Assembly: GCF_007990505.1 (NCBI RefSeq)
Contig: NZ_AP019822.1
Coordinates: forward strand, 1,674,001 to 1,738,000
DNA length: 64,000 nt
DNA from: Pseudoleptotrichia goodfellowii
GTDB taxonomy: Bacteria; Fusobacteriota; Fusobacteriia; Fusobacteriales; Leptotrichiaceae
Direction of reading: 5' to 3'
The position numbers were made by a program, and so were the translations under genes. Under the pieces are notes generated by a model. It did not search any database. It saw only the letters and a program-made list of their open reading frames with translations, and was not told the origin of the DNA. Position 1 is the stretch's first letter; each line of letters begins with the position of its first letter. This document shows, piece by piece, positions 1 to 64,000 of this stretch.

Positions 1-742
1 CGTCACATATTGTATGATTTCTTCCCGAAGCAAGAAATTCTCTGACGAAATTGTTTACAGGATGTTCGGTTAAATCTTTTTTTGTACCGCATTGGATTAA
101 TTCTCCGTCTTTAATAATACAGATTTTATTCCCCAACAACAGAGCTTCTTCTATGTCATGGGTTACAAACACTACCGTTTTGTTTATTTTTTCCTGTAAT
201 TTTTTTATATCCGCCTGAAGACCTGTTCTCGTTACGGGATCCAAAGCACTGAAAGGCTCGTCCATTAGAATAATACGGGGATTTGCCGCCAATGCTCTTG
301 CTATTCCTATCCTTTGTGCTTCTCCCCCGGACAGTTCCGCCGGCATTCTTTTCCTGTACTTTTCAGCTTCCAGTCCGACTGTATTTAATAACTCGTCAAT
401 TCTTTTATCAGTCTGATCTTTTTTCCAACCTTTTAATTCGGGAACAATAGAGATATTTTGCTCTACATTCATATGAGGAAACAATGCAACCTGTTGAAGA
501 ACATATCCCATATCCCAACGCAACTCATGAATATTATATTCCATAATATTTTTCCCCGATATTCTTATTTCCCCCGAAGTAGCATCTTCCAGTCTGTTTA
601 TCATTTTGAGAGCCGTTGTTTTTCCGCTTCCGCTCGGTCCTATAAATACTGTAATTTTGCCTTCTTCTATATTCAGATTCATATTTTTAATACCTTTATT
701 TCCGTTAGGATATGTCTTTTCGACATTCAAAAACTCTATCAT
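1..742 (-). CDS. opuCA: Osmoprotectant (glycine betaine/carnitine/choline) ABC transporter ATP-binding protein, 3' end cut by window
   Basis: Reverse-strand translation from the ATG at 742 gives 247 residues with no stop before the window edge. Seen: Walker A GPSGSGKTT, a Q-loop in GYVLQQVALFPHM, signature LSGGEAQRIGIARAL, Walker B ILMDEPFSALDP and the switch His in VFVTHDIEEAL. The Q-loop/NIS-VVPEL style region and the EFLASGR ending are those of the OpuCA/ProV group, whose members usually continue into CBS domains; that part would lie outside the window. The protein would energise uptake of compatible solutes at the inner membrane. The start is fixed by AGAGGA about 6 nt upstream. The gene is separated from the adenosyltransferase gene by a terminator. 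The substrate is inferred from family only. Confidence 0.85.
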   Translation of the reverse strand, partial: MIEFLNVEKTYPNGNKGIKNMNLNIEEGKITVFIGPSGSGKTTALKMINRLEDATSGEIRISGKNIMEYNIHELRWDMGYVLQQVALFPHMNVEQNISIVPELKGWKKDQTDKRIDELLNTVGLEAEKYRKRMPAELSGGEAQRIGIARALAANPRIILMDEPFSALDPVTRTGLQADIKKLQEKINKTVVFVTHDIEEALLLGNKICIIKDGELIQCGTKKDLTEHPVNNFVREFLASGRNHTICD

Positions 743-900
743 TTTAAATCCTCTTTTCTTCATTCCCGAATTTCACTTCATTTAAAATATATACTATAAA
801 AAGCGTTTCTGTCAATTATATTTTAATCACATTTTTTTATAATTAAAGTATCTATAATTTTATCCTGAAACAATTAAGTAATCTTAAACAATTTCAAAAA

Positions 901-946
901 TTCCCGTTATCGCAAAAAGGTTTATCTCCACTGCAATTAACGGGAA
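901..946 (-). terminator. Stem-loop terminator after the cobalamin adenosyltransferase gene
   Basis: TTCCCGTTA at 901-909 and TAACGGGAA at 938-946 are perfect 9-bp arms. Read on the minus strand the second arm runs into TTTTT, as in an intrinsic terminator, and the structure lies between the 3' end of the gene at 965-1540 and the start of the ABC ATPase gene. The CCCG-rich arms resemble the structured repeats at 17853, 30042 and 59650, but the loop is different. Confidence 0.6.
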
Positions 947-964
947 TATATTTTTAAAAAACTT

Positions 965-1540
965 TTATTTAGTATCTCTGAAAACTTTCGCACTTCTTTT
1001 ATAAATCGTTTCGGGTTTTCCTAAACGAAGATTTATAAGGCATGAAATTACAAAGAAATAATCCGAAAGTCTGTTTATATATCTGAGTCCTGCTTCATTC
1101 ACGGCTTCATCAGCCTCGATTACTGCTATTATACGTCGCTCAAGTCTTCTCGCTACAGTTCTTAATATGTGAAATTCTGCCGCTATTTTACTTCCTCCGG
1201 GTATAACAAAGCACTGTAATTTAGGTAATAGGGGAATATACTGATCCATTCTCTCTTCAAGCCATTTTACGTCTTCTTCTGTCTGCTTGTAAGGTCTTAA
1301 TTCTCTCGGTGTAGCCAAATCACTTCCGCAATCAAACAATTGCTGTTGAATATTTTCGCACTCTTCCCTTATATCCGACATTTCTTTATAATTTTCGAGT
1401 TTTGCAATAGTCGATCCCAACAAAGCCGATAATTCGTCCAATGTTCCATATGCTTCCACACGAACATGAGTTTTACTCACACGATCACCGCCATATAATC
1501 TTGTAAATCCTTTATCTCCGTATTTTGTATATATTTTCAT
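965..1540 (-). CDS. PduO-type cob(I)alamin adenosyltransferase
   Basis: 191 residues, the usual size of a free-standing PduO-type ATP:corrinoid adenosyltransferase, which transfers the 5'-deoxyadenosyl group of ATP to cob(I)alamin to make coenzyme B12. Seen: the N-terminal KIYTKYGDKGFTRLYGG ATP-binding motif, then RVEAYGTLDELSALLG, and the C-terminal RTVARRLERR and YINRLSDYFFVISC motifs typical of the family. ATG at 1540 is chosen because GGAGG lies 6 nt upstream; an upstream in-frame start would put this Shine-Dalgarno inside the gene. No cobalamin biosynthesis gene or B12 riboswitch is visible nearby, so it probably serves salvage of imported corrinoids for a B12 enzyme encoded elsewhere (inference). 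Confidence 0.9.
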   Translation of the reverse strand: MKIYTKYGDKGFTRLYGGDRVSKTHVRVEAYGTLDELSALLGSTIAKLENYKEMSDIREECENIQQQLFDCGSDLATPRELRPYKQTEEDVKWLEERMDQYIPLLPKLQCFVIPGGSKIAAEFHILRTVARRLERRIIAVIEADEAVNEAGLRYINRLSDYFFVISCLINLRLGKPETIYKRSAKVFRDTK

Positions 1541-1604
1541 TTTACCTCCGTTCCAAAATTCAGGCAAAGACTAGTCAGTTCCTGTCAATCAGTCCCTATC
1601 AAAT

Positions 1605-3422
1605 TTATTTATTTTCTTCTTCTTTTATTTTATCCTCTATTTTCTTAATCAAATCGGCAACTTCAAATCCCCCTCTTGCAGCAATCATATCAAGTGTAGC
1701 CACTTTGGACATGATCATATACTGAACAGGATTAAGAAGTCTGTTGTACACAGGTGATAATGTCGGCATAAATTCCTTTATATACGGATACTTGTCTATA
1801 ATATTTCCTATTATCGAATCACTTGTAAGCCCGTAAGCACTTTCACCTGAAATATCTTCGGTTTTATTTTCTTCTCTTTTTATTCTTTCTTCTATTTTGC
1901 CGATTAATTCAGGTACTGTAAATCCTCCTCTTTCAGCAATCATATCAAGAGTCGCTACTTTAGACATAATCATATACTGAACAGGATCAAGAAGTTTAGT
2001 ATATTCAGGAGCAAGTGTAGGCATAAATTCTTTTATATACGGGTATTTATCTATTATATCTCCGATTACCGAATTTTCATTAAGACCATATTCACTTTTG
2101 CTTTCTTCTTCTTTTCCTTCACTGTTTTTAGCAGAATTTTCCCACATAAGAAGTCTTCTTTCTCCTGTCAGGCTTCTTATTCTTGTAACATCCTGCATCA
2201 TCTCGAGAACTCCTTTAAATTTACCGTTTTCATCCCTTACCGCTGTATAAGTGATATATATGAATTTCCCGTTTGTTTCAAGCCAAAACTCAGCTTCTTC
2301 CTGCTCTCCTTTTCTGAAAGCGTCTATTATCTGCATAACTGTTGAAACACTTTCTCTCGGATGGCAGTTTTTCACATCTCTTCCTATAACTCCGGCACTT
2401 CTCGGAAATACCCTGTGTTTCGTATCTGTATAAAATTTTACAATTTCATTTTCATCAACAAAAGACAAATCTACAGGCATATGTTTGTAAATCAGATTTA
2501 TCTGCTCCAATGTGAGTTTTCCCTGCTTTACGTCAAAAACTTCATTTTCTTTTTTTGCTTCATTTCCCATATTATATTTTGAAAGCAGACTTGCCAAGTC
2601 ATTCATAAATCCTGCCTGACTTTGATTCCCCGAAGGAATCTCTGTATTTTCAGGAATTCGGGGCTCTTCTTTTATTTCGGGATAGAATCCTTCAGGCTTA
2701 TCTATCAGACAATAACCTATCTCATCGTCTCCCGGTCTCATTCCTCTAAATTCCTCTTCGGTAATCATTTTAAGAGACGTCGGATAAAGAACTTCTTCTT
2801 CTTTGTTCATTATATCGAGAGTCAGTTCCCATACCAGTTTCTGATGTTCCATAAACTCGTCTATTTTATCTTCATTTAAGAGTTTTCTCGCTTTGCTGAT
2901 GCTGTCTCTGACTGCATTATCAAAGCTCCACATTATTCTCGAAGGTCTGTCAAATCCTTTTCTTTCAAGCATGGAAAATAGCTGATGCTGCTTTCTCGAA
3001 AGATGAATATTGAATTTATAAAGTTCATCGTATAATTCAAGCCATCTGTTTTTTATAAATTTCTTTTCAGCTTCTTCTTTCATTTCGGCGATAAGACCTT
3101 TTACGACAAAATTTTCCATAAGATAGGTATTTATAGGATGTCCTTCAGGTAAATCAGCCGTTTCTCTTACAATTATATCATCAAAAAGCCCTAAAACATC
3201 GTTCATTTTATCGTGAACAGTATTATCGTCAAATCCCAAGTCTTTTATTTTCTGCTCGGAATAAGCAAATTCCGCAGGAGTTATCCTTGTAAAATTCTGT
3301 TTTATAAGTGCTTTTGTTGTTTCGTAATCTGTTTTTCCCTCAATGTAATCTCTTTTTATCTCAGTCATTTTCTCAATCATTGCAAGATCTATATCCAAGT
3401 GATCTTTCATATCTTTTCCCAT
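1605..3422 (-). CDS. DUF438/hemerythrin-like/PAS protein with two tandem DUF1858 domains
   Basis: 605 residues. The N-terminus (about 10-75) resembles DUF438; about 85-225 is a helical, His/Glu-rich stretch like the hemerythrin-type region of this family; about 310-420 is a PAS-like domain with the motif VIGRDVKNCHPRESV, suggesting sensing of a small ligand or redox state. The C-terminus carries two DUF1858 copies (about 447-520 and 530-600), each with YPYIKEFMPTL and PVQYMIMSKVATLDMIA. DUF1858 is also found at the N-terminus of ScdA/RIC iron-sulfur repair proteins. A role in redox or nitric oxide sensing or Fe-S repair is inference. AAGGCGGTG precedes the ATG at 3422; M5 is an alternative start. 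No transmembrane segment is apparent. Confidence 0.8.
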   Translation of the reverse strand: MGKDMKDHLDIDLAMIEKMTEIKRDYIEGKTDYETTKALIKQNFTRITPAEFAYSEQKIKDLGFDDNTVHDKMNDVLGLFDDIIVRETADLPEGHPINTYLMENFVVKGLIAEMKEEAEKKFIKNRWLELYDELYKFNIHLSRKQHQLFSMLERKGFDRPSRIMWSFDNAVRDSISKARKLLNEDKIDEFMEHQKLVWELTLDIMNKEEEVLYPTSLKMITEEEFRGMRPGDDEIGYCLIDKPEGFYPEIKEEPRIPENTEIPSGNQSQAGFMNDLASLLSKYNMGNEAKKENEVFDVKQGKLTLEQINLIYKHMPVDLSFVDENEIVKFYTDTKHRVFPRSAGVIGRDVKNCHPRESVSTVMQIIDAFRKGEQEEAEFWLETNGKFIYITYTAVRDENGKFKGVLEMMQDVTRIRSLTGERRLLMWENSAKNSEGKEEESKSEYGLNENSVIGDIIDKYPYIKEFMPTLAPEYTKLLDPVQYMIMSKVATLDMIAERGGFTVPELIGKIEERIKREENKTEDISGESAYGLTSDSIIGNIIDKYPYIKEFMPTLSPVYNRLLNPVQYMIMSKVATLDMIAARGGFEVADLIKKIEDKIKEEENK

Positions 3423-3551
3423 TTAATACACCGCCTTTTTTGTTTTTATCCAAATAACTTTATAATAAAATTATTTGATTGTGAAAGTTTTTATTTATTA
3501 TGATTTTACCATATATTGTAATGAAAAAGTGTAACTTTTGATACAGTTTTA

Positions 3552-3890
3552 TTAAATACCGGATTGTATTTTTTCTTTATAACCTGTTCCCCATTTATCC
3601 ATTTCTTCCAATATAGGATTTAAACTTTCTCCTATTTCCGTAAGTGTATATTCTACTCTCGGCGGTACTTCGGGATATATTTTTCTTGTCAATAAACCAT
3701 TTTCTTCCATTTCTCTCAAATTGGACGTCAGAACTTTTTGTGATATGTTGTTTATAGATTTTTTCAATTCCCCGAACCTTTTCGTCCCGTCGGATAAATC
3801 TCTTATAATTAAGATTTTCCACTTATTTGAAATAAGTAATAGTGTAGTTTCCACAGGACAGGCGGGCAATTCTTTTTTATTTATTTTCAT
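3552..3890 (-). CDS. HxlR-family winged-helix transcriptional regulator (copy 1)
   Basis: 112 residues, standard for HxlR-type DNA-binding proteins. Seen: CPVETTLLLISNKWKILIIRDL, split here as the Cys near residue 11 followed by a helix ending in KWKILII, then RFGELKKSINNISQKVLTSNLREMEENGL spanning the recognition helix and wing. The N-terminal Cys is the position used for thiol sensing in YodB/QorR-type members, so response to quinones, aldehydes or diamide is plausible but not shown. The gene is divergent from a reductase gene with which it shares a 246-bp control region. RBS AGGAAAGG lies before the ATG. A second cassette of the same design starts at 5401. Confidence 0.9.
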   Translation of the reverse strand: MKINKKELPACPVETTLLLISNKWKILIIRDLSDGTKRFGELKKSINNISQKVLTSNLREMEENGLLTRKIYPEVPPRVEYTLTEIGESLNPILEEMDKWGTGYKEKIQSGI

Positions 3891-3960
3891 ACTTTTCCTT
3901 TCCTCAGATTTAAAATTTTACAGTTTCTTTTTTATACTAACTTTCTTATTGCACCTTTTT

Positions 3961-3988
3961 ATTATACTACATTTGGAAAATTTGTAAA
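3961..3988 (-). promoter_or_regulatory. Sigma70-type promoter of the first hxlR-like gene
   Basis: On the minus strand TTTACA (3983-3988), a 16-nt spacer and TATAAT (3961-3966). The same TAGTATAATA block occurs at the equivalent place before the second hxlR gene (-10 at 5774-5779). Confidence 0.6.
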
Positions 3989-4041
3989 TAAAAATTTTTA
4001 TATCTTTTATGTATGAGTATTTTCGGCATTAGTTCCCTATC

Positions 4042-4098
4042 GGTAACTATAATACTGAAAAGTGCTTACTTTACATTTGAAACTTTATGATATATACT
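4042..4098 (+). promoter_or_regulatory. Promoter with probable HxlR operator for the first reductase gene
   Basis: -35 TTTACA at 4070-4075, 17-nt spacer, -10 TATACT at 4093-4098. Immediately upstream are GGTAACTATA (4042-4051) and AGTGCTTACT (4061-4070), overlapping the -35. Both blocks recur with the same spacing at 5826-5854 before the second reductase gene, while the sequence between them differs. That pattern suggests a protein-binding site (the operator call is inference). Confidence 0.7.
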
Positions 4099-4136
4099 CC
4101 ATATACAATCAAAAATAAAAATTATTGGAGGTAATT

Positions 4137-4766
4137 ATGAAAATAGCAGTTATAGGGGCAAACGGACAAGCAGGAAAATTAATTGTAAAAGAAGGAAGAG
4201 AAAGAGGATTTGATGTTACGGCAATAGCGAGAGGGGAAAATAAATCAGGGTCTGAAAATTTTATTCAGAAAAATTTGTATGATTTGACTAAAGAAGATAT
4301 AAAAGATTTTGATGCTGTTATTTCAGCGATCGCAATATGGTCTGACGAAATTACCGATGAACACAAAAAAGCGACTGAATTTTTAGCTGATTTGCTTTCA
4401 GGAGCAAAAACACGTTTATTAATCGTAGGAGGAGCGGGAAGTTTATACACTGACAACACTTTAACTACTACAATAGCTGAAACTCCTGATTTCCCGAAAG
4501 AATACATTCCTGTGGCAACAAGTATGAAAATCGCATTGGATGCACTCAGAAAAAGAAATGACGTAAACTGGACTTATATCAGTCCTGCAGGAGAATTTGA
4601 TGCCGAAGGTGCAAAAACAGGAGATTATATTTTGGCAGGAGAAGTATTTGCTGTAAATGACAAAGGTGAAAGCTATATAAGTTATGCAGATTATGCCGTT
4701 GCTATGATTGATGAAATAGAAAAAGGAAATCATAATAAACAGAGAATTTCCGTTTTAGGAAAATAA
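4137..4766 (+). CDS. NAD(P)-binding atypical SDR oxidoreductase (copy 1)
   Basis: 209 residues with an N-terminal Rossmann motif MKIAVIGANGQAGK (GxxGxxG) and the NmrA/YwnB-like pattern LLIVGGAGSL near residue 105. This is the atypical short-chain dehydrogenase family that binds NAD(P)H and often reduces quinones or acts as a redox-linked repressor. The C-terminus NDKGESYISYAD is shared with the paralogue at 5915-6544 of identical length. GGAGG lies 6 nt before the ATG at 4137; an upstream in-frame codon lacks an RBS. It is transcribed with a flavodoxin-like oxidoreductase 22 bp downstream and divergently from an HxlR regulator, an arrangement common for electrophile/quinone detoxification. 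The substrate is unknown. Confidence 0.85.
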   Translation: MKIAVIGANGQAGKLIVKEGRERGFDVTAIARGENKSGSENFIQKNLYDLTKEDIKDFDAVISAIAIWSDEITDEHKKATEFLADLLSGAKTRLLIVGGAGSLYTDNTLTTTIAETPDFPKEYIPVATSMKIALDALRKRNDVNWTYISPAGEFDAEGAKTGDYILAGEVFAVNDKGESYISYADYAVAMIDEIEKGNHNKQRISVLGK

Positions 4767-4788
4767 AAGTTTGAAAGGAATGATAGAA

Positions 4789-5298
4789 ATGAAAACATTA
4801 GTTATTTTAGCTCATCCGGATATTGAAAATTCAAGAATTAACAAAAAATGGAAAGAAGAATTGGAAAAATATCCTGATGAAATCAAAGTCCACGAACTTT
4901 ACAAAGAATATCCTGATTGGAATATTGATGTTGAAAAAGAACATAAATTAATAGAAGAGTATGACAATATTATTTTACAGTTTCCTGTGTACTGGTGCAG
5001 TTGTCCACCGTTACTGAAAAAATGGTTTGATGATGTTTGGACTTTTAACTGGGCTTACGGACCTGAAGGAGATAAACTGAAAAATAGGAAAATCGGACTT
5101 GCAATTTCTGCAGGCAGCTTGGAAGAGTCTTATACTTTGCCTGTAAATGAGATTTTATCACCTTTCAAAGCAAGTACAATACATGTCGGAGCTGAATTTT
5201 TACCTTATTTTTCTTTATTCGGAACAGTTCATGATATGAGTGATGAAAAAGTTGCTCAAAGTGCTGAAAAATATGTTAAGTATATTAAAAACATTTAG
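4789..5298 (+). CDS. Flavodoxin-fold NAD(P)H oxidoreductase (YwrO/MdaB/KefF-like)
   Basis: 169 residues. Seen: MKTLVILAHPDIENSRINK at the N-terminus (FMN/FAD phosphate loop of the flavodoxin_2 family), then ILQFPVYWCSCPPLLKKW and the DVWTFNWAYG segment characteristic of NQO1-type quinone reductases, and GLAISAG before the last strand. These enzymes make two-electron reductions of quinones, which avoids semiquinone radicals. The ATG at 4789 is preferred because AAAGGA ends 9 nt before it; the TTG at 4771 would place the RBS within the gene. It is co-transcribed with the SDR gene and ends at a strong terminator. The position next to HxlR regulators fits quinone or disulfide stress response. Confidence 0.85.
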   Translation: MKTLVILAHPDIENSRINKKWKEELEKYPDEIKVHELYKEYPDWNIDVEKEHKLIEEYDNIILQFPVYWCSCPPLLKKWFDDVWTFNWAYGPEGDKLKNRKIGLAISAGSLEESYTLPVNEILSPFKASTIHVGAEFLPYFSLFGTVHDMSDEKVAQSAEKYVKYIKNI

Positions 5299-5385
5299 GT
5301 TCTTGATACTAATTCTTATTTTTGCTTAAAAAATTTGTAGTTATTAATTAGTCTCTGTAATTTTTTTAAACTTTTTGGAAATTTT

Positions 5386-5422
5386 AAGGGCTTATGAAAA
5401 TTATTTTTCATCGCCCTTTTTT
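5386..5422 (+). terminator. Intrinsic terminator of the reductase operon, overlapping the end of hxlR copy 2
   Basis: AAGGGC (5386-5391) pairs with GCCCTT (5413-5418); inside, ATGAAAA pairs with TTTTCAT. A run of six T follows. The stem overlaps the last codons of the convergent hxlR-like gene, so its coding end doubles as a plus-strand terminator. Confidence 0.75.
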
Positions 5423-5751
5423 ATTATAATTTTTTCAGTGTATTCTTTTCCCCATTTTCTCATTTCTCCCAAAATAATATATAGACTTTTTCCTGTATCC
5501 GTTAACATATATTCTACTTTTGGAGGAATTTCGGGATAAACTTTTCTCATTATTAATCTGTCCTCTTCCATTTCTCTCAGATTATATGTTAAAACTTTAT
5601 GGGAAATATTATTCAAAGATTTTTTCAGTTCCCCAAATCTTTTTATTCCTTCAAATAATTCCTTTATAATCAGCACTTTCCATTTATTTGAAATTAACGT
5701 TAAAGTGGTTTCCACATAACAATTCGGTAATTTATTTTTATTCAATTTCAT
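5401..5751 (-). CDS. HxlR-family winged-helix transcriptional regulator (copy 2)
   Basis: 116 residues, paralogous to the protein at 3552-3890: the same N-terminal pattern with CYVETTLTLISNKWKVLII, followed by KRFGELKKSLNNISHK and REMEEDRLIMRKVYPE. The Cys near residue 11 is conserved in both copies. RBS GGAAGGA precedes the ATG at 5751. It is divergent from a second SDR reductase gene. The C-terminal tail KIIIKKGDEK is extra and is encoded within the terminator of the preceding operon. It probably regulates the 5826-5882 promoter; cross-talk with copy 1 is possible because both operators look alike. Confidence 0.88.
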   Translation of the reverse strand: MKLNKNKLPNCYVETTLTLISNKWKVLIIKELFEGIKRFGELKKSLNNISHKVLTYNLREMEEDRLIMRKVYPEIPPKVEYMLTDTGKSLYIILGEMRKWGKEYTEKIIIKKGDEK

Positions 5752-5825
5752 TACTATCCTTCCTTTCTTTTTTATTATACTATATTTTTCAGATTATAAA
5801 CAATTATATTTATCAGTATCAATTT

Positions 5826-5882
5826 GGTAACTATAGAACAAAAAAGTGCTTACTTTACATCTAAAGTTCCATAATATATAAT
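5826..5882 (+). promoter_or_regulatory. Promoter with probable HxlR operator for the second reductase gene
   Basis: -35 TTTACA at 5854-5859, 17-nt spacer and a consensus -10 TATAAT at 5877-5882. GGTAACTATA (5826-5835) and AGTGCTTACT (5845-5854) repeat the blocks found at 4042-4070 with the same 9-nt separation. Confidence 0.7.
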
Positions 5883-5914
5883 TTATCTATATAACTAAAG
5901 AAAAAGAGATTATT

Positions 5915-6544
5915 ATGAAAATAGCAATTATAGGAGCAAACGGAAAAGTAGGAAAACAAATCGTAAAAGAGGCTCTTAACAAAAAGCACGATGTAACAGT
6001 GATAGTTCGGAATGAAAATCAAAGCGAGGCAAACAAAATAATTCAAAAAGATTTATTCGACCTGAAAATGTCCGATTTATCAAATTTTGATGCTGTAATC
6101 AATGCTGCCGCATTTTGGACACCTGAAACATTATCCGATTATACAAAGTCATTGAAATATTTAAGCGACATATTATCAGGAAAGAACATCTACTTACTGA
6201 TTGTTGGAGGAACAGGAAGTTTATTTGTTGATAAAGAACATAAAGTTCAGTTATATCAAACTTCTGATTATCCTGAAAAATATAGACCTCTAGCAGCTGC
6301 TAAATCAGAAAGTTTTAACGAACTTCTTAAAAGAAATGATATTTTATGGACTTATGTCTGTCCTCCCAAAAATTTTGACGAAAAAGGGAAAAGAACAGGA
6401 AAATATTTATTGAGGGGAGACGAATTTACTTTAAATGATAAAGGAGAAAGTTATATAAGTTATGCGGATTTTGCAGTCGCTCTGATTGATGAAGCTGAAA
6501 AAAGAGAGCATAACAGACAAAAGATTTCTATTTTAGGAATCTAA
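5915..6544 (+). CDS. NAD(P)-binding atypical SDR oxidoreductase (copy 2)
   Basis: 209 residues, same length as the protein at 4137-4766 and about half identical to it by eye. Seen: Rossmann motif MKIAIIGANGKVGK, IYLLIVGGTGSL near residue 105 and the shared NDKGESYISYAD near the C-terminus. The RBS is weak (AAGAGA about 6 nt before the ATG). Unlike copy 1 it has no flavodoxin-like partner downstream and is followed by a 12-bp perfect stem-loop. The cassette looks like an old tandem duplication of regulator plus reductase, diverged enough to have taken different inducers or substrates (inference). Confidence 0.83.
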   Translation: MKIAIIGANGKVGKQIVKEALNKKHDVTVIVRNENQSEANKIIQKDLFDLKMSDLSNFDAVINAAAFWTPETLSDYTKSLKYLSDILSGKNIYLLIVGGTGSLFVDKEHKVQLYQTSDYPEKYRPLAAAKSESFNELLKRNDILWTYVCPPKNFDEKGKRTGKYLLRGDEFTLNDKGESYISYADFAVALIDEAEKREHNRQKISILGI

Positions 6545-6561
6545 ACGTAAATTACAAACTA

Positions 6562-6612
6562 AAAGGAACTTTCAAAACAGATATTATTTCTATTTTTAAA
6601 GAAAGTTCCTTT
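6562..6612. terminator. Long perfect stem-loop between convergent operons
   Basis: AAAGGAACTTTC (6562-6573) and GAAAGTTCCTTT (6601-6612) are 12-bp perfect arms around a 27-nt AT-rich loop. It lies 17 bp after the second reductase gene and in front of the 3' end of the yhfW-like gene, so it can end transcription arriving from either side. Confidence 0.6.
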
Positions 6613-6770
6613 GTTTCTATTATTCAGTTTTAATTTAGCAGAACAGAACTTATTGAATTTCTGAATTTTCATAATACATTTCTTTCCATTATTTACTATA
6701 TTTTCATTTAATCTATTGACATATAAGCTCTATATTTTATTATGATGTTATTTTCCCGATAGACTTGTAT

Positions 6771-7985
6771 TTATTCAAGAATACCCAAAAAGCTCTTCCC
6801 GTTTTCAGGCATTTCGACTTTAAAGTAATCCGCGACCGTTGCTCCGATATCGGACATTGTCTCTCTATGACCTATATTTATTCCTTCCAATCTTTTTTTA
6901 TAAATCAGTATCGGTACATTTTCTCTTGTATGTTGCGAATGCCCTATTGTCGGGTCATTTCCATGATCGGCAGTAATTACAAGTATGTCCTTTTCATTCA
7001 GTTTTTCGATGATTTTACCGATATATTTATCACTTATTTGTAGTATCTGTGCATATCTTTCAGCATTTTCAGCATGTCCTGCAAGGTCCGTTTCCTGAAT
7101 ATTCACAGCTATAAAGCCTTTTTTCATCTTATCTATTTCAGAAAGAGTAATATCAAATATTTTTGAAGTGTCTACAAGATTTATGAAACTTTTTCCCTGT
7201 TCGTTAAAAACAATATCCGCTACTTTTCCTACCAGTACTACAGGTATTCCTGCTTTTCCCAGTATTGTCGGAACCTGAGTTTCAGGATCTATTCCATATC
7301 CTAAATGTCTTACCATATATCCTTTTTCATAAACTTTAGATTTAGGAGCATTTATTCCTATATATTTCCCTTCTTTTTCTTCGGCAGCAGCCTTTATACT
7401 TTCTATTGTAGCCTCTGTTCCTCCGAACACTATTACTCTTTCGACTTCTACTATTTTTCTTACGATTTGAGCTATTTTCAGTTCTTCTTCAAAAGAAATC
7501 TTCTGAAAAGTAGTTGTTACATTGTACACCTGTCCAAGATCGGTTTCCAGATTATCTCCTACAGCTACACAATCATTTACCCATAAATACTTAACTTCTT
7601 TACCCACCTTTTCGACTTTGTATCCTTCTTTTGTCAACTCGTCAAAAACCCTGTCAATATAATAACTGAAGGGGGCTATGAGCGGTTTTACAGGCCGTGT
7701 TCCCATTATTTCCTGATGTCCCAAAAATGTATCTCCTCCGTGATGCATAAGTTTTGCTCTTCCGAACACTGCCTTGGGATTCATTTTCATTTTGCCATAA
7801 TCTTCGCCCAAAGCATTCATCAAGCCTAATCTTTCAAGATTTTCAAGTTTCAAATCGGAAACCTTGTCTATTATATGTTTACAAGTATTTGCTCCGTAAT
7901 CTCTCGGTCTCACTTCCAAAACATCGTCCATATAGCCTACTCCGTAACTGTCCAGTACAATAACTATAAATCTTCCCTGCTCCAT
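6771..7985 (-). CDS. yhfW: YhfW-like phosphopentomutase-family metalloenzyme
   Basis: 404 residues of the alkaline-phosphatase superfamily, closest in pattern to phosphopentomutase DeoB. Seen: N-terminal FIVIVLDSYGVG (first metal ligand Asp), GGDTFLGHQEIMG with the nucleophile-type Thr at residue 86 (DeoB has the similar GKDT-GHWE-MG), and C-terminal VITADHGNDPTIGHSQHTR with metal-binding Asp, His and His. Position in a yhfX-yhfS-php-yhfT-yhfU-yhfY-yhfZ cluster argues for the YhfW subgroup, of unknown substrate, rather than housekeeping DeoB. It is the last gene of the operon; RBS GAGGT precedes the ATG. A sugar-phosphate mutase or phosphatase reaction is inference. Confidence 0.85.
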   Translation of the reverse strand: MEQGRFIVIVLDSYGVGYMDDVLEVRPRDYGANTCKHIIDKVSDLKLENLERLGLMNALGEDYGKMKMNPKAVFGRAKLMHHGGDTFLGHQEIMGTRPVKPLIAPFSYYIDRVFDELTKEGYKVEKVGKEVKYLWVNDCVAVGDNLETDLGQVYNVTTTFQKISFEEELKIAQIVRKIVEVERVIVFGGTEATIESIKAAAEEKEGKYIGINAPKSKVYEKGYMVRHLGYGIDPETQVPTILGKAGIPVVLVGKVADIVFNEQGKSFINLVDTSKIFDITLSEIDKMKKGFIAVNIQETDLAGHAENAERYAQILQISDKYIGKIIEKLNEKDILVITADHGNDPTIGHSQHTRENVPILIYKKRLEGINIGHRETMSDIGATVADYFKVEMPENGKSFLGILE

Positions 7986-8006
7986 TTTTTCTACCTCTGT
8001 TCTATT

Positions 8007-9170
8007 TTAATCTTTTATCTGTTCTCCCAATGACGTGTATTTCCCTACTATTTCAGGCTTTCCTTTCTGAATTCCTTCAACTAAAACAACCGTCGATCTT
8101 GTTACAAACATTTGAGCTCTGAAACAACTCAAAACAGTATCGCCTATATTTCCTTCTTTTTTCATTTCCATATAGTAATCAATATTTTCAGGTTCCATTT
8201 TATTTACTTTGGTTTCATAACATGCGTTACAATCAGTTCCTACCAAAGCCTTTCTTATATTTGAACGACGATAATGCCCGCCACCGTAAAAATACCCTTT
8301 TTCTCTAAAATTATGAGAAATTTCGGAAACGTATACATATGCCGGTATTTCTTCTATGTCTTTATCTCCTGCTATTGGTATCGTTCCCGTCAATGAATGT
8401 CCCGGCTCTCCGTGAGTACCTCCTAATTGGGATATTAATTTAATGTTTTCTATAGAAGTTACCGAAGGCATATTAATTTGAGCAATTTCTTTACCGAATT
8501 TTTCATTAAAAATTTTCTTTACTTCCATTATTGTTTTTGCATTTTCAGTAGGTTTTATACTTAAAGTTTCTTTATCGTATAAAAAACACGGAAAAGAAGT
8601 CAATCCGTTTATATTTGCACCTTTTAAATTCATTATTTTCTCAATTTTTTTTTCTATATCCTTACTTTCAAATCCTGCTTCCTGCCCGGGATATATTTTA
8701 GAATTGCTGTCAGTAACTTTCAGCATAATATCTTGAATCTTTCCCGACTTTAAAGCTACTTCGGATATTTCTTTCGCTTTGTCATAAGAATACACCGTTA
8801 TAATCTCGGGACTACTTTTAACAACTTTTTCAATCATATTTTTCGGTATTTGTACCAAATGTCCGACATTTCCTATTTTCAAATTATGATTTATAAACAG
8901 TTCGGCTTCTTTAAAATCAACTACTACTGCTCCCGAGTAGCCTATTTCTTCAAGTTTTTTTGCTAAATAGGGATTTCTCCCTATCTGCTTTGTCATATAA
9001 TACAGTTTTATATTATGCTTCTCAGCTTCTTTAAGTATCTTTTTTGCATTATCCGAAAATGTATCTACATCGATTATATAACTGTCAGGCATAACATATC
9101 CCTTTTGATGAAACTGAAATGCTGTATTTATAAGCTTTTCATTTCTTCTTTTTAATGTATCCAAAAACAA
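8007..9170 (-). CDS. yhfX: YhfX-like PLP-dependent alanine racemase-fold enzyme
   Basis: 387 residues, fold-type III PLP enzyme. Seen: YIIDVDTFSDNAKKI followed by LYYMTKQIGRNP, where Lys61 is the expected PLP-binding lysine; GTHGEPGHSLTGT and GGGHYRRS further on are typical of YhfX. E. coli YhfX has no established reaction; relatives are amino-acid racemases and decarboxylases. The start is a TTG at 9170, supported by AAAGGAG 9 nt upstream; it begins 6 nt after the yhfS stop, so translation is probably coupled. Together with YhfS it makes a pair of PLP enzymes in one operon, suggesting chemistry on an amino acid or amino sugar (inference). Confidence 0.86.
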   Translation of the reverse strand: MFLDTLKRRNEKLINTAFQFHQKGYVMPDSYIIDVDTFSDNAKKILKEAEKHNIKLYYMTKQIGRNPYLAKKLEEIGYSGAVVVDFKEAELFINHNLKIGNVGHLVQIPKNMIEKVVKSSPEIITVYSYDKAKEISEVALKSGKIQDIMLKVTDSNSKIYPGQEAGFESKDIEKKIEKIMNLKGANINGLTSFPCFLYDKETLSIKPTENAKTIMEVKKIFNEKFGKEIAQINMPSVTSIENIKLISQLGGTHGEPGHSLTGTIPIAGDKDIEEIPAYVYVSEISHNFREKGYFYGGGHYRRSNIRKALVGTDCNACYETKVNKMEPENIDYYMEMKKEGNIGDTVLSCFRAQMFVTRSTVVLVEGIQKGKPEIVGKYTSLGEQIKD

Positions 9171-9176
9171 GTTGTA

Positions 9177-10280
9177 TCACTCCTTTGTTACCTTTTCGTA
9201 TGCTTTTTCCAATATTCTTATTATCGTTTCGGCTCCGCTTCTGTTGGGATTTATTCTTATCATTCTTTCTTTCAAAGTCGGATCTGTTTTTAAAAATGTT
9301 CCCGAAACTTTGTAAAATAAAGGAGGAATTTCATATTTTGATTCAGCCCCTACAGGATTCGGTAAAGCCCCTAATGTTTGAGCTGCTTCTATTATTTTTT
9401 CAGCTACATTTTCCTCAAATTCTACCAACAATACTTTCGATTGGGCATTTGCCAAAAATGCTTCTTTTATGTACGGATATTTTTTCTTGTTGTTCAGTCT
9501 TTCTACCGATTTTTCATTCTCCTGTGCCTGTATTGCCAAACTCACAGGGGCATAGACAAGTCCTCTTAATACTTCCATTGCTTCGTATCCCTGAACTTGT
9601 CCTCCGCCGGAATAATTAAGTTTTTTCACTTTTTCAACAAATTCTTTTTTACCGACTAAGCAGCCTATTCCTACAGGACCGAGCAATTTAAATACCGAAA
9701 ATGCGGACATTTCTGCTCCAACTTCACACCCTATTTTATCCACTTTCATAGCGGCATAATTATCATCTGTCAATATTACTATATCTTTTCTTATTTCCTT
9801 AATTTTTTTTATTACTTCTGCCAAATCATAACTGTCGTCAGGCTTTTGTCTTGTATGTTGCAAAAGACAGAATTTCAGTTCTTCATCTTTCAAAACTTCG
9901 GAAATTTTACTCAAATCGTTAAAATCATATTTTATAATTTTCAGATTCATACTTTTCAGATTTACTTCAGTAGTCGGGTAAACAGGGGCATCATGTACCA
10001 AAATTTTCTCATTTGGCACGATTCCTGCCAAAATTCCCCATCTTATTGCCTGAGTTCCTGCTCCTCTTGTGAACATACAATCTTCAGCATTGAAGAACTC
10101 GGCTATAATTTTTTCGACTTTTTCAGTTTTCAGCGGTCTGTTTGTTCCTTTTTTTACTCCCAAATCTCCTAATTCCAGAAACTCTTCTCCTGACATATTT
10201 CGCGTGATAATATCCACAAGTCTGAATTGCTTTTCCTGTGCTTCACTAATCGAAATTGATTTTAAAGGGTATGTTTTCAT
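9177..10280 (-). CDS. yhfS: YhfS-like PLP-dependent aminotransferase-fold enzyme
   Basis: 367 residues, fold-type I PLP enzyme of the aminotransferase class V/cystathionine lyase group. Seen: FTRGAGTQAIRWG (cofactor phosphate binding region, about residues 70-82), ILTDDNYAAMKVD with the pyridine-N Asp at about 172, and SAFSVFKLLGPVG with the Schiff-base lysine at about 198. The C-terminus contains the substrate-carboxylate Arg candidate in ERMIRINPNRSGAE. E. coli YhfS is uncharacterised. RBS CGGAGAA precedes the ATG. It sits between yhfX and the exported serine hydrolase gene, all on the minus strand. Confidence 0.86.
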   Translation of the reverse strand: MKTYPLKSISISEAQEKQFRLVDIITRNMSGEEFLELGDLGVKKGTNRPLKTEKVEKIIAEFFNAEDCMFTRGAGTQAIRWGILAGIVPNEKILVHDAPVYPTTEVNLKSMNLKIIKYDFNDLSKISEVLKDEELKFCLLQHTRQKPDDSYDLAEVIKKIKEIRKDIVILTDDNYAAMKVDKIGCEVGAEMSAFSVFKLLGPVGIGCLVGKKEFVEKVKKLNYSGGGQVQGYEAMEVLRGLVYAPVSLAIQAQENEKSVERLNNKKKYPYIKEAFLANAQSKVLLVEFEENVAEKIIEAAQTLGALPNPVGAESKYEIPPLFYKVSGTFLKTDPTLKERMIRINPNRSGAETIIRILEKAYEKVTKE

Positions 10281-10299
10281 TTTATTTCTCCGTTTATTT

Positions 10300-11535
10300 C
10301 TAATTTTCTTTAAAGGTTTCGCCTACTATATTCATTATTTCTCTTGCATAAGACCATGTAGATTTATATTTTGTGTCCTTATCTACACCATAATTTTGTT
10401 TATTTGTCAGTATTATTATCTGCATTTTATTTTTCATATCATAAACAATATGAGTTCCTGTAAAGCCCGTATGTCCTACAAAATATTCATCGGAAAACCT
10501 TCCCATATAACCGCTTTCTCCTCCTCCTCTGTTTATTTCCCAACCATATCCATGTCCAAAAGAACTTTGAACACTTGTAAACATATCTATAACTTCCTTC
10601 GAATAAATTCTTTTACCTTTATAAATACCACCATTTAGCAATACTTCTCCCAAAATATATAAATCTTTCACATTAGAAAATAAACCTGCGTGTCCTGCAA
10701 CCCCTTTATTGGCATAAAAGGAATTTCCATCATTTACTTCGCCTACTAAAGTATACATTCTCCAATTTTTGAATTCTTCAAATCTTTCATTTACTTTATA
10801 ACCGAAATTATCATCTTTTATCATTCTTTCTTCAAAAGGATTTCCGTTTGATGTTGCAGCTATATTTTTTGTTATTCCTTTTTTCTTAGGATTAAATTTT
10901 GTATTTTTCATTCCTAAAGGCAAATAAATATTTTTTTCAAGGTAATCATCTAACTTTTGTCCTGTTACTTTTTCAACTATAAACCCCAGTATTATAAACG
11001 AAAAATCACTGTATTTTCTTTCAGTTCCTGTTTTATATTCAAGTTTCATATTTTTTATATATTCCAATGTTTCTTTAGGATTTTTCGAATGATAGTAAAT
11101 AGGCTGCCAAGGTGTCAATCCTGATGTATGAGTTAACAAATCTTTTATTTTTATATTTTCTTTTCCGTTTTTTTCAAAACCTTTAACATACTTGCTTACC
11201 TTATCTTCTACATTTATTTTCTTTTCAGAACATAATTTCATAATGGCCTGTGTTGTTCCCATTACTTTTGTTAGTGAAGCTAAATCAAAGATTGTATTTT
11301 CATTCATTAATAAAGGTTTTTCCATTTTCTTATCTCTATCAAATAATTGTGCATAACCAAAAGCTTTCAAATAAACGATTTTTCCATTTTTGGAAACTAA
11401 TACTACCGATCCCGGTATAGTTTCATTTTCCATATATTTTTTTGTAACTTCATCTATTTTATTTAAATTTTCAATGTTTTCAGAAAAAACATTAAAACTC
11501 AACATAAACAAAATGATTAATAATATTTTTCTCAT
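10300..11535 (-). CDS. Exported beta-lactamase-fold serine hydrolase inside the yhf cluster
   Basis: 411 residues. The first 18 (MRKILLIILFMLSFNVFS) form a signal peptide with a likely cut before ENIENL. Mature part: class C beta-lactamase/DD-peptidase/esterase fold with the SxxK motif SLTK (Ser87, Lys90), KYSDFSF as the Tyr motif near residue 174, and HTGFTG as the KTG equivalent near residue 363. Such enzymes include D-aminopeptidases, AmpH-like peptidases and esterases; the HTG variant is common in non-beta-lactamase members. The E. coli yhf cluster as I recall it has no such gene, so this addition hints that an extracytoplasmic ester or D-amino peptide feeds the pathway (inference). Confidence 0.83.
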   Translation of the reverse strand: MRKILLIILFMLSFNVFSENIENLNKIDEVTKKYMENETIPGSVVLVSKNGKIVYLKAFGYAQLFDRDKKMEKPLLMNENTIFDLASLTKVMGTTQAIMKLCSEKKINVEDKVSKYVKGFEKNGKENIKIKDLLTHTSGLTPWQPIYYHSKNPKETLEYIKNMKLEYKTGTERKYSDFSFIILGFIVEKVTGQKLDDYLEKNIYLPLGMKNTKFNPKKKGITKNIAATSNGNPFEERMIKDDNFGYKVNERFEEFKNWRMYTLVGEVNDGNSFYANKGVAGHAGLFSNVKDLYILGEVLLNGGIYKGKRIYSKEVIDMFTSVQSSFGHGYGWEINRGGGESGYMGRFSDEYFVGHTGFTGTHIVYDMKNKMQIIILTNKQNYGVDKDTKYKSTWSYAREIMNIVGETFKEN

Positions 11536-11549
11536 AACACTTACCCGCC

Positions 11550-12425
11550 TTATTTAAAAAATCTTTCAGGATTACTTTTCAGCATTTTTTCAATCGAATC
11601 GTCTTTTATTCCTGCTTCTTTCAACTTCGGAATAAAAACATCAAAAATATAATTATATCCTATTCCTCCGTTGTATTTCATATTGGATTTTCTCGTAATA
11701 TCAAGGGATAAAAACACTCTGTCAATCAAATCCCTTTTTTCTATTTCTTTCAGCATTTCTACACGTATATCATCAGCTAAATAGTTATTCTTTCCTATTG
11801 TGTCAAATTCCACATACACTCCGTTATACAGCATTTCCAGAATATATTCTACATTTCCTGTCAAATCCACATGTCCTATTACAATTTTATTCAAATCGAC
11901 TTTATATTCTTTAAAGAGCTTTACCTGTTCGTGACCCATTGTTCCTAAGGATGTATGAGTGGTAATAGGAACTCCTGTTTCCAAATGAGCAATTATCGCA
12001 GCTTTAAAAACTTTCAATTCAGTTTCCGTTATTATTTCTTTGCTTGACCCGATCTCTCCTATTATTCCCGCTTTTTTCCCCGTACTGTTTATACCTTCGA
12101 GAATATCTTTTTTCATTATTTCTGAAAGTTCTTTTTCATTTTTTTCGTAAACAAACTCGGGGTAAAAAGGCTCTTTATAAAATCCCGTTGCACAGATGAC
12201 ATTTATACCCGACTTTTCGGAAACTTCCTGTATGTAACTTATATCTCTTCCTATTCCTATATTTGTTACTTCGACTACATTCCGAACACCGTTTTTGTAA
12301 AGTTCCTTAAATTCCTCTATTGTTTCATTCTTACAGTCTAGTCTGCAATCATCCAACTTTTTTATTCCCGATAAATCTATAAAAATATGTTCGTGCATCA
12401 AAGTATATCCATTTTTTAATGACAT
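11550..12425 (-). CDS. php: Phosphotriesterase-homology protein (Php/YhfV)
   Basis: 291 residues, close to the 292 of E. coli Php. Amidohydrolase-superfamily barrel with binuclear metal site: MHEHIF (His11, His13), GEIGSSKEI supplying the bridging acidic residue as in Php rather than a carbamylated Lys, THTSLGT, VIGHVDLTG (His ligands) and SLDITRK (catalytic Asp). E. coli Php has no assigned substrate; relatives are lactonases and phosphotriesterases. RBS GGAG lies 7 nt before the ATG. It stands between the transporter yhfT and the serine hydrolase. A lactone or cyclic ester substrate is inference. Confidence 0.87.
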   Translation of the reverse strand: MSLKNGYTLMHEHIFIDLSGIKKLDDCRLDCKNETIEEFKELYKNGVRNVVEVTNIGIGRDISYIQEVSEKSGINVICATGFYKEPFYPEFVYEKNEKELSEIMKKDILEGINSTGKKAGIIGEIGSSKEIITETELKVFKAAIIAHLETGVPITTHTSLGTMGHEQVKLFKEYKVDLNKIVIGHVDLTGNVEYILEMLYNGVYVEFDTIGKNNYLADDIRVEMLKEIEKRDLIDRVFLSLDITRKSNMKYNGGIGYNYIFDVFIPKLKEAGIKDDSIEKMLKSNPERFFK

Positions 12426-12443
12426 TTTTTCTCTCCGTTTCTT

Positions 12444-13781
12444 TTATTTTGCTGCAACAGGTATTACATATAAATGAAGCAGATACAATATATTCAGTAT
12501 TATTCCGAACAGAATAGTAGCCACAGGTCCTACTGCCATATCTACCAAAGGTTTTTTAGAAGTTTTATTTAAAAGATAAAATCCGCTCACAAATAAAAAT
12601 CCTAATCCGTTTGATCCCGCCATTTCATTTGCTGCAATCATTCCTCCTACAAGCAGCGAAACTTCAAGGACCTTTGTCATAGCTGTTCTTATCTGATCTC
12701 CACACGCCTTAACTCCTGGAAATCTGTCAAGACTTTTTGCTATTAATTCCAGTAATAATATTTCCACAGCCAGAATAGCCGCTCCTAAAACAAAAGAGAT
12801 AATCGGATTTTTAACAAAAATTCCCACTACAAATACCAGAGTCATTCCTGCAGGTCCGTATACTCCTGTCGTAATTGCAGTAGTAGCTACCAAAGGAACA
12901 AATCCTATACTTCTTGCAAGGGCAACCAGTCCTGCTTCAAAGTTTTTGGCATCTCCGCCTGCGGTATCTTTCAAAGTTGATGCCAACAGTTTTAAAGATA
13001 TAGGATCCCCTGCAACAACTCTCAAACTGCATGCAGCAGCTATCAATCCTCCCATTATTGAAAGGGGAATTATATTTTTCTTTACTCTTGCAACCCTTGC
13101 AGAAAATATTCCTACAAGCATTTCATTGGAATTGGTTTTTTCTGTTTCTTTATCAAATATAGCAAAAATAAGCATTATAACAACACTCACAAGTAAAGCC
13201 ATTCCGTCCGGATTCAAAGTAATGCTTATTTTTTCCGCAACGGGTATTTTACCGAACACAGCTATGATCTGTCTTACAAGTAAAGTAGCTATCAATGTAA
13301 ATGCACCTTTTTTCGTTCCGTACTGGTATCCCACAACAAGTGCAGGAAACACTGCAAATCCCACAATTATAGGTGCTCCTACCTTAGCAAGACTCGGCAA
13401 AAAATCAATCGGCATCTTTTGGAATATATTTATGACTATTTCAAGTCCGTATACCAGTCCTACTCCGTATAAAGCTCCTATTATTCCTGAGAGTGCCAAT
13501 CCTACATTGTTTCTAGGAGTTGAAGTTCCTATTATGTCCGTTCCGAGTAATATACTATGTATCAGTATAATAGTCGATCCTATAGAAAAAGGTATACCGA
13601 ATCCTATTACAAGTCCGAATGACAATGCGAAACTTGTTGCCGCCAGAGCTTTTCTGTCCATTCTTCCTTCTAAAAATTCAGGCACCATAGGTCTTAATCC
13701 GTCATTAAATACTGCTACTCCCAAATTTGCCAATATCGACGCAAATCCGCTTAATAACGCACTAATCAAAAATTTCTCCAT
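12444..13781 (-). CDS. yhfT: YhfT-like integral membrane transporter
   Basis: 445 residues with about ten to twelve hydrophobic segments, Gly/Ala-rich, without ATPase or PTS motifs. The N-terminus (FLISALLSGFASILANLGVA) is a membrane segment rather than a cleaved signal. Features such as GFGIPFSIGSTIILIHS and GAPIIVGFAVFPALVVGYQ suggest a secondary transporter; position between php and yhfU matches YhfT of E. coli. It is presumably the inner-membrane importer for the pathway's substrate (inference). AAAGGAGG lies 7 nt before the ATG. A 285-codon frame on the opposite strand is a compositional shadow. Confidence 0.85.
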   Translation of the reverse strand: MEKFLISALLSGFASILANLGVAVFNDGLRPMVPEFLEGRMDRKALAATSFALSFGLVIGFGIPFSIGSTIILIHSILLGTDIIGTSTPRNNVGLALSGIIGALYGVGLVYGLEIVINIFQKMPIDFLPSLAKVGAPIIVGFAVFPALVVGYQYGTKKGAFTLIATLLVRQIIAVFGKIPVAEKISITLNPDGMALLVSVVIMLIFAIFDKETEKTNSNEMLVGIFSARVARVKKNIIPLSIMGGLIAAACSLRVVAGDPISLKLLASTLKDTAGGDAKNFEAGLVALARSIGFVPLVATTAITTGVYGPAGMTLVFVVGIFVKNPIISFVLGAAILAVEILLLELIAKSLDRFPGVKACGDQIRTAMTKVLEVSLLVGGMIAANEMAGSNGLGFLFVSGFYLLNKTSKKPLVDMAVGPVATILFGIILNILYLLHLYVIPVAAK

Positions 13782-13812
13782 TGCTGTTCCTCCTTTATCT
13801 TAAAATATTCTG

Positions 13813-14163
13813 TTATTTTATATATTCTGCAACTATTCTTATAACCTGTTCTGCAGCCTGCGGTGTAAATCCGAAAGCGATTTTTCCCGAATTTACTTCT
13901 TCTTTTATTTTTTCCTCATCTAAAATATTTCCGGGCATAGCCAAAGTTGCACATTTATCCGCTCCTATTATTGCGATTGCCATTGCCAAAGCACCTCCGC
14001 CTCCGGTATTACATGCACCGAAATAATAATCAGCATTTCCGACTTTTACATCCATTGCGGCATCAATATCACTTTTTACAGTTATTTCCGACTCGGGTAT
14101 ATATTTTTTCAGCAAATTGTTTACATTTTCTTTATCTATCTGTCCGCCTACAACTATTTTCAT
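13813..14163 (-). CDS. yhfU: YhfU-like DUF2620 protein
   Basis: 116 residues, soluble, matching the YhfU/DUF2620 family: MKIVVGGQIDKENV at the N-terminus, a Gly-rich CNTGGGGALAMAIAIIG in the middle and GFTPQAAEQVIRIVAEYI at the end. Its alternation of short strands and helices and size recall PTS EIIB-like or nucleotide-binding proteins, but no phosphorylatable Cys in a P-loop is present and its function is unknown. It is followed 31 bp later by yhfT, with which it may form a transport complex; a PRD-domain gene lies just upstream. RBS AAAGGAG is good. Confidence 0.84.
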   Translation of the reverse strand: MKIVVGGQIDKENVNNLLKKYIPESEITVKSDIDAAMDVKVGNADYYFGACNTGGGGALAMAIAIIGADKCATLAMPGNILDEEKIKEEVNSGKIAFGFTPQAAEQVIRIVAEYIK

Positions 14164-14178
14164 AATACTCCTTTCTGT

Positions 14179-14541
14179 TTATTTATTCTCTTCCAATAAC
14201 AATAAATTTACCAAAATGTATTTTTTCTCTTCTTCAGGTAATTTTTCAATAAAAATATTTTTTTCAATATCTTCATATATTTTTTCTATTTTATCCAGTT
14301 TATCCGAAACCAGAACTTCTTCAAACACTGTTTTATCGATATTATTTACATTTTCATTCTGCTTTATCCTTTTTAGAGCCATTGATAAATGTGTTACAAA
14401 CATTGCTCCGTTTTCTTCAGTTAAAGTAATTTTCCATTTTTTATCCAGATGCTCTATTAAAGAAATCACTTTATTATAGATTTCCTCATCTATCACCTCG
14501 GAATTTTTAAGTATATCCAATCTGAACTTTAATTTTTCCAT
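14179..14541 (-). CDS. yhfY: YhfY-like PRD-domain protein
   Basis: 120 residues forming a single all-helical PRD (PTS regulation domain) with the conserved His in MFVTHLSMALKRI (about residue 50). There is no DNA-binding domain. PRDs are usually phosphorylated by HPr or EII to control antiterminators and activators; a stand-alone PRD next to yhfU and yhfZ could tie the pathway to PTS status (inference). RBS AGGAG precedes the ATG. A symmetrical AT hairpin separates it from yhfZ. Confidence 0.83.
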   Translation of the reverse strand: MEKLKFRLDILKNSEVIDEEIYNKVISLIEHLDKKWKITLTEENGAMFVTHLSMALKRIKQNENVNNIDKTVFEEVLVSDKLDKIEKIYEDIEKNIFIEKLPEEEKKYILVNLLLLEENK

Positions 14542-14601
14542 CTATCGAACTCCTGATTTTCTTCATTTTACAATATTCATTTTTTTGAAAATTTAAACAA
14601 A

Positions 14602-14625
14602 AAATTATAATTTACATTATAATTT
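14602..14625 (-). terminator. AT-rich hairpin between yhfZ and yhfY (possible attenuator)
   Basis: AAATTATAAT (14602-14611) and ATTATAATTT (14616-14625) pair around a 4-nt loop, with short A/T runs on both sides. It could reduce read-through from the regulator gene into the structural genes. The stem has no GC pairs, so its strength is doubtful. Confidence 0.4.
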
Positions 14626-14639
14626 TTTGAAGCCGATTA

Positions 14640-15557
14640 TTAATATGTCGGCAATATCTGATTTGTAAGAACTTTTTGCTGTATTTCTCTTATATAATCT
14701 ACATCTATAATTTTTCTTGACAATTTTCTCAAATTATCATTTCTTCTGCTGATTACCAGCACAGCTTCATTAGCTTTTTTGAGAATTCTGCTTTCAGGCA
14801 GTTCTTCGTATTCCATTTTGATACTTTTTTCTTCGATTTCATCATAATTCCAAATGATTCCGTCTACAATTTTATTTTCAAGCAATTTTAATGTTTCATT
14901 ATAATCAATTTCCACAAATTCATAATTTGAATCTCCAAGAAATTCTTTAGTTAAAAACTCCTGATCTTCAGAATTTCTATCTACTCCGATTTTAACTATC
15001 TTTTTTACTCCCGGTGCTTTTAAAAGTACATGTTTTGAAACATAACTATTTGCCCCGAATTCAAATACCGATTCGATATCTCCGTTTCTTTCTCTTTCTA
15101 TTTCATAAGCAAGTCTTGAAACAACTGCAAAGTCATATATACCTTTCCTTAAAAGACTCAATCTCACTCCCGAGCCGCTCATATAAGCAAAATAATAATT
15201 CAGATTATAATTCTGGAAATTATTTTTTATACCTGTTGCAAGACCTTCGTATCTTTTGGAATAAGGTAACGGCATTACTCCCACTAAAAATCCTAAATCA
15301 CTTTTTTCCAAAAGTATTTCATTGTTGATTTCTTTGACAAATGAACCTAATACCCCTCTTTTATCAAGCTTAATTGCTCCTTCATTCTGTAAAAGAACAA
15401 AAGCCCTTTGAATTAACCCTACCGAAATTCCGTATTTTTCAGAATATTCTGTCACAGGAGCAATTCTTTCTCCCACTTTTAAGAACAATAGTTCTCTCGC
15501 CACAAACAATACTGAACGGTTTTTTTTGTTCAATTTTTTTTCTTCGCTATTATTCAT
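14640..15557 (-). CDS. yhfZ: YhfZ-like GntR-type regulator
   Basis: 305 residues. N-terminal winged helix (about 15-80): RSVLFVARELLFLKVGERI, then VTEYSEKYGISVGLIQRAF as the recognition helix and GAIKLDKRGVLGSFV as the wing. The C-terminal part (about 85-300) looks like a periplasmic-binding-protein-type effector domain (VGVMPLPYSKRYEGLATGI), as in the YhfZ family. ATG at 15557 has AAGGTGGG 7 nt upstream; a longer reading from 15599 would run through the palindrome. It is the first gene of the cluster and its own promoter contains a 13-bp inverted repeat, so it probably autoregulates the operon. Confidence 0.84.
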   Translation of the reverse strand: MNNSEEKKLNKKNRSVLFVARELLFLKVGERIAPVTEYSEKYGISVGLIQRAFVLLQNEGAIKLDKRGVLGSFVKEINNEILLEKSDLGFLVGVMPLPYSKRYEGLATGIKNNFQNYNLNYYFAYMSGSGVRLSLLRKGIYDFAVVSRLAYEIERERNGDIESVFEFGANSYVSKHVLLKAPGVKKIVKIGVDRNSEDQEFLTKEFLGDSNYEFVEIDYNETLKLLENKIVDGIIWNYDEIEEKSIKMEYEELPESRILKKANEAVLVISRRNDNLRKLSRKIIDVDYIREIQQKVLTNQILPTY

Positions 15558-15585
15558 ATTTTCCCACCTTTTTAAGATATTTTTT

Positions 15586-15653
15586 ATACAAATTTTCAAA
15601 AAAATGAAAATTTGTATTCAATATAATTATACCTTAAAAACGGAAAAAGTCAA
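15586..15653 (-). promoter_or_regulatory. yhfZ promoter with perfect 13-bp palindromic operator
   Basis: Minus strand: -35 TTGACT (15648-15653), 16-nt spacer, -10 TATAAT (15626-15631). Just downstream, covering the expected transcription start to about +33, ATACAAATTTTCA (15586-15598) and TGAAAATTTGTAT (15605-15617) are perfect 13-bp inverted arms around six A. Such placement fits a repressor roadblock; YhfZ is the obvious candidate (inference). Confidence 0.8.
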
Positions 15654-15721
15654 GAGATTTAATGCAAAAATTACACTCTTTTTTAAATGAAAAATTAAGC
15701 ATCAGTGCTTTAAATCTCTTG
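15651..15721 (-). terminator. Stem-loop between yhcH and yhfZ, overlapping the yhfZ -35
   Basis: CAAGAGATTTAA (15651-15662) pairs with TTAAATCTCTTG (15710-15721), with a smaller AGCA/TGCT hairpin inside. On the minus strand it follows yhcH and is trailed by ACTTTTT. It probably ends the nanE-PTS-yhcH transcript; its last bases overlap the yhfZ -35 hexamer. Confidence 0.5.
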
Positions 15722-15760
15722 AAAAATATATTTTTTTATTTTGAAATAACATTTTTGAAA

Positions 15761-16219
15761 CTAAACTGTATTCACATCTATTTTATAAACTATCTTTTTT
15801 ACAGGAATACTTTCTTCCGATTTTATTCCCGGCATATGTCCGTCTTCAGGATAAAGAATGAGAACATCTCCGTCTTCTAATAATACTCTGAATAATTCAG
15901 GACCTTCATGTCCTATGAAATCTTTTTCTTCATCAACTTTAGTCTTTTTCAGATTACGTATATTATTGAAAGCTATGTATTCTCTTCCTTTAATCATAAT
16001 CTGAACATCAATATATTTCAGATGACTTTCCCACGAACATTCATTTTCGGGTTTTGTATTATAATTTCCGACATTCACTTTAATATCCGTTCCGGGAACA
16101 TCATAACTTCCGGATTCATATTCTTCAAAATTATTTTCTTTTGTAAATTCTATACATTTCTGTATTTTTTCCGAAAGACTTTTATTTTGCAACTCATCAT
16201 TCAGATTAGTAAAAATCAT
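15761..16219 (-). CDS. YhcH/YjgK/YiaL family protein (sialic acid cluster)
   Basis: 152 residues, cupin-like fold of the YhcH/YjgK/YiaL (DUF386) family. Seen: EYESGSYDVPGTDIKVNVG, WESHLKYIDVQIMIKG (metal-binding His/Asp region) and LILYPEDGHMPGI (second His). Members sit in sialic acid operons (E. coli nanC/yhcH locus) and act as anomerases for sialic acid or related sugars, improving delivery to the lyase. The start codon overlaps the stop of the PTS gene in an ATGA, so translation is coupled. The context with nanE supports amino-sugar use. Confidence 0.88.
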   Translation of the reverse strand: MIFTNLNDELQNKSLSEKIQKCIEFTKENNFEEYESGSYDVPGTDIKVNVGNYNTKPENECSWESHLKYIDVQIMIKGREYIAFNNIRNLKKTKVDEEKDFIGHEGPELFRVLLEDGDVLILYPEDGHMPGIKSEESIPVKKIVYKIDVNTV

Positions 16220-17832
16220 ATTTTATATTTCTCCCTTATTTTGTTTTTATATGTTTCTGCCTGAGTTCCGTAAACTATCTGCACACCTTTTCCTGATCTT
16301 ATAACTCCTTTAGCCTGTAATTCTTTCCATTTTACATCATCAGAAACTGTTGAAGGATCTTTTACAGTTACTCTTAATCTTGTTATACATGCATCAATAT
16401 TTTCAATATTGTCTATTCCTCCTAAGGACTCTACTATTTCATCAATAAATTCTTTTTTTCCTTTAGATTCGTTATAATCTTTTCTTGTATAAAGTTTATT
16501 TTCCGAATCTCCTCTACCCGGAGTAGGAATGTTAAATTTCAATATCAATGTTTTGAATATGAAATAATAAGCTACTGCATACACAGGTCCTAATATAAGT
16601 ATCCAGTAATACGAAGTTTTTGCAGGTCCCTGTAACAATCCGAAGAATGTAAAGTCTATTATTCCTCTTGAGAAAGTAATTCCTACTGCTACGTTTAATA
16701 CATACATTAACATATATGCAAGTCCTTCAAGTATTGCATGAATTACATACAATGCAGGTGCTACGAACAAGAACGTAAATTCAATAGGCTCTGTTATTCC
16801 TGTAAGGAATGAAGTCAATGCTGCCGATATCAATATTCCTTTTACTGCCGCTTTATTTTTGTCGTCTGCAGTTCTGTACATTGCAAGTGCTGCCGCAGGT
16901 AATCCGAACATCATAGGAAGGAATCCTCCTGTCATTGTTTTTGTAGCTGCTGCACTGAAATGTTTTACTGACGGATCAGCCAATTGTGCAAAGAATATAT
17001 TTTGCCCTCCTGCAACCATTTTTCCAGCAACTTCCTGATAACCTCCAAGTTGAGTATACCAGAACAAAGGATAAATTGCATGGTGTAAACCGAATACATT
17101 TAATATTCTCATTGTAAATCCGTAGAAGAATGTTCCGACTGCTCCTGTTTTCGCGAATATTTCTCCGGCTTTTACAATTCCCATGAAAACTGTAGGCCAT
17201 ATAAACGGAAATATTACTGCAACCGGTATAAATAAAATTATTGTCATTACAGGAACAAATCTGTTCCCACTGAAAAATGCCAAATAATCAGGCAACACTT
17301 TATCAGAAAATTTATTTGTTATCGCTGATGCCACTATACCGCATATTATCCCTCCGAATACTCCTGTCTGTAATGTGAATATTCCAAGTTCTTTAGCATA
17401 CAATGCCGCAGTTCCTCTCGCAGCTGCTTCGCTTAATCCTTTTCCGATCAAAGCATCATAAGTTACCGAATCAGGCGTTATCCCCTGAAAGCTTAACACT
17501 GTTCCTATCACTGTGTGAAATAACAGGAATCCTAAAACTGCCGATAAAGCCGCAGTTTCTTTATTTTTATTTGCAAGTCCTATTGCCACCCCTACCGCAA
17601 ACAGCAAAGGTAAATTTGCAAACACGAACAATCCTGTATTGGAAAACAGTTGCATTAAGTAATTTAAAGGTGTTCCTTCACTTAAAAACGTCAAATTATA
17701 CGTTTTAATTAATACAGGATTTGTAAATGAACCTCCTACTCCTAAAAGTATTCCTGCCATAGGTAATACTGCTATAGGAAGCATAAATGCTCTACCTATT
17801 TTTTGTAATGTTGAAAAAAAACTGTTTTTCAT
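16216..17832 (-). CDS. PTS EIICB of the glucose/GlcNAc family, probably for ManNAc or a related amino sugar
   Basis: 538 residues. EIIC domain (about 1-420): FMLPIAVLPMAGILLGVGG, LHHAIYPLFW and the GITEPIEFTF motif of glucose-family permeases. EIIB domain (about 455-538): NIDACITRLRVTVKD with the phosphorylated Cys. No EIIA domain is attached, so a separate EIIA-Glc-type protein must phosphorylate it. The pairing of an EIIBC gene with nanE is as in the pneumococcal nan locus (from memory). No clear Shine-Dalgarno precedes the ATG at 17832, and a 73-nt structured repeat starts 20 nt upstream in the leader, so translation may depend on RNA folding (inference). The substrate is uncertain. Confidence 0.88.
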   Translation of the reverse strand: MKNSFFSTLQKIGRAFMLPIAVLPMAGILLGVGGSFTNPVLIKTYNLTFLSEGTPLNYLMQLFSNTGLFVFANLPLLFAVGVAIGLANKNKETAALSAVLGFLLFHTVIGTVLSFQGITPDSVTYDALIGKGLSEAAARGTAALYAKELGIFTLQTGVFGGIICGIVASAITNKFSDKVLPDYLAFFSGNRFVPVMTIILFIPVAVIFPFIWPTVFMGIVKAGEIFAKTGAVGTFFYGFTMRILNVFGLHHAIYPLFWYTQLGGYQEVAGKMVAGGQNIFFAQLADPSVKHFSAAATKTMTGGFLPMMFGLPAAALAMYRTADDKNKAAVKGILISAALTSFLTGITEPIEFTFLFVAPALYVIHAILEGLAYMLMYVLNVAVGITFSRGIIDFTFFGLLQGPAKTSYYWILILGPVYAVAYYFIFKTLILKFNIPTPGRGDSENKLYTRKDYNESKGKKEFIDEIVESLGGIDNIENIDACITRLRVTVKDPSTVSDDVKWKELQAKGVIRSGKGVQIVYGTQAETYKNKIREKYKI

Positions 17833-17852
17833 GTGCTATCAGACTGATTCAC

Positions 17853-17925
17853 GAGGGCTCATTGCCACCCTCATACTCCCGCTACCGGCGTTCTAAGCGA
17901 CTGCGTCGACTCCGAAAATGCGGGA
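17853..17925 (+). repeat. Structured interspersed repeat, copy 1
   Basis: 73 nt, nearly identical to 59650-59721. Order: GAGGG-CCCTC hairpin (17853-17872), CTCCCGCTACC, then a CGAC-GTCG hairpin, TCCGAAAATGCGGGA closing a CTCCCGC/GCGGGA outer stem. It lies between nanE and the PTS gene in the antisense sense relative to them. The A at 17867, where copy 2 has G, slightly shortens the first stem. Confidence 0.8.
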
Positions 17926-17998
17926 ATAGAAAATGTAACTTTTCTATTTTACCAGTCTTTTTCACTCCTTTCTTTTTTAGTATTTTTATTTTGTTTTT

Positions 17999-18694
17999 TT
18001 AGTTTTCTACTGCTTTAACAAATCTTTGGGCTATTTCAAGAGGTCTTGTTATTGCTCCTCCCACTACTACCGCATGAGCTCCCAATTCAAGCATTTTTTT
18101 CGCCTGTTGCGGTTCGTGTATTTTCCCTTCAGCGATTACAGGTATATCCAACTTTTTTGACAATTTTTCCACGAGTTTGAAATCAGGCCCGTCAGTTTTT
18201 TCGCTGTAAGGTGTGTATCCGCTGAGAGTCGTTCCTACCATATCTACTCCTGCTTTTTCGGCATTTACTCCTTCTTCAAATGTGGAAATATCTGCCATCA
18301 ATATTATATCAGGATATTTCTCTTTTATTTCTTTTATAAAACCGTTTACAGTTTTCCCGTCACCTCTTTCTCTCATTGTACAGTCAAGAGCAATTATATC
18401 CGCTCCCGCTTTTACCAAAGTATCGATTTCTTTCATTGTAACAGTTATATATTGGGAAAATCCTTCATATTCTTTCTTTATCAATCCTATAACAGGTAAA
18501 TCTACCGTTTTTTTTATTTCTTTCACATCTCTTTCCCCGTTTGTCCTTATTCCGGCTGCTCCCGCCCTTTTTGCAGCGACAGCCATAAGAGGCATCATTG
18601 TATCATTTTCAATATACAACGGTTCTCCCGGCAATGCCTGACATGATACTATCAGTTTGCCTTTTAATTTTTCAATTATTTCTTTTTTATTCAT
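17999..18694 (-). CDS. nanE: N-acetylmannosamine-6-phosphate 2-epimerase
   Basis: 231 residues, usual NanE length. It interconverts ManNAc-6-P and GlcNAc-6-P in sialic acid catabolism. Seen: [66 protein letters not shown] and [11 protein letters not shown], covering the beta-barrel phosphate and catalytic Lys regions of the family. It heads the nanE-PTS-yhcH operon from a promoter whose upstream sequence is shared with the sugar ABC transporter operon. The product enters the GlcNAc-6-P route via deacetylase and deaminase encoded elsewhere. Confidence 0.94.
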
Positions 18695-18733
18695 TTTGTA
18701 TCACACTGCACCTTTCATTAAGTTCTCATATAT

Positions 18734-18814
18734 ATTTTACCCCTATTTTTCTAATTTGTAAATAGTAAAACGAAAAAAAATTTCATTTTTTTGACTATTT
18801 TTAAAATTTTTTTT
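18734..18814 (-). promoter_or_regulatory. nanE promoter and shared regulatory block
   Basis: Minus strand -35 TTTACA (18757-18762), 17-nt spacer, -10 TAAAAT (18734-18739). Upstream, 18753-18814 aligns without gaps over 62 nt to 31523-31584 before the sugar-binding protein gene: the outer 13 and 19 nt are identical and the middle is A/T-rich in both. A GAAA-N5-TTTC element lies inside. Joint control by the RpiR-type regulator is inferred. Confidence 0.65.
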
Positions 18815-18829
18815 ATATTTATTCCGATA

Positions 18830-18857
18830 TTGTTATTTTTCAAAATCATGTTATACT
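18830..18857 (+). promoter_or_regulatory. Promoter of the symporter/carboxypeptidase/dipeptidase operon
   Basis: TTGTTA (18830-18835), 16-nt spacer, TATACT (18852-18857), 34 bp before the ATG at 18892. It is back to back with the nanE promoter. Confidence 0.6.
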
Positions 18858-18891
18858 TTAGTAAATAAATATTATACAAGGAGATATTCAT

Positions 18892-20142
18892 ATGGAAAAA
18901 TCTGAAATTAACAAAAAATCATTTTGGAAAAACTACTCTTTCCCTATTTTATTATTGACAGGGATTGCGATAGGAAGTATTATCGGAATTATTCTCGGAG
19001 AGAAAGCTACTGTTTTAAAGCCTTTCGGAGATATTTTCATTAATCTTATGTTTACTGCTGTTGTTCCTCTGGTTTTTATAACTATCTCAAGTGCAGTCGG
19101 AAGTATGATAAATATGAAAAGACTTGGAATGATACTGGGATATATGCTTTTAACATTTGTCGTCACAGGAGCTATAGCTTCTATAATAATTATTATTGCA
19201 GTTAAAATATTCCCACCTGCAGCAGGAGTAAATATTTCCATTCCGACTCCTGAAGCTGTCAAGCCTGTAAGTCTGGGAGAACAATTTGTAAAAGCGGTTA
19301 CCGTTTCGGATTTCCCTCAATTACTTTCAAAATCAAACATGCTTCCTCTTATAATTTTTTCGGTATTATTCGGAACTTGTGTGAGTCTTGTAGATGATGA
19401 AAAAAAATCCATAGCTGCAGGACTTGAAAAATTTTCCAAAGTTATGATGAAACTTATTGAATTAATTATGTATTATGCCCCTATCGGTCTCGGAGCTTAC
19501 TTCGCAGCACTGATAGGAGAATTCGGTCCTCAGCTTCTCGGCTCATACGCAAAAGCTATGATTATCTACTATCCTATATGTATATTTTATTTCTTTGCAG
19601 CATTTTCAGTTTATTCTTTTTATGCAGGAGGGAAAAACGGAGTCAAAGTCTTTTTCGGTAATATTTTAAATCCATCCATTACATCTTTGGCTACACAAAG
19701 TTCTATCGCCACTCTTCCTGTCAATTTGGAAGCTGCTAAAAATATGGGTGTACCTAAAGATATAAGAGAAATCATCTTACCAATCGGAGCTACTATGCAT
19801 ATGGACGGAACATGTCTTTCTTCCATACTCAAAATTTCTTTCCTATTCGGTATTTTTGGAAAAGATTTTTCAGGAATAGGTACTTATTTAATAGCTATCG
19901 TCGTTTCGGTCTTAGGCGGCGTAGTAATGTCAGGTGTTCCCGGTGGAGGGCTTATAGGCGAAATGCTCATCATCAATTTATTCGGCTTTCCTATGGAAGC
20001 ATTTCCTATCATTGCAACTATAGGATTTTTAGTGGATCCGCCTGCTACATGGTTAAATTCCACAGGAGATACTGTCGCTTCCATGGTCGTTACAAGAATG
20101 ATCGAAGGAAAAAACTGGATTTTCGGCAAAAAAATTGATTGA
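18892..20142 (+). CDS. Dicarboxylate/amino acid:cation symporter (DAACS family)
   Basis: 416 residues, with about eight membrane segments plus re-entrant loops typical of GltP/DctA/SstT proteins. Seen: the serine-rich re-entrant loop in ATQSSIATLP, the cation/substrate motif GATMHMDGT and SGVPGGGLIGEM, and the C-terminal WLNSTGDTVAS corresponding to the conserved Asp/Asn substrate site. It couples uptake of an acidic or neutral amino acid to Na+ or H+. Being first in an operon with LD-carboxypeptidase and a dipeptidase, it may recover amino acids released from murein peptides (inference). GGAGAT precedes the ATG at 18892. Confidence 0.88.
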   Translation: MEKSEINKKSFWKNYSFPILLLTGIAIGSIIGIILGEKATVLKPFGDIFINLMFTAVVPLVFITISSAVGSMINMKRLGMILGYMLLTFVVTGAIASIIIIIAVKIFPPAAGVNISIPTPEAVKPVSLGEQFVKAVTVSDFPQLLSKSNMLPLIIFSVLFGTCVSLVDDEKKSIAAGLEKFSKVMMKLIELIMYYAPIGLGAYFAALIGEFGPQLLGSYAKAMIIYYPICIFYFFAAFSVYSFYAGGKNGVKVFFGNILNPSITSLATQSSIATLPVNLEAAKNMGVPKDIREIILPIGATMHMDGTCLSSILKISFLFGIFGKDFSGIGTYLIAIVVSVLGGVVMSGVPGGGLIGEMLIINLFGFPMEAFPIIATIGFLVDPPATWLNSTGDTVASMVVTRMIEGKNWIFGKKID

Positions 20143-20203
20143 TATTTCTATTGATTATATAGTACAATTATTTATATACTGAAATAAAAGGAGAAAAATA
20201 AAA

Positions 20204-21154
20204 ATGAATTTCCCGAAACCCTTAAAAAAAGGAGACAATGTATTTTTACTTTGTCCTTCTTCACCTGTAATTGCAGAAGAAGATATAAAAAAATGTTCTG
20301 AAATTATTGAAAATATGGGATACAATGCTGTAATCGGAAAAAGCCTTTACGAAAATTACGGCGGATATATGGCAGGAAGTGCAAAAATTCGTGTAGACGA
20401 TTTACACGAAGCATTTTCAAGAGAAGATATTAAAGGCATATTTTGTGTAAAGGGCGGCTATTCTGCTTCACAGCTTTTGGATAAACTCGACTACAATCTT
20501 ATCGCAAACAATCCTAAAGTATTTGCAGGTTACAGTGATATTACTAACTTGCATATTGTCTTTAACCAAAAATGTAATTTGGGAACTTATCACGGTCCTA
20601 TGGTAAAATCGAATATGTTTAACGACTTTAACGAATATACCGAAAAATCTTTTTTTGAAGCCATTGAATGCAGCGAATGGAAATACAAAGAACCGGAAAA
20701 TAAAAGCCTTTCTCTGCTGAATGCCAAAAATATAAACGACAGCGTTTCCCATATAAAAGGCATCCTCACAGGGGGAAATTTGGCTATTATTGCGGCTTCT
20801 TTAGGTACTCCTTATGAGATAGATACCAAAGATAAAATTCTCTTTTTGGAAGATGTAGATGAAAAAATCGGCTCTCTCGACAGAATGCTCACTCATTTAA
20901 AATATTCAGGAAAGCTTGATGACTGTAACGGAATTATTCTCGGCAATTTTGCAGATTGTAAAAACACTTATGAAACTATCAATAATCAGATTTACGAACT
21001 GGATGAGTTGCTGAAAGACTTTTTCGGTAATTATGACAAACCCGTCATTTACGGAATGGAATCGGGACACGCAAAGCCTTATATGGCTACATTGCCGTTA
21101 GGAGCAGAATGTAAAATAAATATTAAAACGAAAGAAATAACTTTTACAAAATAG
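20204..21154 (+). CDS. ldcA: LD-carboxypeptidase (peptidase S66)
   Basis: 316 residues. This family removes the terminal D-Ala from murein tetrapeptides (L,D-carboxypeptidase) during cell-wall recycling, or cleaves related peptides such as microcin C7. Seen: KGDNVFLLCPSSP at the N-terminus, GIFCVKGGYSASQLLDKLD, nucleophile Ser in FAGYSDITNLH, the Glu of LFLEDVDEKIGSLDRML and the His of GMESGHAKPYMATLPLG, i.e. the Ser-Glu-His triad. There is no signal peptide, so it is cytoplasmic. AAAGGAG lies before the ATG. It is followed 15 bp later by the dipeptidase. Confidence 0.9.
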   Translation: MNFPKPLKKGDNVFLLCPSSPVIAEEDIKKCSEIIENMGYNAVIGKSLYENYGGYMAGSAKIRVDDLHEAFSREDIKGIFCVKGGYSASQLLDKLDYNLIANNPKVFAGYSDITNLHIVFNQKCNLGTYHGPMVKSNMFNDFNEYTEKSFFEAIECSEWKYKEPENKSLSLLNAKNINDSVSHIKGILTGGNLAIIAASLGTPYEIDTKDKILFLEDVDEKIGSLDRMLTHLKYSGKLDDCNGIILGNFADCKNTYETINNQIYELDELLKDFFGNYDKPVIYGMESGHAKPYMATLPLGAECKINIKTKEITFTK

Positions 21155-21169
21155 AAAAGGAGTAAAACT

Positions 21170-22129
21170 ATGTTTTTTGATATGCACGCAGATGTGTGGA
21201 CTGACAACCTTTGGGAATATGAAAAAGGTAAAAATGATGTCATAAGAAGAAAATACAAAGATAAATTTATAAAAGGAGGGCTTTTTGGAGGAATTTTCGT
21301 AATTTATATGGATGCTTTCAATACTCCCGATGTTGAAGAAGTGTTTTTCAGAAGTTTGAGAGCAATGAGTGAAGAACTTTATCATTCAAGGGATTTAGTT
21401 CATGTTATAAAGGATTATGAAGATTTTGAAAAAGCTGAAAAACAAAATAAATTCGGTGTTATTTTAGGAATAGAGGGACTTCCCGGAATAGGTTCAAACC
21501 TTGATTATCTCTATCTTTTAGAGAGAACGGGAGTTCGACATATCGGTATGACCTGGAACGAAGAAAACGCTTTCGCTACAGGACAAAGAGGCGATGTGAA
21601 CAGAGGACTTACCGATTTGGGAATAAAAGCTGTAGAGATTATCGAAAATTTAGGAATACTACTTGATGTTTCCCATGCCAACGACAAGACTTTTTGGGAT
21701 ATAGCAAAATACTCGAAAAAGCCTTTTTTCGCTTCTCATTCCAATGCCAGAAGTTTATGCCCTTCAATGAGAAATCTGACAGATGAGCAAATACTCTGTA
21801 TCGGAGAAAGAAACGGAATGATCGGAATGAACAGTTATCACGGTTTTGTCAGTAAAAACGAAAAAGAAAAGAATCTTGATATGCTTTTAAATCATATGGA
21901 ATATATTGCTGAAAAAATCGGGCTTGACAAAGTAGGATTCGGCTTTGATTTTGCTGAATATTACAGTACACCTGAAGATGAGGACGAAGGACTTCAAGGA
22001 GTTCATGATGTAACTGAAATCGGCAATGTAAAAAAAGCCCTTGAAAAAAGAGGCTATTCTAAAGAAGAAATTGAAAATATAGCTTACAAAAACTTTGTTT
22101 CTTTTTTTGAAAGAGTGAGAGGGAAATAG
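21170..22129 (+). CDS. Membrane dipeptidase (renal dipeptidase-like, peptidase M19)
   Basis: 319 residues, amidohydrolase barrel with a binuclear zinc site. Seen: MFFDMHADVWTDN (HxD), GIEGLPGIG (bridging Glu), LDVSHAND (His), FFASHSNARSLCPSMRN (His and the Arg region) and VGFGFDFAEY (Asp). M19 enzymes hydrolyse dipeptides, often with D-amino acids at the C-terminal position. No signal peptide is present, so despite the family name it is cytosolic. With LdcA it could complete breakdown of murein peptides such as L-Ala-D-Glu derivatives (inference). Its stop codon lies in the terminator stem. Confidence 0.9.
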   Translation: MFFDMHADVWTDNLWEYEKGKNDVIRRKYKDKFIKGGLFGGIFVIYMDAFNTPDVEEVFFRSLRAMSEELYHSRDLVHVIKDYEDFEKAEKQNKFGVILGIEGLPGIGSNLDYLYLLERTGVRHIGMTWNEENAFATGQRGDVNRGLTDLGIKAVEIIENLGILLDVSHANDKTFWDIAKYSKKPFFASHSNARSLCPSMRNLTDEQILCIGERNGMIGMNSYHGFVSKNEKEKNLDMLLNHMEYIAEKIGLDKVGFGFDFAEYYSTPEDEDEGLQGVHDVTEIGNVKKALEKRGYSKEEIENIAYKNFVSFFERVRGK

Positions 22130-22154
22130 CATGAAAAGGCTATTTCCTTTTTTT
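22122..22154 (+). terminator. Intrinsic terminator overlapping the dipeptidase stop codon
   Basis: GGAAATAGC (22122-22130) and GCTATTTCC (22139-22147) with an 8-nt loop, followed by seven T. Confidence 0.85.
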
Positions 22155-22171
22155 GAAAAAACTTCCGACTT

Positions 22172-22212
22172 AAATTTCTCTTTGCTTAGAAAACAAAGGG
22201 AAAGAGAAATTT
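22172..22212. other. 12-bp perfect stem-loop
   Basis: AAATTTCTCTTT (22172-22183) pairs with AAAGAGAAATTT (22201-22212). It lies between the dipeptidase terminator and the 3' end of the convergent unknown gene; no T-run follows. The rest of 22213-22288 shows nothing recognisable. Confidence 0.5.
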
Positions 22213-22288
22213 GAGTATGAGAATCTATTAATAATCATCAAAATTCAAATCTAAAAAATATATTAATTTTATAAACTAAGGTGAAACA

Positions 22289-22642
22289 TTAATACAAAAT
22301 CGGATACAAGTTAAAAAGTAATTCTATAATTATAGAAACGATAAGACATATTTTTTTCAAAACTAAAAACTTCTTTTTTCCAAAATAACTTATAATTTTT
22401 GTTATGTAAAAAAGTACAAGCCCGGAAAGAGATAAAAGCATTTGTAGATCATTTTTATCCACTCCTCTGGAAATAATGTCATAAAAAATTATCCATACAT
22501 ATATTACATAGAGTAAAAACAAAATAATTATTGCTGACATAACTATATCTAAATAATACACTGTTCTTATTTTTCTATATTTCCATTTTATAAACTGCCA
22601 TATAACATTTATAAAAAATAGAACTAATAATTTTTCTTTCAT
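22289..22642 (-). CDS. Small multi-pass membrane protein, unknown
   Basis: 117 residues from the ATG at 22642, which has AGGGGG 6 nt upstream. Not recognised. Four hydrophobic segments are evident (about 1-16, 28-52, 66-85 and 92-115), separated by short Lys-rich loops (WKYRKIRTVYYLD, FGKKKFLVLKK). Its topology and some spaced residues resemble the product of 23337-23753, so the two may be distant paralogues flanking the gene 22671-23321. All three are on the minus strand and close together, probably one operon. No function can be assigned. Confidence 0.65.
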   Translation of the reverse strand: MKEKLLVLFFINVIWQFIKWKYRKIRTVYYLDIVMSAIIILFLLYVIYVWIIFYDIISRGVDKNDLQMLLSLSGLVLFYITKIISYFGKKKFLVLKKICLIVSIIIELLFNLYPILY

Positions 22643-22670
22643 ATATCCCCCTATTTTCTCTGACTCTAAT

Positions 22671-23321
22671 TTATAATTTATTATACTTTCCCGGCATCGG
22701 TCCATACACTAATTTATAAAGTATATTTTTCGAGTATTCATCTAAAATTATACTTTTATCATCTTCCTGAAATTTATCAATCACATAAATACTTTCACTA
22801 TTTTTTGAATTTTTTATTATTTCTTTATTCTGAAAATTTTTCAATTTTGAAAAATCGTATTTTCTATGAAACTGACCCGAATAGATAACTTTTTTATCAG
22901 CACTATTTAACTTTTCCAAATCAAAACCTGTATTTGCCAATAATTCTTTCAAAACTTCATCTACATTTTTTAATTCGCAAATAACAAAAGTATTTTTCTT
23001 GTTTATCCCCGAAGAAAAAGTATCACTGATATAATTACACAAAAATCTGAATATCGTTACAGTTTCATCAAAATTTATTATTAAATCATAGGAGTTTAAA
23101 AAATTTTTTCTTACAGATATAAATTTTATATCATCATAATAAATTTCTTTAGTCATAAATAATCCGTTTACAGTTATTTTTACTTTTCCAAAATTAATTT
23201 GTGTTCTGTTTTTAAGAAAAAGTGTAAAAATAAATCTGTATATCAAATACACTATATTTCCAGGAACTATTCCGAAAATATCCGCTCTGTTAAAATCAAA
23301 TTTTGAATATTCTATTTTCAC
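22671..23321 (-). CDS. Hypothetical protein with N-terminal membrane-proximal segment
   Basis: 216 residues, not recognised. Residues about 18-36 (IVPGNIVYLIYRFIFTLFL) are hydrophobic and may anchor or insert; then a mostly beta-like region (INFGKVKITVNGLFMTKEIYYDDIKFISVR, read as several short strands) reminiscent of PH-like or bPH domains, and a charged, Lys-rich C-terminus. The PH-like reading is only an impression. The gene lies between two small membrane protein genes. Codon use is as AT-rich as its neighbours. Confidence 0.6.
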   Translation of the reverse strand: MKIEYSKFDFNRADIFGIVPGNIVYLIYRFIFTLFLKNRTQINFGKVKITVNGLFMTKEIYYDDIKFISVRKNFLNSYDLIINFDETVTIFRFLCNYISDTFSSGINKKNTFVICELKNVDEVLKELLANTGFDLEKLNSADKKVIYSGQFHRKYDFSKLKNFQNKEIIKNSKNSESIYVIDKFQEDDKSIILDEYSKNILYKLVYGPMPGKYNKL

Positions 23322-23336
23322 TTTTCTCCCCTATTT

Positions 23337-23753
23337 TTATAATAATTGTAAAATTCTGAATACTATTATATCAACAATTGTCGAAATTATAAAGAAATAT
23401 TTTCTTACATTTTTATCCTTGCTGAAAGAGGTAAATACAACTTTTACTATATAAAACAGTGCCGTTATTATTGATTCTAATGCTGAAAAAAGATAATCTT
23501 TATCAGATATTCCGTTTTCTTTTATACTGCCTCCGATATATAAATTCCAAAACTCAAAAAAATAAAATATCAATATTATTCCTATGAGAATCGATATTAT
23601 ATTATCTATTGTAATTATTACTTTTCCTTTAAATTCAGTTTTTCTAAGTCTATCCAGTTTAAAGCATTCCCATAAGAAGAAAGAAACTGATAAAATTAAA
23701 ATAATAAGTCCGTAATCTGTCATCTGTTTCTTCGCACCCCTTTCAAAAATCAT
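23337..23753 (-). CDS. Small multi-pass membrane protein, unknown
   Basis: 138 residues if started at 23753 (AGGA 8 nt upstream); M11 at 23723 is an alternative with AAGGGG further off. Not recognised. Four hydrophobic segments (about 13-28, 44-66, 86-105 and 115-136) with basic loops such as KLDRLRKTEFKGK and SFSKDKNVRKYF. Similar topology to the product of 22289-22642. First gene of the three-gene unknown set. Confidence 0.6.
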   Translation of the reverse strand: MIFERGAKKQMTDYGLIILILSVSFFLWECFKLDRLRKTEFKGKVIITIDNIISILIGIILIFYFFEFWNLYIGGSIKENGISDKDYLFSALESIITALFYIVKVVFTSFSKDKNVRKYFFIISTIVDIIVFRILQLL

Positions 23754-23822
23754 CTATTAATTCCTGTACTGTTTCACAATAAATCACGATTATCCTGTTA
23801 AATCTCAACATTATTGTATTTT

Positions 23823-23851
23823 AAAAGCTCCTCTATAATTAATTGAGGAGC
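23823..23851 (-). terminator. Intrinsic terminator of the MsmK-RpiR operon
   Basis: GCTCCTC (23827-23833) and GAGGAGC (23845-23851); on the minus strand the stem is followed by TTTT. It lies 106 bp after the RpiR-type gene; the rest of the gap shows nothing clear. Confidence 0.7.
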
Positions 23852-23956
23852 CTAATCTCTATCATAAATATCTCCTACAACTACTATACATACTTCTATC
23901 AATTGATAAATGCCTATTTTTGTATTTCATTTCAGTAATATTTATTTCGATTCAGT

Positions 23957-24769
23957 TTATTTATTTTTGGACAACACCGCCTGTGCAGTGTTATGTTTCA
24001 TTTTCAAAGCCTCTTCCTTATTTTTCAAAGCATAACCTGTACAAAGTATATCTGCAACATATAACTGAGATATTTTTGCAATAAGCGAACCTCCATCAAG
24101 CAATGTTTCTCTCCCTGCAGTCAGCAAAACATAATCTGCCAGTTGTGCCACAGGAGATAAAATATGATTGGTAATTGCTATTATTTTAGCTTTGTTCTTT
24201 TTTGCTATTTCAAGTGATTCAACAATGTCGTTTGTCGAGCCTGATAAACTCACTGCTATTATTACATCTTTATTAGTCGTTATTGCAGCGTTCATTATCT
24301 GAAAATGGCTATCCGTGTAAGCTATTCCCGCTTTTCCGAATCTTAAAAACTTATTCTGAAGCTCTCTCGCTACAATTCCCGAAGCTCCCACTCCGTAAAG
24401 GAAAAGCCTTTCAGCTTTCCCGATAGCAGCAATGGATTTATCCAGATGTTTTCTGTCTATTAATGATTTTGTATTTGTTATTGCACTGTTTATATTAGCC
24501 TGAATATTGTCTATATAATCTTCATATCCTGTCTCTATTATAGGAAAATCTTCTTTGGCTATGTGCAGCTTTAAATCCTGAAAGCCGTTAAAACCTATTT
24601 TTTTTACAAATCTTACTATTGTAGCTTCTCCGACTTTTATCTGTTTGGCAATTTCCTGCAATGACTGATAGCTGATTTGTCCTTTTTTCTCAAAGATATA
24701 ATCTGCTATCTTTTTCTCCTGTTTACTCAGAGAAGGATAAAACGATTCTATAATATTAATATATTTCAT
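23957..24769 (-). CDS. RpiR/MurR-family transcriptional regulator (probable NanR)
   Basis: 270 residues. N-terminal HTH_6 domain (about 1-75): PSLSKQEKKIADYIFEKK, ISYQSLQEIAKQIKVGEATIVRFVK as the helix-turn-helix. C-terminal SIS domain (about 110-250): FLYGVGASGIVARELQNKF and VIIAVSLSGSTNDIVESLEIA, which binds a phosphosugar. The ATG at 24769 is preferred because AAAGGG ends 6 nt upstream; an ATG at 24784 has none. As in streptococcal and clostridial nan loci, the probable effector is ManNAc-6-P or GlcNAc-6-P (inference) and its targets are probably the paired blocks at 18753 and 31523. Confidence 0.88.
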   Translation of the reverse strand: MKYINIIESFYPSLSKQEKKIADYIFEKKGQISYQSLQEIAKQIKVGEATIVRFVKKIGFNGFQDLKLHIAKEDFPIIETGYEDYIDNIQANINSAITNTKSLIDRKHLDKSIAAIGKAERLFLYGVGASGIVARELQNKFLRFGKAGIAYTDSHFQIMNAAITTNKDVIIAVSLSGSTNDIVESLEIAKKNKAKIIAITNHILSPVAQLADYVLLTAGRETLLDGGSLIAKISQLYVADILCTGYALKNKEEALKMKHNTAQAVLSKNK

Positions 24770-24787
24770 CTGTATCCCTTTCATTGT

Positions 24788-25891
24788 TTATAAACTTATA
24801 TTTTCCTCTGTTTCTGCATCAAATATATGAGCTTTATTCGTATCAAATCTGAATACTCTTTTTCCTTTCTTCGATACTGAATCTCCTACATGCTCTATGT
24901 TTATTCTGCATGTCATCTGATGTCCGTTTAATGTAAAGTATATATACTCTTCATTTCCCATTTGTTCTACTACGCTTATTTCCCCTGTCTTTGATATCGA
25001 ATCTTCATGTTCGGCTACACTTATATTTTCAGGTCTTATTCCGAATGTTACTTTCTTTCCTGTATGTCCTTTTACTTTTTCTCCTTTTTCATGAGATAGC
25101 TCTATTTCCGCTCCGTCTATATCTATATATACTTTCCCCTCTTTTTCTTTTAATACTCCGTCTACTAAGTTCATCGTAGGTGACCCTATAAATCCTGCCA
25201 CAAACTTGTTCGCAGGATAATGATACAAGTTTAACGGTGTATCTACCTGCATTATTCTTCCCGCTCTCATTACTGTTATTCTGTCTCCCATTGTCATTGC
25301 TTCTACCTGATCATGGGTTACATATATCATCGTTGTTTTTAGCTCCTGATGTAATTGTGTTATTCTTACACGCATCGATACTCTCAACTTCGCATCAAGG
25401 TTTGATAACGGTTCATCAAACAGAAATACTTCAGGTTTTCTTACTATCGCTCTTCCTAACGCTACCCTTTGTCTTTGTCCTCCTGACATTTCCTTAGGTT
25501 TTCTATCCAGTAATTCTGTTATCTCAAGTTTTTCTGCCGCTTCTCTTACTCTTCTATCTATTTCATCTTTCGGCGTTTTCTTTAATTTAAGTCCGAAAGC
25601 CATATTCTGATACACTGTCATATGAGGATACAAAGCATAGTTCTGGAACACCATTGCTATTCCTCTGTCTTTCGGAGGAACATCATTTACAAGTTTATCT
25701 CCTATATATATTTCTCCTCCTGTTATTTCTTCAAGTCCTGCTATCATTCTCAGTGTTGTGGATTTAGCACATCCTGAAGGTCCGACAAATACCATAAATT
25801 CTCCGTCTTTTATCTCCAAATCAATTCCATGAACTGCTTTAAATCCGTTAGGATATTGTTTTTCCACTTTTTTTAATACTACTCCCGACAT
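24788..25891 (-). CDS. msmK: MsmK/UgpC-type ABC transporter ATP-binding protein
   Basis: 367 residues: ATPase domain (about 1-235) and a C-terminal OB/TOBE regulatory domain (about 240-367) as in MalK/MsmK. Seen: Walker [11 protein letters not shown] (note Ala where most have Gly before the Lys; this variant occurs in some MsmK-like proteins), Q-loop [12 protein letters not shown], signature [15 protein letters not shown], Walker [17 protein letters not shown] and switch [13 protein letters not shown]. Such ATPases often serve several CUT1 sugar transporters. It has its own promoter and probably energises the permeases at 28250-29997. Confidence 0.92.
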
Positions 25892-25949
25892 CTCTTGTCC
25901 TCCTTATTTTTGCTTTTAAGTTCTGCAATATAATATCTTATTTGTTATT

Positions 25950-25977
25950 AGTATACTTCGAAAATTATTTTTGTCAA
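25950..25977 (-). promoter_or_regulatory. Promoter of msmK-rpiR
   Basis: Minus strand TTGACA (25972-25977), 16-nt spacer, TATACT (25950-25955), close to consensus. It shows that the ATPase and regulator can be expressed apart from the lyase-kinase-permease genes upstream. Confidence 0.75.
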
Positions 25978-26061
25978 TAGAGCCTTTGTTATAAGTCATT
26001 TTTTCCTTATATATTCTGTATCAGAAACTTTCATATCTTATTATTTGAATACGATTTCGCT

Positions 26062-26976
26062 CTATTTTACTTCTTCAACTAATTTCAATATTTTTTCATT
26101 TAATTCTTTTAAAAACTCTTTTTTCTTATCATCAGTTATAGGCAACAAAGGCAATCTCGGAACTCCTGTTTTTACTCCTCTCAAATCCAGAATATATTTA
26201 CATGCACCGTAAAGCGAGCCTACAGAAAGTAATCCTTTTATTATTTCGTTTACTTTATCTTGTAATTCCCTTGCTTTTTCGACTTCCTGTTTTTTCATAT
26301 ATTCATCAAGTTTCATAAACAGTTCAGGCATCACTCCGTATGTTCCTCCTATTCCTGCATCAGCTCCTATAGCTCTTCCCGCCACAAACTGTTCGTCAGG
26401 ACCGTTGAATACAAGAAAATCTTTTCCTCCTACAGCTTTAAACTGCTGCAATTCAAATGTACTTTCCGAAGAACATTTTATTCCTATTACTTTTTCCTGT
26501 TTTGCCATTTCTTCAAACAGACACATCGGAAGGTTAAATCCTGTTGTTTGAGGAATATGATAAATTATAAACGGTAAAGATGTACTGTCTATCATTGCCT
26601 GCCAGTGGACTTTTACCGATTCAGGCGACAATCTGTAATATACTGCCGGTATGGAAGATACAGCATCTGCTCCCATTTTTTCTGCATGTTGTGCAAGCCT
26701 TACACTTTCAGCAGTGGAATTCGCTCCTACATGAACAATAATAGTAAGTTCTCCTTTAACTTCTTCCATTACAGCTTCCACTACCTGTTTTCTTTCTTCT
26801 TCACTTTGAAGAACTCCTTCTCCTGAACTTCCTCCTACGTAAAGTCCTTTGACTTTTTTATCGGCGTAATATCTTGCCAATTTTTTTACTCTCTCTTTAT
26901 CCACATTTCCGTTATCATCGTATGCCGAGTACATCGCCATAAAAATCCCTTTAAATTTTTCCAAATCTCTTTTCAT
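26062..26976 (-). CDS. nanA: Dihydrodipicolinate synthase-family aldolase, probable N-acetylneuraminate lyase
   Basis: 304 residues, the class I aldolase barrel of the DapA/NanA family. Seen: KGLYVGGSSGEGVLQSEEER (substrate carboxylate loop, GGSSGE), the catalytic Tyr in IIYHIPQTTG and the Schiff-base Lys in VIGIKCSSES. The genomic setting with a ROK kinase, RpiR regulator, sugar ABC transporter and nanE nearby makes NanA, which splits sialic acid into ManNAc and pyruvate, far likelier than DapA, though family alone does not separate them. RBS AAAGGAAAAGAAATG-like spacing is good. It ends the transporter-kinase-lyase operon before the msmK promoter. Confidence 0.88.
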   Translation of the reverse strand: MKRDLEKFKGIFMAMYSAYDDNGNVDKERVKKLARYYADKKVKGLYVGGSSGEGVLQSEEERKQVVEAVMEEVKGELTIIVHVGANSTAESVRLAQHAEKMGADAVSSIPAVYYRLSPESVKVHWQAMIDSTSLPFIIYHIPQTTGFNLPMCLFEEMAKQEKVIGIKCSSESTFELQQFKAVGGKDFLVFNGPDEQFVAGRAIGADAGIGGTYGVMPELFMKLDEYMKKQEVEKARELQDKVNEIIKGLLSVGSLYGACKYILDLRGVKTGVPRLPLLPITDDKKKEFLKELNEKILKLVEEVK

Positions 26977-26997
26977 TTCTTTTCCTTTCTGATTATA

Positions 26998-27912
26998 TTA
27001 TTTAATTTTATTACGTTTACTTAAAAAGTGATACAATGCACCGAGCATCCCTGCCTGATTTCCCTGTTTTGCCAATCTTATTTCAGTTTTTCTGAATGTA
27101 TCGCTTATCATATTATCATTTACTTTTTTGTTTATTTTCTCTTCCAAATATTCTTTTTGAGCGGTTATTCCCCCGCCTATTACTACTATTTCGGGATTTA
27201 AGAGATAAATTATATTTCTTATTCCCACAGAAAGATTGCTTATCATTTCATCTATAGCATCAATACAGATTTTATCTCCCTGTTTTGCCAGTTCAAATAT
27301 ACTTAAACCGTTGATTTTACCTTCTATTCCTTCTTTTTCTTTTTTCTCTTCACAAACTTTCTGCACAAGATATTTTGAAGACGCTATATCCTGAATATAT
27401 TTACCGTTCACATCCATATACCCTATTTCTCCCGCAGTATAGCCGACGCCGTTTAAAAGTTTGCCATCAAGAATTATTGAACCTCCTATTCCCGTGCCTA
27501 TCGTAAGACACACCATAGATTTGGAGCCTTTTCCCGCTCCTTTCCAGTATTCTCCCAATCCCGCACAGTTTACATCATTTTCCACTTCGCACGGCAAAGA
27601 AAACTCTTTTTCCAACTCTTCTTTTATTTTAGTTCCTGTATATTTGGGAATTGTAGGTCCCGCATAAGCGATTTCACCTTTATCAGTATCCACTACTCCT
27701 GCAGATGATACACAAATCCCTTCTATTTTATACATGCTGTACTGTTCAAGAATATCTTTTATTACTTTTTTTATATCTGCAAGTATATAGTTTTCTTTTG
27801 AAGTAACTCTCGTATTAATCATGCCGTTTACAAGCTGTTCTCCTGTTTCGGACAACACTCCGTATTTTATCGACGTTCCTCCTATATCTATACATATGTA
27901 ATACATCAGCAT
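26998..27912 (-). CDS. nanK: ROK-family sugar kinase, probable N-acetylmannosamine kinase
   Basis: 304 residues. ATP-binding motifs IDIGGTSIKYGVL at the N-terminus, VENDVNCAGLGEYWKG with the catalytic Asp, and TIGTGIGGSIILDG. The usual zinc motif CxCGxxGC and the preceding His of EIGH are absent: here the sequence is GEIGYMDVNGKYI, so this is a zinc-free ROK kinase, as known in some Gram-positive ManNAc or glucose kinases. Context suggests ManNAc phosphorylation to feed NanE. ATG at 27912 overlaps the upstream small gene by 7 nt; M3 at 27906 is possible. Confidence 0.86.
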   Translation of the reverse strand: MLMYYICIDIGGTSIKYGVLSETGEQLVNGMINTRVTSKENYILADIKKVIKDILEQYSMYKIEGICVSSAGVVDTDKGEIAYAGPTIPKYTGTKIKEELEKEFSLPCEVENDVNCAGLGEYWKGAGKGSKSMVCLTIGTGIGGSIILDGKLLNGVGYTAGEIGYMDVNGKYIQDIASSKYLVQKVCEEKKEKEGIEGKINGLSIFELAKQGDKICIDAIDEMISNLSVGIRNIIYLLNPEIVVIGGGITAQKEYLEEKINKKVNDNMISDTFRKTEIRLAKQGNQAGMLGALYHFLSKRNKIK

Positions 27913-28205
27913 TTCACATCCGTTCTCTTTTGCAGCTTTCTCACAATAAAAATTATAAAATTATAAGTTACACTTGCTGCAACTGTAGGAATATAATTAA
28001 AATACAAAGCATAGCCCGGATTTTTCATATTCAGCTTCAACCCTATGAAAAGCAATATTACACTCACTGCATTAACTATAAGAGGAGGAATATATAATTT
28101 ATTAAAAACTCTGTTTAATAAAGCAGTTACTACGATTGATCCGATTATAAAAAGTATACCGTAATAAAACCATCCTATTATCATTATTCTAAAATTTTCA
28201 ATCAT
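27906..28205 (-). CDS. Small three-segment membrane protein in the sialic acid operon
   Basis: 99 residues with three hydrophobic segments (about 8-31, 39-57 and 66-89), ending in a basic tail KLQKRTDVKC. Some likeness to DUF2651-type small membrane proteins, but this is not certain. Translationally coupled to the ROK kinase gene by a 7-nt overlap. Small membrane proteins are found at the same place in some streptococcal nan loci (from memory). A helper of the transporter is possible. Confidence 0.65.
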   Translation of the reverse strand: MIENFRIMIIGWFYYGILFIIGSIVVTALLNRVFNKLYIPPLIVNAVSVILLFIGLKLNMKNPGYALYFNYIPTVAASVTYNFIIFIVRKLQKRTDVKC

Positions 28206-28249
28206 TTTTATCCTCTTTCAAGCCCTAATTTATAACAATTCCGATATTT

Positions 28250-29086
28250 TTATCCTTTTACTGCTCCCATTGTTACTCCTTGTGTAAAGTAATTTTGGAA
28301 CATCAAGAATACTATAATCATAGGCAACGAAGCCAGTAATGCTCCTGCCATCAAAAGACCGTAATTCAAAGAAAATTCCGCACTTTGAGCCATCGCTGCT
28401 ACTCCTAAAGGCAATGTTTTCATCATTTCACTGTTTGTAAATATCAACTGGGAAAAGTAGTCATTCCAACTCGCAATAAATGTAAATATTGCCAATGCCC
28501 CTATTCCCGGTTTTATAATCGGTAATACAATATTAATAAACGTTTTCAATTCTCCGCAACCGTCTATTCTTGCTGACTCCAACAATTCGTTAGGAACAGA
28601 ATGAGAAAACTGTTTCATCAGAAATACTCCGAAAGGCCAACCCACTGCAGGAAGTACCAATGCTTTATAAGAATCTATCCAGCCCAACTCTGTTACAAAT
28701 TTCAATAAAGGTATGAGTATTACCTGTTTAGGCAATGCCATTGCGGCTACAAAAACTATAAATATAAGTCCTGCTCCGGGAAACTGTTTTTTAGCCAGAG
28801 CGTATCCTGCAAGAGATGCTGTTATACAAACAAGTATAGTTGTTGAAAGTGATACAAATACCGAATTGAAAAACCATCTCGTTGTCAACGGTATCAGAAG
28901 TTTATCAAAATTTTCCAATGTCGGTTTTAACGGAAACCATTCAGGCGGTATACTTATTGCCACTTCCTGTACTTTAAAAGCCCCTGTTGCTATCCAGTAA
29001 AAAGGAAATATAAAAAATATTGTAAGTATTATTAATATTATCATTGAGATAATCGAGAATATCGATTTTTTTTCTTTATTTTTCAT
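28250..29086 (-). CDS. Carbohydrate ABC transporter permease (MalG/MsmG type)
   Basis: 278 residues, six membrane segments. The EAA loop contacting the ATPase reads ELLESARIDGCGELKTFINI (residues about 185-204). The C-terminus YFTQGVTMGAVKG is typical of CUT1 MalG-type permeases. It starts 9 nt after the partner permease gene. Together with the gene at 29095-29997 and the lipoprotein at 30123-31451 it forms a CUT1 importer resembling SatABC of pneumococcus, which imports sialic acid (substrate inferred from neighbours). Confidence 0.92.
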   Translation of the reverse strand: MKNKEKKSIFSIISMIILIILTIFFIFPFYWIATGAFKVQEVAISIPPEWFPLKPTLENFDKLLIPLTTRWFFNSVFVSLSTTILVCITASLAGYALAKKQFPGAGLIFIVFVAAMALPKQVILIPLLKFVTELGWIDSYKALVLPAVGWPFGVFLMKQFSHSVPNELLESARIDGCGELKTFINIVLPIIKPGIGALAIFTFIASWNDYFSQLIFTNSEMMKTLPLGVAAMAQSAEFSLNYGLLMAGALLASLPMIIVFLMFQNYFTQGVTMGAVKG

Positions 29087-29094
29087 TTTTCCTC

Positions 29095-29997
29095 CTAATC
29101 TATATCTTTCGATAAAAACTTAAATTGCAATACCGAAATTATTCCTATTATGACTGCCAGAATTATCCCCATTGCCGATGATACTCCGAAACGACCTTCT
29201 ACTATTGCCGTCTGATACACGAGATACATTACCGTAGAAGTACTGTAATTCGGTCCTCCGTGTGTCAGCAACTGTATCAGAGCAAATATCTGAAAACTGT
29301 TTATAGTCGTAACAACCACTATATATAAAGTTGTCGGCATTACCAATGGCCATGTTATATTTCTGAATGTCTGCCATTCATTTGCACCGTCTATTCTTGC
29401 GGCTTCTGTCAAATCCTTCGGAACATTACCCAAGGCAGCTACATATAATATTATCGGTTGTCCGACACTTGTAGTTATAAGTATTGCTATAATTGCAAAT
29501 ATAGCTGTTTTCGGATCTCCCAGCCAGTCTACAGGCTTTGATATTAAATGTGCTTTTTGAAAAACATAATTTAATATACCGTATTTTGGATGATATATCC
29601 AGTTCCATACAACAGTTATTGAAACTACCGATGAAATCGCAGGAATATAGAAAACTCCCCTAAAAAAAGATCTCACAGTTGCATTTTTTTCATATATCAC
29701 ATAAGCTACAAATATAGAAAATACAACTACTACAGGCAACGCCACAAAGGTTATAAACACTGTATTTGTTGCCGATTTTAAAAATATATCGTTTTTCAGC
29801 AAATCTGCATAATGCTTCAATCCGACAAAAGTTGTATTTCGCCCTCTAAATCTGTACAAAGACAGATGTATCCCCTTTATCATGGGATATAAAACAAAAC
29901 TCAGAAAAAATACAAGTACAGGCAATATAAATAAATATGCACTGTAATCGACTTTTTTCCAATTCCATTTGTATTTTCCCGCAATACTGTTATCCAT
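29095..29997 (-). CDS. Carbohydrate ABC transporter permease (MalF/MsmF type)
   Basis: 300 residues, six membrane segments after a cytoplasmic N-terminus. EAA loop DLTEAARIDGANEWQTFRNI near residue 205. Motif YPMIKGIHLSLYRF follows the first membrane helix, typical of MalF/UgpA-like CUT1 proteins. Pairs with the downstream MalG-type permease. No ATPase gene lies within this operon; the MsmK-type ATPase at 24788-25891 is the probable partner. Confidence 0.92.
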   Translation of the reverse strand: MDNSIAGKYKWNWKKVDYSAYLFILPVLVFFLSFVLYPMIKGIHLSLYRFRGRNTTFVGLKHYADLLKNDIFLKSATNTVFITFVALPVVVVFSIFVAYVIYEKNATVRSFFRGVFYIPAISSVVSITVVWNWIYHPKYGILNYVFQKAHLISKPVDWLGDPKTAIFAIIAILITTSVGQPIILYVAALGNVPKDLTEAARIDGANEWQTFRNITWPLVMPTTLYIVVVTTINSFQIFALIQLLTHGGPNYSTSTVMYLVYQTAIVEGRFGVSSAMGIILAVIIGIISVLQFKFLSKDID

Positions 29998-30041
29998 TAT
30001 TTCTCCCAGTTCTTTCTATAATCTAAGTAATTATTTAAAAA

Positions 30042-30090
30042 TCCCGCATTTCGCAGCCAACGAAATCGTAAAGACCACAATCAGCGGGAA
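30042..30090 (-). terminator. GC-armed stem-loop between binding protein and permease genes (attenuator; repeat-related)
   Basis: On the minus strand TCCCGC...GCGGGA forms the outer stem with an inner ATTTCG/CGAAAT hairpin, followed by TTTTT. The 3' half, CGAAATGCGGGATTTTT, resembles the end of the repeat at 59650-59721 (CGAAAATGCGGGATTTTT), so it may be a diverged member. Its place right after the lipoprotein gene fits partial termination that keeps permease levels below binding protein. Confidence 0.7.
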
Positions 30091-30122
30091 TTTTTAAATT
30101 TGAAAGATATTTTTATTATATA

Positions 30123-31451
30123 TTATTTTGCATCGGATATTGTTTTATTTGCATCTTCTGCAAATTTATCCAATCCTGCTTTAGGAGCAGTCTGTCCGTT
30201 TAATATTGCCTGAACCATATTGAACCAAAGCGGTCTCATTTGAGCATACCCGTCTATTGTATTGTAATAAGGTCCGTAGAATCCTACCAATGATTCCAAA
30301 TATTTTATTTCAGAATCATCGCCGTATATTCCTGTTTTTCCTGAAGGCGAAAAGTTATTTGTAGCTTTCAAACTTCTTTCTCCCCATACAGGATCATTTA
30401 CGATGAAATCAACAAATTTTTGAGCAGCTGCTACTTTTGCAGGATCTCCATTATCAAATACCGCAGCCCCTGCCAATAAAAACTCAAATTTTGCCTGTCC
30501 TGATTCATTAGGGAATGGAAGAAATATAGGTTCAAGATCTCCTTTTGCTATTGCTTCCTTATCCTGTCCTTTTAATCCCGGTGAATAAAGTATAGTAGCT
30601 ACCGCTTTTCCGCTTCTGAATGCTTCCAATGCATCTTTTGCTTCAGCTGAAACACCTTTTCCCAATAATCCTTCATCATATGCTTTTTTTATCCATGTCA
30701 ATGATTTTACACCGTTTTCATCATTTATTGTATATTTTGTTACCCCTTCGTCTGTTATCCAGCTATTATAAAGGTTTGATACAAATGCTCTCGGTCCCTG
30801 ATCTCCCGCTTGGCTTTTTGTATAGAACAATACAGGGTCAACAGAAGAATCTTTAGCTTTTACAGCTTTTAAGAATTTTTCAAATTCTTCAACAGTCCAG
30901 TTTCTTCCAGGTTTATTTAAAGGTAATAAATCAGTAACTCCCAATTTATCAGTAAGCTTTTTATTTACTGCCATTACAAATGGAGCTGTTCCTAAAGGAT
31001 ACAAATACAATTTATTTTCAAAACTGCTCGCATCGGCTATAACTTTGGAATATTTGGAAACATCAGCTTTTTCAAAAGGTGCCAAGTATCCTTTTTTTGC
31101 CCAGTCAATAATTCTTCCCGGAGCGTCAATTACTACATCAGGATTTGATTTTGCCTGAATTGCTGTTTCTATTTTTGCAGGTCCATCTGTAAAGTCGATT
31201 TTTTGATATTCCACTTTGATATTGGGATTTTTTTCTTCAAATGCTTTAATCAAAGCAGCATCATACTCTTCAGGAGTTTTAAACTCACCGTCTGAAGTAA
31301 AGTTTGGAAACGACCAGTATTTTATTGTTACTTTTTGATTCGGATCCAATTTTTTTTCATCGGCACTTTCCTTTTTACCTCCTCCGCATGCTGTTAAAAC
31401 AAAAGCAAATAATACTCCAATTAAAATTTTCTTCATAAAATTTTTGTTCAT
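30123..31451 (-). CDS. Extracellular sugar-binding lipoprotein of a CUT1 ABC transporter
   Basis: 442 residues. Lipoprotein signal: MNKNFMKKILIGVLFAFVLTAC, here ending in the lipobox LTAC with Cys22 followed by GGGKK. The mature part is a type 1 solute-binding protein: VTIKYWSFPNFTSDG, EKNPNIKVEYQKIDF and ALEAFRSGKAVATILYSPG are typical. It binds the sugar outside the inner membrane and delivers it to the permeases; neighbouring nan-type genes suggest sialic acid or a related amino sugar. AGGAGG-like RBS (GGAGG) 7 nt before the ATG. Its promoter region shares a 62-nt block with that of nanE. Confidence 0.92.
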   Translation of the reverse strand: MNKNFMKKILIGVLFAFVLTACGGGKKESADEKKLDPNQKVTIKYWSFPNFTSDGEFKTPEEYDAALIKAFEEKNPNIKVEYQKIDFTDGPAKIETAIQAKSNPDVVIDAPGRIIDWAKKGYLAPFEKADVSKYSKVIADASSFENKLYLYPLGTAPFVMAVNKKLTDKLGVTDLLPLNKPGRNWTVEEFEKFLKAVKAKDSSVDPVLFYTKSQAGDQGPRAFVSNLYNSWITDEGVTKYTINDENGVKSLTWIKKAYDEGLLGKGVSAEAKDALEAFRSGKAVATILYSPGLKGQDKEAIAKGDLEPIFLPFPNESGQAKFEFLLAGAAVFDNGDPAKVAAAQKFVDFIVNDPVWGERSLKATNNFSPSGKTGIYGDDSEIKYLESLVGFYGPYYNTIDGYAQMRPLWFNMVQAILNGQTAPKAGLDKFAEDANKTISDAK

Positions 31452-31504
31452 TATATTACCTCCATATTTCTATTTTTTACTTTTTATATTTTCTTATACA
31501 ATAT

Positions 31505-31584
31505 ATTGTACCTCATTTTTTCAATTTGTAAATAGGAAAAGTAAAAAATTTTTTATTTATTTTTTTATTTTTAAAATTTTTTTT
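31505..31584 (-). promoter_or_regulatory. Promoter and shared regulatory block of the sugar ABC operon
   Basis: Minus strand -35 TTTACA (31527-31532), 16-nt spacer, -10 TACAAT (31505-31510). 31523-31584 is the counterpart of the block before nanE, aligned without gaps. The equal position relative to both promoters supports joint regulation. Confidence 0.65.
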
Positions 31585-31597
31585 CATTTCTTGTTTC

Positions 31598-31633
31598 AAA
31601 AAAACTCAATCACTTTGATACAAAGTAATTGAG
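31598..31633 (-). terminator. Intrinsic terminator of the EIIB gene
   Basis: CTCAATCACTTTG (31605-31617), a 3-nt loop and CAAAGTAATTGAG (31621-31633), 13 positions with one non-Watson-Crick pair; on the minus strand it ends in seven T. Confidence 0.88.
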
Positions 31634-31648
31634 CCGTTATAACATATG

Positions 31649-31957
31649 TTAATCTTCAAGTAATTTTAAAGCTGATTCCAATACCTTCACTCCGTTCATC
31701 ATTCCGTAATCCGCCATATTAATAGTATCTATTTTTTTTCCGTGTTCATCAGCTATTTTTTTCAATTCAGGCAAAGCATACTTAACTTGAGGCCCTAACA
31801 AAACTACGTCTGCTTTCGGCACTTCATCGTGTGCTTTATCAAGAGGTTCTGCCCATATTTCTGCTTCTATATTTTTATCTTTTGCTGCATCTTTCATTTT
31901 ATTTACAAGTAAACTTGTAGACATCCCTGCTGAACAGCATAATAATATCTTTTTCAT
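31649..31957 (-). CDS. Orphan PTS lactose/cellobiose-family EIIB
   Basis: 102 residues, a complete EIIB of the Lac/Chb family. Seen: MKKILLCCSAGMSTSLLVNKM with the phosphorylated Cys in the CSAGMSTS P-loop, and VVLLGPQVKYALPE further on. The ATG at 31957 is chosen since AAAGGG lies 8 nt upstream; a GTG at 31966 would overlap the RBS. No EIIA or EIIC gene is adjacent, so it either works with components encoded elsewhere or has a regulatory role. It has its own terminator and about 130 bp of non-coding DNA upstream. Confidence 0.88.
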   Translation of the reverse strand: MKKILLCCSAGMSTSLLVNKMKDAAKDKNIEAEIWAEPLDKAHDEVPKADVVLLGPQVKYALPELKKIADEHGKKIDTINMADYGMMNGVKVLESALKLLED

Positions 31958-32095
31958 AAATTTCACCCTTTCATAGTTTAAAATTCTTTTAGTATTATTT
32001 ATTATATCATATTTATTTAGGATTTTATATATTTATATTTAACCTTATCAAATGCTTAATTTCAAAATTTTTCAACTTTTTAGTATATTTTCATT

Positions 32096-32317
32096 TTACT
32101 CCCCATCCTTAGGAACACTATACGCCTGACTGCAGACAGGACATTGCAGATATTCATGTTTACCGCTTACAGGAATAACAGGAATAAAAAACAATGTAAA
32201 CCAGTGTCTATACTGCATAAACCTCCACTCTGAAACATTATGACACCTTGAACATTCGTACGTTCCCACAACTCCCATATCCTTTGTAATTGTTTTTGTT
32301 CCGAATACTATAAACAT
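32096..32317 (-). CDS. Zinc-ribbon protein with a hydrophobic middle segment
   Basis: 73 residues. Two CxxC pairs, ECSRCHN (near 21-25) and QCPVCSQ (near 58-62), form a zinc ribbon split by the segment HWFTLFFIPVIPVSGKHEY, typical of small zinc-ribbon proteins of unknown role found in many bacteria. It lies 19 bp after aspS on the same strand. RBS AGGTGAAAG precedes the ATG. No function can be assigned. Confidence 0.8.
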   Translation of the reverse strand: MFIVFGTKTITKDMGVVGTYECSRCHNVSEWRFMQYRHWFTLFFIPVIPVSGKHEYLQCPVCSQAYSVPKDGE

Positions 32318-32336
32318 TCTTTCACCTCGTATAAAT

Positions 32337-34112
32337 TTATTCTTTTATTTCCAGCAATTTCAAATTCAAATCTTCTTCCAATACTTTTTCTTCCACGCCT
32401 GCAGGTGCTCCTGTCATCAAATCCTGTCCTTTGTTTGTTTTAGGGAACGGAATCACTTCTTTTATGGAGTTTTCTTTAAGCATAGCCATAAGCCATCTGT
32501 CTATACCGAATGCAAGTCCTCCGTGAGGCGGTACTCCGTATTTCAGCACTTCAAGGAAAAATCCGAATTTCTCCTGCTGTTCCTCTTTTCCAAGTCCCAA
32601 TTTTTCAAATACTTTCTCCTGTAACTCTTCATCGTGTATTCTTATACTTCCTCCTCCGATTTCATAGCCGTTTAACACCATATCGTAAGAGTCTGTTTTT
32701 ATTTTATCTAATTCATTTGTATCAAGATATTTTCTGTCCTCAACTTTTATCGAAGTAAACGGATGATGCTGAGCCTTGTATCTGTTTTCTTCTTCACTCC
32801 ATTCAAACATAGGAAAATCAACTACCCATAAAAATTTATAAGCATCTTTATCAATCAATCCGAGCTCTTCTCCCAATTTCAATCTCAATGCTCCCAATCC
32901 GTCATGCACTGTTTTATATTTATCCGCCAGAATCAATGCTGTTTCGTTATTTTTAATATTCAGTTTTTGAATAATTTTCTGCATTGTTTCTTCTGTAAAA
33001 AATTTCGCAATAGGCGAGTTGATTTCTCCGTTTTCGTCTATTTTAATATATGCCAGACCTTTTGCTTTAAAATATGTTTTAACATAATCTTCCAAATCTT
33101 TTATATATTTTCTCGAAAAAATTTCTCCTTTAGGTGCAACTAAAGCCTTTACATTTCCACCTTCCTTAACTGCATTTTCAAATACTCCGAAGCCGCAATT
33201 TTCAACTTCTTTTGACAAATCTATCAACTTCATATCGAATCTCAAATCAGGCTTATCAGAACCGTAATTATTCATTGCATCATCATAAGTCATTCTTTCA
33301 AAAGTTTCCGTCACTTTTTCTCCCGTAACATCTTCAAATACTTTTTTTGCCAACTTCTCCATAACATTTAATACGTCTTCCTGTTCAACAAAAGACATTT
33401 CCACGTCAAGCTGTGTAAACTCAGGCTGTCTGTCTGCTCTCAAATCTTCATCTCTGAAACATTTCGCAAGCTGATAATATTTATCTATTCCTGCAACCAT
33501 AAGTATTTGCTTGAATAACTGAGGCGATTGAGGCAATGCGTAAAAATCTCCTTTATTTATTCTGCTCGGCACTACAAAATCTCTCGCTCCTTCAGGAGTA
33601 GCTTTTGCGAGTATCGGCGTATCCACATCAAGAAAACCGTTTTCATTCATAAATTTTCTTATTGAAAACAGCATATCATTTCTTTTTATAATATTATTAA
33701 GCATTTTAGGTCTTCTAATATCCAAATATCTGTAAGTGAGTCTTATGTTTTCGTTAAGATTTCCCGTTTCATCTATTTCAAAAGGCAGTTGTTTCGACTG
33801 ACTTAAAACCTCTATTTCTTTCGCCTGTATTTCAATATCTCCTGTAGGAATATTGGGATTTTTGCTGCTTCTTTCCACAACAACACCTTTTACTTTTATT
33901 ACCCATTCATTTTTAAACTTTTTCACTTTTTCCTGAAGTTCTTTACCGGAAACTTCTTCATTTATAAATATTTGAGTAACTCCGTATCTATCCCTCAAAT
34001 CAATAAACACAAAGTGTCCTTTATCTCTTATTTTGGAAATCCAACCGGACAGAGTCACTTCTTCTCCGACATTTTCAATTCTTAATTCGTTAAGCTTATA
34101 GTTTCTATACAT
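32337..34112 (-). CDS. aspS: Aspartyl-tRNA synthetase
   Basis: 591 residues, bacterial-type class II AspRS. Order: OB-fold anticodon-binding domain (about 1-105, [23 protein letters not shown] read in part), class II motif 1 around YRYLDIRRP, motif 2 [23 protein letters not shown] insertion domain (about 290-415), and motif 3 [14 protein letters not shown]. It charges tRNA-Asp; whether it is discriminating or also acts on tRNA-Asn cannot be told here. RBS GGAAAG before the ATG. Upstream lies darG, so the common hisS-aspS pairing is interrupted by a toxin-antitoxin module. Confidence 0.97.
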
Positions 34113-34126
34113 TTTTCTTTCCTTTC

Positions 34127-35158
34127 CTAATATTTCATAATATATTTATTAAAAATATCTTTTTTTAAAATTTTTTCTTTTTCTAAAAAATCAAACATTT
34201 GCCCGATATCTTCCAGTGAATACTTTTTATCTTTTCTTTTATTCCAACTTTTCATTTCTTCATAAATATTATTATTACTTATTTCATCGTCTTTTTTGTT
34301 TTTTAAAATATAAATAACAGTTGATAATAGCTCTACTTTATTTTCTATTTCTTCTTTTACTGAAATTGAATAGAAATTTTTCATATTAATATAAATCTGT
34401 ATAGCATTTTCTATATTTTCTTTTTCTTTTTGTAAATTTTTTGTTATTTCTTCTTTCAGTAATTCTTTTTCAATTTCAACAAGTTTTTTATTATTTAATT
34501 TGGAATATTCTTTCAACTTCTGATATTGTATACTTATTAATTTTGAAAAAGGACCTTCAGATTCCTCTTTAAATTTAAAATAATTATTTCTATCTCCTAA
34601 ATAAATTAATTTTTGCAAAACTAAATCGGTTATCTCCTTTTTTATTCCTTTTTCTTCAGCTTTCACTAAAGTATATGCAATTAAATAGTGTCCTTTACTT
34701 AGTTTTGACTCACTAATAGCAGGTTCATAAATAATAACATTTGTACTTTTGGAAACTCTTTTTTCAAATTTTTCGATCTCGTTTTTTACTAATTTCCAGT
34801 CCAATTTCCCATTTCCTGCTCCGATTGGAGGAATAGATACACTTTTTATTCTCAATTTTTCCAATAACTCTTCTAACTTTTTCAATCCGATTTCAATGTA
34901 TTCAATTTTTGAATTTTCTTTCCAATTTTTCTTCGTAGGAAAATTTATTATTATCTTGTCTTTTTCTTCAGTATAAATTAAATCTTTTCCAACATCTACT
35001 TCTTTAATTAAACATTTTTGTTCATAATTCTGAAAATTATTCGGATATTTAATTTTAAATTGATAAGCCAGACCTTTCCCCATTATCCCCTGAGTATTTA
35101 CAGGATTTATTAAAGCCTGTGTCTCACTTTCAAATATATTTCCCTGTCTTATTTCCAT
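34127..35158 (-). CDS. darG: DarG-type macro-domain antitoxin (DNA ADP-ribosylglycohydrolase)
   Basis: 343 residues. N-terminal macro domain (about 1-155): [44 protein letters not shown] (the Lys region important for glycohydrolase activity) and [12 protein letters not shown]. The C-terminal half (about 165-343: [15 protein letters not shown] onward) is the DarT-neutralising region of full-length DarG. The family removes ADP-ribose from thymidine bases in single-stranded DNA and also binds the toxin. It follows the toxin gene by 25 bp. RBS GGGAG is good. DarG is intact while DarT is frameshifted, a pattern consistent with loss of the toxin. Confidence 0.9.
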
Positions 35159-35183
35159 AATAATTCTCCCTTAGATTTTATCT

Positions 35184-35781
35184 TTAGAAATATCTTTTAT
35201 CATCAATAAAAACTTCTATTTTCAAATTATTTTTTTCAAGCTTTTTTTCTACTATTTGTTTCTGTGCAAATGAAAAAACTCCTATTTTCCATTTTCCACT
35301 CAAATATATTCTATCTTTTATTAAAACTTCCGACATTAAAAATTGCTGAGTTTTATTATCAGAAAAATCTAAATATCCCATATCATTTTGTAATTTCTTT
35401 TCTTCTTTCAACAATTTTTCCTTAAATCCCATTAAATCATTTATTTTTATTGCATTATTTTGTGATTTTGAGATTGGATGATATAAATAAAAATCTAATT
35501 CATTATTGCTAAAATCATCTATATTATAATTTAAAAAAATCATATTTTCACTCAATTGATTTTTCAAAACTTTCCAATTAATAAGGTATACTGTATTTTT
35601 TCTGTAAATAATTTATATGAAATGGAATATAATTATTCAAATCATTTCGCTCTCCTATAATTCTTTTATCTGCTGTATCATTAAATTTTATATTAAACTG
35701 CTTTAATTGATTTCTGGAAATTAACCCTCTCTCCAATATACTTTCTAAATTATCTATATGTGTCAAATGATGAATCCACAT
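35184..35781 (-). pseudogene. darT: DarT-type DNA ADP-ribosyltransferase toxin, frameshifted
   Basis: Two frames together cover a DarT (about 197 residues). Frame 1, 35781-35578: WIHHLTHIDNLESILERGL, RIIGERNDLNNYIPFHI, ending IPY and TAA at 35580-35578. Frame 2, reaching 35184, continues naturally with NWKVLKNQLSENMIFLNYN and contains QQFLMSEVLIKDRI, where Glu of SEVLI is the expected catalytic residue. One extra base between the frames (for example a T in CCTTATTAATTGG, or a change in the A6 run at 35596-35601) breaks the reading. RBS AAAGGGGGG is strong. DarT modifies thymidine in ssDNA. Either a real inactivation, slippage-based control, or a sequence error. Confidence 0.82.
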
Positions 35782-35818
35782 ATTTTATACCCCCCTTTTA
35801 ATATATAAATTCATATTT

Positions 35819-37057
35819 TTATTTATTTAAAATCTCAATAACCTCTTTTAAATTATATTTCTCTTGTTCTCCCGTACTGAATCTCTTTAAAGTAACAACA
35901 TTTTCCTTCTGTTCTTCTTCTCCCAATATAAGCACATACTCAGCATTAATTTTATTGGCTTTTTTCATTTGGGCGGAAAAACTTTTCGGATTATAGTCAA
36001 AATTTACTTTAATTCCCTTTTTCCTCAATTCTTCTACTGTTTTTATAAAATATTCCTTCGTTTCATCAAAATATACAACATATATTTTTTCTTCTTTCTG
36101 CTCTAGTAAACTTTCATCCATAAGCATTGCAGCTCTTTCCATTCCCGCCGCAAATCCTATCGCCGGTATCTTTACATTATCGAGAATTTCAAGCAGTCTG
36201 TCATATCTTCCTCCTGCAAGTACCGTCGCCTGTGCTCCGAGCTTATCGGATTTTATTTCAAATACCGTATCCGAATAATAATCAAGTCCTCTCACAAGTT
36301 TAGGATTTTCAACATACTTTACTCCCAGTATTTCAAGATATCTCTTCGTATCCTCAAAATATTTTTTACTTTCTTCATCTAAATAATCATATAGCTTCGG
36401 AGCATCTTTAAACTGTTCCTGATCTCCTTTATCTTTGGAATCTAATGCTCTCAAAGGATTTTTTTCATATCTTTTTTTAGAGTCTTCGCTTAATTTATCA
36501 AGCCTTTGAGCCATAAACTCTTTCAAATCGTCTATATATTTTTTTCTCGATTCCAAATTTCCTAAGCTATTCAGCTCTACTGTCAATCCTGTTATACCGA
36601 GTTTTTCCAAAAATTCACAACTCATTTTTATTACTTCTGCATCAAGGTAAGGACTTCTAATCCCGAATATCTCGGCTCCGACTTGATGAAACTCTCTGTA
36701 CCTTCCTTTCTGCGGAGCTTCATATCTGTACATCGGCCCGTTATAAAACCATTTTACAACAGGATCCGATTTGTGAAGTCCCGCTTCCAGATAAGCCCTT
36801 ACAACTCCTGCCGTTCCCTCAGGACGCAATGTAACATTACGCTCCCCTTTATCTTTGAAATCATACATTTCTTTTGAAACAACATCGGTTTCATCTCCTA
36901 CACTTCTTCTGAAAAGCTCCGTTTCCTCTAAAATCGGTGTTATTATTCTTTCAAAGCCGTACTTTGTAAAAACTTTTTTTGCTGTATCTACTATAAAATC
37001 ATATTTTTTTACATCATCAAAATATCTGTCTTTCATTCCTTTTAAAACATTTATCAT
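35819..37057 (-). CDS. hisS: Histidyl-tRNA synthetase
   Basis: 412 residues. Class II synthetase: INVLKGMKDRYFDD at the start, motif 2 region LRPEGTAGVVRAYLE and PQKGRYREFHQVGAEIFG, the HisRS-specific RGLDYYSDTVFEI and GGRYDRLLEIL, motif 3 IGFAAGMERAAMLM, then the C-terminal anticodon-binding domain (about 325-412). ATG at 37057 with AGAGAGG 7 nt upstream is preferred; a start 24 nt earlier would enclose this RBS. Followed by darT 38 bp later and preceded by tmk. No T-box leader is visible. Confidence 0.96.
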   Translation of the reverse strand: MINVLKGMKDRYFDDVKKYDFIVDTAKKVFTKYGFERIITPILEETELFRRSVGDETDVVSKEMYDFKDKGERNVTLRPEGTAGVVRAYLEAGLHKSDPVVKWFYNGPMYRYEAPQKGRYREFHQVGAEIFGIRSPYLDAEVIKMSCEFLEKLGITGLTVELNSLGNLESRKKYIDDLKEFMAQRLDKLSEDSKKRYEKNPLRALDSKDKGDQEQFKDAPKLYDYLDEESKKYFEDTKRYLEILGVKYVENPKLVRGLDYYSDTVFEIKSDKLGAQATVLAGGRYDRLLEILDNVKIPAIGFAAGMERAAMLMDESLLEQKEEKIYVVYFDETKEYFIKTVEELRKKGIKVNFDYNPKSFSAQMKKANKINAEYVLILGEEEQKENVVTLKRFSTGEQEKYNLKEVIEILNK

Positions 37058-37082
37058 TGTCTTACCTCTCTTTTGTTTCATT

Positions 37083-37760
37083 TTAAATATTATATAATAT
37101 TTTTTCTATTATTTCATTATTTATTTCTTCTATTGTTCTCAATCTATTGTTTTCTACACAGGATATCATTATCCAACCGTATTTTTCAGCCAGTTCTTTT
37201 GCAAGGTTATAAGCATTTTTCAAATATTCCTTATCACTTTCGTGAATATCTTTTTTTTCTTCGCCTGTTATTTTATTAATTCTTTCTTTCATAAGTTTCT
37301 GGCTGAACTCAAAGGGAACATCCAGAAAAAATACCAAATCGGGCTCAGGTATGGGCATTTTTTCCCATTCCAAATCTACCAGCCATTCCAGATATTTTTC
37401 TCTTTCTTTTTCGTTGCCTATTTTCGGAGCCTGATGAACCATATTTGACGTAGTATATCTGTCACTTACAATTATTCCTCCGTTATTATAAAAGTCCTCC
37501 CAATCTTTTTTAAAAGAAGCGTATCTGTCTACCGAATAAAATAACGAAGCGGCATAAGCATTTACACTGTCCACTCTTTTCCCAAACTCTCCTGCAAGAT
37601 ACATTTTTACAGGCTCTGAAGCTTTGCTCTCATAGTTGGGAAAAGATATTTTTTTTATTTTTTCTTTTCCTTTCAGTTCACATAATCTCTTATATATAAG
37701 TTCTGTCTGGGTCTGTTTACCGCTTCCGTCAGTTCCTTCAATGATTATAAGTTTTCCCAT
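37083..37760 (-). CDS. tmk: Thymidylate kinase
   Basis: 225 residues. Seen: P-loop IEGTDGSGKQTQTELIYKRL, the DR(Y/H) motif IIVSDRYTTSNMVHQ and FLDVPFEFS before the LID region. The GTDGSGKQTQ form marks the clostridial/fusobacterial branch of dTMP kinases. It phosphorylates dTMP to dTDP for DNA synthesis. RBS GAGGAAA precedes the ATG at 37760. It lies 25 bp upstream of hisS on the same strand, probably in one transcript with hisS-darTG-aspS. Having a thymidine-targeting toxin gene close to tmk is probably coincidental. Confidence 0.92.
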   Translation of the reverse strand: MGKLIIIEGTDGSGKQTQTELIYKRLCELKGKEKIKKISFPNYESKASEPVKMYLAGEFGKRVDSVNAYAASLFYSVDRYASFKKDWEDFYNNGGIIVSDRYTTSNMVHQAPKIGNEKEREKYLEWLVDLEWEKMPIPEPDLVFFLDVPFEFSQKLMKERINKITGEEKKDIHESDKEYLKNAYNLAKELAEKYGWIMISCVENNRLRTIEEINNEIIEKILYNI

Positions 37761-37796
37761 TTTTTCCTCTTTTCTCGATTTTAAATTTTTTTATTG

Positions 37797-38670
37797 TTAC
37801 AAATCTTCTTTCTCGGCAAAAAAATACTTCATTAAATTTAAAAATAAATCAGGTCTTGTGATATTATTAAAATAAATTTGCTGCAAAATTTTTCCTTCTA
37901 AATCTAAAATTATAAAATTATTCCATTTATTGAAAAATATTTTGTTTTCATTTCGATTATAAATCACATCTTTTATTTTTATATAATCTTTTGTCAGTGA
38001 TATTTCATAAGTCCCTGAAGGGTTTTCATAAATATTTCCTGGGCAATCGGAAAAAATTTTATCAACAACAGGACCTAAAATAGCAAGAAAGGATAAAATT
38101 CCGATTACAAACTCAAATATTGATTTAATATCTCTTTTTACAATGAATTTTTCTTCATAATCTTCTTCAACTCTGTTTATTTTCTCTGCAATAATATAAT
38201 TCAAGTAATCTTTAATAAGAATTTTCCTTGTCCCTTTTCCCAAACCTTGTAAACTTAAACTTTTACATTCATTTTTCTCTGTTTTATAACAAATTCTGTG
38301 AATATTTCCTTCAGATAACCCCGGTGTGTAATAATATTCAAAATTTCTATAAAGTATTTTTTCTTTATCTTTAACCTACTATAAATCCGTCATTATAAAA
38401 ATAAATTATCGGGCTTCTTGAAAGATTAAAAACAAATAGCACCGCAAGAAAAATGAATAATAATATTGTTTCTAAATTAAGAAATTTCGGCCATTGCCCT
38501 TGTAAAACTGAGAAAAAACATACAGTTATTCCCATTATTACCAAAAAACCTATATAAAATGTAAAAATTTTCTGAAATAAACTTTTTTTAGTTATTAAAA
38601 CTAGTTTCAATCCTTCTTTGCTTATATTATTTTTCTCGATCAATCTTTCTATCTTTTTATCAGTTTTCAT
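37797..38670 (-). pseudogene. Unknown membrane protein gene split by a frameshift
   Basis: Frame 1 (38670-38371, 99 aa) has two hydrophobic segments (about 33-55 and 68-85) and ends NDGFIVG at a TAA. Directly after the stop the frame one base further on is open: KDKEKILYRNFEYYYTP, then GLSEGNIHRICYKTEK, joining without gap the frame annotated from the TTG at 38243 to 37797 (KGTRKILIKDYLNYIIAEK, another membrane segment at VIGILSFLAILGPVVDKIF). Dropping one G at 38375-38376 gives an unbroken protein of about 290 residues. Not recognised. Either a recent pseudogene or a sequence error; the first half also has its own RBS. Confidence 0.7.
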
Positions 38671-38790
38671 TTTAAACCCCTTTTGTTATGTTTTTTTATA
38701 TTTTATCAGAATTTTCTGTTTTTTTCTATATTTTCTTTATTTTTCATTTTTTTTAATATATAATACTAAAAAAATAAATAGGAGAAAGAA

Positions 38791-39342
38791 ATGATAAATT
38801 TAATACAAAACATTGATATATCGTGCATTGAGTTTCTTTACAAAATTCAGCACAACCTAAAATCCGACATAATTAATAAAACTATGATATTTTTTACAAA
38901 TTTGGGAGATAACGGAATCATTTGGATTATGATTTCATTGATTTTACTTTGCACGAAAAAATACAGAAAATCAGGAATTATATCAGTAATCTCACTAATC
39001 GTATGCTCCGTTACTGTAAATCTGATTTTAAAACCTCTTGTTCACAGACCCAGACCTTTTAACGAAATAGCTCATATTGTATTGTTAATCAAAGCCCCTA
39101 AAGATTTTTCATTTCCATCGGGACATACTGCCGCCTCTTTCACAGCCGTTTATATTTTCTTTAAAAATATGAAAAAGTATTTCTTTCCTGTTTTGATTAT
39201 AGCCTTATTTATAGCATTTTCAAGACTCTATTTGACTGTACATTATCCGAGTGATGTTTTTGCGGGAATTTTAATAGGTTTGTTTTCAGGATTTGCAGGA
39301 GAAAAAATATTTTACCGTTTTTTGAATAAAAATTCTTCTTAG
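38791..39342 (+). CDS. PAP2-family membrane phosphatase
   Basis: 183 residues, about five to six membrane segments. All three phosphatase motifs are present: KPLVHRPRPF (KxxxxxxRP type), SFPSGHTAAS (PSGH) and SRLYLTVHYPSDV (SRxxxxxHxxxD). Such proteins dephosphorylate undecaprenyl pyrophosphate, phosphatidylglycerophosphate or lipid A groups at the outer face of the inner membrane. AGGAGAAAG precedes the ATG. Monocistronic, surrounded by minus-strand genes. Undecaprenyl-PP phosphatase is the most usual role, but it is not proven. Confidence 0.9.
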   Translation: MINLIQNIDISCIEFLYKIQHNLKSDIINKTMIFFTNLGDNGIIWIMISLILLCTKKYRKSGIISVISLIVCSVTVNLILKPLVHRPRPFNEIAHIVLLIKAPKDFSFPSGHTAASFTAVYIFFKNMKKYFFPVLIIALFIAFSRLYLTVHYPSDVFAGILIGLFSGFAGEKIFYRFLNKNSS

Positions 39343-39356
39343 TCAGTTTTTTTTAC

Positions 39357-39391
39357 AAAAAAAAATCGCTAAATACTTTTTTGATTCAGCG
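39357..39391 (-). terminator. Terminator downstream of tRNA-Cys
   Basis: Minus strand: CGCTGAAT and ATTTAGCG (39367-39391) form a stem followed by a run of nine T (A at 39357-39365 on the plus strand). Confidence 0.7.
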
Positions 39392-39411
39392 GTTACTGTT
39401 TAATAATATTT

Positions 39412-39486
39412 TGGAGGCGACAACCGGATTCAAACCGGTGTACAAGGTTTTGCAGACCTCTGCCTAAATCACTCGACCATGTCGCC
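39412..39486 (-). tRNA. tRNA-Cys (GCA)
   Basis: 75 nt on the minus strand with encoded CCA. Acceptor stem GGCGACA pairs with TGTCGCC, discriminator T73 (a tRNA-Cys identity element), anticodon loop CTGCAAA with GCA, T-arm CCGGTTTGAATCCGG. The D-arm ATGGTCGAGTGATTTAGGC gives a normal cloverleaf. Confidence 0.95.
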
Positions 39487-39665
39487 ACAGCTTGTTGATT
39501 ATAACATTATTAAATATCTTTGTCAAACGATTTTTTGGAATGGAAGATAAAGTTTGTTAAAAGCTTGCTAAAATCATTCTTTTCAGTATTTTTTTACCGA
39601 TGTCACTTTTTCCCACATATCTTCATTTATATAAGACACTCTCCAACAAAAAAATCAAATCTTTA

Positions 39666-39724
39666 TGGATTTTAATCCACAAAAATCTGATTCTTTATAA
39701 TTTTATGGAATACAATCCATAAAA
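39666..39724. other. Pair of AT-rich hairpins after the methyltransferase gene
   Basis: TGGATT/AATCCA (39666-39679) and TTTTATGGA/TCCATAAAA (39701-39724, perfect 9-bp arms) are alike in sequence and lie just after the methyltransferase stop on the minus strand. They probably end or stabilise that transcript. 39488-39665 otherwise shows nothing. Confidence 0.5.
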
Positions 39725-39741
39725 TCTTCCATATTTAATTT

Positions 39742-40545
39742 TTAATCATTTTTCTTTTTATACTCATATATCCCTAATCTATTGTTATACAAATACATAA
39801 AAGGGATTACCCATTTTTTCGTAAAAGGCAGGATTTTTTTCATTTCTGTAGTAAAATTGATAAGTCCTGTCTGTTTCATCAAAGGATTTAATTTTACAAC
39901 CTCACTTCCGTCTTTTACTGCCCATTTGAATTTTGCATTCATTTTTTTCAGTGTATCGTGTTCTTTCTGCATCTTTAATGCTCCTTTGGAAATAAGGTCG
40001 AATTGTGCTTCAAATTCATCAAAGTTGTCAGTCAGTATTTTCAGAAAATCTTTTACTTCATTTTCATCAAAATACATCAAAACTCCTTCTGAAATAATGA
40101 GAAGCTTTTTCCCGTTTACTTTTACATCTTGGGTCCATGCAGGATCTAAAGCTGATTTTGAAATATTTTTTACTCTCTCATTTTCAGGAAAAAATAGTTT
40201 TCTTTTTTCTATTACTTCAGGAAAATCCAAATTATACCATTCGATTTTACCGTTATCGATTCTGTTAAATCTTGTATCCAGTCCGCATCCCACAGAAACA
40301 ATAACACTTTCAGGATTTTCTGAAATAAATTTTTTAACCTGATCATCCATTGTTTTCGCTCTCGCTAAAATACCGTAGTAAGAAAGCCATCCACTTTTAA
40401 ATTTTGAAAAATCATAGTCTATCATCGACATTATTTCTTCGGATTTTTTATCTTCCAATACCGATTTTTCTTTTTTAGCATCTTCTCCTCTTGCGTATAA
40501 TGTTATAAGTAATGTTTCCATTACTCCGTCAAGTTTAATTTTCAT
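39742..40545 (-). CDS. LCM/PPM-family S-adenosylmethionine-dependent methyltransferase
   Basis: 267 residues. Seen: VIVSVGCGLDTRFNRID (SAM-binding GCGLDTR motif of the leucine carboxyl methyltransferase-like family, PF04072), WYNLDFPEVIEKRKLF and LLIISEGVLMYF. Bacterial members methylate small molecules or polyketide/tetracenomycin-like carboxylates and hydroxyls; the substrate cannot be told. ATG at 40545 has GGAG 8 nt upstream; a GTG 9 nt earlier is possible. Monocistronic. Confidence 0.88.
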   Translation of the reverse strand: MKIKLDGVMETLLITLYARGEDAKKEKSVLEDKKSEEIMSMIDYDFSKFKSGWLSYYGILARAKTMDDQVKKFISENPESVIVSVGCGLDTRFNRIDNGKIEWYNLDFPEVIEKRKLFFPENERVKNISKSALDPAWTQDVKVNGKKLLIISEGVLMYFDENEVKDFLKILTDNFDEFEAQFDLISKGALKMQKEHDTLKKMNAKFKWAVKDGSEVVKLNPLMKQTGLINFTTEMKKILPFTKKWVIPFMYLYNNRLGIYEYKKKND

Positions 40546-40694
40546 ATAAATCACTCCGTTTCCTGATTTTATTTAACCACAAATTACTTTGATTGTCAAA
40601 CTTTTTTCGCTTTTTTAATTACATATTTTTCAAAAATTTATTATACTAATCTTATCATAAATAATACATATTTTATTTTAATCTTTAGATATGT

Positions 40695-40700
40695 TATAAT
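40695..40700 (+). promoter_or_regulatory. Probable -10 of the liv operon
   Basis: A consensus TATAAT about 96 bp before the ATG of the first binding-protein gene. No good -35 is seen 17 nt upstream (TTTATT), so activation may be needed. The leader of about 90 nt is AT-rich, with ACTTC...GAAGT short inverted ends around 40728-40765. Confidence 0.4.
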
Positions 40701-40795
40701 CTGTATCACAAATTTAATGTAAATAAGTACTTCATATATGTTATGTAATAATATAATTACGAAGTTTCAATTTTATGAAAGAAAGGAAAAAGTAT

Positions 40796-41911
40796 ATGAA
40801 AAGAATTTTATTAACTGCATTGTTGTTAATTATTTTTATTGTCAGTTGCGGCGAAAAAAAATCTGCTGACAGCAATGTTATAAAAATAGGGGTCATTGCA
40901 CCGCTTACAGGTAATTATGCACAGTACGGAACTGCTGTAAAAGACGGAGTTGAATTGAAAGTAAACGAAATCAATAAAGCAGGCGGAATTAACGGAAAAA
41001 AAATTGAACTTATTATCGCCGACAGTAAAGGCGATGTACAGGAATCTGTAAATGCATTTAAAAAAATGGTTTCACAGGATAAAGTAACTGCCGTTATCGG
41101 AGAAGTTGTATCTGCTACTACACAGGCTATTTCAGATCTTGCTCAGACTGCAAAAGTGCCTTTAATTTCGGCAACTGCTACGAGTATTGATGTTACAAAA
41201 GGAAAAGATTATGTGTTCAGAACAACATTTACGGACCCTTATCAGGGAACTGCCACTGCTAAATATATCCACTCAAAAGGCATAAAATCGGTTGCTGTTT
41301 TAACAAATTCATCAAACGACTATTCTGTAGGAGTTGCCAATGCGTTTAAAGAACAGGCGGCAAAAGACGGAATAAATATAGTTGAAGAAAAGTATACAGG
41401 TGATGATAAAAACTTCAAAGCAATTTTAACAAAATTAAAAGGGCAAAATGCAGAAGCTATGTTCATTCCTGATTATTATAATACAATCGGGCTTATAATT
41501 TCTCAAGCAAGAGATTTAGGAATAAATACCCGTTATTTCGGTGGAGACGGTTGGGATGGAATTCAGACAGACTTTGGAGAAGTAGCTGAAGGAGCAATTT
41601 TTGCAAGTCAGTTTTCTTCCGAAGATACATCGGAAATCGTTCAGAAGTTTATAAACTCTTATAAAACTGAATATAAAAAAGAACCTACAATGTTTGCAGC
41701 ACTCGGTTATGACACAGTAGAAATTTTAGGAACAGCTTTAAAATCTTCCAAAGATTTAACAGGACCTTCAATAAAAGAAGCTCTTAATAATGTAAACGAA
41801 ATCGATTTAATTACAGGAAAATTGAAATTCGATGCTGACAGAAACCCTGAAAAATCTGTTACATTCATTGAAATAAAAGGTGGAAAACTTACTTTAAAAG
41901 AAAAATTTTAA
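40796..41911 (+). CDS. livJ: Branched-chain amino acid ABC transporter binding lipoprotein (copy 1)
   Basis: 371 residues. Lipoprotein signal KRILLTALLLIIFIVSC with Cys near residue 19 (lipobox IVSC). The mature part is a LivJ-type periplasmic-binding fold: VIKIGVIAPLTGNYAQYG, VNEINKAGGINGKKIEL and KVTAVIGEVVSATTQAISD. It captures Leu/Ile/Val or related amino acids and passes them to LivHMGF. ATG at 40796 with AGGAA 8 nt upstream is preferred over an ATG 21 nt earlier. A close paralogue follows directly; the two share the same fold and many identical residues but diverge in ligand-contact loops. Confidence 0.92.
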   Translation: MKRILLTALLLIIFIVSCGEKKSADSNVIKIGVIAPLTGNYAQYGTAVKDGVELKVNEINKAGGINGKKIELIIADSKGDVQESVNAFKKMVSQDKVTAVIGEVVSATTQAISDLAQTAKVPLISATATSIDVTKGKDYVFRTTFTDPYQGTATAKYIHSKGIKSVAVLTNSSNDYSVGVANAFKEQAAKDGINIVEEKYTGDDKNFKAILTKLKGQNAEAMFIPDYYNTIGLIISQARDLGINTRYFGGDGWDGIQTDFGEVAEGAIFASQFSSEDTSEIVQKFINSYKTEYKKEPTMFAALGYDTVEILGTALKSSKDLTGPSIKEALNNVNEIDLITGKLKFDADRNPEKSVTFIEIKGGKLTLKEKF

Positions 41912-41938
41912 TTTAATATATAAAGGAGAAAGAAAAAA

Positions 41939-43060
41939 ATGAAAAAATTATTGTTACTTATGTCATTATTAATGGTATTTATACTTAGTTGCGGAGGTAA
42001 AAAAGAAGCTGCTCAGGATAAAGATTCAATAAAAATAGGAGTTATCGGACCTCTTACGGGAGATATCGCCCAATACGGTACAAGTACTATTGACGGTTTT
42101 AAACTGAGAGTCAAAGAGATCAACGCTGCCGGAGGAATAAAAGGTAAAAAAATAGAACTTGTTATTGCTGACAGTAAAGGTGATCCGCAGGAAGCAATAA
42201 GTATATTCAAAAAAATGGTTTCGCAGGACAAAGTTGATTTTATAGTAGGAGAAGTTGCATCAACTGCATCTCTTGCAATATCAGATTTTGCTCAAAAAGC
42301 TAAAGTACCTATGCTTACACCTACAAGTACATTATTTGATATTACAAAAGGAAAAGATTATGTATTCAGAGTTACTTTTACAGATCCTTATCAAGGTGTA
42401 GCAATGGCTAAATATGTAAAAGAAAGAGGAATTAAAAATATAACAATATTAATCAATACATCAAATGACTACAATGTAGCATTGGCTCAGGCATTTAAAG
42501 AACAGGCTGAAAAAGACGGAATAAAAATTTCCGAAGAAAAATATACTAAAGATGATAAAGACTTTAAGTCGGTTCTTACAAAAGTAAAAGCTCAAAATCC
42601 TGAAGCCGTATTTATACCTGATTATTATAATACAGTGGGCTTGATTCTTACACAAGCTAATGAAATAGGATTGAAAACTCAATTCTTAGGTGGAGACGGT
42701 TGGGACGGAATTCAGACAAACTTCGGTGCTGTTGCAGAAGGCGGAATTTTTGCAAGTCAGTTTGCTCCGGATGATCCTTCGGAAATTGTTCAAAAATTTA
42801 TAAAAGCATATAAAGCTGAATATAATACAGAACCTATAATATTCTCTGCATTGGGATATGACGCAGGAACAGTTGTCGAAGCAGCATTAAACTCTGCAAA
42901 AGATTTATCACGTGAATCAATCAAAGAAGCTTTCAAAGCATCAAATATCGATAATCTTGTAACAGGATCGTTAAAATTTGACGAAAACAGAAATCCTGAA
43001 AAGAAAGTTTCATTTATCGAAGTAAAAAACGGAAAATTAACACTTAAAGATAAATTCTAA
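41939..43060 (+). CDS. livJ: Branched-chain amino acid ABC transporter binding lipoprotein (copy 2)
   Basis: 373 residues, tandem paralogue of the preceding protein. Lipobox ILSC with Cys near residue 18, then GGKKEAAQDKDS. Core motifs IKIGVIGPLTGDIAQYG, VKEINAAGGIKGKKIEL and GGDGWDGIQTNFGAVAEGG match copy 1. Differences such as LTPTSTLFDITKG against LISATATSIDVTKG fall where LivJ proteins contact the ligand, suggesting a second specificity served by the same permease, as LivJ and LivK do in E. coli. AAAGGAG precedes the ATG. Followed by a long hairpin. Confidence 0.92.
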   Translation: MKKLLLLMSLLMVFILSCGGKKEAAQDKDSIKIGVIGPLTGDIAQYGTSTIDGFKLRVKEINAAGGIKGKKIELVIADSKGDPQEAISIFKKMVSQDKVDFIVGEVASTASLAISDFAQKAKVPMLTPTSTLFDITKGKDYVFRVTFTDPYQGVAMAKYVKERGIKNITILINTSNDYNVALAQAFKEQAEKDGIKISEEKYTKDDKDFKSVLTKVKAQNPEAVFIPDYYNTVGLILTQANEIGLKTQFLGGDGWDGIQTNFGAVAEGGIFASQFAPDDPSEIVQKFIKAYKAEYNTEPIIFSALGYDAGTVVEAALNSAKDLSRESIKEAFKASNIDNLVTGSLKFDENRNPEKKVSFIEVKNGKLTLKDKF

Positions 43061-43076
43061 TTAAATACCGCTTAGG

Positions 43077-43165
43077 CTGTCTCAAATAGAGGAATTTCAT
43101 GTTTTCCATAATTCACGGTATCGTCGTTATTGAAAACGGCTTTGAGACAGTTCTTTTTATTTTTT
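43077..43165 (+). terminator. Two-tier stem-loop between binding-protein and permease genes (attenuator)
   Basis: Outer arms CTGTCTCAAA (43077-43086) and TTTGAGACAG (43141-43150), inner arms GTTTTCCATAA and TTATTGAAAAC around the loop TTCACGGTATCGTCG; then TTCTTTTTATTTTTT. It fits partial termination, leaving less permease than binding protein. The outer arms also resemble ends of some insertion sequences or MITEs, but no transposase or clear target duplication is seen. Confidence 0.75.
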
Positions 43166-43186
43166 AAAAATTACAAGGAGTTTCAA

Positions 43187-44083
43187 ATGTTTAAAAACTT
43201 TATCGAACAGACTATTAACGGTCTTCAAACCGGAAGTATATATGCTTTGATAGCATTAGGATACACTATGGTTTACGGAATCGTTAAACTTATTAACTTT
43301 GCACACGGAGATATATTAATGGTAGGAGCTTATGCAGCTTTGGTTGCTGTTTCCAACGGTATGCCTTTTTCGCTCGCTCTCATTTTATCAATTGTTTTCT
43401 GCTCTATTTTGGGAGTAGTTATTGATTATTTTGCATACAGACCTTTGAGAAATTCTCCAAGAATATCTGCATTGATTACAGCTATCGGAATGAGTTTCAT
43501 GCTTGAAAGTTTGGCATTGGTAATATTCGGAGCAACTCCGAAAGTTATAAATACAAATCTGCTTCCTGTTTTTCTTTCACCGAAAGTTAAAATAAATTTA
43601 GGATTTATAAGTGTGAGCATGCTGACAATTTTCGTTATTATTGTTACTTTAATATGTATGCTTGTATTAAATCTGTTTATTAAAAATACAAAATTGGGAA
43701 AAGCTACAAGAGCCGTTTCACAGGACACGGGAGCTGCAAAATTGATGGGAATAAATGTAAATCTTACTATAGCTATTACTTTTGCTATAGGTTCGGGATT
43801 GGGAGCTTTAGGCGGTGTAATGTACGCTATCATGTATCCTACTATTGAACCTTATATGGGAATGTTGCCCGGACTTAAAGCATTTATTGCTGCAGTATTC
43901 GGCGGAATAGGAAGTATTCCGGGAGCTATGGTCGGAGGATATGTACTGGGAATTATAGAGTCCTACACTAAAGGCTATATTTCTTCAACTTGGGCTAATC
44001 CTATTGTTTTCGGTGTGCTGATTTTGATATTGATATTTAAGCCAAACGGATTATTCGGTAAAAACATGAAAGAAAAAGTTTAA
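43187..44083 (+). CDS. livH: Branched-chain amino acid ABC transporter permease LivH
   Basis: 298 residues. Hydrophobic throughout; QTINGLQTGSIYALIALGYT and GIVKLINFAHGDILMVGAY are LivH hallmarks, and AVFGGIGSIPGAMVGGYVLG is the C-terminal motif. The ATG at 43187 with AAGGAG 7 nt upstream is used; a longer frame from 43130 would begin inside the hairpin and add 19 non-conserved residues. Forms the translocation pore with LivM. Confidence 0.95.
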   Translation: MFKNFIEQTINGLQTGSIYALIALGYTMVYGIVKLINFAHGDILMVGAYAALVAVSNGMPFSLALILSIVFCSILGVVIDYFAYRPLRNSPRISALITAIGMSFMLESLALVIFGATPKVINTNLLPVFLSPKVKINLGFISVSMLTIFVIIVTLICMLVLNLFIKNTKLGKATRAVSQDTGAAKLMGINVNLTIAITFAIGSGLGALGGVMYAIMYPTIEPYMGMLPGLKAFIAAVFGGIGSIPGAMVGGYVLGIIESYTKGYISSTWANPIVFGVLILILIFKPNGLFGKNMKEKV

Positions 44084-44094
44084 TAGGAGGAAAA

Positions 44095-45138
44095 ATGCAG
44101 GACACTAAACAAATCACTGAAGACAGATGGAAAGATTTGAATAATTTTAATAAAATAAATATAAGAAATTATTCTTTGTCGTTTTTATTTATAATCGTTT
44201 TATATTTTATACTCAGACTGAGTTTTGATCCTTCGGATCCTTTTAACTATACAGGCGGAATATACATAAATATTCTTATTGCGATACTTTTTTCCTTCAG
44301 TTTAAATATTGCTGTGGGAATTATGGGACAATTAAGTTTAGGACATGCCGGATTCATAGCTGTAGGAGCATATACCGGAGCTGTTCTTTCAAAAGCTTTA
44401 CTTCCCTACAACTTACCTCCAATTCTTCAACTTACAATTGCAGGAGTTGCCGGAGGAATTATAGCAGGATTATTCGGATTTTTTGTCGGAGGAAGTACAC
44501 TCAGACTAAGAGGAGATTATCTTGCCATTATTACACTGGCTTTCGGAGAGATAATAAAATATGTTATTCAGAACATGGACTTTTTAGGAGGAGCTACAGG
44601 ACTTAAAAATATTCCTAACATAGTGACTTTTGATAACGTCTACCTTATATCAATAATTTCAATGCTGATTATGGGTATGATAATGATTTCCAGAAAAGGT
44701 CGGGAAATTCAGTCAATAAGAGAAAATGAAATAGCAGCCGAAAATATAGGAATACATATTAATAAAGTGAAACTTTACGGATTTGCTCTTTCGGCATTTT
44801 TTGCAGGTGTGGGAGGCTCATTATATGCCCACAATGTAGGAGTATTGACCCCTGATAAATTCGGATTTATGTTTTCTATAGAAATACTTGTAATGGTTGT
44901 ATTCGGAGGTTTGGGAAGTATTACGGGATCTATTTTATCCGCTGTTCTTCTTACACTTTTAAACGAACAGCTAAGACAGGCTTCGGAATACAGATATCTG
45001 GTTTATGCAGTAATACTTATAATACTGATGATTTACAGACCTGACGGTGTTTTCGGCAAAAAAGAAATTACAATACCGAGATTTATAAATAAATTCAAAA
45101 AAATAAAAAATAACTGGAATAATAAAAAAAATAATTAA
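44095..45138 (+). CDS. livM: Branched-chain amino acid ABC transporter permease LivM
   Basis: 347 residues, with a longer charged N-terminus (about 1-28) before the first membrane helix. Seen: LNIAVGIMGQLSLGHAGFIA, LRLRGDYLAIITLAFGEII and VFGGLGSITGSILSAV, all typical of LivM. The C-terminus is Lys/Asn-rich. AGGAGG 5 nt before the ATG. Lies 11 bp after livH. Confidence 0.95.
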   Translation: MQDTKQITEDRWKDLNNFNKINIRNYSLSFLFIIVLYFILRLSFDPSDPFNYTGGIYINILIAILFSFSLNIAVGIMGQLSLGHAGFIAVGAYTGAVLSKALLPYNLPPILQLTIAGVAGGIIAGLFGFFVGGSTLRLRGDYLAIITLAFGEIIKYVIQNMDFLGGATGLKNIPNIVTFDNVYLISIISMLIMGMIMISRKGREIQSIRENEIAAENIGIHINKVKLYGFALSAFFAGVGGSLYAHNVGVLTPDKFGFMFSIEILVMVVFGGLGSITGSILSAVLLTLLNEQLRQASEYRYLVYAVILIILMIYRPDGVFGKKEITIPRFINKFKKIKNNWNNKKNN

Positions 45139-45153
45139 TAGGAGCTATAAAAA

Positions 45154-45912
45154 ATGTCATTATTAAAAACGACTGATTTGGGAATATCTTTCGGAGGACT
45201 TAGGGCTGTTGATAATGTAAACATTGAAATAAACGATCAGGAGCTTGTGGGACTTATAGGTCCCAACGGTGCAGGAAAAACTACAATATTTAACTTGCTT
45301 ACAGGTGTTTACAAACCTACCGACGGAGATATATCCGTAAATGAAACAAATATAAATAAAAAGTCTACTCCTCAGATAGTTTCTTTAGGAGTGGCAAGAA
45401 CATTTCAAAACATAAGATTATTTAAGGATTTGTCTGTTCTGGATAATGTAAAAATCGCTTTAAATAACAGTATGAGCTACTCTACTTTAGATGCCATTTT
45501 CAGACTTCCTAAATTTTGGAAAGAAGAAAAAGAAGTAACTGACAAAGCACTTGATTTACTTGATATATTTGAAATGGCTGAAATGGGAAATATAACTGCC
45601 GGAAATTTATCTTATGGGCAACAGCGTAAACTCGAGATTGCCAGAGCTTTGGCAACATCGCCTAAACTGCTCTTGCTTGACGAGCCTGCTGCAGGTATGA
45701 ATCCTAATGAAACTAAGGATCTTATGAATACTATAAGTTTTATAAGAGAAAAATTTAAAATTGCCATATTACTTATAGAACACGATATGGATCTGGTAAT
45801 GGGAATCTGTGAAAGACTTTACGTTCTTAATTTCGGAAAAATTATTGCCGAAGGATTGCCTGAAGAAATTCAGAATAATAAAGAAGTTATTACTGCTTAT
45901 TTGGGGGAATAA
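45154..45912 (+). CDS. livG: Branched-chain amino acid ABC transporter ATP-binding protein LivG
   Basis: 252 residues. Walker A GPNGAGKTTIFNLLTG, Q-loop VARTFQNIRLF, signature LSYGQQRKLEIARAL, Walker B LLLLDEPAAGMNP and switch ILLIEHDMDLVM. The LSYGQQ signature and AAGMNP are LivG-specific. RBS AGGAG precedes the ATG. One of the two nucleotide-binding subunits of the Liv importer. Confidence 0.96.
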   Translation: MSLLKTTDLGISFGGLRAVDNVNIEINDQELVGLIGPNGAGKTTIFNLLTGVYKPTDGDISVNETNINKKSTPQIVSLGVARTFQNIRLFKDLSVLDNVKIALNNSMSYSTLDAIFRLPKFWKEEKEVTDKALDLLDIFEMAEMGNITAGNLSYGQQRKLEIARALATSPKLLLLDEPAAGMNPNETKDLMNTISFIREKFKIAILLIEHDMDLVMGICERLYVLNFGKIIAEGLPEEIQNNKEVITAYLGE

Positions 45913-45946
45913 CAAATGATAAACAGCAAATTACAGGAGGAAATTT

Positions 45947-46660
45947 GTGGATATTTTAAATGTAAATGATTTGAATATATATTACGGAGGAATACATGCA
46001 ATAAAAAATATTTCTTTTAATATAAAGAAAGGAGAAATAGTTTCTCTTATAGGTGCAAACGGTGCAGGAAAAACTTCTACTTTACACGCCGTTTCAGGCT
46101 TAATCCCTATAAAATCGGGAGAAATTTCTCTAAACGGTATTAATACTACAAATACAGAAGCACACAAACTTGTAAAACTTGGAATGGCTCATGTTCCTGA
46201 AGGAAGAAGAATTTTTACGGAGCTTACTGTTACCGAGAATCTTGAAATGGGTGCTTATACAAGAAATGACAAAGACAGTGTAAAAAAAGACATGGAAAAT
46301 CAGTTTAAGCTTTTCCCTAGACTTGCCGAAAGAAAAAAACAGCTCGCAGGAACTATGAGTGGCGGAGAACAGCAAATGCTTGCAATGGCAAGGGCTTTAA
46401 TGTCAAGACCTGCTTTACTGCTGCTTGATGAGCCTTCAATGGGACTTGCTCCTTTACTCGTACAGGAAATTTTTAAAATAATAGAAAAAATTAATAAAGA
46501 TCATGGAGTTACTATACTTCTTGTAGAGCAAAATGCCAACATGGCACTTTCCATTGCGAATAGAGGATATGTTCTGGAGACAGGAAAAATCATTTTAGAA
46601 GGTACAGGAAAAGAACTGTTAAGCAATCCTGAAATTAAAAAAGCATATTTGGGAGGATAA
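45947..46660 (+). CDS. livF: Branched-chain amino acid ABC transporter ATP-binding protein LivF
   Basis: 237 residues, GTG start at 45947 with AGGAGG 6 nt upstream. Walker A GANGAGKTSTLHAVSG, VPEGRRIFTELTV (Q-loop region typical of LivF), signature MSGGEQQMLAMARAL, Walker B LLLLDEPSMGLAP and switch ILLVEQNANMAL. Last gene of the liv operon, followed by an intrinsic terminator. Confidence 0.96.
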   Translation: MDILNVNDLNIYYGGIHAIKNISFNIKKGEIVSLIGANGAGKTSTLHAVSGLIPIKSGEISLNGINTTNTEAHKLVKLGMAHVPEGRRIFTELTVTENLEMGAYTRNDKDSVKKDMENQFKLFPRLAERKKQLAGTMSGGEQQMLAMARALMSRPALLLLDEPSMGLAPLLVQEIFKIIEKINKDHGVTILLVEQNANMALSIANRGYVLETGKIILEGTGKELLSNPEIKKAYLGG

Positions 46661-46667
46661 TTTAAAA

Positions 46668-46693
46668 GAGGGCTTATTTTGCCCTCGTTTTTT
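46668..46693 (+). terminator. Intrinsic terminator of the liv operon
   Basis: GAGGGC (46668-46673), 7-nt loop, GCCCTC (46681-46686), then GTTTTTT. Confidence 0.9.
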
Positions 46694-46800
46694 ATCTGTA
46701 TTCCTTTACTCTTCTACAGCTTCAAAAATACAGTATAAATTTATTATAAATCAATCACATTCTTTAAATTTTTTATTTTGTTTTTATTTTTAATCTATTC

Positions 46801-46938
46801 CTCAACATTCAAATTTTACAACGTAAAAAATGTGTTAGTGAGCGTTATGAAAATATCCTTTTTATTTTCATAGCGAATGTGCATTTTTGAGTATGTAAAG
46901 TTGAGTAATTTTTTGCTGCTTTTTTTCTAAAAAAGCAG
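46801..46938. repeat. Large hairpin element, copy A, with adjoining short hairpin
   Basis: An imperfect inverted repeat from CTCAAC (46801) to GTTGAG (46905) with inner perfect arms TATGAAAATA (46846-46855) and TATTTTCATA (46863-46872); arms about 48 nt. A T-run follows and then a hairpin CTGCTTTTTT/AAAAAAGCAG (46916-46938) with a 3-nt loop. The same architecture with mostly different stem bases occurs at 59829-60001. Both are between convergent genes. 46694-46800 holds nothing else recognised. Confidence 0.7.
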
Positions 46939-46984
46939 GTTAAAATATTTTTTCGTTTCCATTTTTTGAAAAAAAGAAGTCCCC

Positions 46985-47749
46985 TTAAAAAGCAATCATC
47001 GCTGTAGCTCTTCCCGCCTGTTTTCCTTCTCTCCTGTAAGAATAAAATTTCTCATCCCAAGTATCTTCTTCTGAAACAATCAGATTTTCTTTTTTTATTC
47101 CTAAATTCAGTGCGGTTATTTTATTGAATATTGTATTACTGAAATGGTATTTTTGTGTATTTTCATTAAGTTTAAAAGATTTTACGATTAATTCACTTTC
47201 TTTCCCGAATTTATCAACAAATTTTTCAAAAAATTCCTGTCCCACTTCGTAATTTTCCTGTTGAATGCCTATTCCCAATGCCATAAGTACATTTTCAGGC
47301 TCTGTTCCGAATTTATTTTTCATAACTTCCAAGCCGTTTTTCATTATTTCTTTATATGTTCCGGGCCAACCTGAATGCCACACTCCTATTACTTCATTTT
47401 TTTTGTCATATACAAAAATCGGAAGACAATCTGCATAAAAAGTAAAAAGTGCCACATCTTTTCTTCCCGTTACAAATCCATCTATGTCTTTAAATACATA
47501 ATTTTCAGTATTTTCATCTATTATTTCGACATTATTTGTATGAGTCTGATAAGACATTAGCGTTTTCCTGTCTTCCAAGCCAAGTTCCTTAAGCAGCTTG
47601 TTTCTGTTTTTTTTCTGTTCTTTTTCTTCCTGTCCTTCCATTTTACAATAATCGGACATATTTCCGGCATTCTTTTTGGAATAGACTGCTTTAATCCCGT
47701 ATTTTTCAAATTCTTCTATAAAATAATAATTTTCTTTTTCTTTAAACAT
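46985..47749 (-). CDS. pgeF: PgeF/YfiH-family (LACC1-like) purine nucleoside phosphorylase/peptidoglycan editing factor
   Basis: 254 residues. Seen: SYQTHTNNVEII (zinc His), FTFYADCLPIFVYD (zinc Cys) and VWHSGWPGTYKEI (zinc His; most members have HAGWRGT). The family was long called polyphenol oxidase or laccase; later work gave adenosine/purine nucleoside phosphorylase activity and a role in correcting misincorporated L-Ser in murein precursors. The ATG at 47749 follows the ispA stop by 1 nt, with GGGGAG inside the end of ispA. Last gene of the prfA-to-pgeF run. Confidence 0.9.
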   Translation of the reverse strand: MFKEKENYYFIEEFEKYGIKAVYSKKNAGNMSDYCKMEGQEEKEQKKNRNKLLKELGLEDRKTLMSYQTHTNNVEIIDENTENYVFKDIDGFVTGRKDVALFTFYADCLPIFVYDKKNEVIGVWHSGWPGTYKEIMKNGLEVMKNKFGTEPENVLMALGIGIQQENYEVGQEFFEKFVDKFGKESELIVKSFKLNENTQKYHFSNTIFNKITALNLGIKKENLIVSEEDTWDEKFYSYRREGKQAGRATAMIAF

Positions 47750-47750
47750 A

Positions 47751-48623
47751 TCATGCTCCCCGATTCCCGAAATAATCTGTTAATTCTATTAATAAACCGT
47801 TATTTTCAAAATTTTCTTCCAGTATTTTTTTTGCTTTTGATATGCACTCATTCAGTAATTCCTTAGATTTTTTCAGTCCGAACAAACTTGGATATGTTGT
47901 TTTTTCAAGCTTTTCATCACTTGCCTGTTTTCCTGTTTCTTCAAATTTTCCTTCAATATCAAGAATATCGTCTTTTATTTGAAAAGCCGTTCCTATAAGT
48001 TCGGAATATCCTACTAATTTCTCTCTTTTACTTTCCTCAATATCCAATGCTATTAAAGGCAACTCTATCGCTGCAGTGATCAGTTTTCCTGTTTTATTGG
48101 CATGAATATATTTCAATGTATCATAAGAAACCCTTGTATGCTCGGATTTTATGTCCATAAACTGTCCGCCTATCATACCGTAAAATCCTGCATATTCTGA
48201 AAGTTTGGCTATTATTTTAGCTTTGGCTATATCATCTGTTTTTTCGGATTCGGCTATAACATTAAAAGCTTCTGTCAAAAGAACATCTCCTACAAGTATA
48301 GCAGTCGATTCTCCGTACTTTACATGAGTCGTGAGCTTTCCACGTCTGTACATATCATTATCCATCGCAGGTAGATCGTCATGTACCAGAGAATAACAAT
48401 GTATAAACTCCAATGCAGTTGCCATATCCTCTATTTTATCGTATTTCTTTCCGAACAAATCGCATATCATATACATAAGTATCGGTCTTATTCTCTTTCC
48501 CCCGTTCATAACTGCATACTTCATGGCTTCAGATAATTCTTCGGGATATTTATATTTTTCCAGTTTATTTTCGAGATTTTTTTCGACTATTTCTTTTTTT
48601 TCAATCAAATATTCCTTTAGCAT
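47751..48623 (-). CDS. ispA: Polyprenyl synthetase (farnesyl/geranyl diphosphate synthase)
   Basis: 290 residues. First Asp-rich motif LVHDDLPAMDND, second FQIKDDILDIEG, plus GGKRIRPILMYM, typical of short-chain IspA-type enzymes. It condenses IPP with DMAPP/GPP to make FPP for undecaprenyl phosphate and quinones. The ATG directly follows the xseB stop codon, an xseB-ispA pair seen widely in bacteria. Confidence 0.95.
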   Translation of the reverse strand: MLKEYLIEKKEIVEKNLENKLEKYKYPEELSEAMKYAVMNGGKRIRPILMYMICDLFGKKYDKIEDMATALEFIHCYSLVHDDLPAMDNDMYRRGKLTTHVKYGESTAILVGDVLLTEAFNVIAESEKTDDIAKAKIIAKLSEYAGFYGMIGGQFMDIKSEHTRVSYDTLKYIHANKTGKLITAAIELPLIALDIEESKREKLVGYSELIGTAFQIKDDILDIEGKFEETGKQASDEKLEKTTYPSLFGLKKSKELLNECISKAKKILEENFENNGLLIELTDYFGNRGA

Positions 48624-48845
48624 TTATTCGACCTCTTCCGTTTCAAGCTTTCCGTTCTTCTCAAGAACTTTCAGCACTTTCCCTTCTCCGATTTCGAGCA
48701 ATTTTTCCGATTCTTTTATAAGTTTTATTGCTTTTTCATATTCGGCTATGGATTCATCAAGAGATAATTCCTGATTTTCAAGCTTTTCAAGAATTTTGTC
48801 GATTTCCTCTATATTTTCCTCATAACTCTGTTTTTTTGCTGCCAT
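48624..48845 (-). CDS. xseB: Exodeoxyribonuclease VII small subunit
   Basis: 73 residues, the usual size. Seen: SYEENIEEIDKILEKLENQE, LSLDESIAEYEKAIKLIKE, forming the two-helix hairpin of XseB, with a Glu-rich tail. Several copies bind one XseA. No xseA gene is within the window. RBS GGGAGG precedes the ATG. Confidence 0.95.
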   Translation of the reverse strand: MAAKKQSYEENIEEIDKILEKLENQELSLDESIAEYEKAIKLIKESEKLLEIGEGKVLKVLEKNGKLETEEVE

Positions 48846-48859
48846 AACTTCCTCCCTTT

Positions 48860-49420
48860 TTAATCATTTTCTTTTAATCTGTAAAAAGATATAATTTTCT
48901 TATTATAATCTCTTTCATCGTATTTTACAAAGTTTCCTATCGTATTTTCAAGTTTTTCATATGTGCTGTGCTCGGAAATTATTATTCCTTCTTCGCTTAA
49001 AATATTACTTTCGGATATTTTTTCTATTGTCTGAGCACTTATATTTTCTTTATAAGGCGGATCCATGAAAATTATATCAAATTTCTCATTTTTTCTGTCC
49101 AATATCTCAATAGCACGAAAAACATCATTTTTGTATGCTCTGCATTTATTTTCAAGGCTAAGATTATTTATATTTTCTATAATAATTCTAAGAGCTTCTT
49201 TATCCTGTTCAATCATAACAGCTCTTCCCGCTCCTCTGCTCAAAGCCTCTATTGCCATATTTCCCGTTCCCGAGTACAGATCAAGAAACTTCGCTTCCAC
49301 GACCTGCTCTCCTATTATACTGAATATAGCTTCTTTTATCCTTTCGAGAGTAGGTCTTGTTTCTCTACCTTCCCTTGACTTTATTTTCCTGTTTTTTAAC
49401 ATTCCGGCAGTAATTCTCAT
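48860..49420 (-). CDS. rsmD: 16S rRNA (guanine966-N2)-methyltransferase
   Basis: 186 residues. Seen: MRITAGMLKNRKIKS, RPTLERIKEAIFSIIG (RsmD N-terminal motif), LDLYSGTGNMAIEALSRGA (SAM binding) and IIFMDPPYKEN (catalytic DPPY). It methylates G966 near the ribosomal P site. RBS and ATG are normal; in an operon with xseB downstream. Confidence 0.95.
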   Translation of the reverse strand: MRITAGMLKNRKIKSREGRETRPTLERIKEAIFSIIGEQVVEAKFLDLYSGTGNMAIEALSRGAGRAVMIEQDKEALRIIIENINNLSLENKCRAYKNDVFRAIEILDRKNEKFDIIFMDPPYKENISAQTIEKISESNILSEEGIIISEHSTYEKLENTIGNFVKYDERDYNKKIISFYRLKEND

Positions 49421-49434
49421 TTAATACCTCTGAT

Positions 49435-50160
49435 TTATTTAAAATTTATTGTCATTTTACCGTCCAAAGCGACATTTCCCTCTAATAACTCATAATGTTC
49501 TTTTTGTGAGTTTTCGCTTACATTTTTAAAAACATAGTTTTTATAAATAATACTGTCTATTTTTATTCCCGACTTATTGTATACATTAATATACAGTATT
49601 TTCGTTTTATTTTTATCTATAAAATTATTTACCAAATCAAAACTGAAATTAATTTTTTTATTAATTTGAAATTCAGTATTTACGAGATTATAATTTACAG
49701 TCAGTCTTCCTGTTTTTTGAGGCTCTATCGTATGAGTAACAGCAAACCATTCACGCTGAATATTATCAGAACTCTGATTATCATATATATTTTCCGAAAA
49801 ATTTATAACCGCTCTTGAATTTTTATTTTTTTTAAAATCCGAAACAAATTTTATATTTTCAATATATTTTTGCGATTTATCATTTACCGTACTTTGATCA
49901 AGCCAAAACATAAACGTGGACTTTACATTTACATCCCCTGTATTTTGAAAAGTATACAGGCTCTCGACTTTTATTTTTCTGTCCTTTTCAATAGTGATAT
50001 TCAAATCTTCTCTTTTTATAACAAGAGTTTCAGGTTTTACTATTTTCAGACTTCCTACAGATAAAAAACGTGTTTTCTCTATATTTTCCGAAAATGACAA
50101 TACACTGAAAATTAAAAATACAAATATCGAAATAATTATTTTAAAATTCTTTTTTGACAT
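49435..50160 (-). CDS. Exported protein of unknown function
   Basis: 241 residues. Signal peptide MSKKNFKIIISIFVFLIFSV up to LSFS, with a likely cut before ENIEK. The rest is beta-rich, with alternating polar/hydrophobic strands (VIKREDLNITIEKDRKIKV, TFMFWLDQSTVND, WFAVTHTIEPQKTGRL), resembling an immunoglobulin-like or DUF4424-type exported domain; not securely recognised. It sits between queA and rsmD on the same strand, but has no obvious link to translation or tRNA modification. Confidence 0.7.
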   Translation of the reverse strand: MSKKNFKIIISIFVFLIFSVLSFSENIEKTRFLSVGSLKIVKPETLVIKREDLNITIEKDRKIKVESLYTFQNTGDVNVKSTFMFWLDQSTVNDKSQKYIENIKFVSDFKKNKNSRAVINFSENIYDNQSSDNIQREWFAVTHTIEPQKTGRLTVNYNLVNTEFQINKKINFSFDLVNNFIDKNKTKILYINVYNKSGIKIDSIIYKNYVFKNVSENSQKEHYELLEGNVALDGKMTINFK

Positions 50161-50176
50161 ATAAACTCCTGATTAT

Positions 50177-51199
50177 TTAGTATATAAACATAGAATCTCC
50201 GAAACTGTAAAATCTGTATTTTTCTCTGACAGCTTCTTCGTATGCACTAAAAACAAACTCTTTTCCGCCGAATGCCGATATAAGCATTATAAGTGTTGAC
50301 TTTGGCAGATGAAAGTTGGTAATTATCGCATCAACTATTTTAAATTTATAATCTCCGTAAATAAATATACTTGTTTCCGACTCATTTTCAATTAATTCGC
50401 CTTTTTCATTTACGGAGGATTCCAGTGTTCTCACTGATGTAGTTCCCACAGCAATGACACGATTTCCTTTTCTTTTAGCATTATTGACGATTTCTGCAGT
50501 TTCTTTAGGTACCCAATATTTTTCACTGTGCATTATATGTTCATGTATGTTTTCAGTCTGAACAGGTCTGAACGTACCGAGCCCCACATCAAGAAAAACT
50601 TCAGCGATTATTATTCCTTTTTCCTTTATCTTTTCAAGAAGTTCTTCTGTAAAATGAAGTCCCGCAGTGGGAGCTGCCACAGACTCTCCTTCTTTTGCGT
50701 AAACTGTCTGATATCTATCTTTATCTTCAAGTTTTTCGGTAATATATGGAGGTAAAGGCATCTCCCCGAGTTTATCAAGTATTTCTTCAAAATTTCCTTT
50801 GTAATTAAATTTCAAAACTCTGTTCCCGTCAGATTTTATCTCAATAAGCTCGGCTTCCAGCATATTTTCAGAAAAAACGATTTTTTGCCCTATTTTAAGA
50901 CGTTTAGCAGGTTTCAGTAAAACCTCCCAAGTATATAAATCATATCTTTTCAGCAAAAAACACTCCAGTACCGTTCCTGTATCTTTTCTTCCGTAAAGCC
51001 TTGCCGGAATAACTTTTGTGCGATTTATTACAAGTACATCGTCTTTTTTCAAATAATCTATAATATTATAAAATCTTTTATGTTCTATTTCTTTTTTTTC
51101 TTTATTCAATACAAGTAATTTTGAATGATCTCTCGGATTAACAGCGTGTTGTGCTATTAATTCCTCCGGCAAATCAAAATCAAATTCAGCAATATTCAT
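50177..51199 (-). CDS. queA: S-adenosylmethionine:tRNA ribosyltransferase-isomerase
   Basis: 340 residues. Seen: FDFDLPEELIAQHAVNPRD at the start, VINRTKVIPARLYGRK, SVAAPTAGLHFTEELL and GTTSVRTLES, and the end FHLPKSTLIMLISAFGG, all QueA hallmarks. It makes epoxyqueuosine at position 34 of GUN tRNAs from preQ1 and SAM. No tgt gene is nearby. Upstream is a lysozyme-like exported protein gene. Confidence 0.97.
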   Translation of the reverse strand: MNIAEFDFDLPEELIAQHAVNPRDHSKLLVLNKEKKEIEHKRFYNIIDYLKKDDVLVINRTKVIPARLYGRKDTGTVLECFLLKRYDLYTWEVLLKPAKRLKIGQKIVFSENMLEAELIEIKSDGNRVLKFNYKGNFEEILDKLGEMPLPPYITEKLEDKDRYQTVYAKEGESVAAPTAGLHFTEELLEKIKEKGIIIAEVFLDVGLGTFRPVQTENIHEHIMHSEKYWVPKETAEIVNNAKRKGNRVIAVGTTSVRTLESSVNEKGELIENESETSIFIYGDYKFKIVDAIITNFHLPKSTLIMLISAFGGKEFVFSAYEEAVREKYRFYSFGDSMFIY

Positions 51200-51226
51200 A
51201 TTTTCTTTTCCTTTTTACAATTTTTA

Positions 51227-52159
51227 TTATCTCACCTGAAAAGTTTTATAAGTGTCCACTCTTTTAAACCATCCCGGCAACCATTTTCTTTCGTGCTGTC
51301 TTGAATTATTAACTCTTTTTTCCAATACATATTTAGCCGAATCACTAAACTCTATCAAAGCACTTTTTCCTGTTTCGTTTCCTCTCATATTTTCCAGAAC
51401 CTGCCTGAGCCCCCACCCATTAGTGTCGGATATTCCTTCTCCTTTAAAGTTTACGTAATCTATCAAAGCATACATTCCGTTAGGTGAATTTGCCACTCTG
51501 TAAAACTGCTTTCTCACATTTTCACTGTTGGCAGAAGCATTCAACATTTTATCAAGGGAATCTTCAAGTCTTTCAAATATAAATAATATTTGAGTATCTC
51601 TCGTTCTGTCAAAGAAATCTATCAGCTCTATTATATCCCTGTCTCCGTTTTCTTTTTTTCTCAACAGTTCACTTCTGCTCTTCCAGGGAGATCCTGTATT
51701 CTCCTCAAGTATTCTTGGTAATTTTATCCCCTGTGATCTGTAAAAAGAAACCATTTGAGGAAAACTTTCTGCATAAGGTCCTCCAAGGCTTGATTTATAC
51801 CATATAAAGTGACCTATCCCCAACGAAGGAAAATTCTCTCCTGCATTCCAGTCAACAAGATTTTCTACAGTCCCTCCTGTTTCATTTTTAAATATCTGAT
51901 TTGCAATGGTCATTAATTCCCCTTGGGTTATATTCAAAGAAAGTCTGCTTTTCATTTTACCGTTTAACGACTTTCCACCTTTGTTATCAGTTTTTCTCAT
52001 ATTCATTAAATCATATTCTTTATTGTTATAATAATCTTTTATAATATTTTCCAATTCATTTGATGCACCGAATGTCAAGCCTGATAAACTTAAAATCGCA
52101 ATAAACAAAAGCATTTTACCGATATTGTTTTTTCCGATATTAATTTTATTTTTTTGCAC
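51227..52159 (-). CDS. Exported protein with a possible lysozyme-like (GH24-like) domain
   Basis: 310 residues. N-terminal signal: basic stretch then MLLFIAILSLSGLTFG, cut probably before ASNEL. Core: ITQGELMTIANQIFKNETGG with a candidate catalytic Glu, followed by NFPSLGIGHFIWYK, which resembles the Glu and TIGIGHLL arrangement of T4 lysozyme; then SFPQMVSFYRSQGIKLP and a helical C-terminus. The GIGHFIWY pattern marks a widespread but uncharacterised family (from memory). A murein-degrading role is inference. Not related by function to queA or prmC on either side. Confidence 0.7.
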   Translation of the reverse strand: MQKNKINIGKNNIGKMLLFIAILSLSGLTFGASNELENIIKDYYNNKEYDLMNMRKTDNKGGKSLNGKMKSRLSLNITQGELMTIANQIFKNETGGTVENLVDWNAGENFPSLGIGHFIWYKSSLGGPYAESFPQMVSFYRSQGIKLPRILEENTGSPWKSRSELLRKKENGDRDIIELIDFFDRTRDTQILFIFERLEDSLDKMLNASANSENVRKQFYRVANSPNGMYALIDYVNFKGEGISDTNGWGLRQVLENMRGNETGKSALIEFSDSAKYVLEKRVNNSRQHERKWLPGWFKRVDTYKTFQVR

Positions 52160-52213
52160 TCTTTTCCCTCCTATTCTTTATTTTGTAAAATCTCGTTACC
52201 CTTTATATCCTGA

Positions 52214-52250
52214 CTGCCTCGCAATCTTCAGCTGCAAGAATGCAAGGCAG
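52214..52250. other. Stem-loop between prmC and the lysozyme-like gene
   Basis: CTGCCTCGCAATCTT and AAGAATGCAAGGCAG (52214-52250) pair with two mismatches around CAGCTGC. No T-run follows on the minus strand, so it may stabilise or attenuate rather than terminate. Confidence 0.5.
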
Positions 52251-52275
52251 ATTTTATTATTTTAAATATTTTCAT

Positions 52276-53379
52276 CTAAGATTCCAATTTTTGTCCTGTT
52301 ACTACACGTCCTATATTTTGCATGTCTTTTATTATATTTACATTTTTATAACCTGTTATTTCCATTATTTTTTTCACAGTTTCAGCCTGTTTATAGCCGG
52401 TTTCAAAAAGCATATATCCTCCATTACGAAGATATTCTTTCCCTTGAAAAGATATTTCTCTGTAAAAATACAACCCTTCATCTTCTGCAAATAAAGCCTC
52501 ATCTGGCTCATGAAGTAAAGTGTCTTCGGACATAACTTTCGTTTCATCGCTTGCAATATAAGGTGGATTGGATATTATCATATCAAATTTTTTATACTCA
52601 ATATTTTCAAATAAGTCCGACTTAAAAAATTTTATATTTTCAGCATTCAATAAGCTTTTATTTTTCTCGGATATTTCAAGTGCCTTATCTGAAATGTCCG
52701 TTCCCATAATTTTAGAGTCGGGTATTTCCAATGCAAGGGTTATCCCTATAGCTCCGCTGCCCGTACCTATATCAAGGATTTTCGGAGTTTCCGTTTTTTC
52801 GCTTCTCAAAGTTTTTATTGCTTCTTCTACGAGTACTTCCGTATCCTGTCTCGGTATCAGAACACCTGTATTTACATAAAATTTTCTCCCGTAAAACTCT
52901 TGCTCATTGAGCAGATATTGAACAGGAAATTTTTCTTTCCCGACTTTTTGAATAAAATTACGGATTTTATCTGTTTTTTCTTTATCAAGGTTCTCTTTAT
53001 ACTTCGTAAAGAGCAACATTCTGTCTATTTCCAAAACATGAGAAAATATAATTTCTGCTATTAATTTTGCTTCATTTATATTATTTTTTTCTAAATATGA
53101 CACACTTTTGTCAATTAAGCTCTTCAAATTCTCGGAATTTCCCTCAAAAATTTCTTTATCCGATATCTCATTATTTTGAGTCGTTATTTCATTAAGTTTT
53201 TCTTTTATCCTTGCAATATCTCCGTCAGACAATACTTTTTCAAAATTTGCATAAAGCATAATCCGTTCAATACCGAGTATTTGAGAAAAAACAGTTTCTG
53301 TTACTATTCTCGCATTTTTTATATTTTTCTTTTCCAGATAATTAATTGATTTATTTAATATATCCAGTAAATTATTCAT
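52276..53379 (-). CDS. prmC: Release factor glutamine methyltransferase with duplicated N-terminal domain
   Basis: 367 residues, against about 280 for usual PrmC. Catalytic part (about 155-367): [51 protein letters not shown] and NPPYIAS (NPPY). The N-terminal five-helix domain is present twice: [20 protein letters not shown] (about 1-65) and [20 protein letters not shown] (about 85-150). PrmC methylates the GGQ glutamine of release factors; the N-domain contacts RF, so the extra copy is odd. It overlaps the end of prfA by 8 nt, so the two are coupled. Confidence 0.93.
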
Positions 53380-54451
53380 TATCACCAACAGCTTTCAGCA
53401 ATTCAGCCTGATCATAAGCAATAAGTGCATCTATCATCTCGTCAAGATCACCGTCAAGAACTCCTTCCAATCTATGTAATGTAAGTTTTATTCTGTGATC
53501 GGTTACTCTTCCCTGAGGGAAGTTGTACGTTCTTATTTTTTCAGAACGGTCTCCGCTTCCTACTTGGGATCTTCTTTCACTTTCTACTTCTTTTCTCTGT
53601 TTTTCATATTCCATTTCGTACAATTTTGAAGCAAGGACTTTCATTGCCGCTTCTCTGTTTTTTATCTGGGATCTTCCGTCTTGGGAAGTTACAACAAGTC
53701 CTGTAGGCAAGTGTGTTATTCTTACTGCCGAATCTGTAGTATTTACGTGCTGTCCTCCCGCTCCGCTCGATCTGTACGTATCTATTTTCAAGTCACTTTG
53801 ATTTATTTCCACTTCATTTACATCTTCTATTTCAGGCAGAACTGCGACAGTTATTGTAGATGTATGTATTCTCCCTGAAGCCTCTGTAGCCGGAACTCTT
53901 TGCACTCTATGAACTCCGCTCTCAAATTTCAACCTTGAATAGGCTCCATTTCCTTTTATTAAAAACGTAACTTCTTTAAGTCCACCGACACCTATTTCAC
54001 TTTTATCTATTATTTCCGTTTTCCATCTGTTTCTTTCAGCGTATCTCGTGAACATTCTGAAAACATCGGCAGCAAATAGAGCCGCTTCATCTCCTCCTGC
54101 ACCTGCTCTTATTTCCATTATGACGTTTTTATCATCATTAGGATCTTTAGGCAACAGCAATATTTTTAGCTCTTCTTCCAATCCCGGAATTTCTTCTTCT
54201 ATTGTATGAATTTCTTCCAGCATCATTTCTTTCATTTCCGGATCTTTTTCGGCTTTCAAATCTTCTTTCAGGCTTTCCATTTCTTCTTTTCTCGATTTAT
54301 AATATGTATATTTTTTTACTACTTCATCAATACTGTTTAAAGCCTTATTATACTCCATTATTTTTTTCGGGTCTGATATAACTTCAGGATCCATAAGTAA
54401 TCTTGTCAATTCTTCGTGCTTTAAAACAACATCATCCAATTTTTGAAACAT
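53372..54451 (-). CDS. prfA: Peptide chain release factor 1
   Basis: 359 residues. Seen: [19 protein letters not shown], the GGQ loop [19 protein letters not shown], and [15 protein letters not shown]. The stop-codon recognition region (about residues 185-195, [17 protein letters not shown]) has the PxT-type motif PAT of RF1, so it reads UAA and UAG. ATG at 54451 matches family start; a TTG 12 nt upstream overlaps the RBS. Coupled with prmC. Confidence 0.97.
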
Positions 54452-54505
54452 ATATAATTTCAACTCCTATTTTTAATTTTTCTAATTATTGTATCATATT
54501 TTCGC

Positions 54506-55048
54506 TTATTTTTCAAAGTTATCTTGAACCTTTTCATTTAAGTCGATCGAATTTTTAATTATAATTTTATAAATACAACTATTATCAAAAATTTCCATTA
54601 ATTTACCGTTATTATATTCTATAACCTTTTTTGAAGCTATGTTATCTTTATTACAAGTTATTATAACATTTTCAGTATCTTTAAAAAATTTCAATGCGTT
54701 TTTTAAAAGTTCTTTTCCGTATCCTTTTCTTCTATATTTATCAGAAATAAAATAACCTATATTCCCTCCTTTTTTCTTAAGTTTTTCCGATAAAACCAAG
54801 CGAATCTTTACAAGTCCTATTATTTCCCTGTCTTTTTCAACCCAATAAACTGTTTGAGGCACTCTTTCTTCACTGATTTTTCTGTTTTTATCTCTTATCA
54901 ATTCCTCTATAATCGTTCTGAAATCATTAAAATCCTTAGGCACCTTTATACGAAAACCGTTTTCATTTTCTTTTTTTCTACTTTTTAAAAACAAAAATTC
55001 CTTATATCCATCATTTATTGAAACTTCTCTAAAATTCAAATTAGTCAT
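54506..55048 (-). CDS. GNAT-family N-acetyltransferase
   Basis: 180 residues. Acetyl-CoA binding motif GYFISDKYRRKGYGKELLKN, preceded by VYWVEKDREIIGLVKIRL; typical GNAT fold. NKDNIASKKVIEYNNGKLME is the conserved C-terminal part, of the type seen in RimJ/YitI-like or small-molecule acetyltransferases. Substrate unknown. Divergent from folC, 130 bp away. RBS GGAGG before the ATG. Confidence 0.88.
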   Translation of the reverse strand: MTNLNFREVSINDGYKEFLFLKSRKKENENGFRIKVPKDFNDFRTIIEELIRDKNRKISEERVPQTVYWVEKDREIIGLVKIRLVLSEKLKKKGGNIGYFISDKYRRKGYGKELLKNALKFFKDTENVIITCNKDNIASKKVIEYNNGKLMEIFDNSCIYKIIIKNSIDLNEKVQDNFEK

Positions 55049-55177
55049 TGTTCCCTCCTAATTTTAATTACTTCTCTTTAAAATATTTTATCATATTTCT
55101 GTATTTCTTTAAAATAGAAAAAGTGATATAATTTTAATCGAAAATTATATCCAAGCAAAAGGGAAAGTGAGAAATAA

Positions 55178-56458
55178 ATGAACATAGACACTATTCTGAA
55201 AGAAATTTTCAGTTTCAGAGCAACTAAAAGACGTGAGAATATTGATGATTTAAAATTAATATATGATCTATTAGGAAAACCCTGTAAAAATAATAAAATC
55301 ATACATATTGCAGGAACAAACGGAAAAGGCTCTACTGCTTCTTTTATAGAAAATATTCTAACTGCAGCAGGCTACAGTGTCTGCAAATTTACATCGCCTC
55401 ACATTTTGAAATATAACGAAAGAATCGTTTCCGATAAAAAGATGATTACTAATGAAGAAATTTTGCAAAACTACAGTATAATCAAAGGCACTGTAAGCAA
55501 TTATAACAAAAGCGGCTCTAATGAAATTAATCTTAATTTTTTTGAAATAACAACATTTATAGCTTTACTTTATTTTCAAAAGCAAAATCCTGATTTTATA
55601 GTTCTTGAAACAGGACTTGGAGGTAGACTTGATGCTACAAACATTGTCGATTCAAACATTTCCGTTATTACAAATATTACATTCGATCATGTAAATATTT
55701 TAGGAAATACTTTACAGCAGATTGCTTATGAAAAAGCGGGAATTATAAAAAACGGAGAATTATGTATTTATTCCGATAATCTTCCCGAATTGAAGAAAGA
55801 GATAGATAAAAAAACTTCTAAAGCTATAAATGTTATTGAAAAGTATAAAAATATTGAAATTGAGCTGGACAAGAAAAATTATAAAACTGTTTTGTACTTT
55901 GAAAACAAAAGGTTTATTCTTCCTTTATTCGGAAAATTTCAGGCATATAATTTCTTAATTGCTTATGAGATTGCGAAAATTTATAATATTCACGACAAAG
56001 TTATTCAAAAAGGACTTGACAACGTTTATTGGCCTGCAAGATTTGAATTTTATTCAAAAAATCCCACAATCATACTGGATGCGGCTCACAATGACGACTC
56101 GATAAAAAAATTGTCGGAAAATCTGAAAGAACTTTACAAAAAAAACGAAGTAATCATTATTACTTCGCTACTTCAAACAAAAGACTTTAAAGCTGTATTT
56201 TCGGAACTTCAAAACATTTCCGATAAAATATTTATTACTTCCTTAAAAAATGTTGCCTACGGTCTTACATCTCAAGAAATAAAGGACAAAATGAAAGAAT
56301 TAAATATTTCCGTCGAAAACATTATTTTTGAAGATGATATTAATAAAGCATATAAAGAGTCTTTGAAACTTTTAAATAATACTATTTATAATTTTAAAGC
56401 TATTATTGTATGTGGCTCTTTTTATGAAATTTCGGAATTTGAGAAAATAGTGTTATAA
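55178..56458 (+). CDS. folC: Folylpolyglutamate synthase/dihydrofolate synthase
   Basis: 426 residues of the Mur-ligase superfamily. Seen: IIHIAGTNGKGSTASFIENIL (P-loop), FTSPHILKYNERI, ETGLGGRLDATN and FDHVNILGNT, then ILDAAHNDDSIKKL in the C-terminal domain. It adds glutamate to dihydropteroate/folates. A TATAAT lies at 55127-55132. Monocistronic, ended by a bidirectional stem-loop. Confidence 0.95.
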   Translation: MNIDTILKEIFSFRATKRRENIDDLKLIYDLLGKPCKNNKIIHIAGTNGKGSTASFIENILTAAGYSVCKFTSPHILKYNERIVSDKKMITNEEILQNYSIIKGTVSNYNKSGSNEINLNFFEITTFIALLYFQKQNPDFIVLETGLGGRLDATNIVDSNISVITNITFDHVNILGNTLQQIAYEKAGIIKNGELCIYSDNLPELKKEIDKKTSKAINVIEKYKNIEIELDKKNYKTVLYFENKRFILPLFGKFQAYNFLIAYEIAKIYNIHDKVIQKGLDNVYWPARFEFYSKNPTIILDAAHNDDSIKKLSENLKELYKKNEVIIITSLLQTKDFKAVFSELQNISDKIFITSLKNVAYGLTSQEIKDKMKELNISVENIIFEDDINKAYKESLKLLNNTIYNFKAIIVCGSFYEISEFEKIVL

Positions 56459-56465
56459 TTTAAAA

Positions 56466-56514
56466 ATCACGGTTATAACTGTTCTTTCCAATCATCTAAC
56501 CGTGATATATTTTT
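56466..56514. terminator. Bidirectional terminator between folC and the DUF4240 gene
   Basis: ATCACGGTTA (56466-56475) and TAACCGTGAT (56497-56506), 10-bp perfect arms; T-run 56510-56514 on the plus strand and TTTTTA on the minus strand. Confidence 0.85.
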
Positions 56515-57111
56515 CTAATTTTCTTCAATATAAAGTCTTTCAAACAATTTTGGACATATTTTTTTCATAGATTTCGGTACTTTTTCGCACCATGTAAATC
56601 TGAGCTTAGGATAATCAGTGTCAATATATCCTATTTTCTCTTTATAACTGTCAAATTCATCTAAATACTTTTCAAATATTTCTTCAAATGCTTCAATTCT
56701 GTTTTTTTTGCCGAATGCGTCAACTGCCACAAAGAAAAAATCTTCGTTTTCATAAAAATCTTGAATAAATTCATCTTCATTGGAATTTTCTATATAATTT
56801 ATTAAATTATCAGGATTTTTGATTACATCATTGTAAATTTTTTCCCCTTGTGAAATAAGCCATAATCTGAAAAAATCAAAACTGTCTTCCCCTGTGTCCC
56901 CATTTACAAGATACGATGCACACCAAAGTTTTTCATTATAAGACTCAAGCATTATTTCGTCCACTATTATGCCGAAACTGAATATTTCCTCATTAGCTTT
57001 ATCCGTTAAAGCATCTGTCAAATAACTCATCACTTCAAAATCATCTTTGTATTTTTTTCTGGCACCATTAACATATTCCCAGAAATTTTCCCTTGTCATT
57101 TTTAATTCCAT
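56515..57111 (-). CDS. DUF4240-like protein
   Basis: 198 residues from the ATG at 57111 (GGAG lies 13 nt upstream, rather far; a TTG at 57138 would enclose it). Pattern FWEYVNGARKKYKDD, then LWCASYLVNGDTGEDSFDFFRLWLISQG matches DUF4240, a family of small acidic proteins of unknown role, often near WGR or molybdate-related genes. The C-terminal part is Glu/Asp-rich. No membrane segment. Not linked to neighbours by function. Confidence 0.8.
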   Translation of the reverse strand: MELKMTRENFWEYVNGARKKYKDDFEVMSYLTDALTDKANEEIFSFGIIVDEIMLESYNEKLWCASYLVNGDTGEDSFDFFRLWLISQGEKIYNDVIKNPDNLINYIENSNEDEFIQDFYENEDFFFVAVDAFGKKNRIEAFEEIFEKYLDEFDSYKEKIGYIDTDYPKLRFTWCEKVPKSMKKICPKLFERLYIEEN

Positions 57112-57266
57112 ATCATACTTTCTTCTCCTTTCTTTCAATTTATATGTATTCGATTTTTGTTTTTATATTATCGGTTTACAGGACATATTGTAATAATCGG
57201 AGATTTGATAAGTAAGTTTATTTCGAGTAGTTATCTTCTTTCAATATATTATATCATATAAAATTA

Positions 57267-57304
57267 AAAAAACAATGATTTATATAAAAAAATCATCGTT
57301 TTTT
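57267..57304 (-). terminator. Terminator after era
   Basis: AAAAAACAATGATTT (57267-57281) and AAATCATCGTTTTTT (57290-57304) pair with one mismatch; T-runs on both strands. The remainder of 57112-57376 shows nothing else. Confidence 0.75.
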
Positions 57305-57376
57305 CGCTATTTTCTTTTAACCCTAAACTTAAATTATTTATGTTTATAAATTTAAAAGTTTAATATAAAATTTTCG

Positions 57377-58270
57377 TTATTTTTTCTTTTTTATTTTATA
57401 TCCCATTTCATTTAAGAACTGCTTATCTTTTCGCCATTTTTTCTTTACTTTTACCCATAATTTAAGATTTACTTTCAAATCTATCAGGGCTTCTATTTCT
57501 TTTCTGGCTTCTATTCCTATTTTTTTCAGGAGAGCCCCGTCTTTTCCGATTATTATTCCTTTCTGGCTGTCTCTTTCCACATATATATTCACTTCGTATT
57601 TTCTTATATCTTTTTTTGTTTCTACATCTGTTATTTCTACGGCTACACTGTGCGGTATCTCATCTTTTGTATTGTGAAGTATCTTTTCTCTGACAGTTTC
57701 CACTACGATTTTATTTACAGGAAGGTCCGTATAATAATCTTCGGGATAAAACCACACATCACTCGATAAATATTTTTCGGCAACTTCAAATATTTTGTGT
57801 ACTCCTATAGCGTATTCTGCCGTCAATGTTATAATATCTGCAAATTCTCCCAATTTTTCTTTTATTTCAGTTTTTTTCTCCTCAATTTCTTCATTGCTCA
57901 TTTTGTCTATTTTATTTATAACAACTATTACAGGCGTTTTTGTTTCTCTTATATGTTCATTTACAAATATATCTCCTGTGGATATTTCTTTCGTTCCGTC
58001 AAGCATAAACATTATAAGGTCGACATTGCTTAAAGTTTCCAATGCTATTTCCGTCATATGCTCACCTAATAAATGTTTCGGCTTATGTATCCCCGGAGTA
58101 TCCACAAAAATATACTGATTTTCTCCGATATTCACAATACCTTTTATCTGATCTCTCGTAGTTCCCGCTTTATCCGATACAATCGCCACTTTTTCTTTCA
58201 CAAGTTTATTCATCAATGTAGATTTTCCGACATTAGGCCGCCCTACAATAGCTATAAATCCCGATTTCAT
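57377..58270 (-). CDS. era: GTPase Era
   Basis: 297 residues. G1 IVGRPNVGKSTLMN, G3 VDTPGIHKPKHLLGEHM, G4 VVINKIDKMS, and C-terminal KH domain with SQKGIIIGKDGALLKKIG. Era binds the 3' end of 16S rRNA and assists 30S assembly. ATG at 58270 (GGA 5-7 nt upstream) gives the family's usual MKSGFIAIVGRPN start; an ATG 21 nt earlier lacks an RBS. Confidence 0.96.
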   Translation of the reverse strand: MKSGFIAIVGRPNVGKSTLMNKLVKEKVAIVSDKAGTTRDQIKGIVNIGENQYIFVDTPGIHKPKHLLGEHMTEIALETLSNVDLIMFMLDGTKEISTGDIFVNEHIRETKTPVIVVINKIDKMSNEEIEEKKTEIKEKLGEFADIITLTAEYAIGVHKIFEVAEKYLSSDVWFYPEDYYTDLPVNKIVVETVREKILHNTKDEIPHSVAVEITDVETKKDIRKYEVNIYVERDSQKGIIIGKDGALLKKIGIEARKEIEALIDLKVNLKLWVKVKKKWRKDKQFLNEMGYKIKKKK

Positions 58271-58346
58271 AATTTCCGAATTTCCTTTCATATCTATTTG
58301 CTTTTAGTATATTATAGCACAGATAACAAAAACTGTAAAAATCTAT

Positions 58347-58375
58347 TTGAAGTTTTTTGATATATATAGTATAAT
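58347..58375 (+). promoter_or_regulatory. Promoter of gltS
   Basis: TTGAAG (58347-58352), 17-nt spacer, TATAAT (58370-58375), 25 bp before the start codon. It implies a very short leader. Confidence 0.65.
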
Positions 58376-58399
58376 TTGAAAATATATTTTTAAAAGGAT

Positions 58400-59641
58400 G
58401 TGATTATTATAATTACTATTAAACTTGATATGATACAGGCTATGGGATTAGCCGTTATTCTTTTAATAATCGGAAGAAAGCTGAGAAGTAAAATCAGTTT
58501 TTTTGAAAAATACTGCATACCTTCTCCTGTAATAGGAGGGTTAATTTTTTCAATAATTTCTTTTATCATTAGACAATATAATATTGCAACTGTTCTATTT
58601 GACACTACCTTACAAAGTTTCTTTATGATAATGTTTTTTACAAGTGTAGGTTTTAATGCAAGTGTCAAGGTCCTCAAAAAAGGCGGAAAAAAGGTGTTTA
58701 TATTTTTAATTGCAGCTGTTGTTTTATGCGTATTTCAAAATGCAGTTGCTGTTATTATTTCAAAATTTGTAGGAATTCATCCGTTACTTGCACTAATGAC
58801 AGGATCAACACCGATGACAGGAGGACACGGAACTTCTGCAGCTATTGCTCCTACTGTTGAAAGTCTCGGAATAAAAGGAGCAGGGGCTGTTGCTATTGCT
58901 TCGGCTACATACGGACTTCTTGCAGGCTCAATATTGGGAGGTCCTATAGCAGACAGCCTTATAAAGAAACACAATCTTCTGCCTAAAAATGAAGCTGCAG
59001 ATAAAACTCAGAAAGAAGAAAATTATGAAAAAGATATTGACGAAAATCTTAAAAAGAAACTTCAGCCTATTCTTGATGGCGAGAAATTTTCGAGAGCTTT
59101 CTTTCAAATACTGATAGCAATGGGAATCGGCTCTTATTTATCTTTATTTATAGACTGGATGATGCCTGAAATGCACTTCCCTGTGTATATAGGTCCTATG
59201 ATTGTCGCCGCAATTATAAGAAATATCTCGGACAATACTAATTTAATCGACTCTCCTACAAAAGAAATAAGTATTTTGGAAGATGTAGCATTAAATTTAT
59301 TTTTAGCTATGGCTTTAATGTCTATGAAATTATGGGAATTGATAGATTTGGCAGGCCCTATGATTATTCTTTTACTTGCTCAAACTGTATTAATCTATAT
59401 ATATCTTAATCTTGTTACATTTAAGGCAATGGGATCTGATTATGATGCGGCAGTAATAGTTTCAGGACATTGCGGATTCGGATTGGGAGCTACTCCGAAC
59501 GGTATTTCCAATATGAAATCCGTATGCGAAAAGTACAAGTATTCAAAAATAGCATTTTTCGTAGTTCCTATTGTAGGTGCGTTGTTCATTGACTTTGTTA
59601 ATGTGAGTATTATTACAGTGTTTATAGGTTTCTTTAAATAA
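58400..59641 (+). CDS. gltS: Sodium/glutamate symporter GltS
   Basis: 413 residues with about ten membrane segments in two inverted halves. Seen: IIGRKLRSKISFFEKYCIPSPVIGG, read in part; MTGSTPMTGGHGTSAAIAPT (re-entrant loop, first half) and VSGHCGFGLGATPNGISNM (second half), hallmarks of GltS. It takes up L- and D-glutamate with Na+. The GTG at 58400 lies only 2 nt after AAAAGG, so the true start may be a non-ATG codon a little downstream or the ATG at 58430. D-glutamate uptake would suit murein recycling (inference). Confidence 0.93.
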   Translation: MIIIITIKLDMIQAMGLAVILLIIGRKLRSKISFFEKYCIPSPVIGGLIFSIISFIIRQYNIATVLFDTTLQSFFMIMFFTSVGFNASVKVLKKGGKKVFIFLIAAVVLCVFQNAVAVIISKFVGIHPLLALMTGSTPMTGGHGTSAAIAPTVESLGIKGAGAVAIASATYGLLAGSILGGPIADSLIKKHNLLPKNEAADKTQKEENYEKDIDENLKKKLQPILDGEKFSRAFFQILIAMGIGSYLSLFIDWMMPEMHFPVYIGPMIVAAIIRNISDNTNLIDSPTKEISILEDVALNLFLAMALMSMKLWELIDLAGPMIILLLAQTVLIYIYLNLVTFKAMGSDYDAAVIVSGHCGFGLGATPNGISNMKSVCEKYKYSKIAFFVVPIVGALFIDFVNVSIITVFIGFFK

Positions 59642-59649
59642 AAATTTAT

Positions 59650-59727
59650 GAGGGCTCATTGCCGCCCTCATACTCCCGCTACCCGGTTCTCCGCGACTTC
59701 GTCGACTCCGAAAATGCGGGATTTTTT
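59650..59727 (+). repeat. Structured interspersed repeat, copy 2, acting as gltS terminator
   Basis: 72 nt plus T6. GAGGGC/GCCCTC hairpin, CTCCCGCTACC, CGAC-TTC-GTCG hairpin, then TCCGAAAATGCGGGA and TTTTTT. Nearly identical to 17853-17925. Here it stands 8 bp after the gltS stop and ends in a T-run, so it is a terminator in this place. 59728-59828 shows nothing else. Confidence 0.82.
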
Positions 59728-59828
59728 ATTGATATTCATAGATTAATCTTAAATTAACTATAAAGTACATTCTTATTCTCCTATTATGTAATTTCATTAA
59801 TAAATCATCTTTATCCTTTTTATTTTCC

Positions 59829-60001
59829 CCGACATTAAAATTTTACTTTGAGAAATACGAACGGAACTTCATAAAAACAACTGTTTGAACAAGGATTTTC
59901 AATCCGAAGCGAGTTTGTTGTTTTTATAGTGAAGTGAGTACATTTCGAGTTAGTAAAATTTTAGTCGGACTTTTTTTGCTGCTTTTTTACTAAAAAAGCA
60001 G
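59829..60001. repeat. Large hairpin element, copy B, with adjoining short hairpin
   Basis: Imperfect inverted repeat from CCGAC (59829) to GTCGG (59968), inner arms ATAAAAACAAC (59871-59881) and GTTGTTTTTAT (59917-59927), with a GGATT-TTC-AATCC hairpin in the loop. T7 follows, then CTGCTTTTTT/AAAAAAGCAG (59979-60001). Same layout as 46801-46938 while inner stem sequences differ on both arms. Confidence 0.7.
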
Positions 60002-60029
60002 GGGGAATCACTTCCCCCTGATAATTATA

Positions 60030-61022
60030 TTATTCTACTATTGCTTCAACTATCTCATCTAACGTAAATCCTGCAAAATATTCTTTTATATCCACATCTT
60101 TCAATCTTTCTTTTATATCTTCAGAAGTGTATTTTGCGTCAACGAGTTTTTCTTCGATCTCTGACAAATCTTCTTTTGTACCGAAGAAATCACCGTAAAA
60201 CTTGATACTTTTTATTTTGGAATTTACTACATTGGCAAAAATCTGAATTTTTCCGAAAGGAAATCTTTTTCCTCTTGTTATATTATATTCAGGAGATTGT
60301 CCGTAAACCCAATCCCAGTTTCCGTGTTTTTCTTTGGAATTTTTTTCAATTATATCAAGTTCTTCTTTACTTAATTTATATTCTTTTATTTCAGGATAAT
60401 GTTTTTTCATATATCCCATTAATTTATCCGCAAATTCTTCCACAGTAATTTTTTCTTTCAAATGAGGAAGTATATTTGTAACTCTGCTTCTAACCGACTT
60501 TACACCTTTAGATTCAATTTTATCTTTGGAAACTTTAAGTGCATCTCCCAACACACCCAGGTTTACATCAAAGAGTAAACACCCGTGGTGCATTACTCTT
60601 CCTTTTATATATGCCTGTGCATTTCCACAAAATTTCTGTCCGTCTATTTCCAAATCGTTTCTTCCTGTAAAATCGGCTTTAACGCCTAATTCTTTCAATG
60701 TTTCTATAACAGGAACCGAAAATTCTTTGAAGTTAAATTCATCTCCCTTATTCACATTGGAAATAATAGTGTAATTCAAGTTATTCAAATCGTGATAAAC
60801 AGCTCCCCCACCTGAAATTCTTCTCACAACGTGAATTCCGTGCTCCTTTATATACTCCGAATTTATTTCTTCAATCGTATTCTGATATTTTCCTACAACT
60901 ATTGTAGGCTCATTTATCCAAAGTATGAAAATCTGATCATAATCTTTTAAATTCTTAAAACAGTATTCTTCCAATGCTATATTATAAGCAGGATTATTCG
61001 ATTTATTAACAACGTATATCAT
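60030..61022 (-). CDS. lplA: Lipoate-protein ligase A
   Basis: 330 residues. Seen: VVRRISGGGAVYHDLNNLNYT (lipoyl-AMP binding), NDLEIDGQKFCGNAQAYIKG, GCLLFDVNLGVLGDAL and VTNILPHL, then a C-terminal accessory domain (about 245-330). It activates free lipoate and attaches it to the lipoyl Lys. It is the last gene of the 2-oxoacid dehydrogenase locus, 13 bp after the E3 gene, so its nearest target is probably the lipoyl domain carried by E3. Confidence 0.95.
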   Translation of the reverse strand: MIYVVNKSNNPAYNIALEEYCFKNLKDYDQIFILWINEPTIVVGKYQNTIEEINSEYIKEHGIHVVRRISGGGAVYHDLNNLNYTIISNVNKGDEFNFKEFSVPVIETLKELGVKADFTGRNDLEIDGQKFCGNAQAYIKGRVMHHGCLLFDVNLGVLGDALKVSKDKIESKGVKSVRSRVTNILPHLKEKITVEEFADKLMGYMKKHYPEIKEYKLSKEELDIIEKNSKEKHGNWDWVYGQSPEYNITRGKRFPFGKIQIFANVVNSKIKSIKFYGDFFGTKEDLSEIEEKLVDAKYTSEDIKERLKDVDIKEYFAGFTLDEIVEAIVE

Positions 61023-61035
61023 TTTTTAATCCTTT

Positions 61036-62784
61036 CTATTTCTTTTTAGGCAAGTGTATAGCTTCTCCCAACACATCTGCACATGCTTCAAACAGAGCTT
61101 CCGAGAATGTAGGGTGTCCGTGTATAGTTTTTATTACTTCATCTACTGTGATTTCCATTGCCATTAGTGATGATGCTTCATTTATAATTTCTGCTGCTGA
61201 TTGTCCTACAATGTGTACTCCCAATATTTCTCCGTATTTCTTATCAGCAATAACTTTAACAAATCCTGTAGTATCTCCCGAAGCTAATGCTCTTCCATTT
61301 CCTACAAATGCAAATTTTCCTACGCTTATATCGTATTTTTCTTTTGCCTGTTCTTCTGTCAATCCTACCATTCCTACTTCAGGAATTGTATAAATTGCCG
61401 AAGGTGTTGTTTCAAGTTTAGTTTCTCTGTGATTTCCTAAAATCGCATTTTCAGCCGCAATTTCTCCCATTCTGAATGCTGCATGAGCCAACATTTTTAT
61501 TCCGTTTACATCTCCCGGTGCATAAATTCCTTTTATGCTTGTTTCCATAAATTTGTCGACTTTTATTTTTCCTCTTTCCATTTCAAGGTCAAGTTCTCCG
61601 ACAGCTTCCAAATCAGGCACTCTTCCTATGGATAATAATGCTTTTTCAGCAATTACATCTTCTTTTCCTTCCAATTTAATTACAAGTTTATCTCCCTGAT
61701 CGATGATTTCATTGATTTTTGAAGATGTAAGTATTTTCATTCCTTTTTTCTCTAATGCTTTTCTTAATGTTTCCGAAGCCTCTCTGTCTACTCCCGGAAC
61801 TATTCTGTCCATCATTTCTATAACTGTAACTTCACTTCCGAATGACATATATGCCTGTCCCAATTCAACTCCGACTACTCCTCCACCGATTACGACAAGA
61901 GATTTTGGAAGTTCTTTCAAGTCAAGTATATCATCACTTGTAAGTACTCTTTTGCTTTCAATTCCCGGTATATTTACAGAACCTACTTTTGATCCTCCTG
62001 CAAGGATTATTTTGTCAGTTCTCAATACTTTTTCTCCGTTTACTACAACATCTTTATCTTTATTTATTTTTCCTACACCTTTAAAGATTTTTACGCTGTT
62101 ACTTTTTAATAATCCCTGAACTCCGTTAGTCAATGTTTTGACTATTTCATTTTTAAGGCTTATTACTTTAGGCATATCCACTTTGAATTTTTCACTTTCC
62201 AAAATAATTCCTCTTTTTGCGGACATTTCTATTCCTTCGATTATTTCCGCATTTTTAAGGAAAGTTTTTGTTGGGATACATCCTCTGTTCAAGCATGTTC
62301 CTCCAAGCTCACTTTTTTCAACTACCGCTATTTTTCCGCCTAATTGAGCTGCTCTGATTGCCGCAACATAACCTGCAGGCCCTCCTCCGATTACTACTAC
62401 GTCAAATTCATCTTCGCCTTTTTCAGCTTTAGCAGCAGGTTTAACTTCTTCAGATTTAGTTTCTTTTTGCACAGGTTCGGCTTTTTGAGGTGCAGATTCA
62501 CTTGCCGGAGCTGCACTCGGAGCATCTCCCGCAGGAGCTGCTTCTCCTTCTGCACCAATATATCCGATAACTTGTGTTACCGGTACAGTTTCTCCTTCTC
62601 CTTTTAATATTTTAATTAAATATCCCGATTCTTCGGCTTCCAATTCCATACTTGTTTTGTCGGTCATAATTTCAAGCAGAATTTCTCCCGCTTCAACTTT
62701 ATCCCCTTCTTTTTTATTCCATTTTATTATCTGCCCTTCAGTCATATCTATTCCGGCTTTAGGCATTATAATTTCAGTTGCCAT
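61036..62784 (-). CDS. lpdA: Dihydrolipoyl dehydrogenase (E3) with N-terminal lipoyl domain
   Basis: 582 residues, about 110 more than a plain E3. Lipoyl domain (about 1-78) with Lys43 in IMTDKTSMELEAE; Ala/Pro/Glu-rich linker (about 80-125, APSAAPASESAPQKAEP); flavoprotein domain with DVVVIGGGPAGYVAAIRA (FAD), redox disulfide GGTCLNRGCIPTK, VVIGGGVVGVELGQAY (NAD), YAPGDVNG and the C-terminal IHGHPTFSEALFEA His-Glu pair. It reoxidises dihydrolipoyl groups using NAD+. An E3 with its own lipoyl domain is known in some Firmicutes and Mollicutes. RBS GGAAG before the ATG. Confidence 0.96.
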   Translation of the reverse strand: MATEIIMPKAGIDMTEGQIIKWNKKEGDKVEAGEILLEIMTDKTSMELEAEESGYLIKILKGEGETVPVTQVIGYIGAEGEAAPAGDAPSAAPASESAPQKAEPVQKETKSEEVKPAAKAEKGEDEFDVVVIGGGPAGYVAAIRAAQLGGKIAVVEKSELGGTCLNRGCIPTKTFLKNAEIIEGIEMSAKRGIILESEKFKVDMPKVISLKNEIVKTLTNGVQGLLKSNSVKIFKGVGKINKDKDVVVNGEKVLRTDKIILAGGSKVGSVNIPGIESKRVLTSDDILDLKELPKSLVVIGGGVVGVELGQAYMSFGSEVTVIEMMDRIVPGVDREASETLRKALEKKGMKILTSSKINEIIDQGDKLVIKLEGKEDVIAEKALLSIGRVPDLEAVGELDLEMERGKIKVDKFMETSIKGIYAPGDVNGIKMLAHAAFRMGEIAAENAILGNHRETKLETTPSAIYTIPEVGMVGLTEEQAKEKYDISVGKFAFVGNGRALASGDTTGFVKVIADKKYGEILGVHIVGQSAAEIINEASSLMAMEITVDEVIKTIHGHPTFSEALFEACADVLGEAIHLPKKK

Positions 62785-62798
62785 TCAATTCACTTCCT

Positions 62799-63833
62799 TT
62801 ACACTAACATTGATATAGGATTTTCCAATAATTTTTTCAGATCCTGCATGAATTTTGCCCCTGCAAGTCCGTCTACTACTCTGTGATCTATTGTCAGACT
62901 TAAAGTCATAATAGGTCTTACTACGATTTCCCCGTTTACTACAACAGGTTTATCTACTGTTCCCGCAACTCCCAATATAGCCGAGTTAGGCTGATTTATA
63001 ATAGGATTGAAACTTTGAACTCCGTACATTCCCAAATTACTTATAGTAAATGTACTTCCTGACTGTTCGGCAGGAGAAAGTTTCATTGCAAGAGCTTTTG
63101 ATACTATTTCTTTAGAGTTTACAACCAGTTCGGACAATGACATTTTATCCGCATTTTTTATTACCGGTACAAGAAGTCCGTCATCCATTCCCACTGCTAT
63201 TGCCAAACTTACGTAATTATGGAAAATAATCTGACTTCCGTCTTCGGATAAACTCGAATTTATATATTTGTGTTTCATTAATGTTTTTACTACTGCAAAT
63301 GCTACTATATCTGTAATAGTAACTTTTTTACCTGTATTTTCCAATATTGTATCCAATATTTTCGTTCTTAATGCTTTTATTTCAGTCATATCTATTTCAT
63401 AATTCAACGTAAACGTAGGTGCAGTGAAATAGCTTTCCGACATTCTCTTGGAAATTACTTTTCTCATAGGCGACATAGGTATCATTTCTATATCTTCTTC
63501 TGTAACCTGTTTTGCTTCCACTGTTTTAGGCACTTCATGTCTTATGAGTTCTTCTTTTTCCTGAGGTTTTGCAATCAATTTCAATATATCATCTCTCATT
63601 ATTTTACCGTTATGACCGCTTCCGACTACATTATCCAAATTTATGTCATAATCTTTAGCTATTTTAGCGGCAAGAGGCGATATATGAATTCTTTTTTCAT
63701 AATTGAAAATTTCTACATCTTCTTTATGAACTCTGCCTTTTGCTCCACTTCCCTGAACTCTGAAAAGATCTACTCCAAGTCTTTTAGCCAGATTTCTTGC
63801 AGCGGGTGTGGCTCTCAATTTATCATTTTCCAT
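62799..63833 (-). CDS. pdhC: 2-oxoacid dehydrogenase E2 acyltransferase without lipoyl domain, with two E1/E3-binding domains
   Basis: 344 residues. Residues about 5-42 (LRATPAARNLAKRLGVDL...GRVHKEDV) and about 50-90 (ISPLAAKIAKDYDINL...GKIMRDDI) are two peripheral subunit-binding domains. The catalytic domain (about 115-344) has MSPMRKVISKRMSES and the active-site IDHRVVDGLAG (His about 317). No lipoyl domain exists: the gene begins 14 bp after the E1 beta stop, with AAGGTGAAA before the ATG, so it is not a truncated reading. The lipoyl domain of the complex is on E3. Whether the substrate is pyruvate or another 2-oxoacid is not decided. Confidence 0.93.
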   Translation of the reverse strand: MENDKLRATPAARNLAKRLGVDLFRVQGSGAKGRVHKEDVEIFNYEKRIHISPLAAKIAKDYDINLDNVVGSGHNGKIMRDDILKLIAKPQEKEELIRHEVPKTVEAKQVTEEDIEMIPMSPMRKVISKRMSESYFTAPTFTLNYEIDMTEIKALRTKILDTILENTGKKVTITDIVAFAVVKTLMKHKYINSSLSEDGSQIIFHNYVSLAIAVGMDDGLLVPVIKNADKMSLSELVVNSKEIVSKALAMKLSPAEQSGSTFTISNLGMYGVQSFNPIINQPNSAILGVAGTVDKPVVVNGEIVVRPIMTLSLTIDHRVVDGLAGAKFMQDLKKLLENPISMLV

Positions 63834-63847
63834 ATTTTCACCTTCTA

Positions 63848-64000
63848 CTATTGTTTATTCATTACTTTATGAATTGCATTTTTTATTTTTTCAACACTCG
63901 GTACTATAGCAGTTTCAAGTGTATGGTTATAAGGAACAGGCACATCTTCCGAAGCCAATCTTACGATAGGACTGTCAAGAAAATCAAATGCGTCGCTTTC
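63848..64000 (-). CDS. pdhB: 2-oxoacid dehydrogenase E1 component beta subunit, C-terminal end
   Basis: Minus-strand reading from the window edge to the TAG at 63850-63848 gives about 50 residues: DAFDFLDSPIVRLASEDVPV, then PYNHTLETAIVPSVEKI and IHKVMNKQ. DSP-VRL-A-DVPVPY-LE-A-VP is the typical end of PdhB/AcoB/BkdB. It shows an alpha2-beta2-type E1; the rest and the alpha subunit lie beyond the window. Frame and E2 spacing are as in pdhABCD operons. Confidence 0.9.
   Translation of the reverse strand, partial: ESDAFDFLDSPIVRLASEDVPVPYNHTLETAIVPSVEKIKNAIHKVMNKQ

Follow-up and report, generated by a model that had tools for sequence, protein, structure and literature searches.

What is the perfect palindrome that follows the yhfZ promoter of Pseudoleptotrichia goodfellowii, and which protein would read it? 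We addressed this in a window of 64,000 nucleotides (contig NZ_AP019822.1, positions 1,674,001 to 1,738,000), the whole stretch of DNA analysed here. Our reading, to which we assign a probability of about 0.88, is that the palindrome is the operator O1 of a local repressor, YhfZ, which would keep the yhf operon and the yhfZ gene itself repressed as long as no ligand is bound. The sites, their placement, their conservation, their covariation with a protein helix and the lack of further genome matches to the flanked motif can all be seen in the sequence itself.

The gene yhfZ is the first gene of the yhf operon (yhfY, U, T, S, X, W and php), which is organised in the window as follows:

14640–15557, minus strand: yhfZ, putative repressor with an HTH_41 winged helix and a YhfZ_C ligand-binding domain
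14179–14541, minus strand: yhfY, free-standing PRD domain protein
13813–14163, minus strand: yhfU, DUF2620
12444–13781, minus strand: yhfT, membrane protein
11550–12425, minus strand: php, phosphotriesterase-family hydrolase
10300–11535, minus strand: PBP4B-like serine hydrolase, extra relative to the E. coli operon
9177–10280, minus strand: yhfS, PLP enzyme
8007–9170, minus strand: yhfX, alanine-racemase-like
6771–7985, minus strand: yhfW, phosphopentomutase-like

A mechanically assigned start of yhfZ, TTG at 15599, was rejected, and the start was placed at the ATG at 15557. The PBP4B-like gene is located between php and yhfS, where the operon of E. coli K-12 has no such gene, and its hydrolase may point to a substrate of peptidoglycan or amide type. 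Directly upstream of yhfZ, the region 15761–18694 (minus strand) harbours an N-acetylneuraminate-anomerase-like gene (YhcH family), a PTS transporter and, judged by sequence, a nanE-like epimerase gene. The end of a YhcH-like coding sequence also precedes yhfZ in both same-genus relatives (L007 and L008). Between the two operons, a 17-nt inverted repeat (94%) with a 39-nt loop at 15650–15722 (minus strand) gives a strong RNA fold (-22 kcal/mol, z -4.25), and its 3' arm includes the yhfZ -35 box. This hairpin probably terminates the upstream sialic-acid-type operon; other hairpins occupy the same position in both same-genus relatives.

The palindrome and the promoter of yhfZ, P1, comprise the following elements:

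15586–15617, no strand assigned: putative operator O1, ATACAAATTTTCA-N6-TGAAAATTTGTAT, 13-bp perfect inverted repeat
15626–15631, minus strand: P1 -10 hexamer TATAAT, consensus match, with the same order of -10 and operator in 15/15 Fusobacteriota
15648–15653, minus strand: P1 -35 hexamer TTGACT of the near-consensus promoter

The first-pass annotation had described a 13-bp perfect palindrome right after the -10 of a near-consensus yhfZ promoter, starting at about +2. Both arms and the six-base spacer, which reads AAAAAA on the plus strand, were found exactly there, and the promoter (TTGACT, 16 nt, TATAAT) has 11/12 consensus matches and ranks best among 13 promoter-like sites in the region. 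O1 begins 9 nt downstream of the P1 -10, which would place it at about +2 to +4, given a transcription start 6–8 nt past the -10. The site overlaps yhfZ's own promoter, as in autoregulated local repressors. With up to three mismatches allowed, the O1 32-mer matches once in the window, with 0 matches in 100 shuffles, and once in the 2,290,729-bp genome.

A second candidate operator, absent from the first-pass annotation, was detected in the gap between yhfZ and yhfY:

14572–14593, no strand assigned: putative operator O2, AATATTCA-TTTTTT-TGAAAATT, in the yhfZ-yhfY gap
14604–14609, minus strand: candidate P2 -10, TATAAT, consensus match
14626–14631, minus strand: candidate P2 -35, TTCAAA, weak, a consensus match only

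O2 lies directly after this TATAAT and 30 nt before yhfY; P2 as a whole is a weak consensus match. The search of the 2.29-Mb genome for the flanked motif AATWTTCAWWWWWWTGAAWATT, at one mismatch or less, revealed two matches, O1 and O2, and the reversed control gave 0. YhfZ is predicted to be a dedicated local regulator, because the flanked motif is present at these two sites and nowhere else in the genome. Eight other genomic places with TTTTCA-N6-TGAAAA were rejected as regulon members: all but one overlap an ORF, and the sole place outside an ORF has a mixed, GC-containing spacer.

Absence of conservation before yhfZ orthologues had been named as a result that would speak against the operator, and this check was run. 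PF14503 is present in 15 of 98 Fusobacteriota genomes, and TTCA-W6-TGAA was found between the -10 and the yhfZ start codon in 15/15 of these orthologues, at the same place, roughly 10–20 nt downstream of the -10. In O1 this core corresponds to positions 15595–15608. The 15 genes with the core span 8 genera and 2 families, the DNA around the core is widely divergent, and the YhfZ proteins are 32–71% identical to that of the window. Of the palindrome itself, the 14-bp core and the AT-rich flanks are shared, and the full 13-bp arm is peculiar to the P. goodfellowii genome. On the mRNA strand the spacer is T6 in P. goodfellowii and A6 in most relatives; this flip is immaterial, as a two-fold symmetric DNA site would allow. 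A looser motif pattern, applied to the 98 genomes, was too permissive for a comparison of genomes with and without yhfZ. The sequence TTCAAAAAAATGAA recurs within the yhfZ coding sequence of L013–L016 and L006, in the same codons (N-F-Q-K-N-E) and about 615–635 bp past the operator at the promoter. This copy may serve as an auxiliary operator, or it may just reflect AT-rich codon choice.

An alignment-based profile search of genome contigs yielded 65 loci, which belong to Bacillota, Coriobacteriia, Brachyspira and gammaproteobacteria, and searches by order and class groups added further yhfZ loci. A scan of genome contigs for YhfZ with a single protein and a DNA search of plasmids returned no match. 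The site is also present at most yhfZ orthologues outside Fusobacteriota, in two spellings. TTCA-W6-TGAA occurs in Fusobacteriota, Enterobacterales including E. coli, Photorhabdus, Pasteurellaceae and Brachyspira, and the sister spelling AATATACA-W6-TGTATATT (TACA-W6-TGTA) occupies the same places in Bacillota and Coriobacteriia. Both spellings emerged from a class-neutral scan that used T-any-C-A halves with a six-base spacer. Across 110 loci and at the strict threshold, two places were counted, upstream of yhfZ and in the gap that follows the gene, and the site expected for the helix class occupies at least one of them in 29/31 loci with V/L/I and in 58/79 loci with R/N/Q in the recognition helix, versus any operator hit in 8/327 control windows. 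Fourteen of the 110 loci have no site even at the looser threshold, including two with a V-type helix, the Vibrio locus L027 (7 of 8) and L106. As judged from these sequences, this is one predicted switch, in two spellings, at the yhf operons of five bacterial phyla.

A chance palindrome in an AT-rich genome would have some room here: perfect 13-bp arms with a loop of up to 12 are rare but not unique (three centre/loop counts in the 64-kb window), and the bare core TTCA-N6-TGAA is expected 3.7 times in the window. The conservation of the core at a fixed place in 15/15 orthologues and across phyla, together with two flanked-motif matches in the genome versus 0 in the control, leaves this explanation a negligible probability.

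In E. coli K-12, the putative operators before yhfZ are TATCTTCA-AATTCC-TGAAGATA and AATATTCA-ATTTAC-TGAAAATT, 24 bp apart from centre to centre. Five divergent E. coli strains share the TTCA/TGAA cores at both sites but differ in the spacers. Two or three putative operators lie near one another in L026, L031, L035, L036, L065 and L068, and such clustering suggests cooperative binding. The record of L028 (MT836239), named Bacteriophage sp., contains a YhfZ gene followed by a TACA-type site; the record carries an UNVERIFIED flag, and its DNA may come from a bacterium. The Erysipelotrichaceae genome of L032 (G1336) encodes two YhfZ proteins.

The YhfZ protein of the window scores 326.2 bits against the NF041241 equivalog (cut-off 260; residues 22–319 of the translated ORF), 228.9 bits against PF14503 and 55.3 bits against PF14502. 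Its structure model consists of a confident winged helix and a periplasmic-binding-protein-like sensor, and the recognition helix comprises residues 46–58 of the model, with S45-V46-G47 at its start. The C-terminal domain matches the solved YhfZ fragment 2OZZ, the family itself being known and the structure of its sensor domain solved. Next come periplasmic binding proteins whose ligands are methionine, taurine/2-aminoethylphosphonate and other amino acids. That the ligand of YhfZ is small and either amino-acid-like or anionic is a reasonable guess, no more.

The spelling of the operator follows the recognition helix of YhfZ. Among the 76 loci with a shuffle p of 0.02 or less, V, L or I in the helix goes with TTCA in 29/29 and R or N with TACA in 46/47, and the varying operator position holds no base beyond the two spellings. 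The exception, L061 of Paenibacillus sp. BSR1-1, combines an Arg-type helix (GRG) with a TTCA-type site upstream of yhfZ. The residue that covaries is the middle one of the S-V-G / A-R-G triplet, where the recognition helix starts, and its column has the top mutual information among the 16 HTH columns tested. In a profile alignment to GntR proteins it falls on the SR of their recognition helix. We take it to be the equivalent of FadR Arg45 and AraR Arg63, the step from the alignment to FadR numbering being our own reading. FadR Arg45 and AraR Arg63 contact bases (PMC4494728, Table 1). At the FadR-Arg45 position the TACA class has Arg, and the TTCA class, to which the window protein belongs, has Val, Leu or Ile.

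A quick tree, for which only the C-terminal domain was used, places the two helix types one change apart. Since this is a single switch, the sequence counts are not independent trials, and the Fisher p of 4e-20 for helix and spelling was set aside as evidence. The match of helix and operator is best described as consistent co-evolution, one event seen many times and not many independent events. YhfZ itself likely reads the operator, because the spelling follows its recognition helix and the covarying residue aligns with a base-contacting Arg. An evenly balanced proposal goes further: a two-letter code, set mainly by one residue (Val/Leu for TTCA, Arg/Asn for TACA), would govern the yhf pathway across five or more phyla, and exchange of residue 46, perhaps with its neighbours, would switch the specificity.

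The operator might belong to a regulator other than YhfZ, and YhfY, encoded in the same operon, is also a putative regulator. However, YhfY, 120 aa long, consists of a bare PRD domain, domain searches found no DNA-binding domain in it, the spelling tracks the YhfZ helix across phyla, and the flanked motif is confined to this locus, as for a local regulator; another reader is therefore highly improbable. In an RNA-level alternative, the yhfZ mRNA would start with a hairpin that stabilises the message or controls translation, and a 13-bp stem is predicted for the P. goodfellowii transcript (-14.3 kcal/mol, z -4.2). Elsewhere, however, the stem is reduced to a few A-U pairs while the TTCA/TGAA letters are kept. 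The element keeps its sequence, with no pair-by-pair compensation, it covaries with a protein helix, and many genomes have it only before the next gene. A role as RNA is accordingly very unlikely.

The reading of the palindrome as a YhfZ operator, already put forward in the first-pass annotation, is supported by its conservation before orthologues and by a spelling that follows the YhfZ recognition helix. In the proposed mechanism, binding, dimerisation, repression rather than activation, and ligand release are steps that we infer. A YhfZ dimer would place one recognition helix on each half-site (TTCA/TGAA). With an AT-only spacer between the half-sites, their centres are separated by 10 bp, or about one helical turn, so that the dimer could bind one face of the DNA. 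O1 would cover the P1 transcription start, and O2 would likewise lie behind P2, before yhfY. Bound at both, YhfZ would block RNA polymerase or promoter clearance at P1 and P2, and in this way keep yhfZ and the yhf operon repressed. Its release is expected once a small molecule occupies the periplasmic-binding-protein-like C-terminal domain.

YhfZ might instead bind and activate, or only autoregulate without controlling the remaining operon, as some relatives with a site solely before yhfZ would allow. Sites downstream of a -10 usually repress, and this is where O1 lies. A second site is present before the next gene in the window and in many relatives, and several loci, among them Bacillota, lack the site before yhfZ but have one in the gap after it. 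We regard activation or autoregulation only as unlikely.

As a repressor, YhfZ would work like the GntR local repressors of the FadR/HutC type (FadR, the DNA-binding domain of AraR, YvoA/NagR). It is likewise a winged helix of GntR type, has a palindrome at its own operon's promoter, and carries its putative specificity residue at the position matching FadR Arg45 and AraR Arg63. The sensors differ, being a periplasmic-binding-protein-like fold in YhfZ and FCD or UTRA in FadR/HutC-type proteins. The GntR operator consensus is NyGTNxACNy (PMC4494728), which TWCA-N6-TGWA, with half-site centres one turn apart, does not fit. Against the Pfam GntR HTH (PF00392, cut-off 27), YhfZ of the window reaches 12.7 bits, that of Clostridium 23 and that of Olsenella 26. 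YhfZ would be a variant of the GntR kind, because it misses the Pfam cut-off and its operator departs from the consensus. A close described counterpart is Shigella/E. coli YhfZ (PDB 2OZZ, NF041241), of the same equivalog family and operon; E. coli has the same operator core in two tandem sites before yhfZ, unlike P. goodfellowii, with one site before yhfZ and one before yhfY. LysR-type regulators such as OxyR and BenM share the winged helix and the PBP-like sensor, and full-length LysR chains are among the fold matches, but their HTH family differs from that of YhfZ. LysR proteins typically recognise T-N11-A sites that lie upstream of the promoter, and they often activate.

In the open-access papers searched, we found no YhfZ operator, regulon or ligand. 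The open literature on yhfX, yhfT, DUF2620 and 2OZZ likewise gave nothing on function, and no paper assigning a function to the yhf pathway. The palindrome had been proposed as a handle on the effector of this pathway, which is fair as to the tool, although the sequence evidence names no effector. The yhf operon is widespread and includes that of E. coli K-12, and a defined operator turns the question of what the pathway senses into a binding assay: a compound releasing YhfZ from O1 would be a candidate pathway metabolite or its mimic. The operator motif also permits mapping of the yhfZ regulon in any genome, and the two spellings would offer a clean system for protein-DNA specificity.
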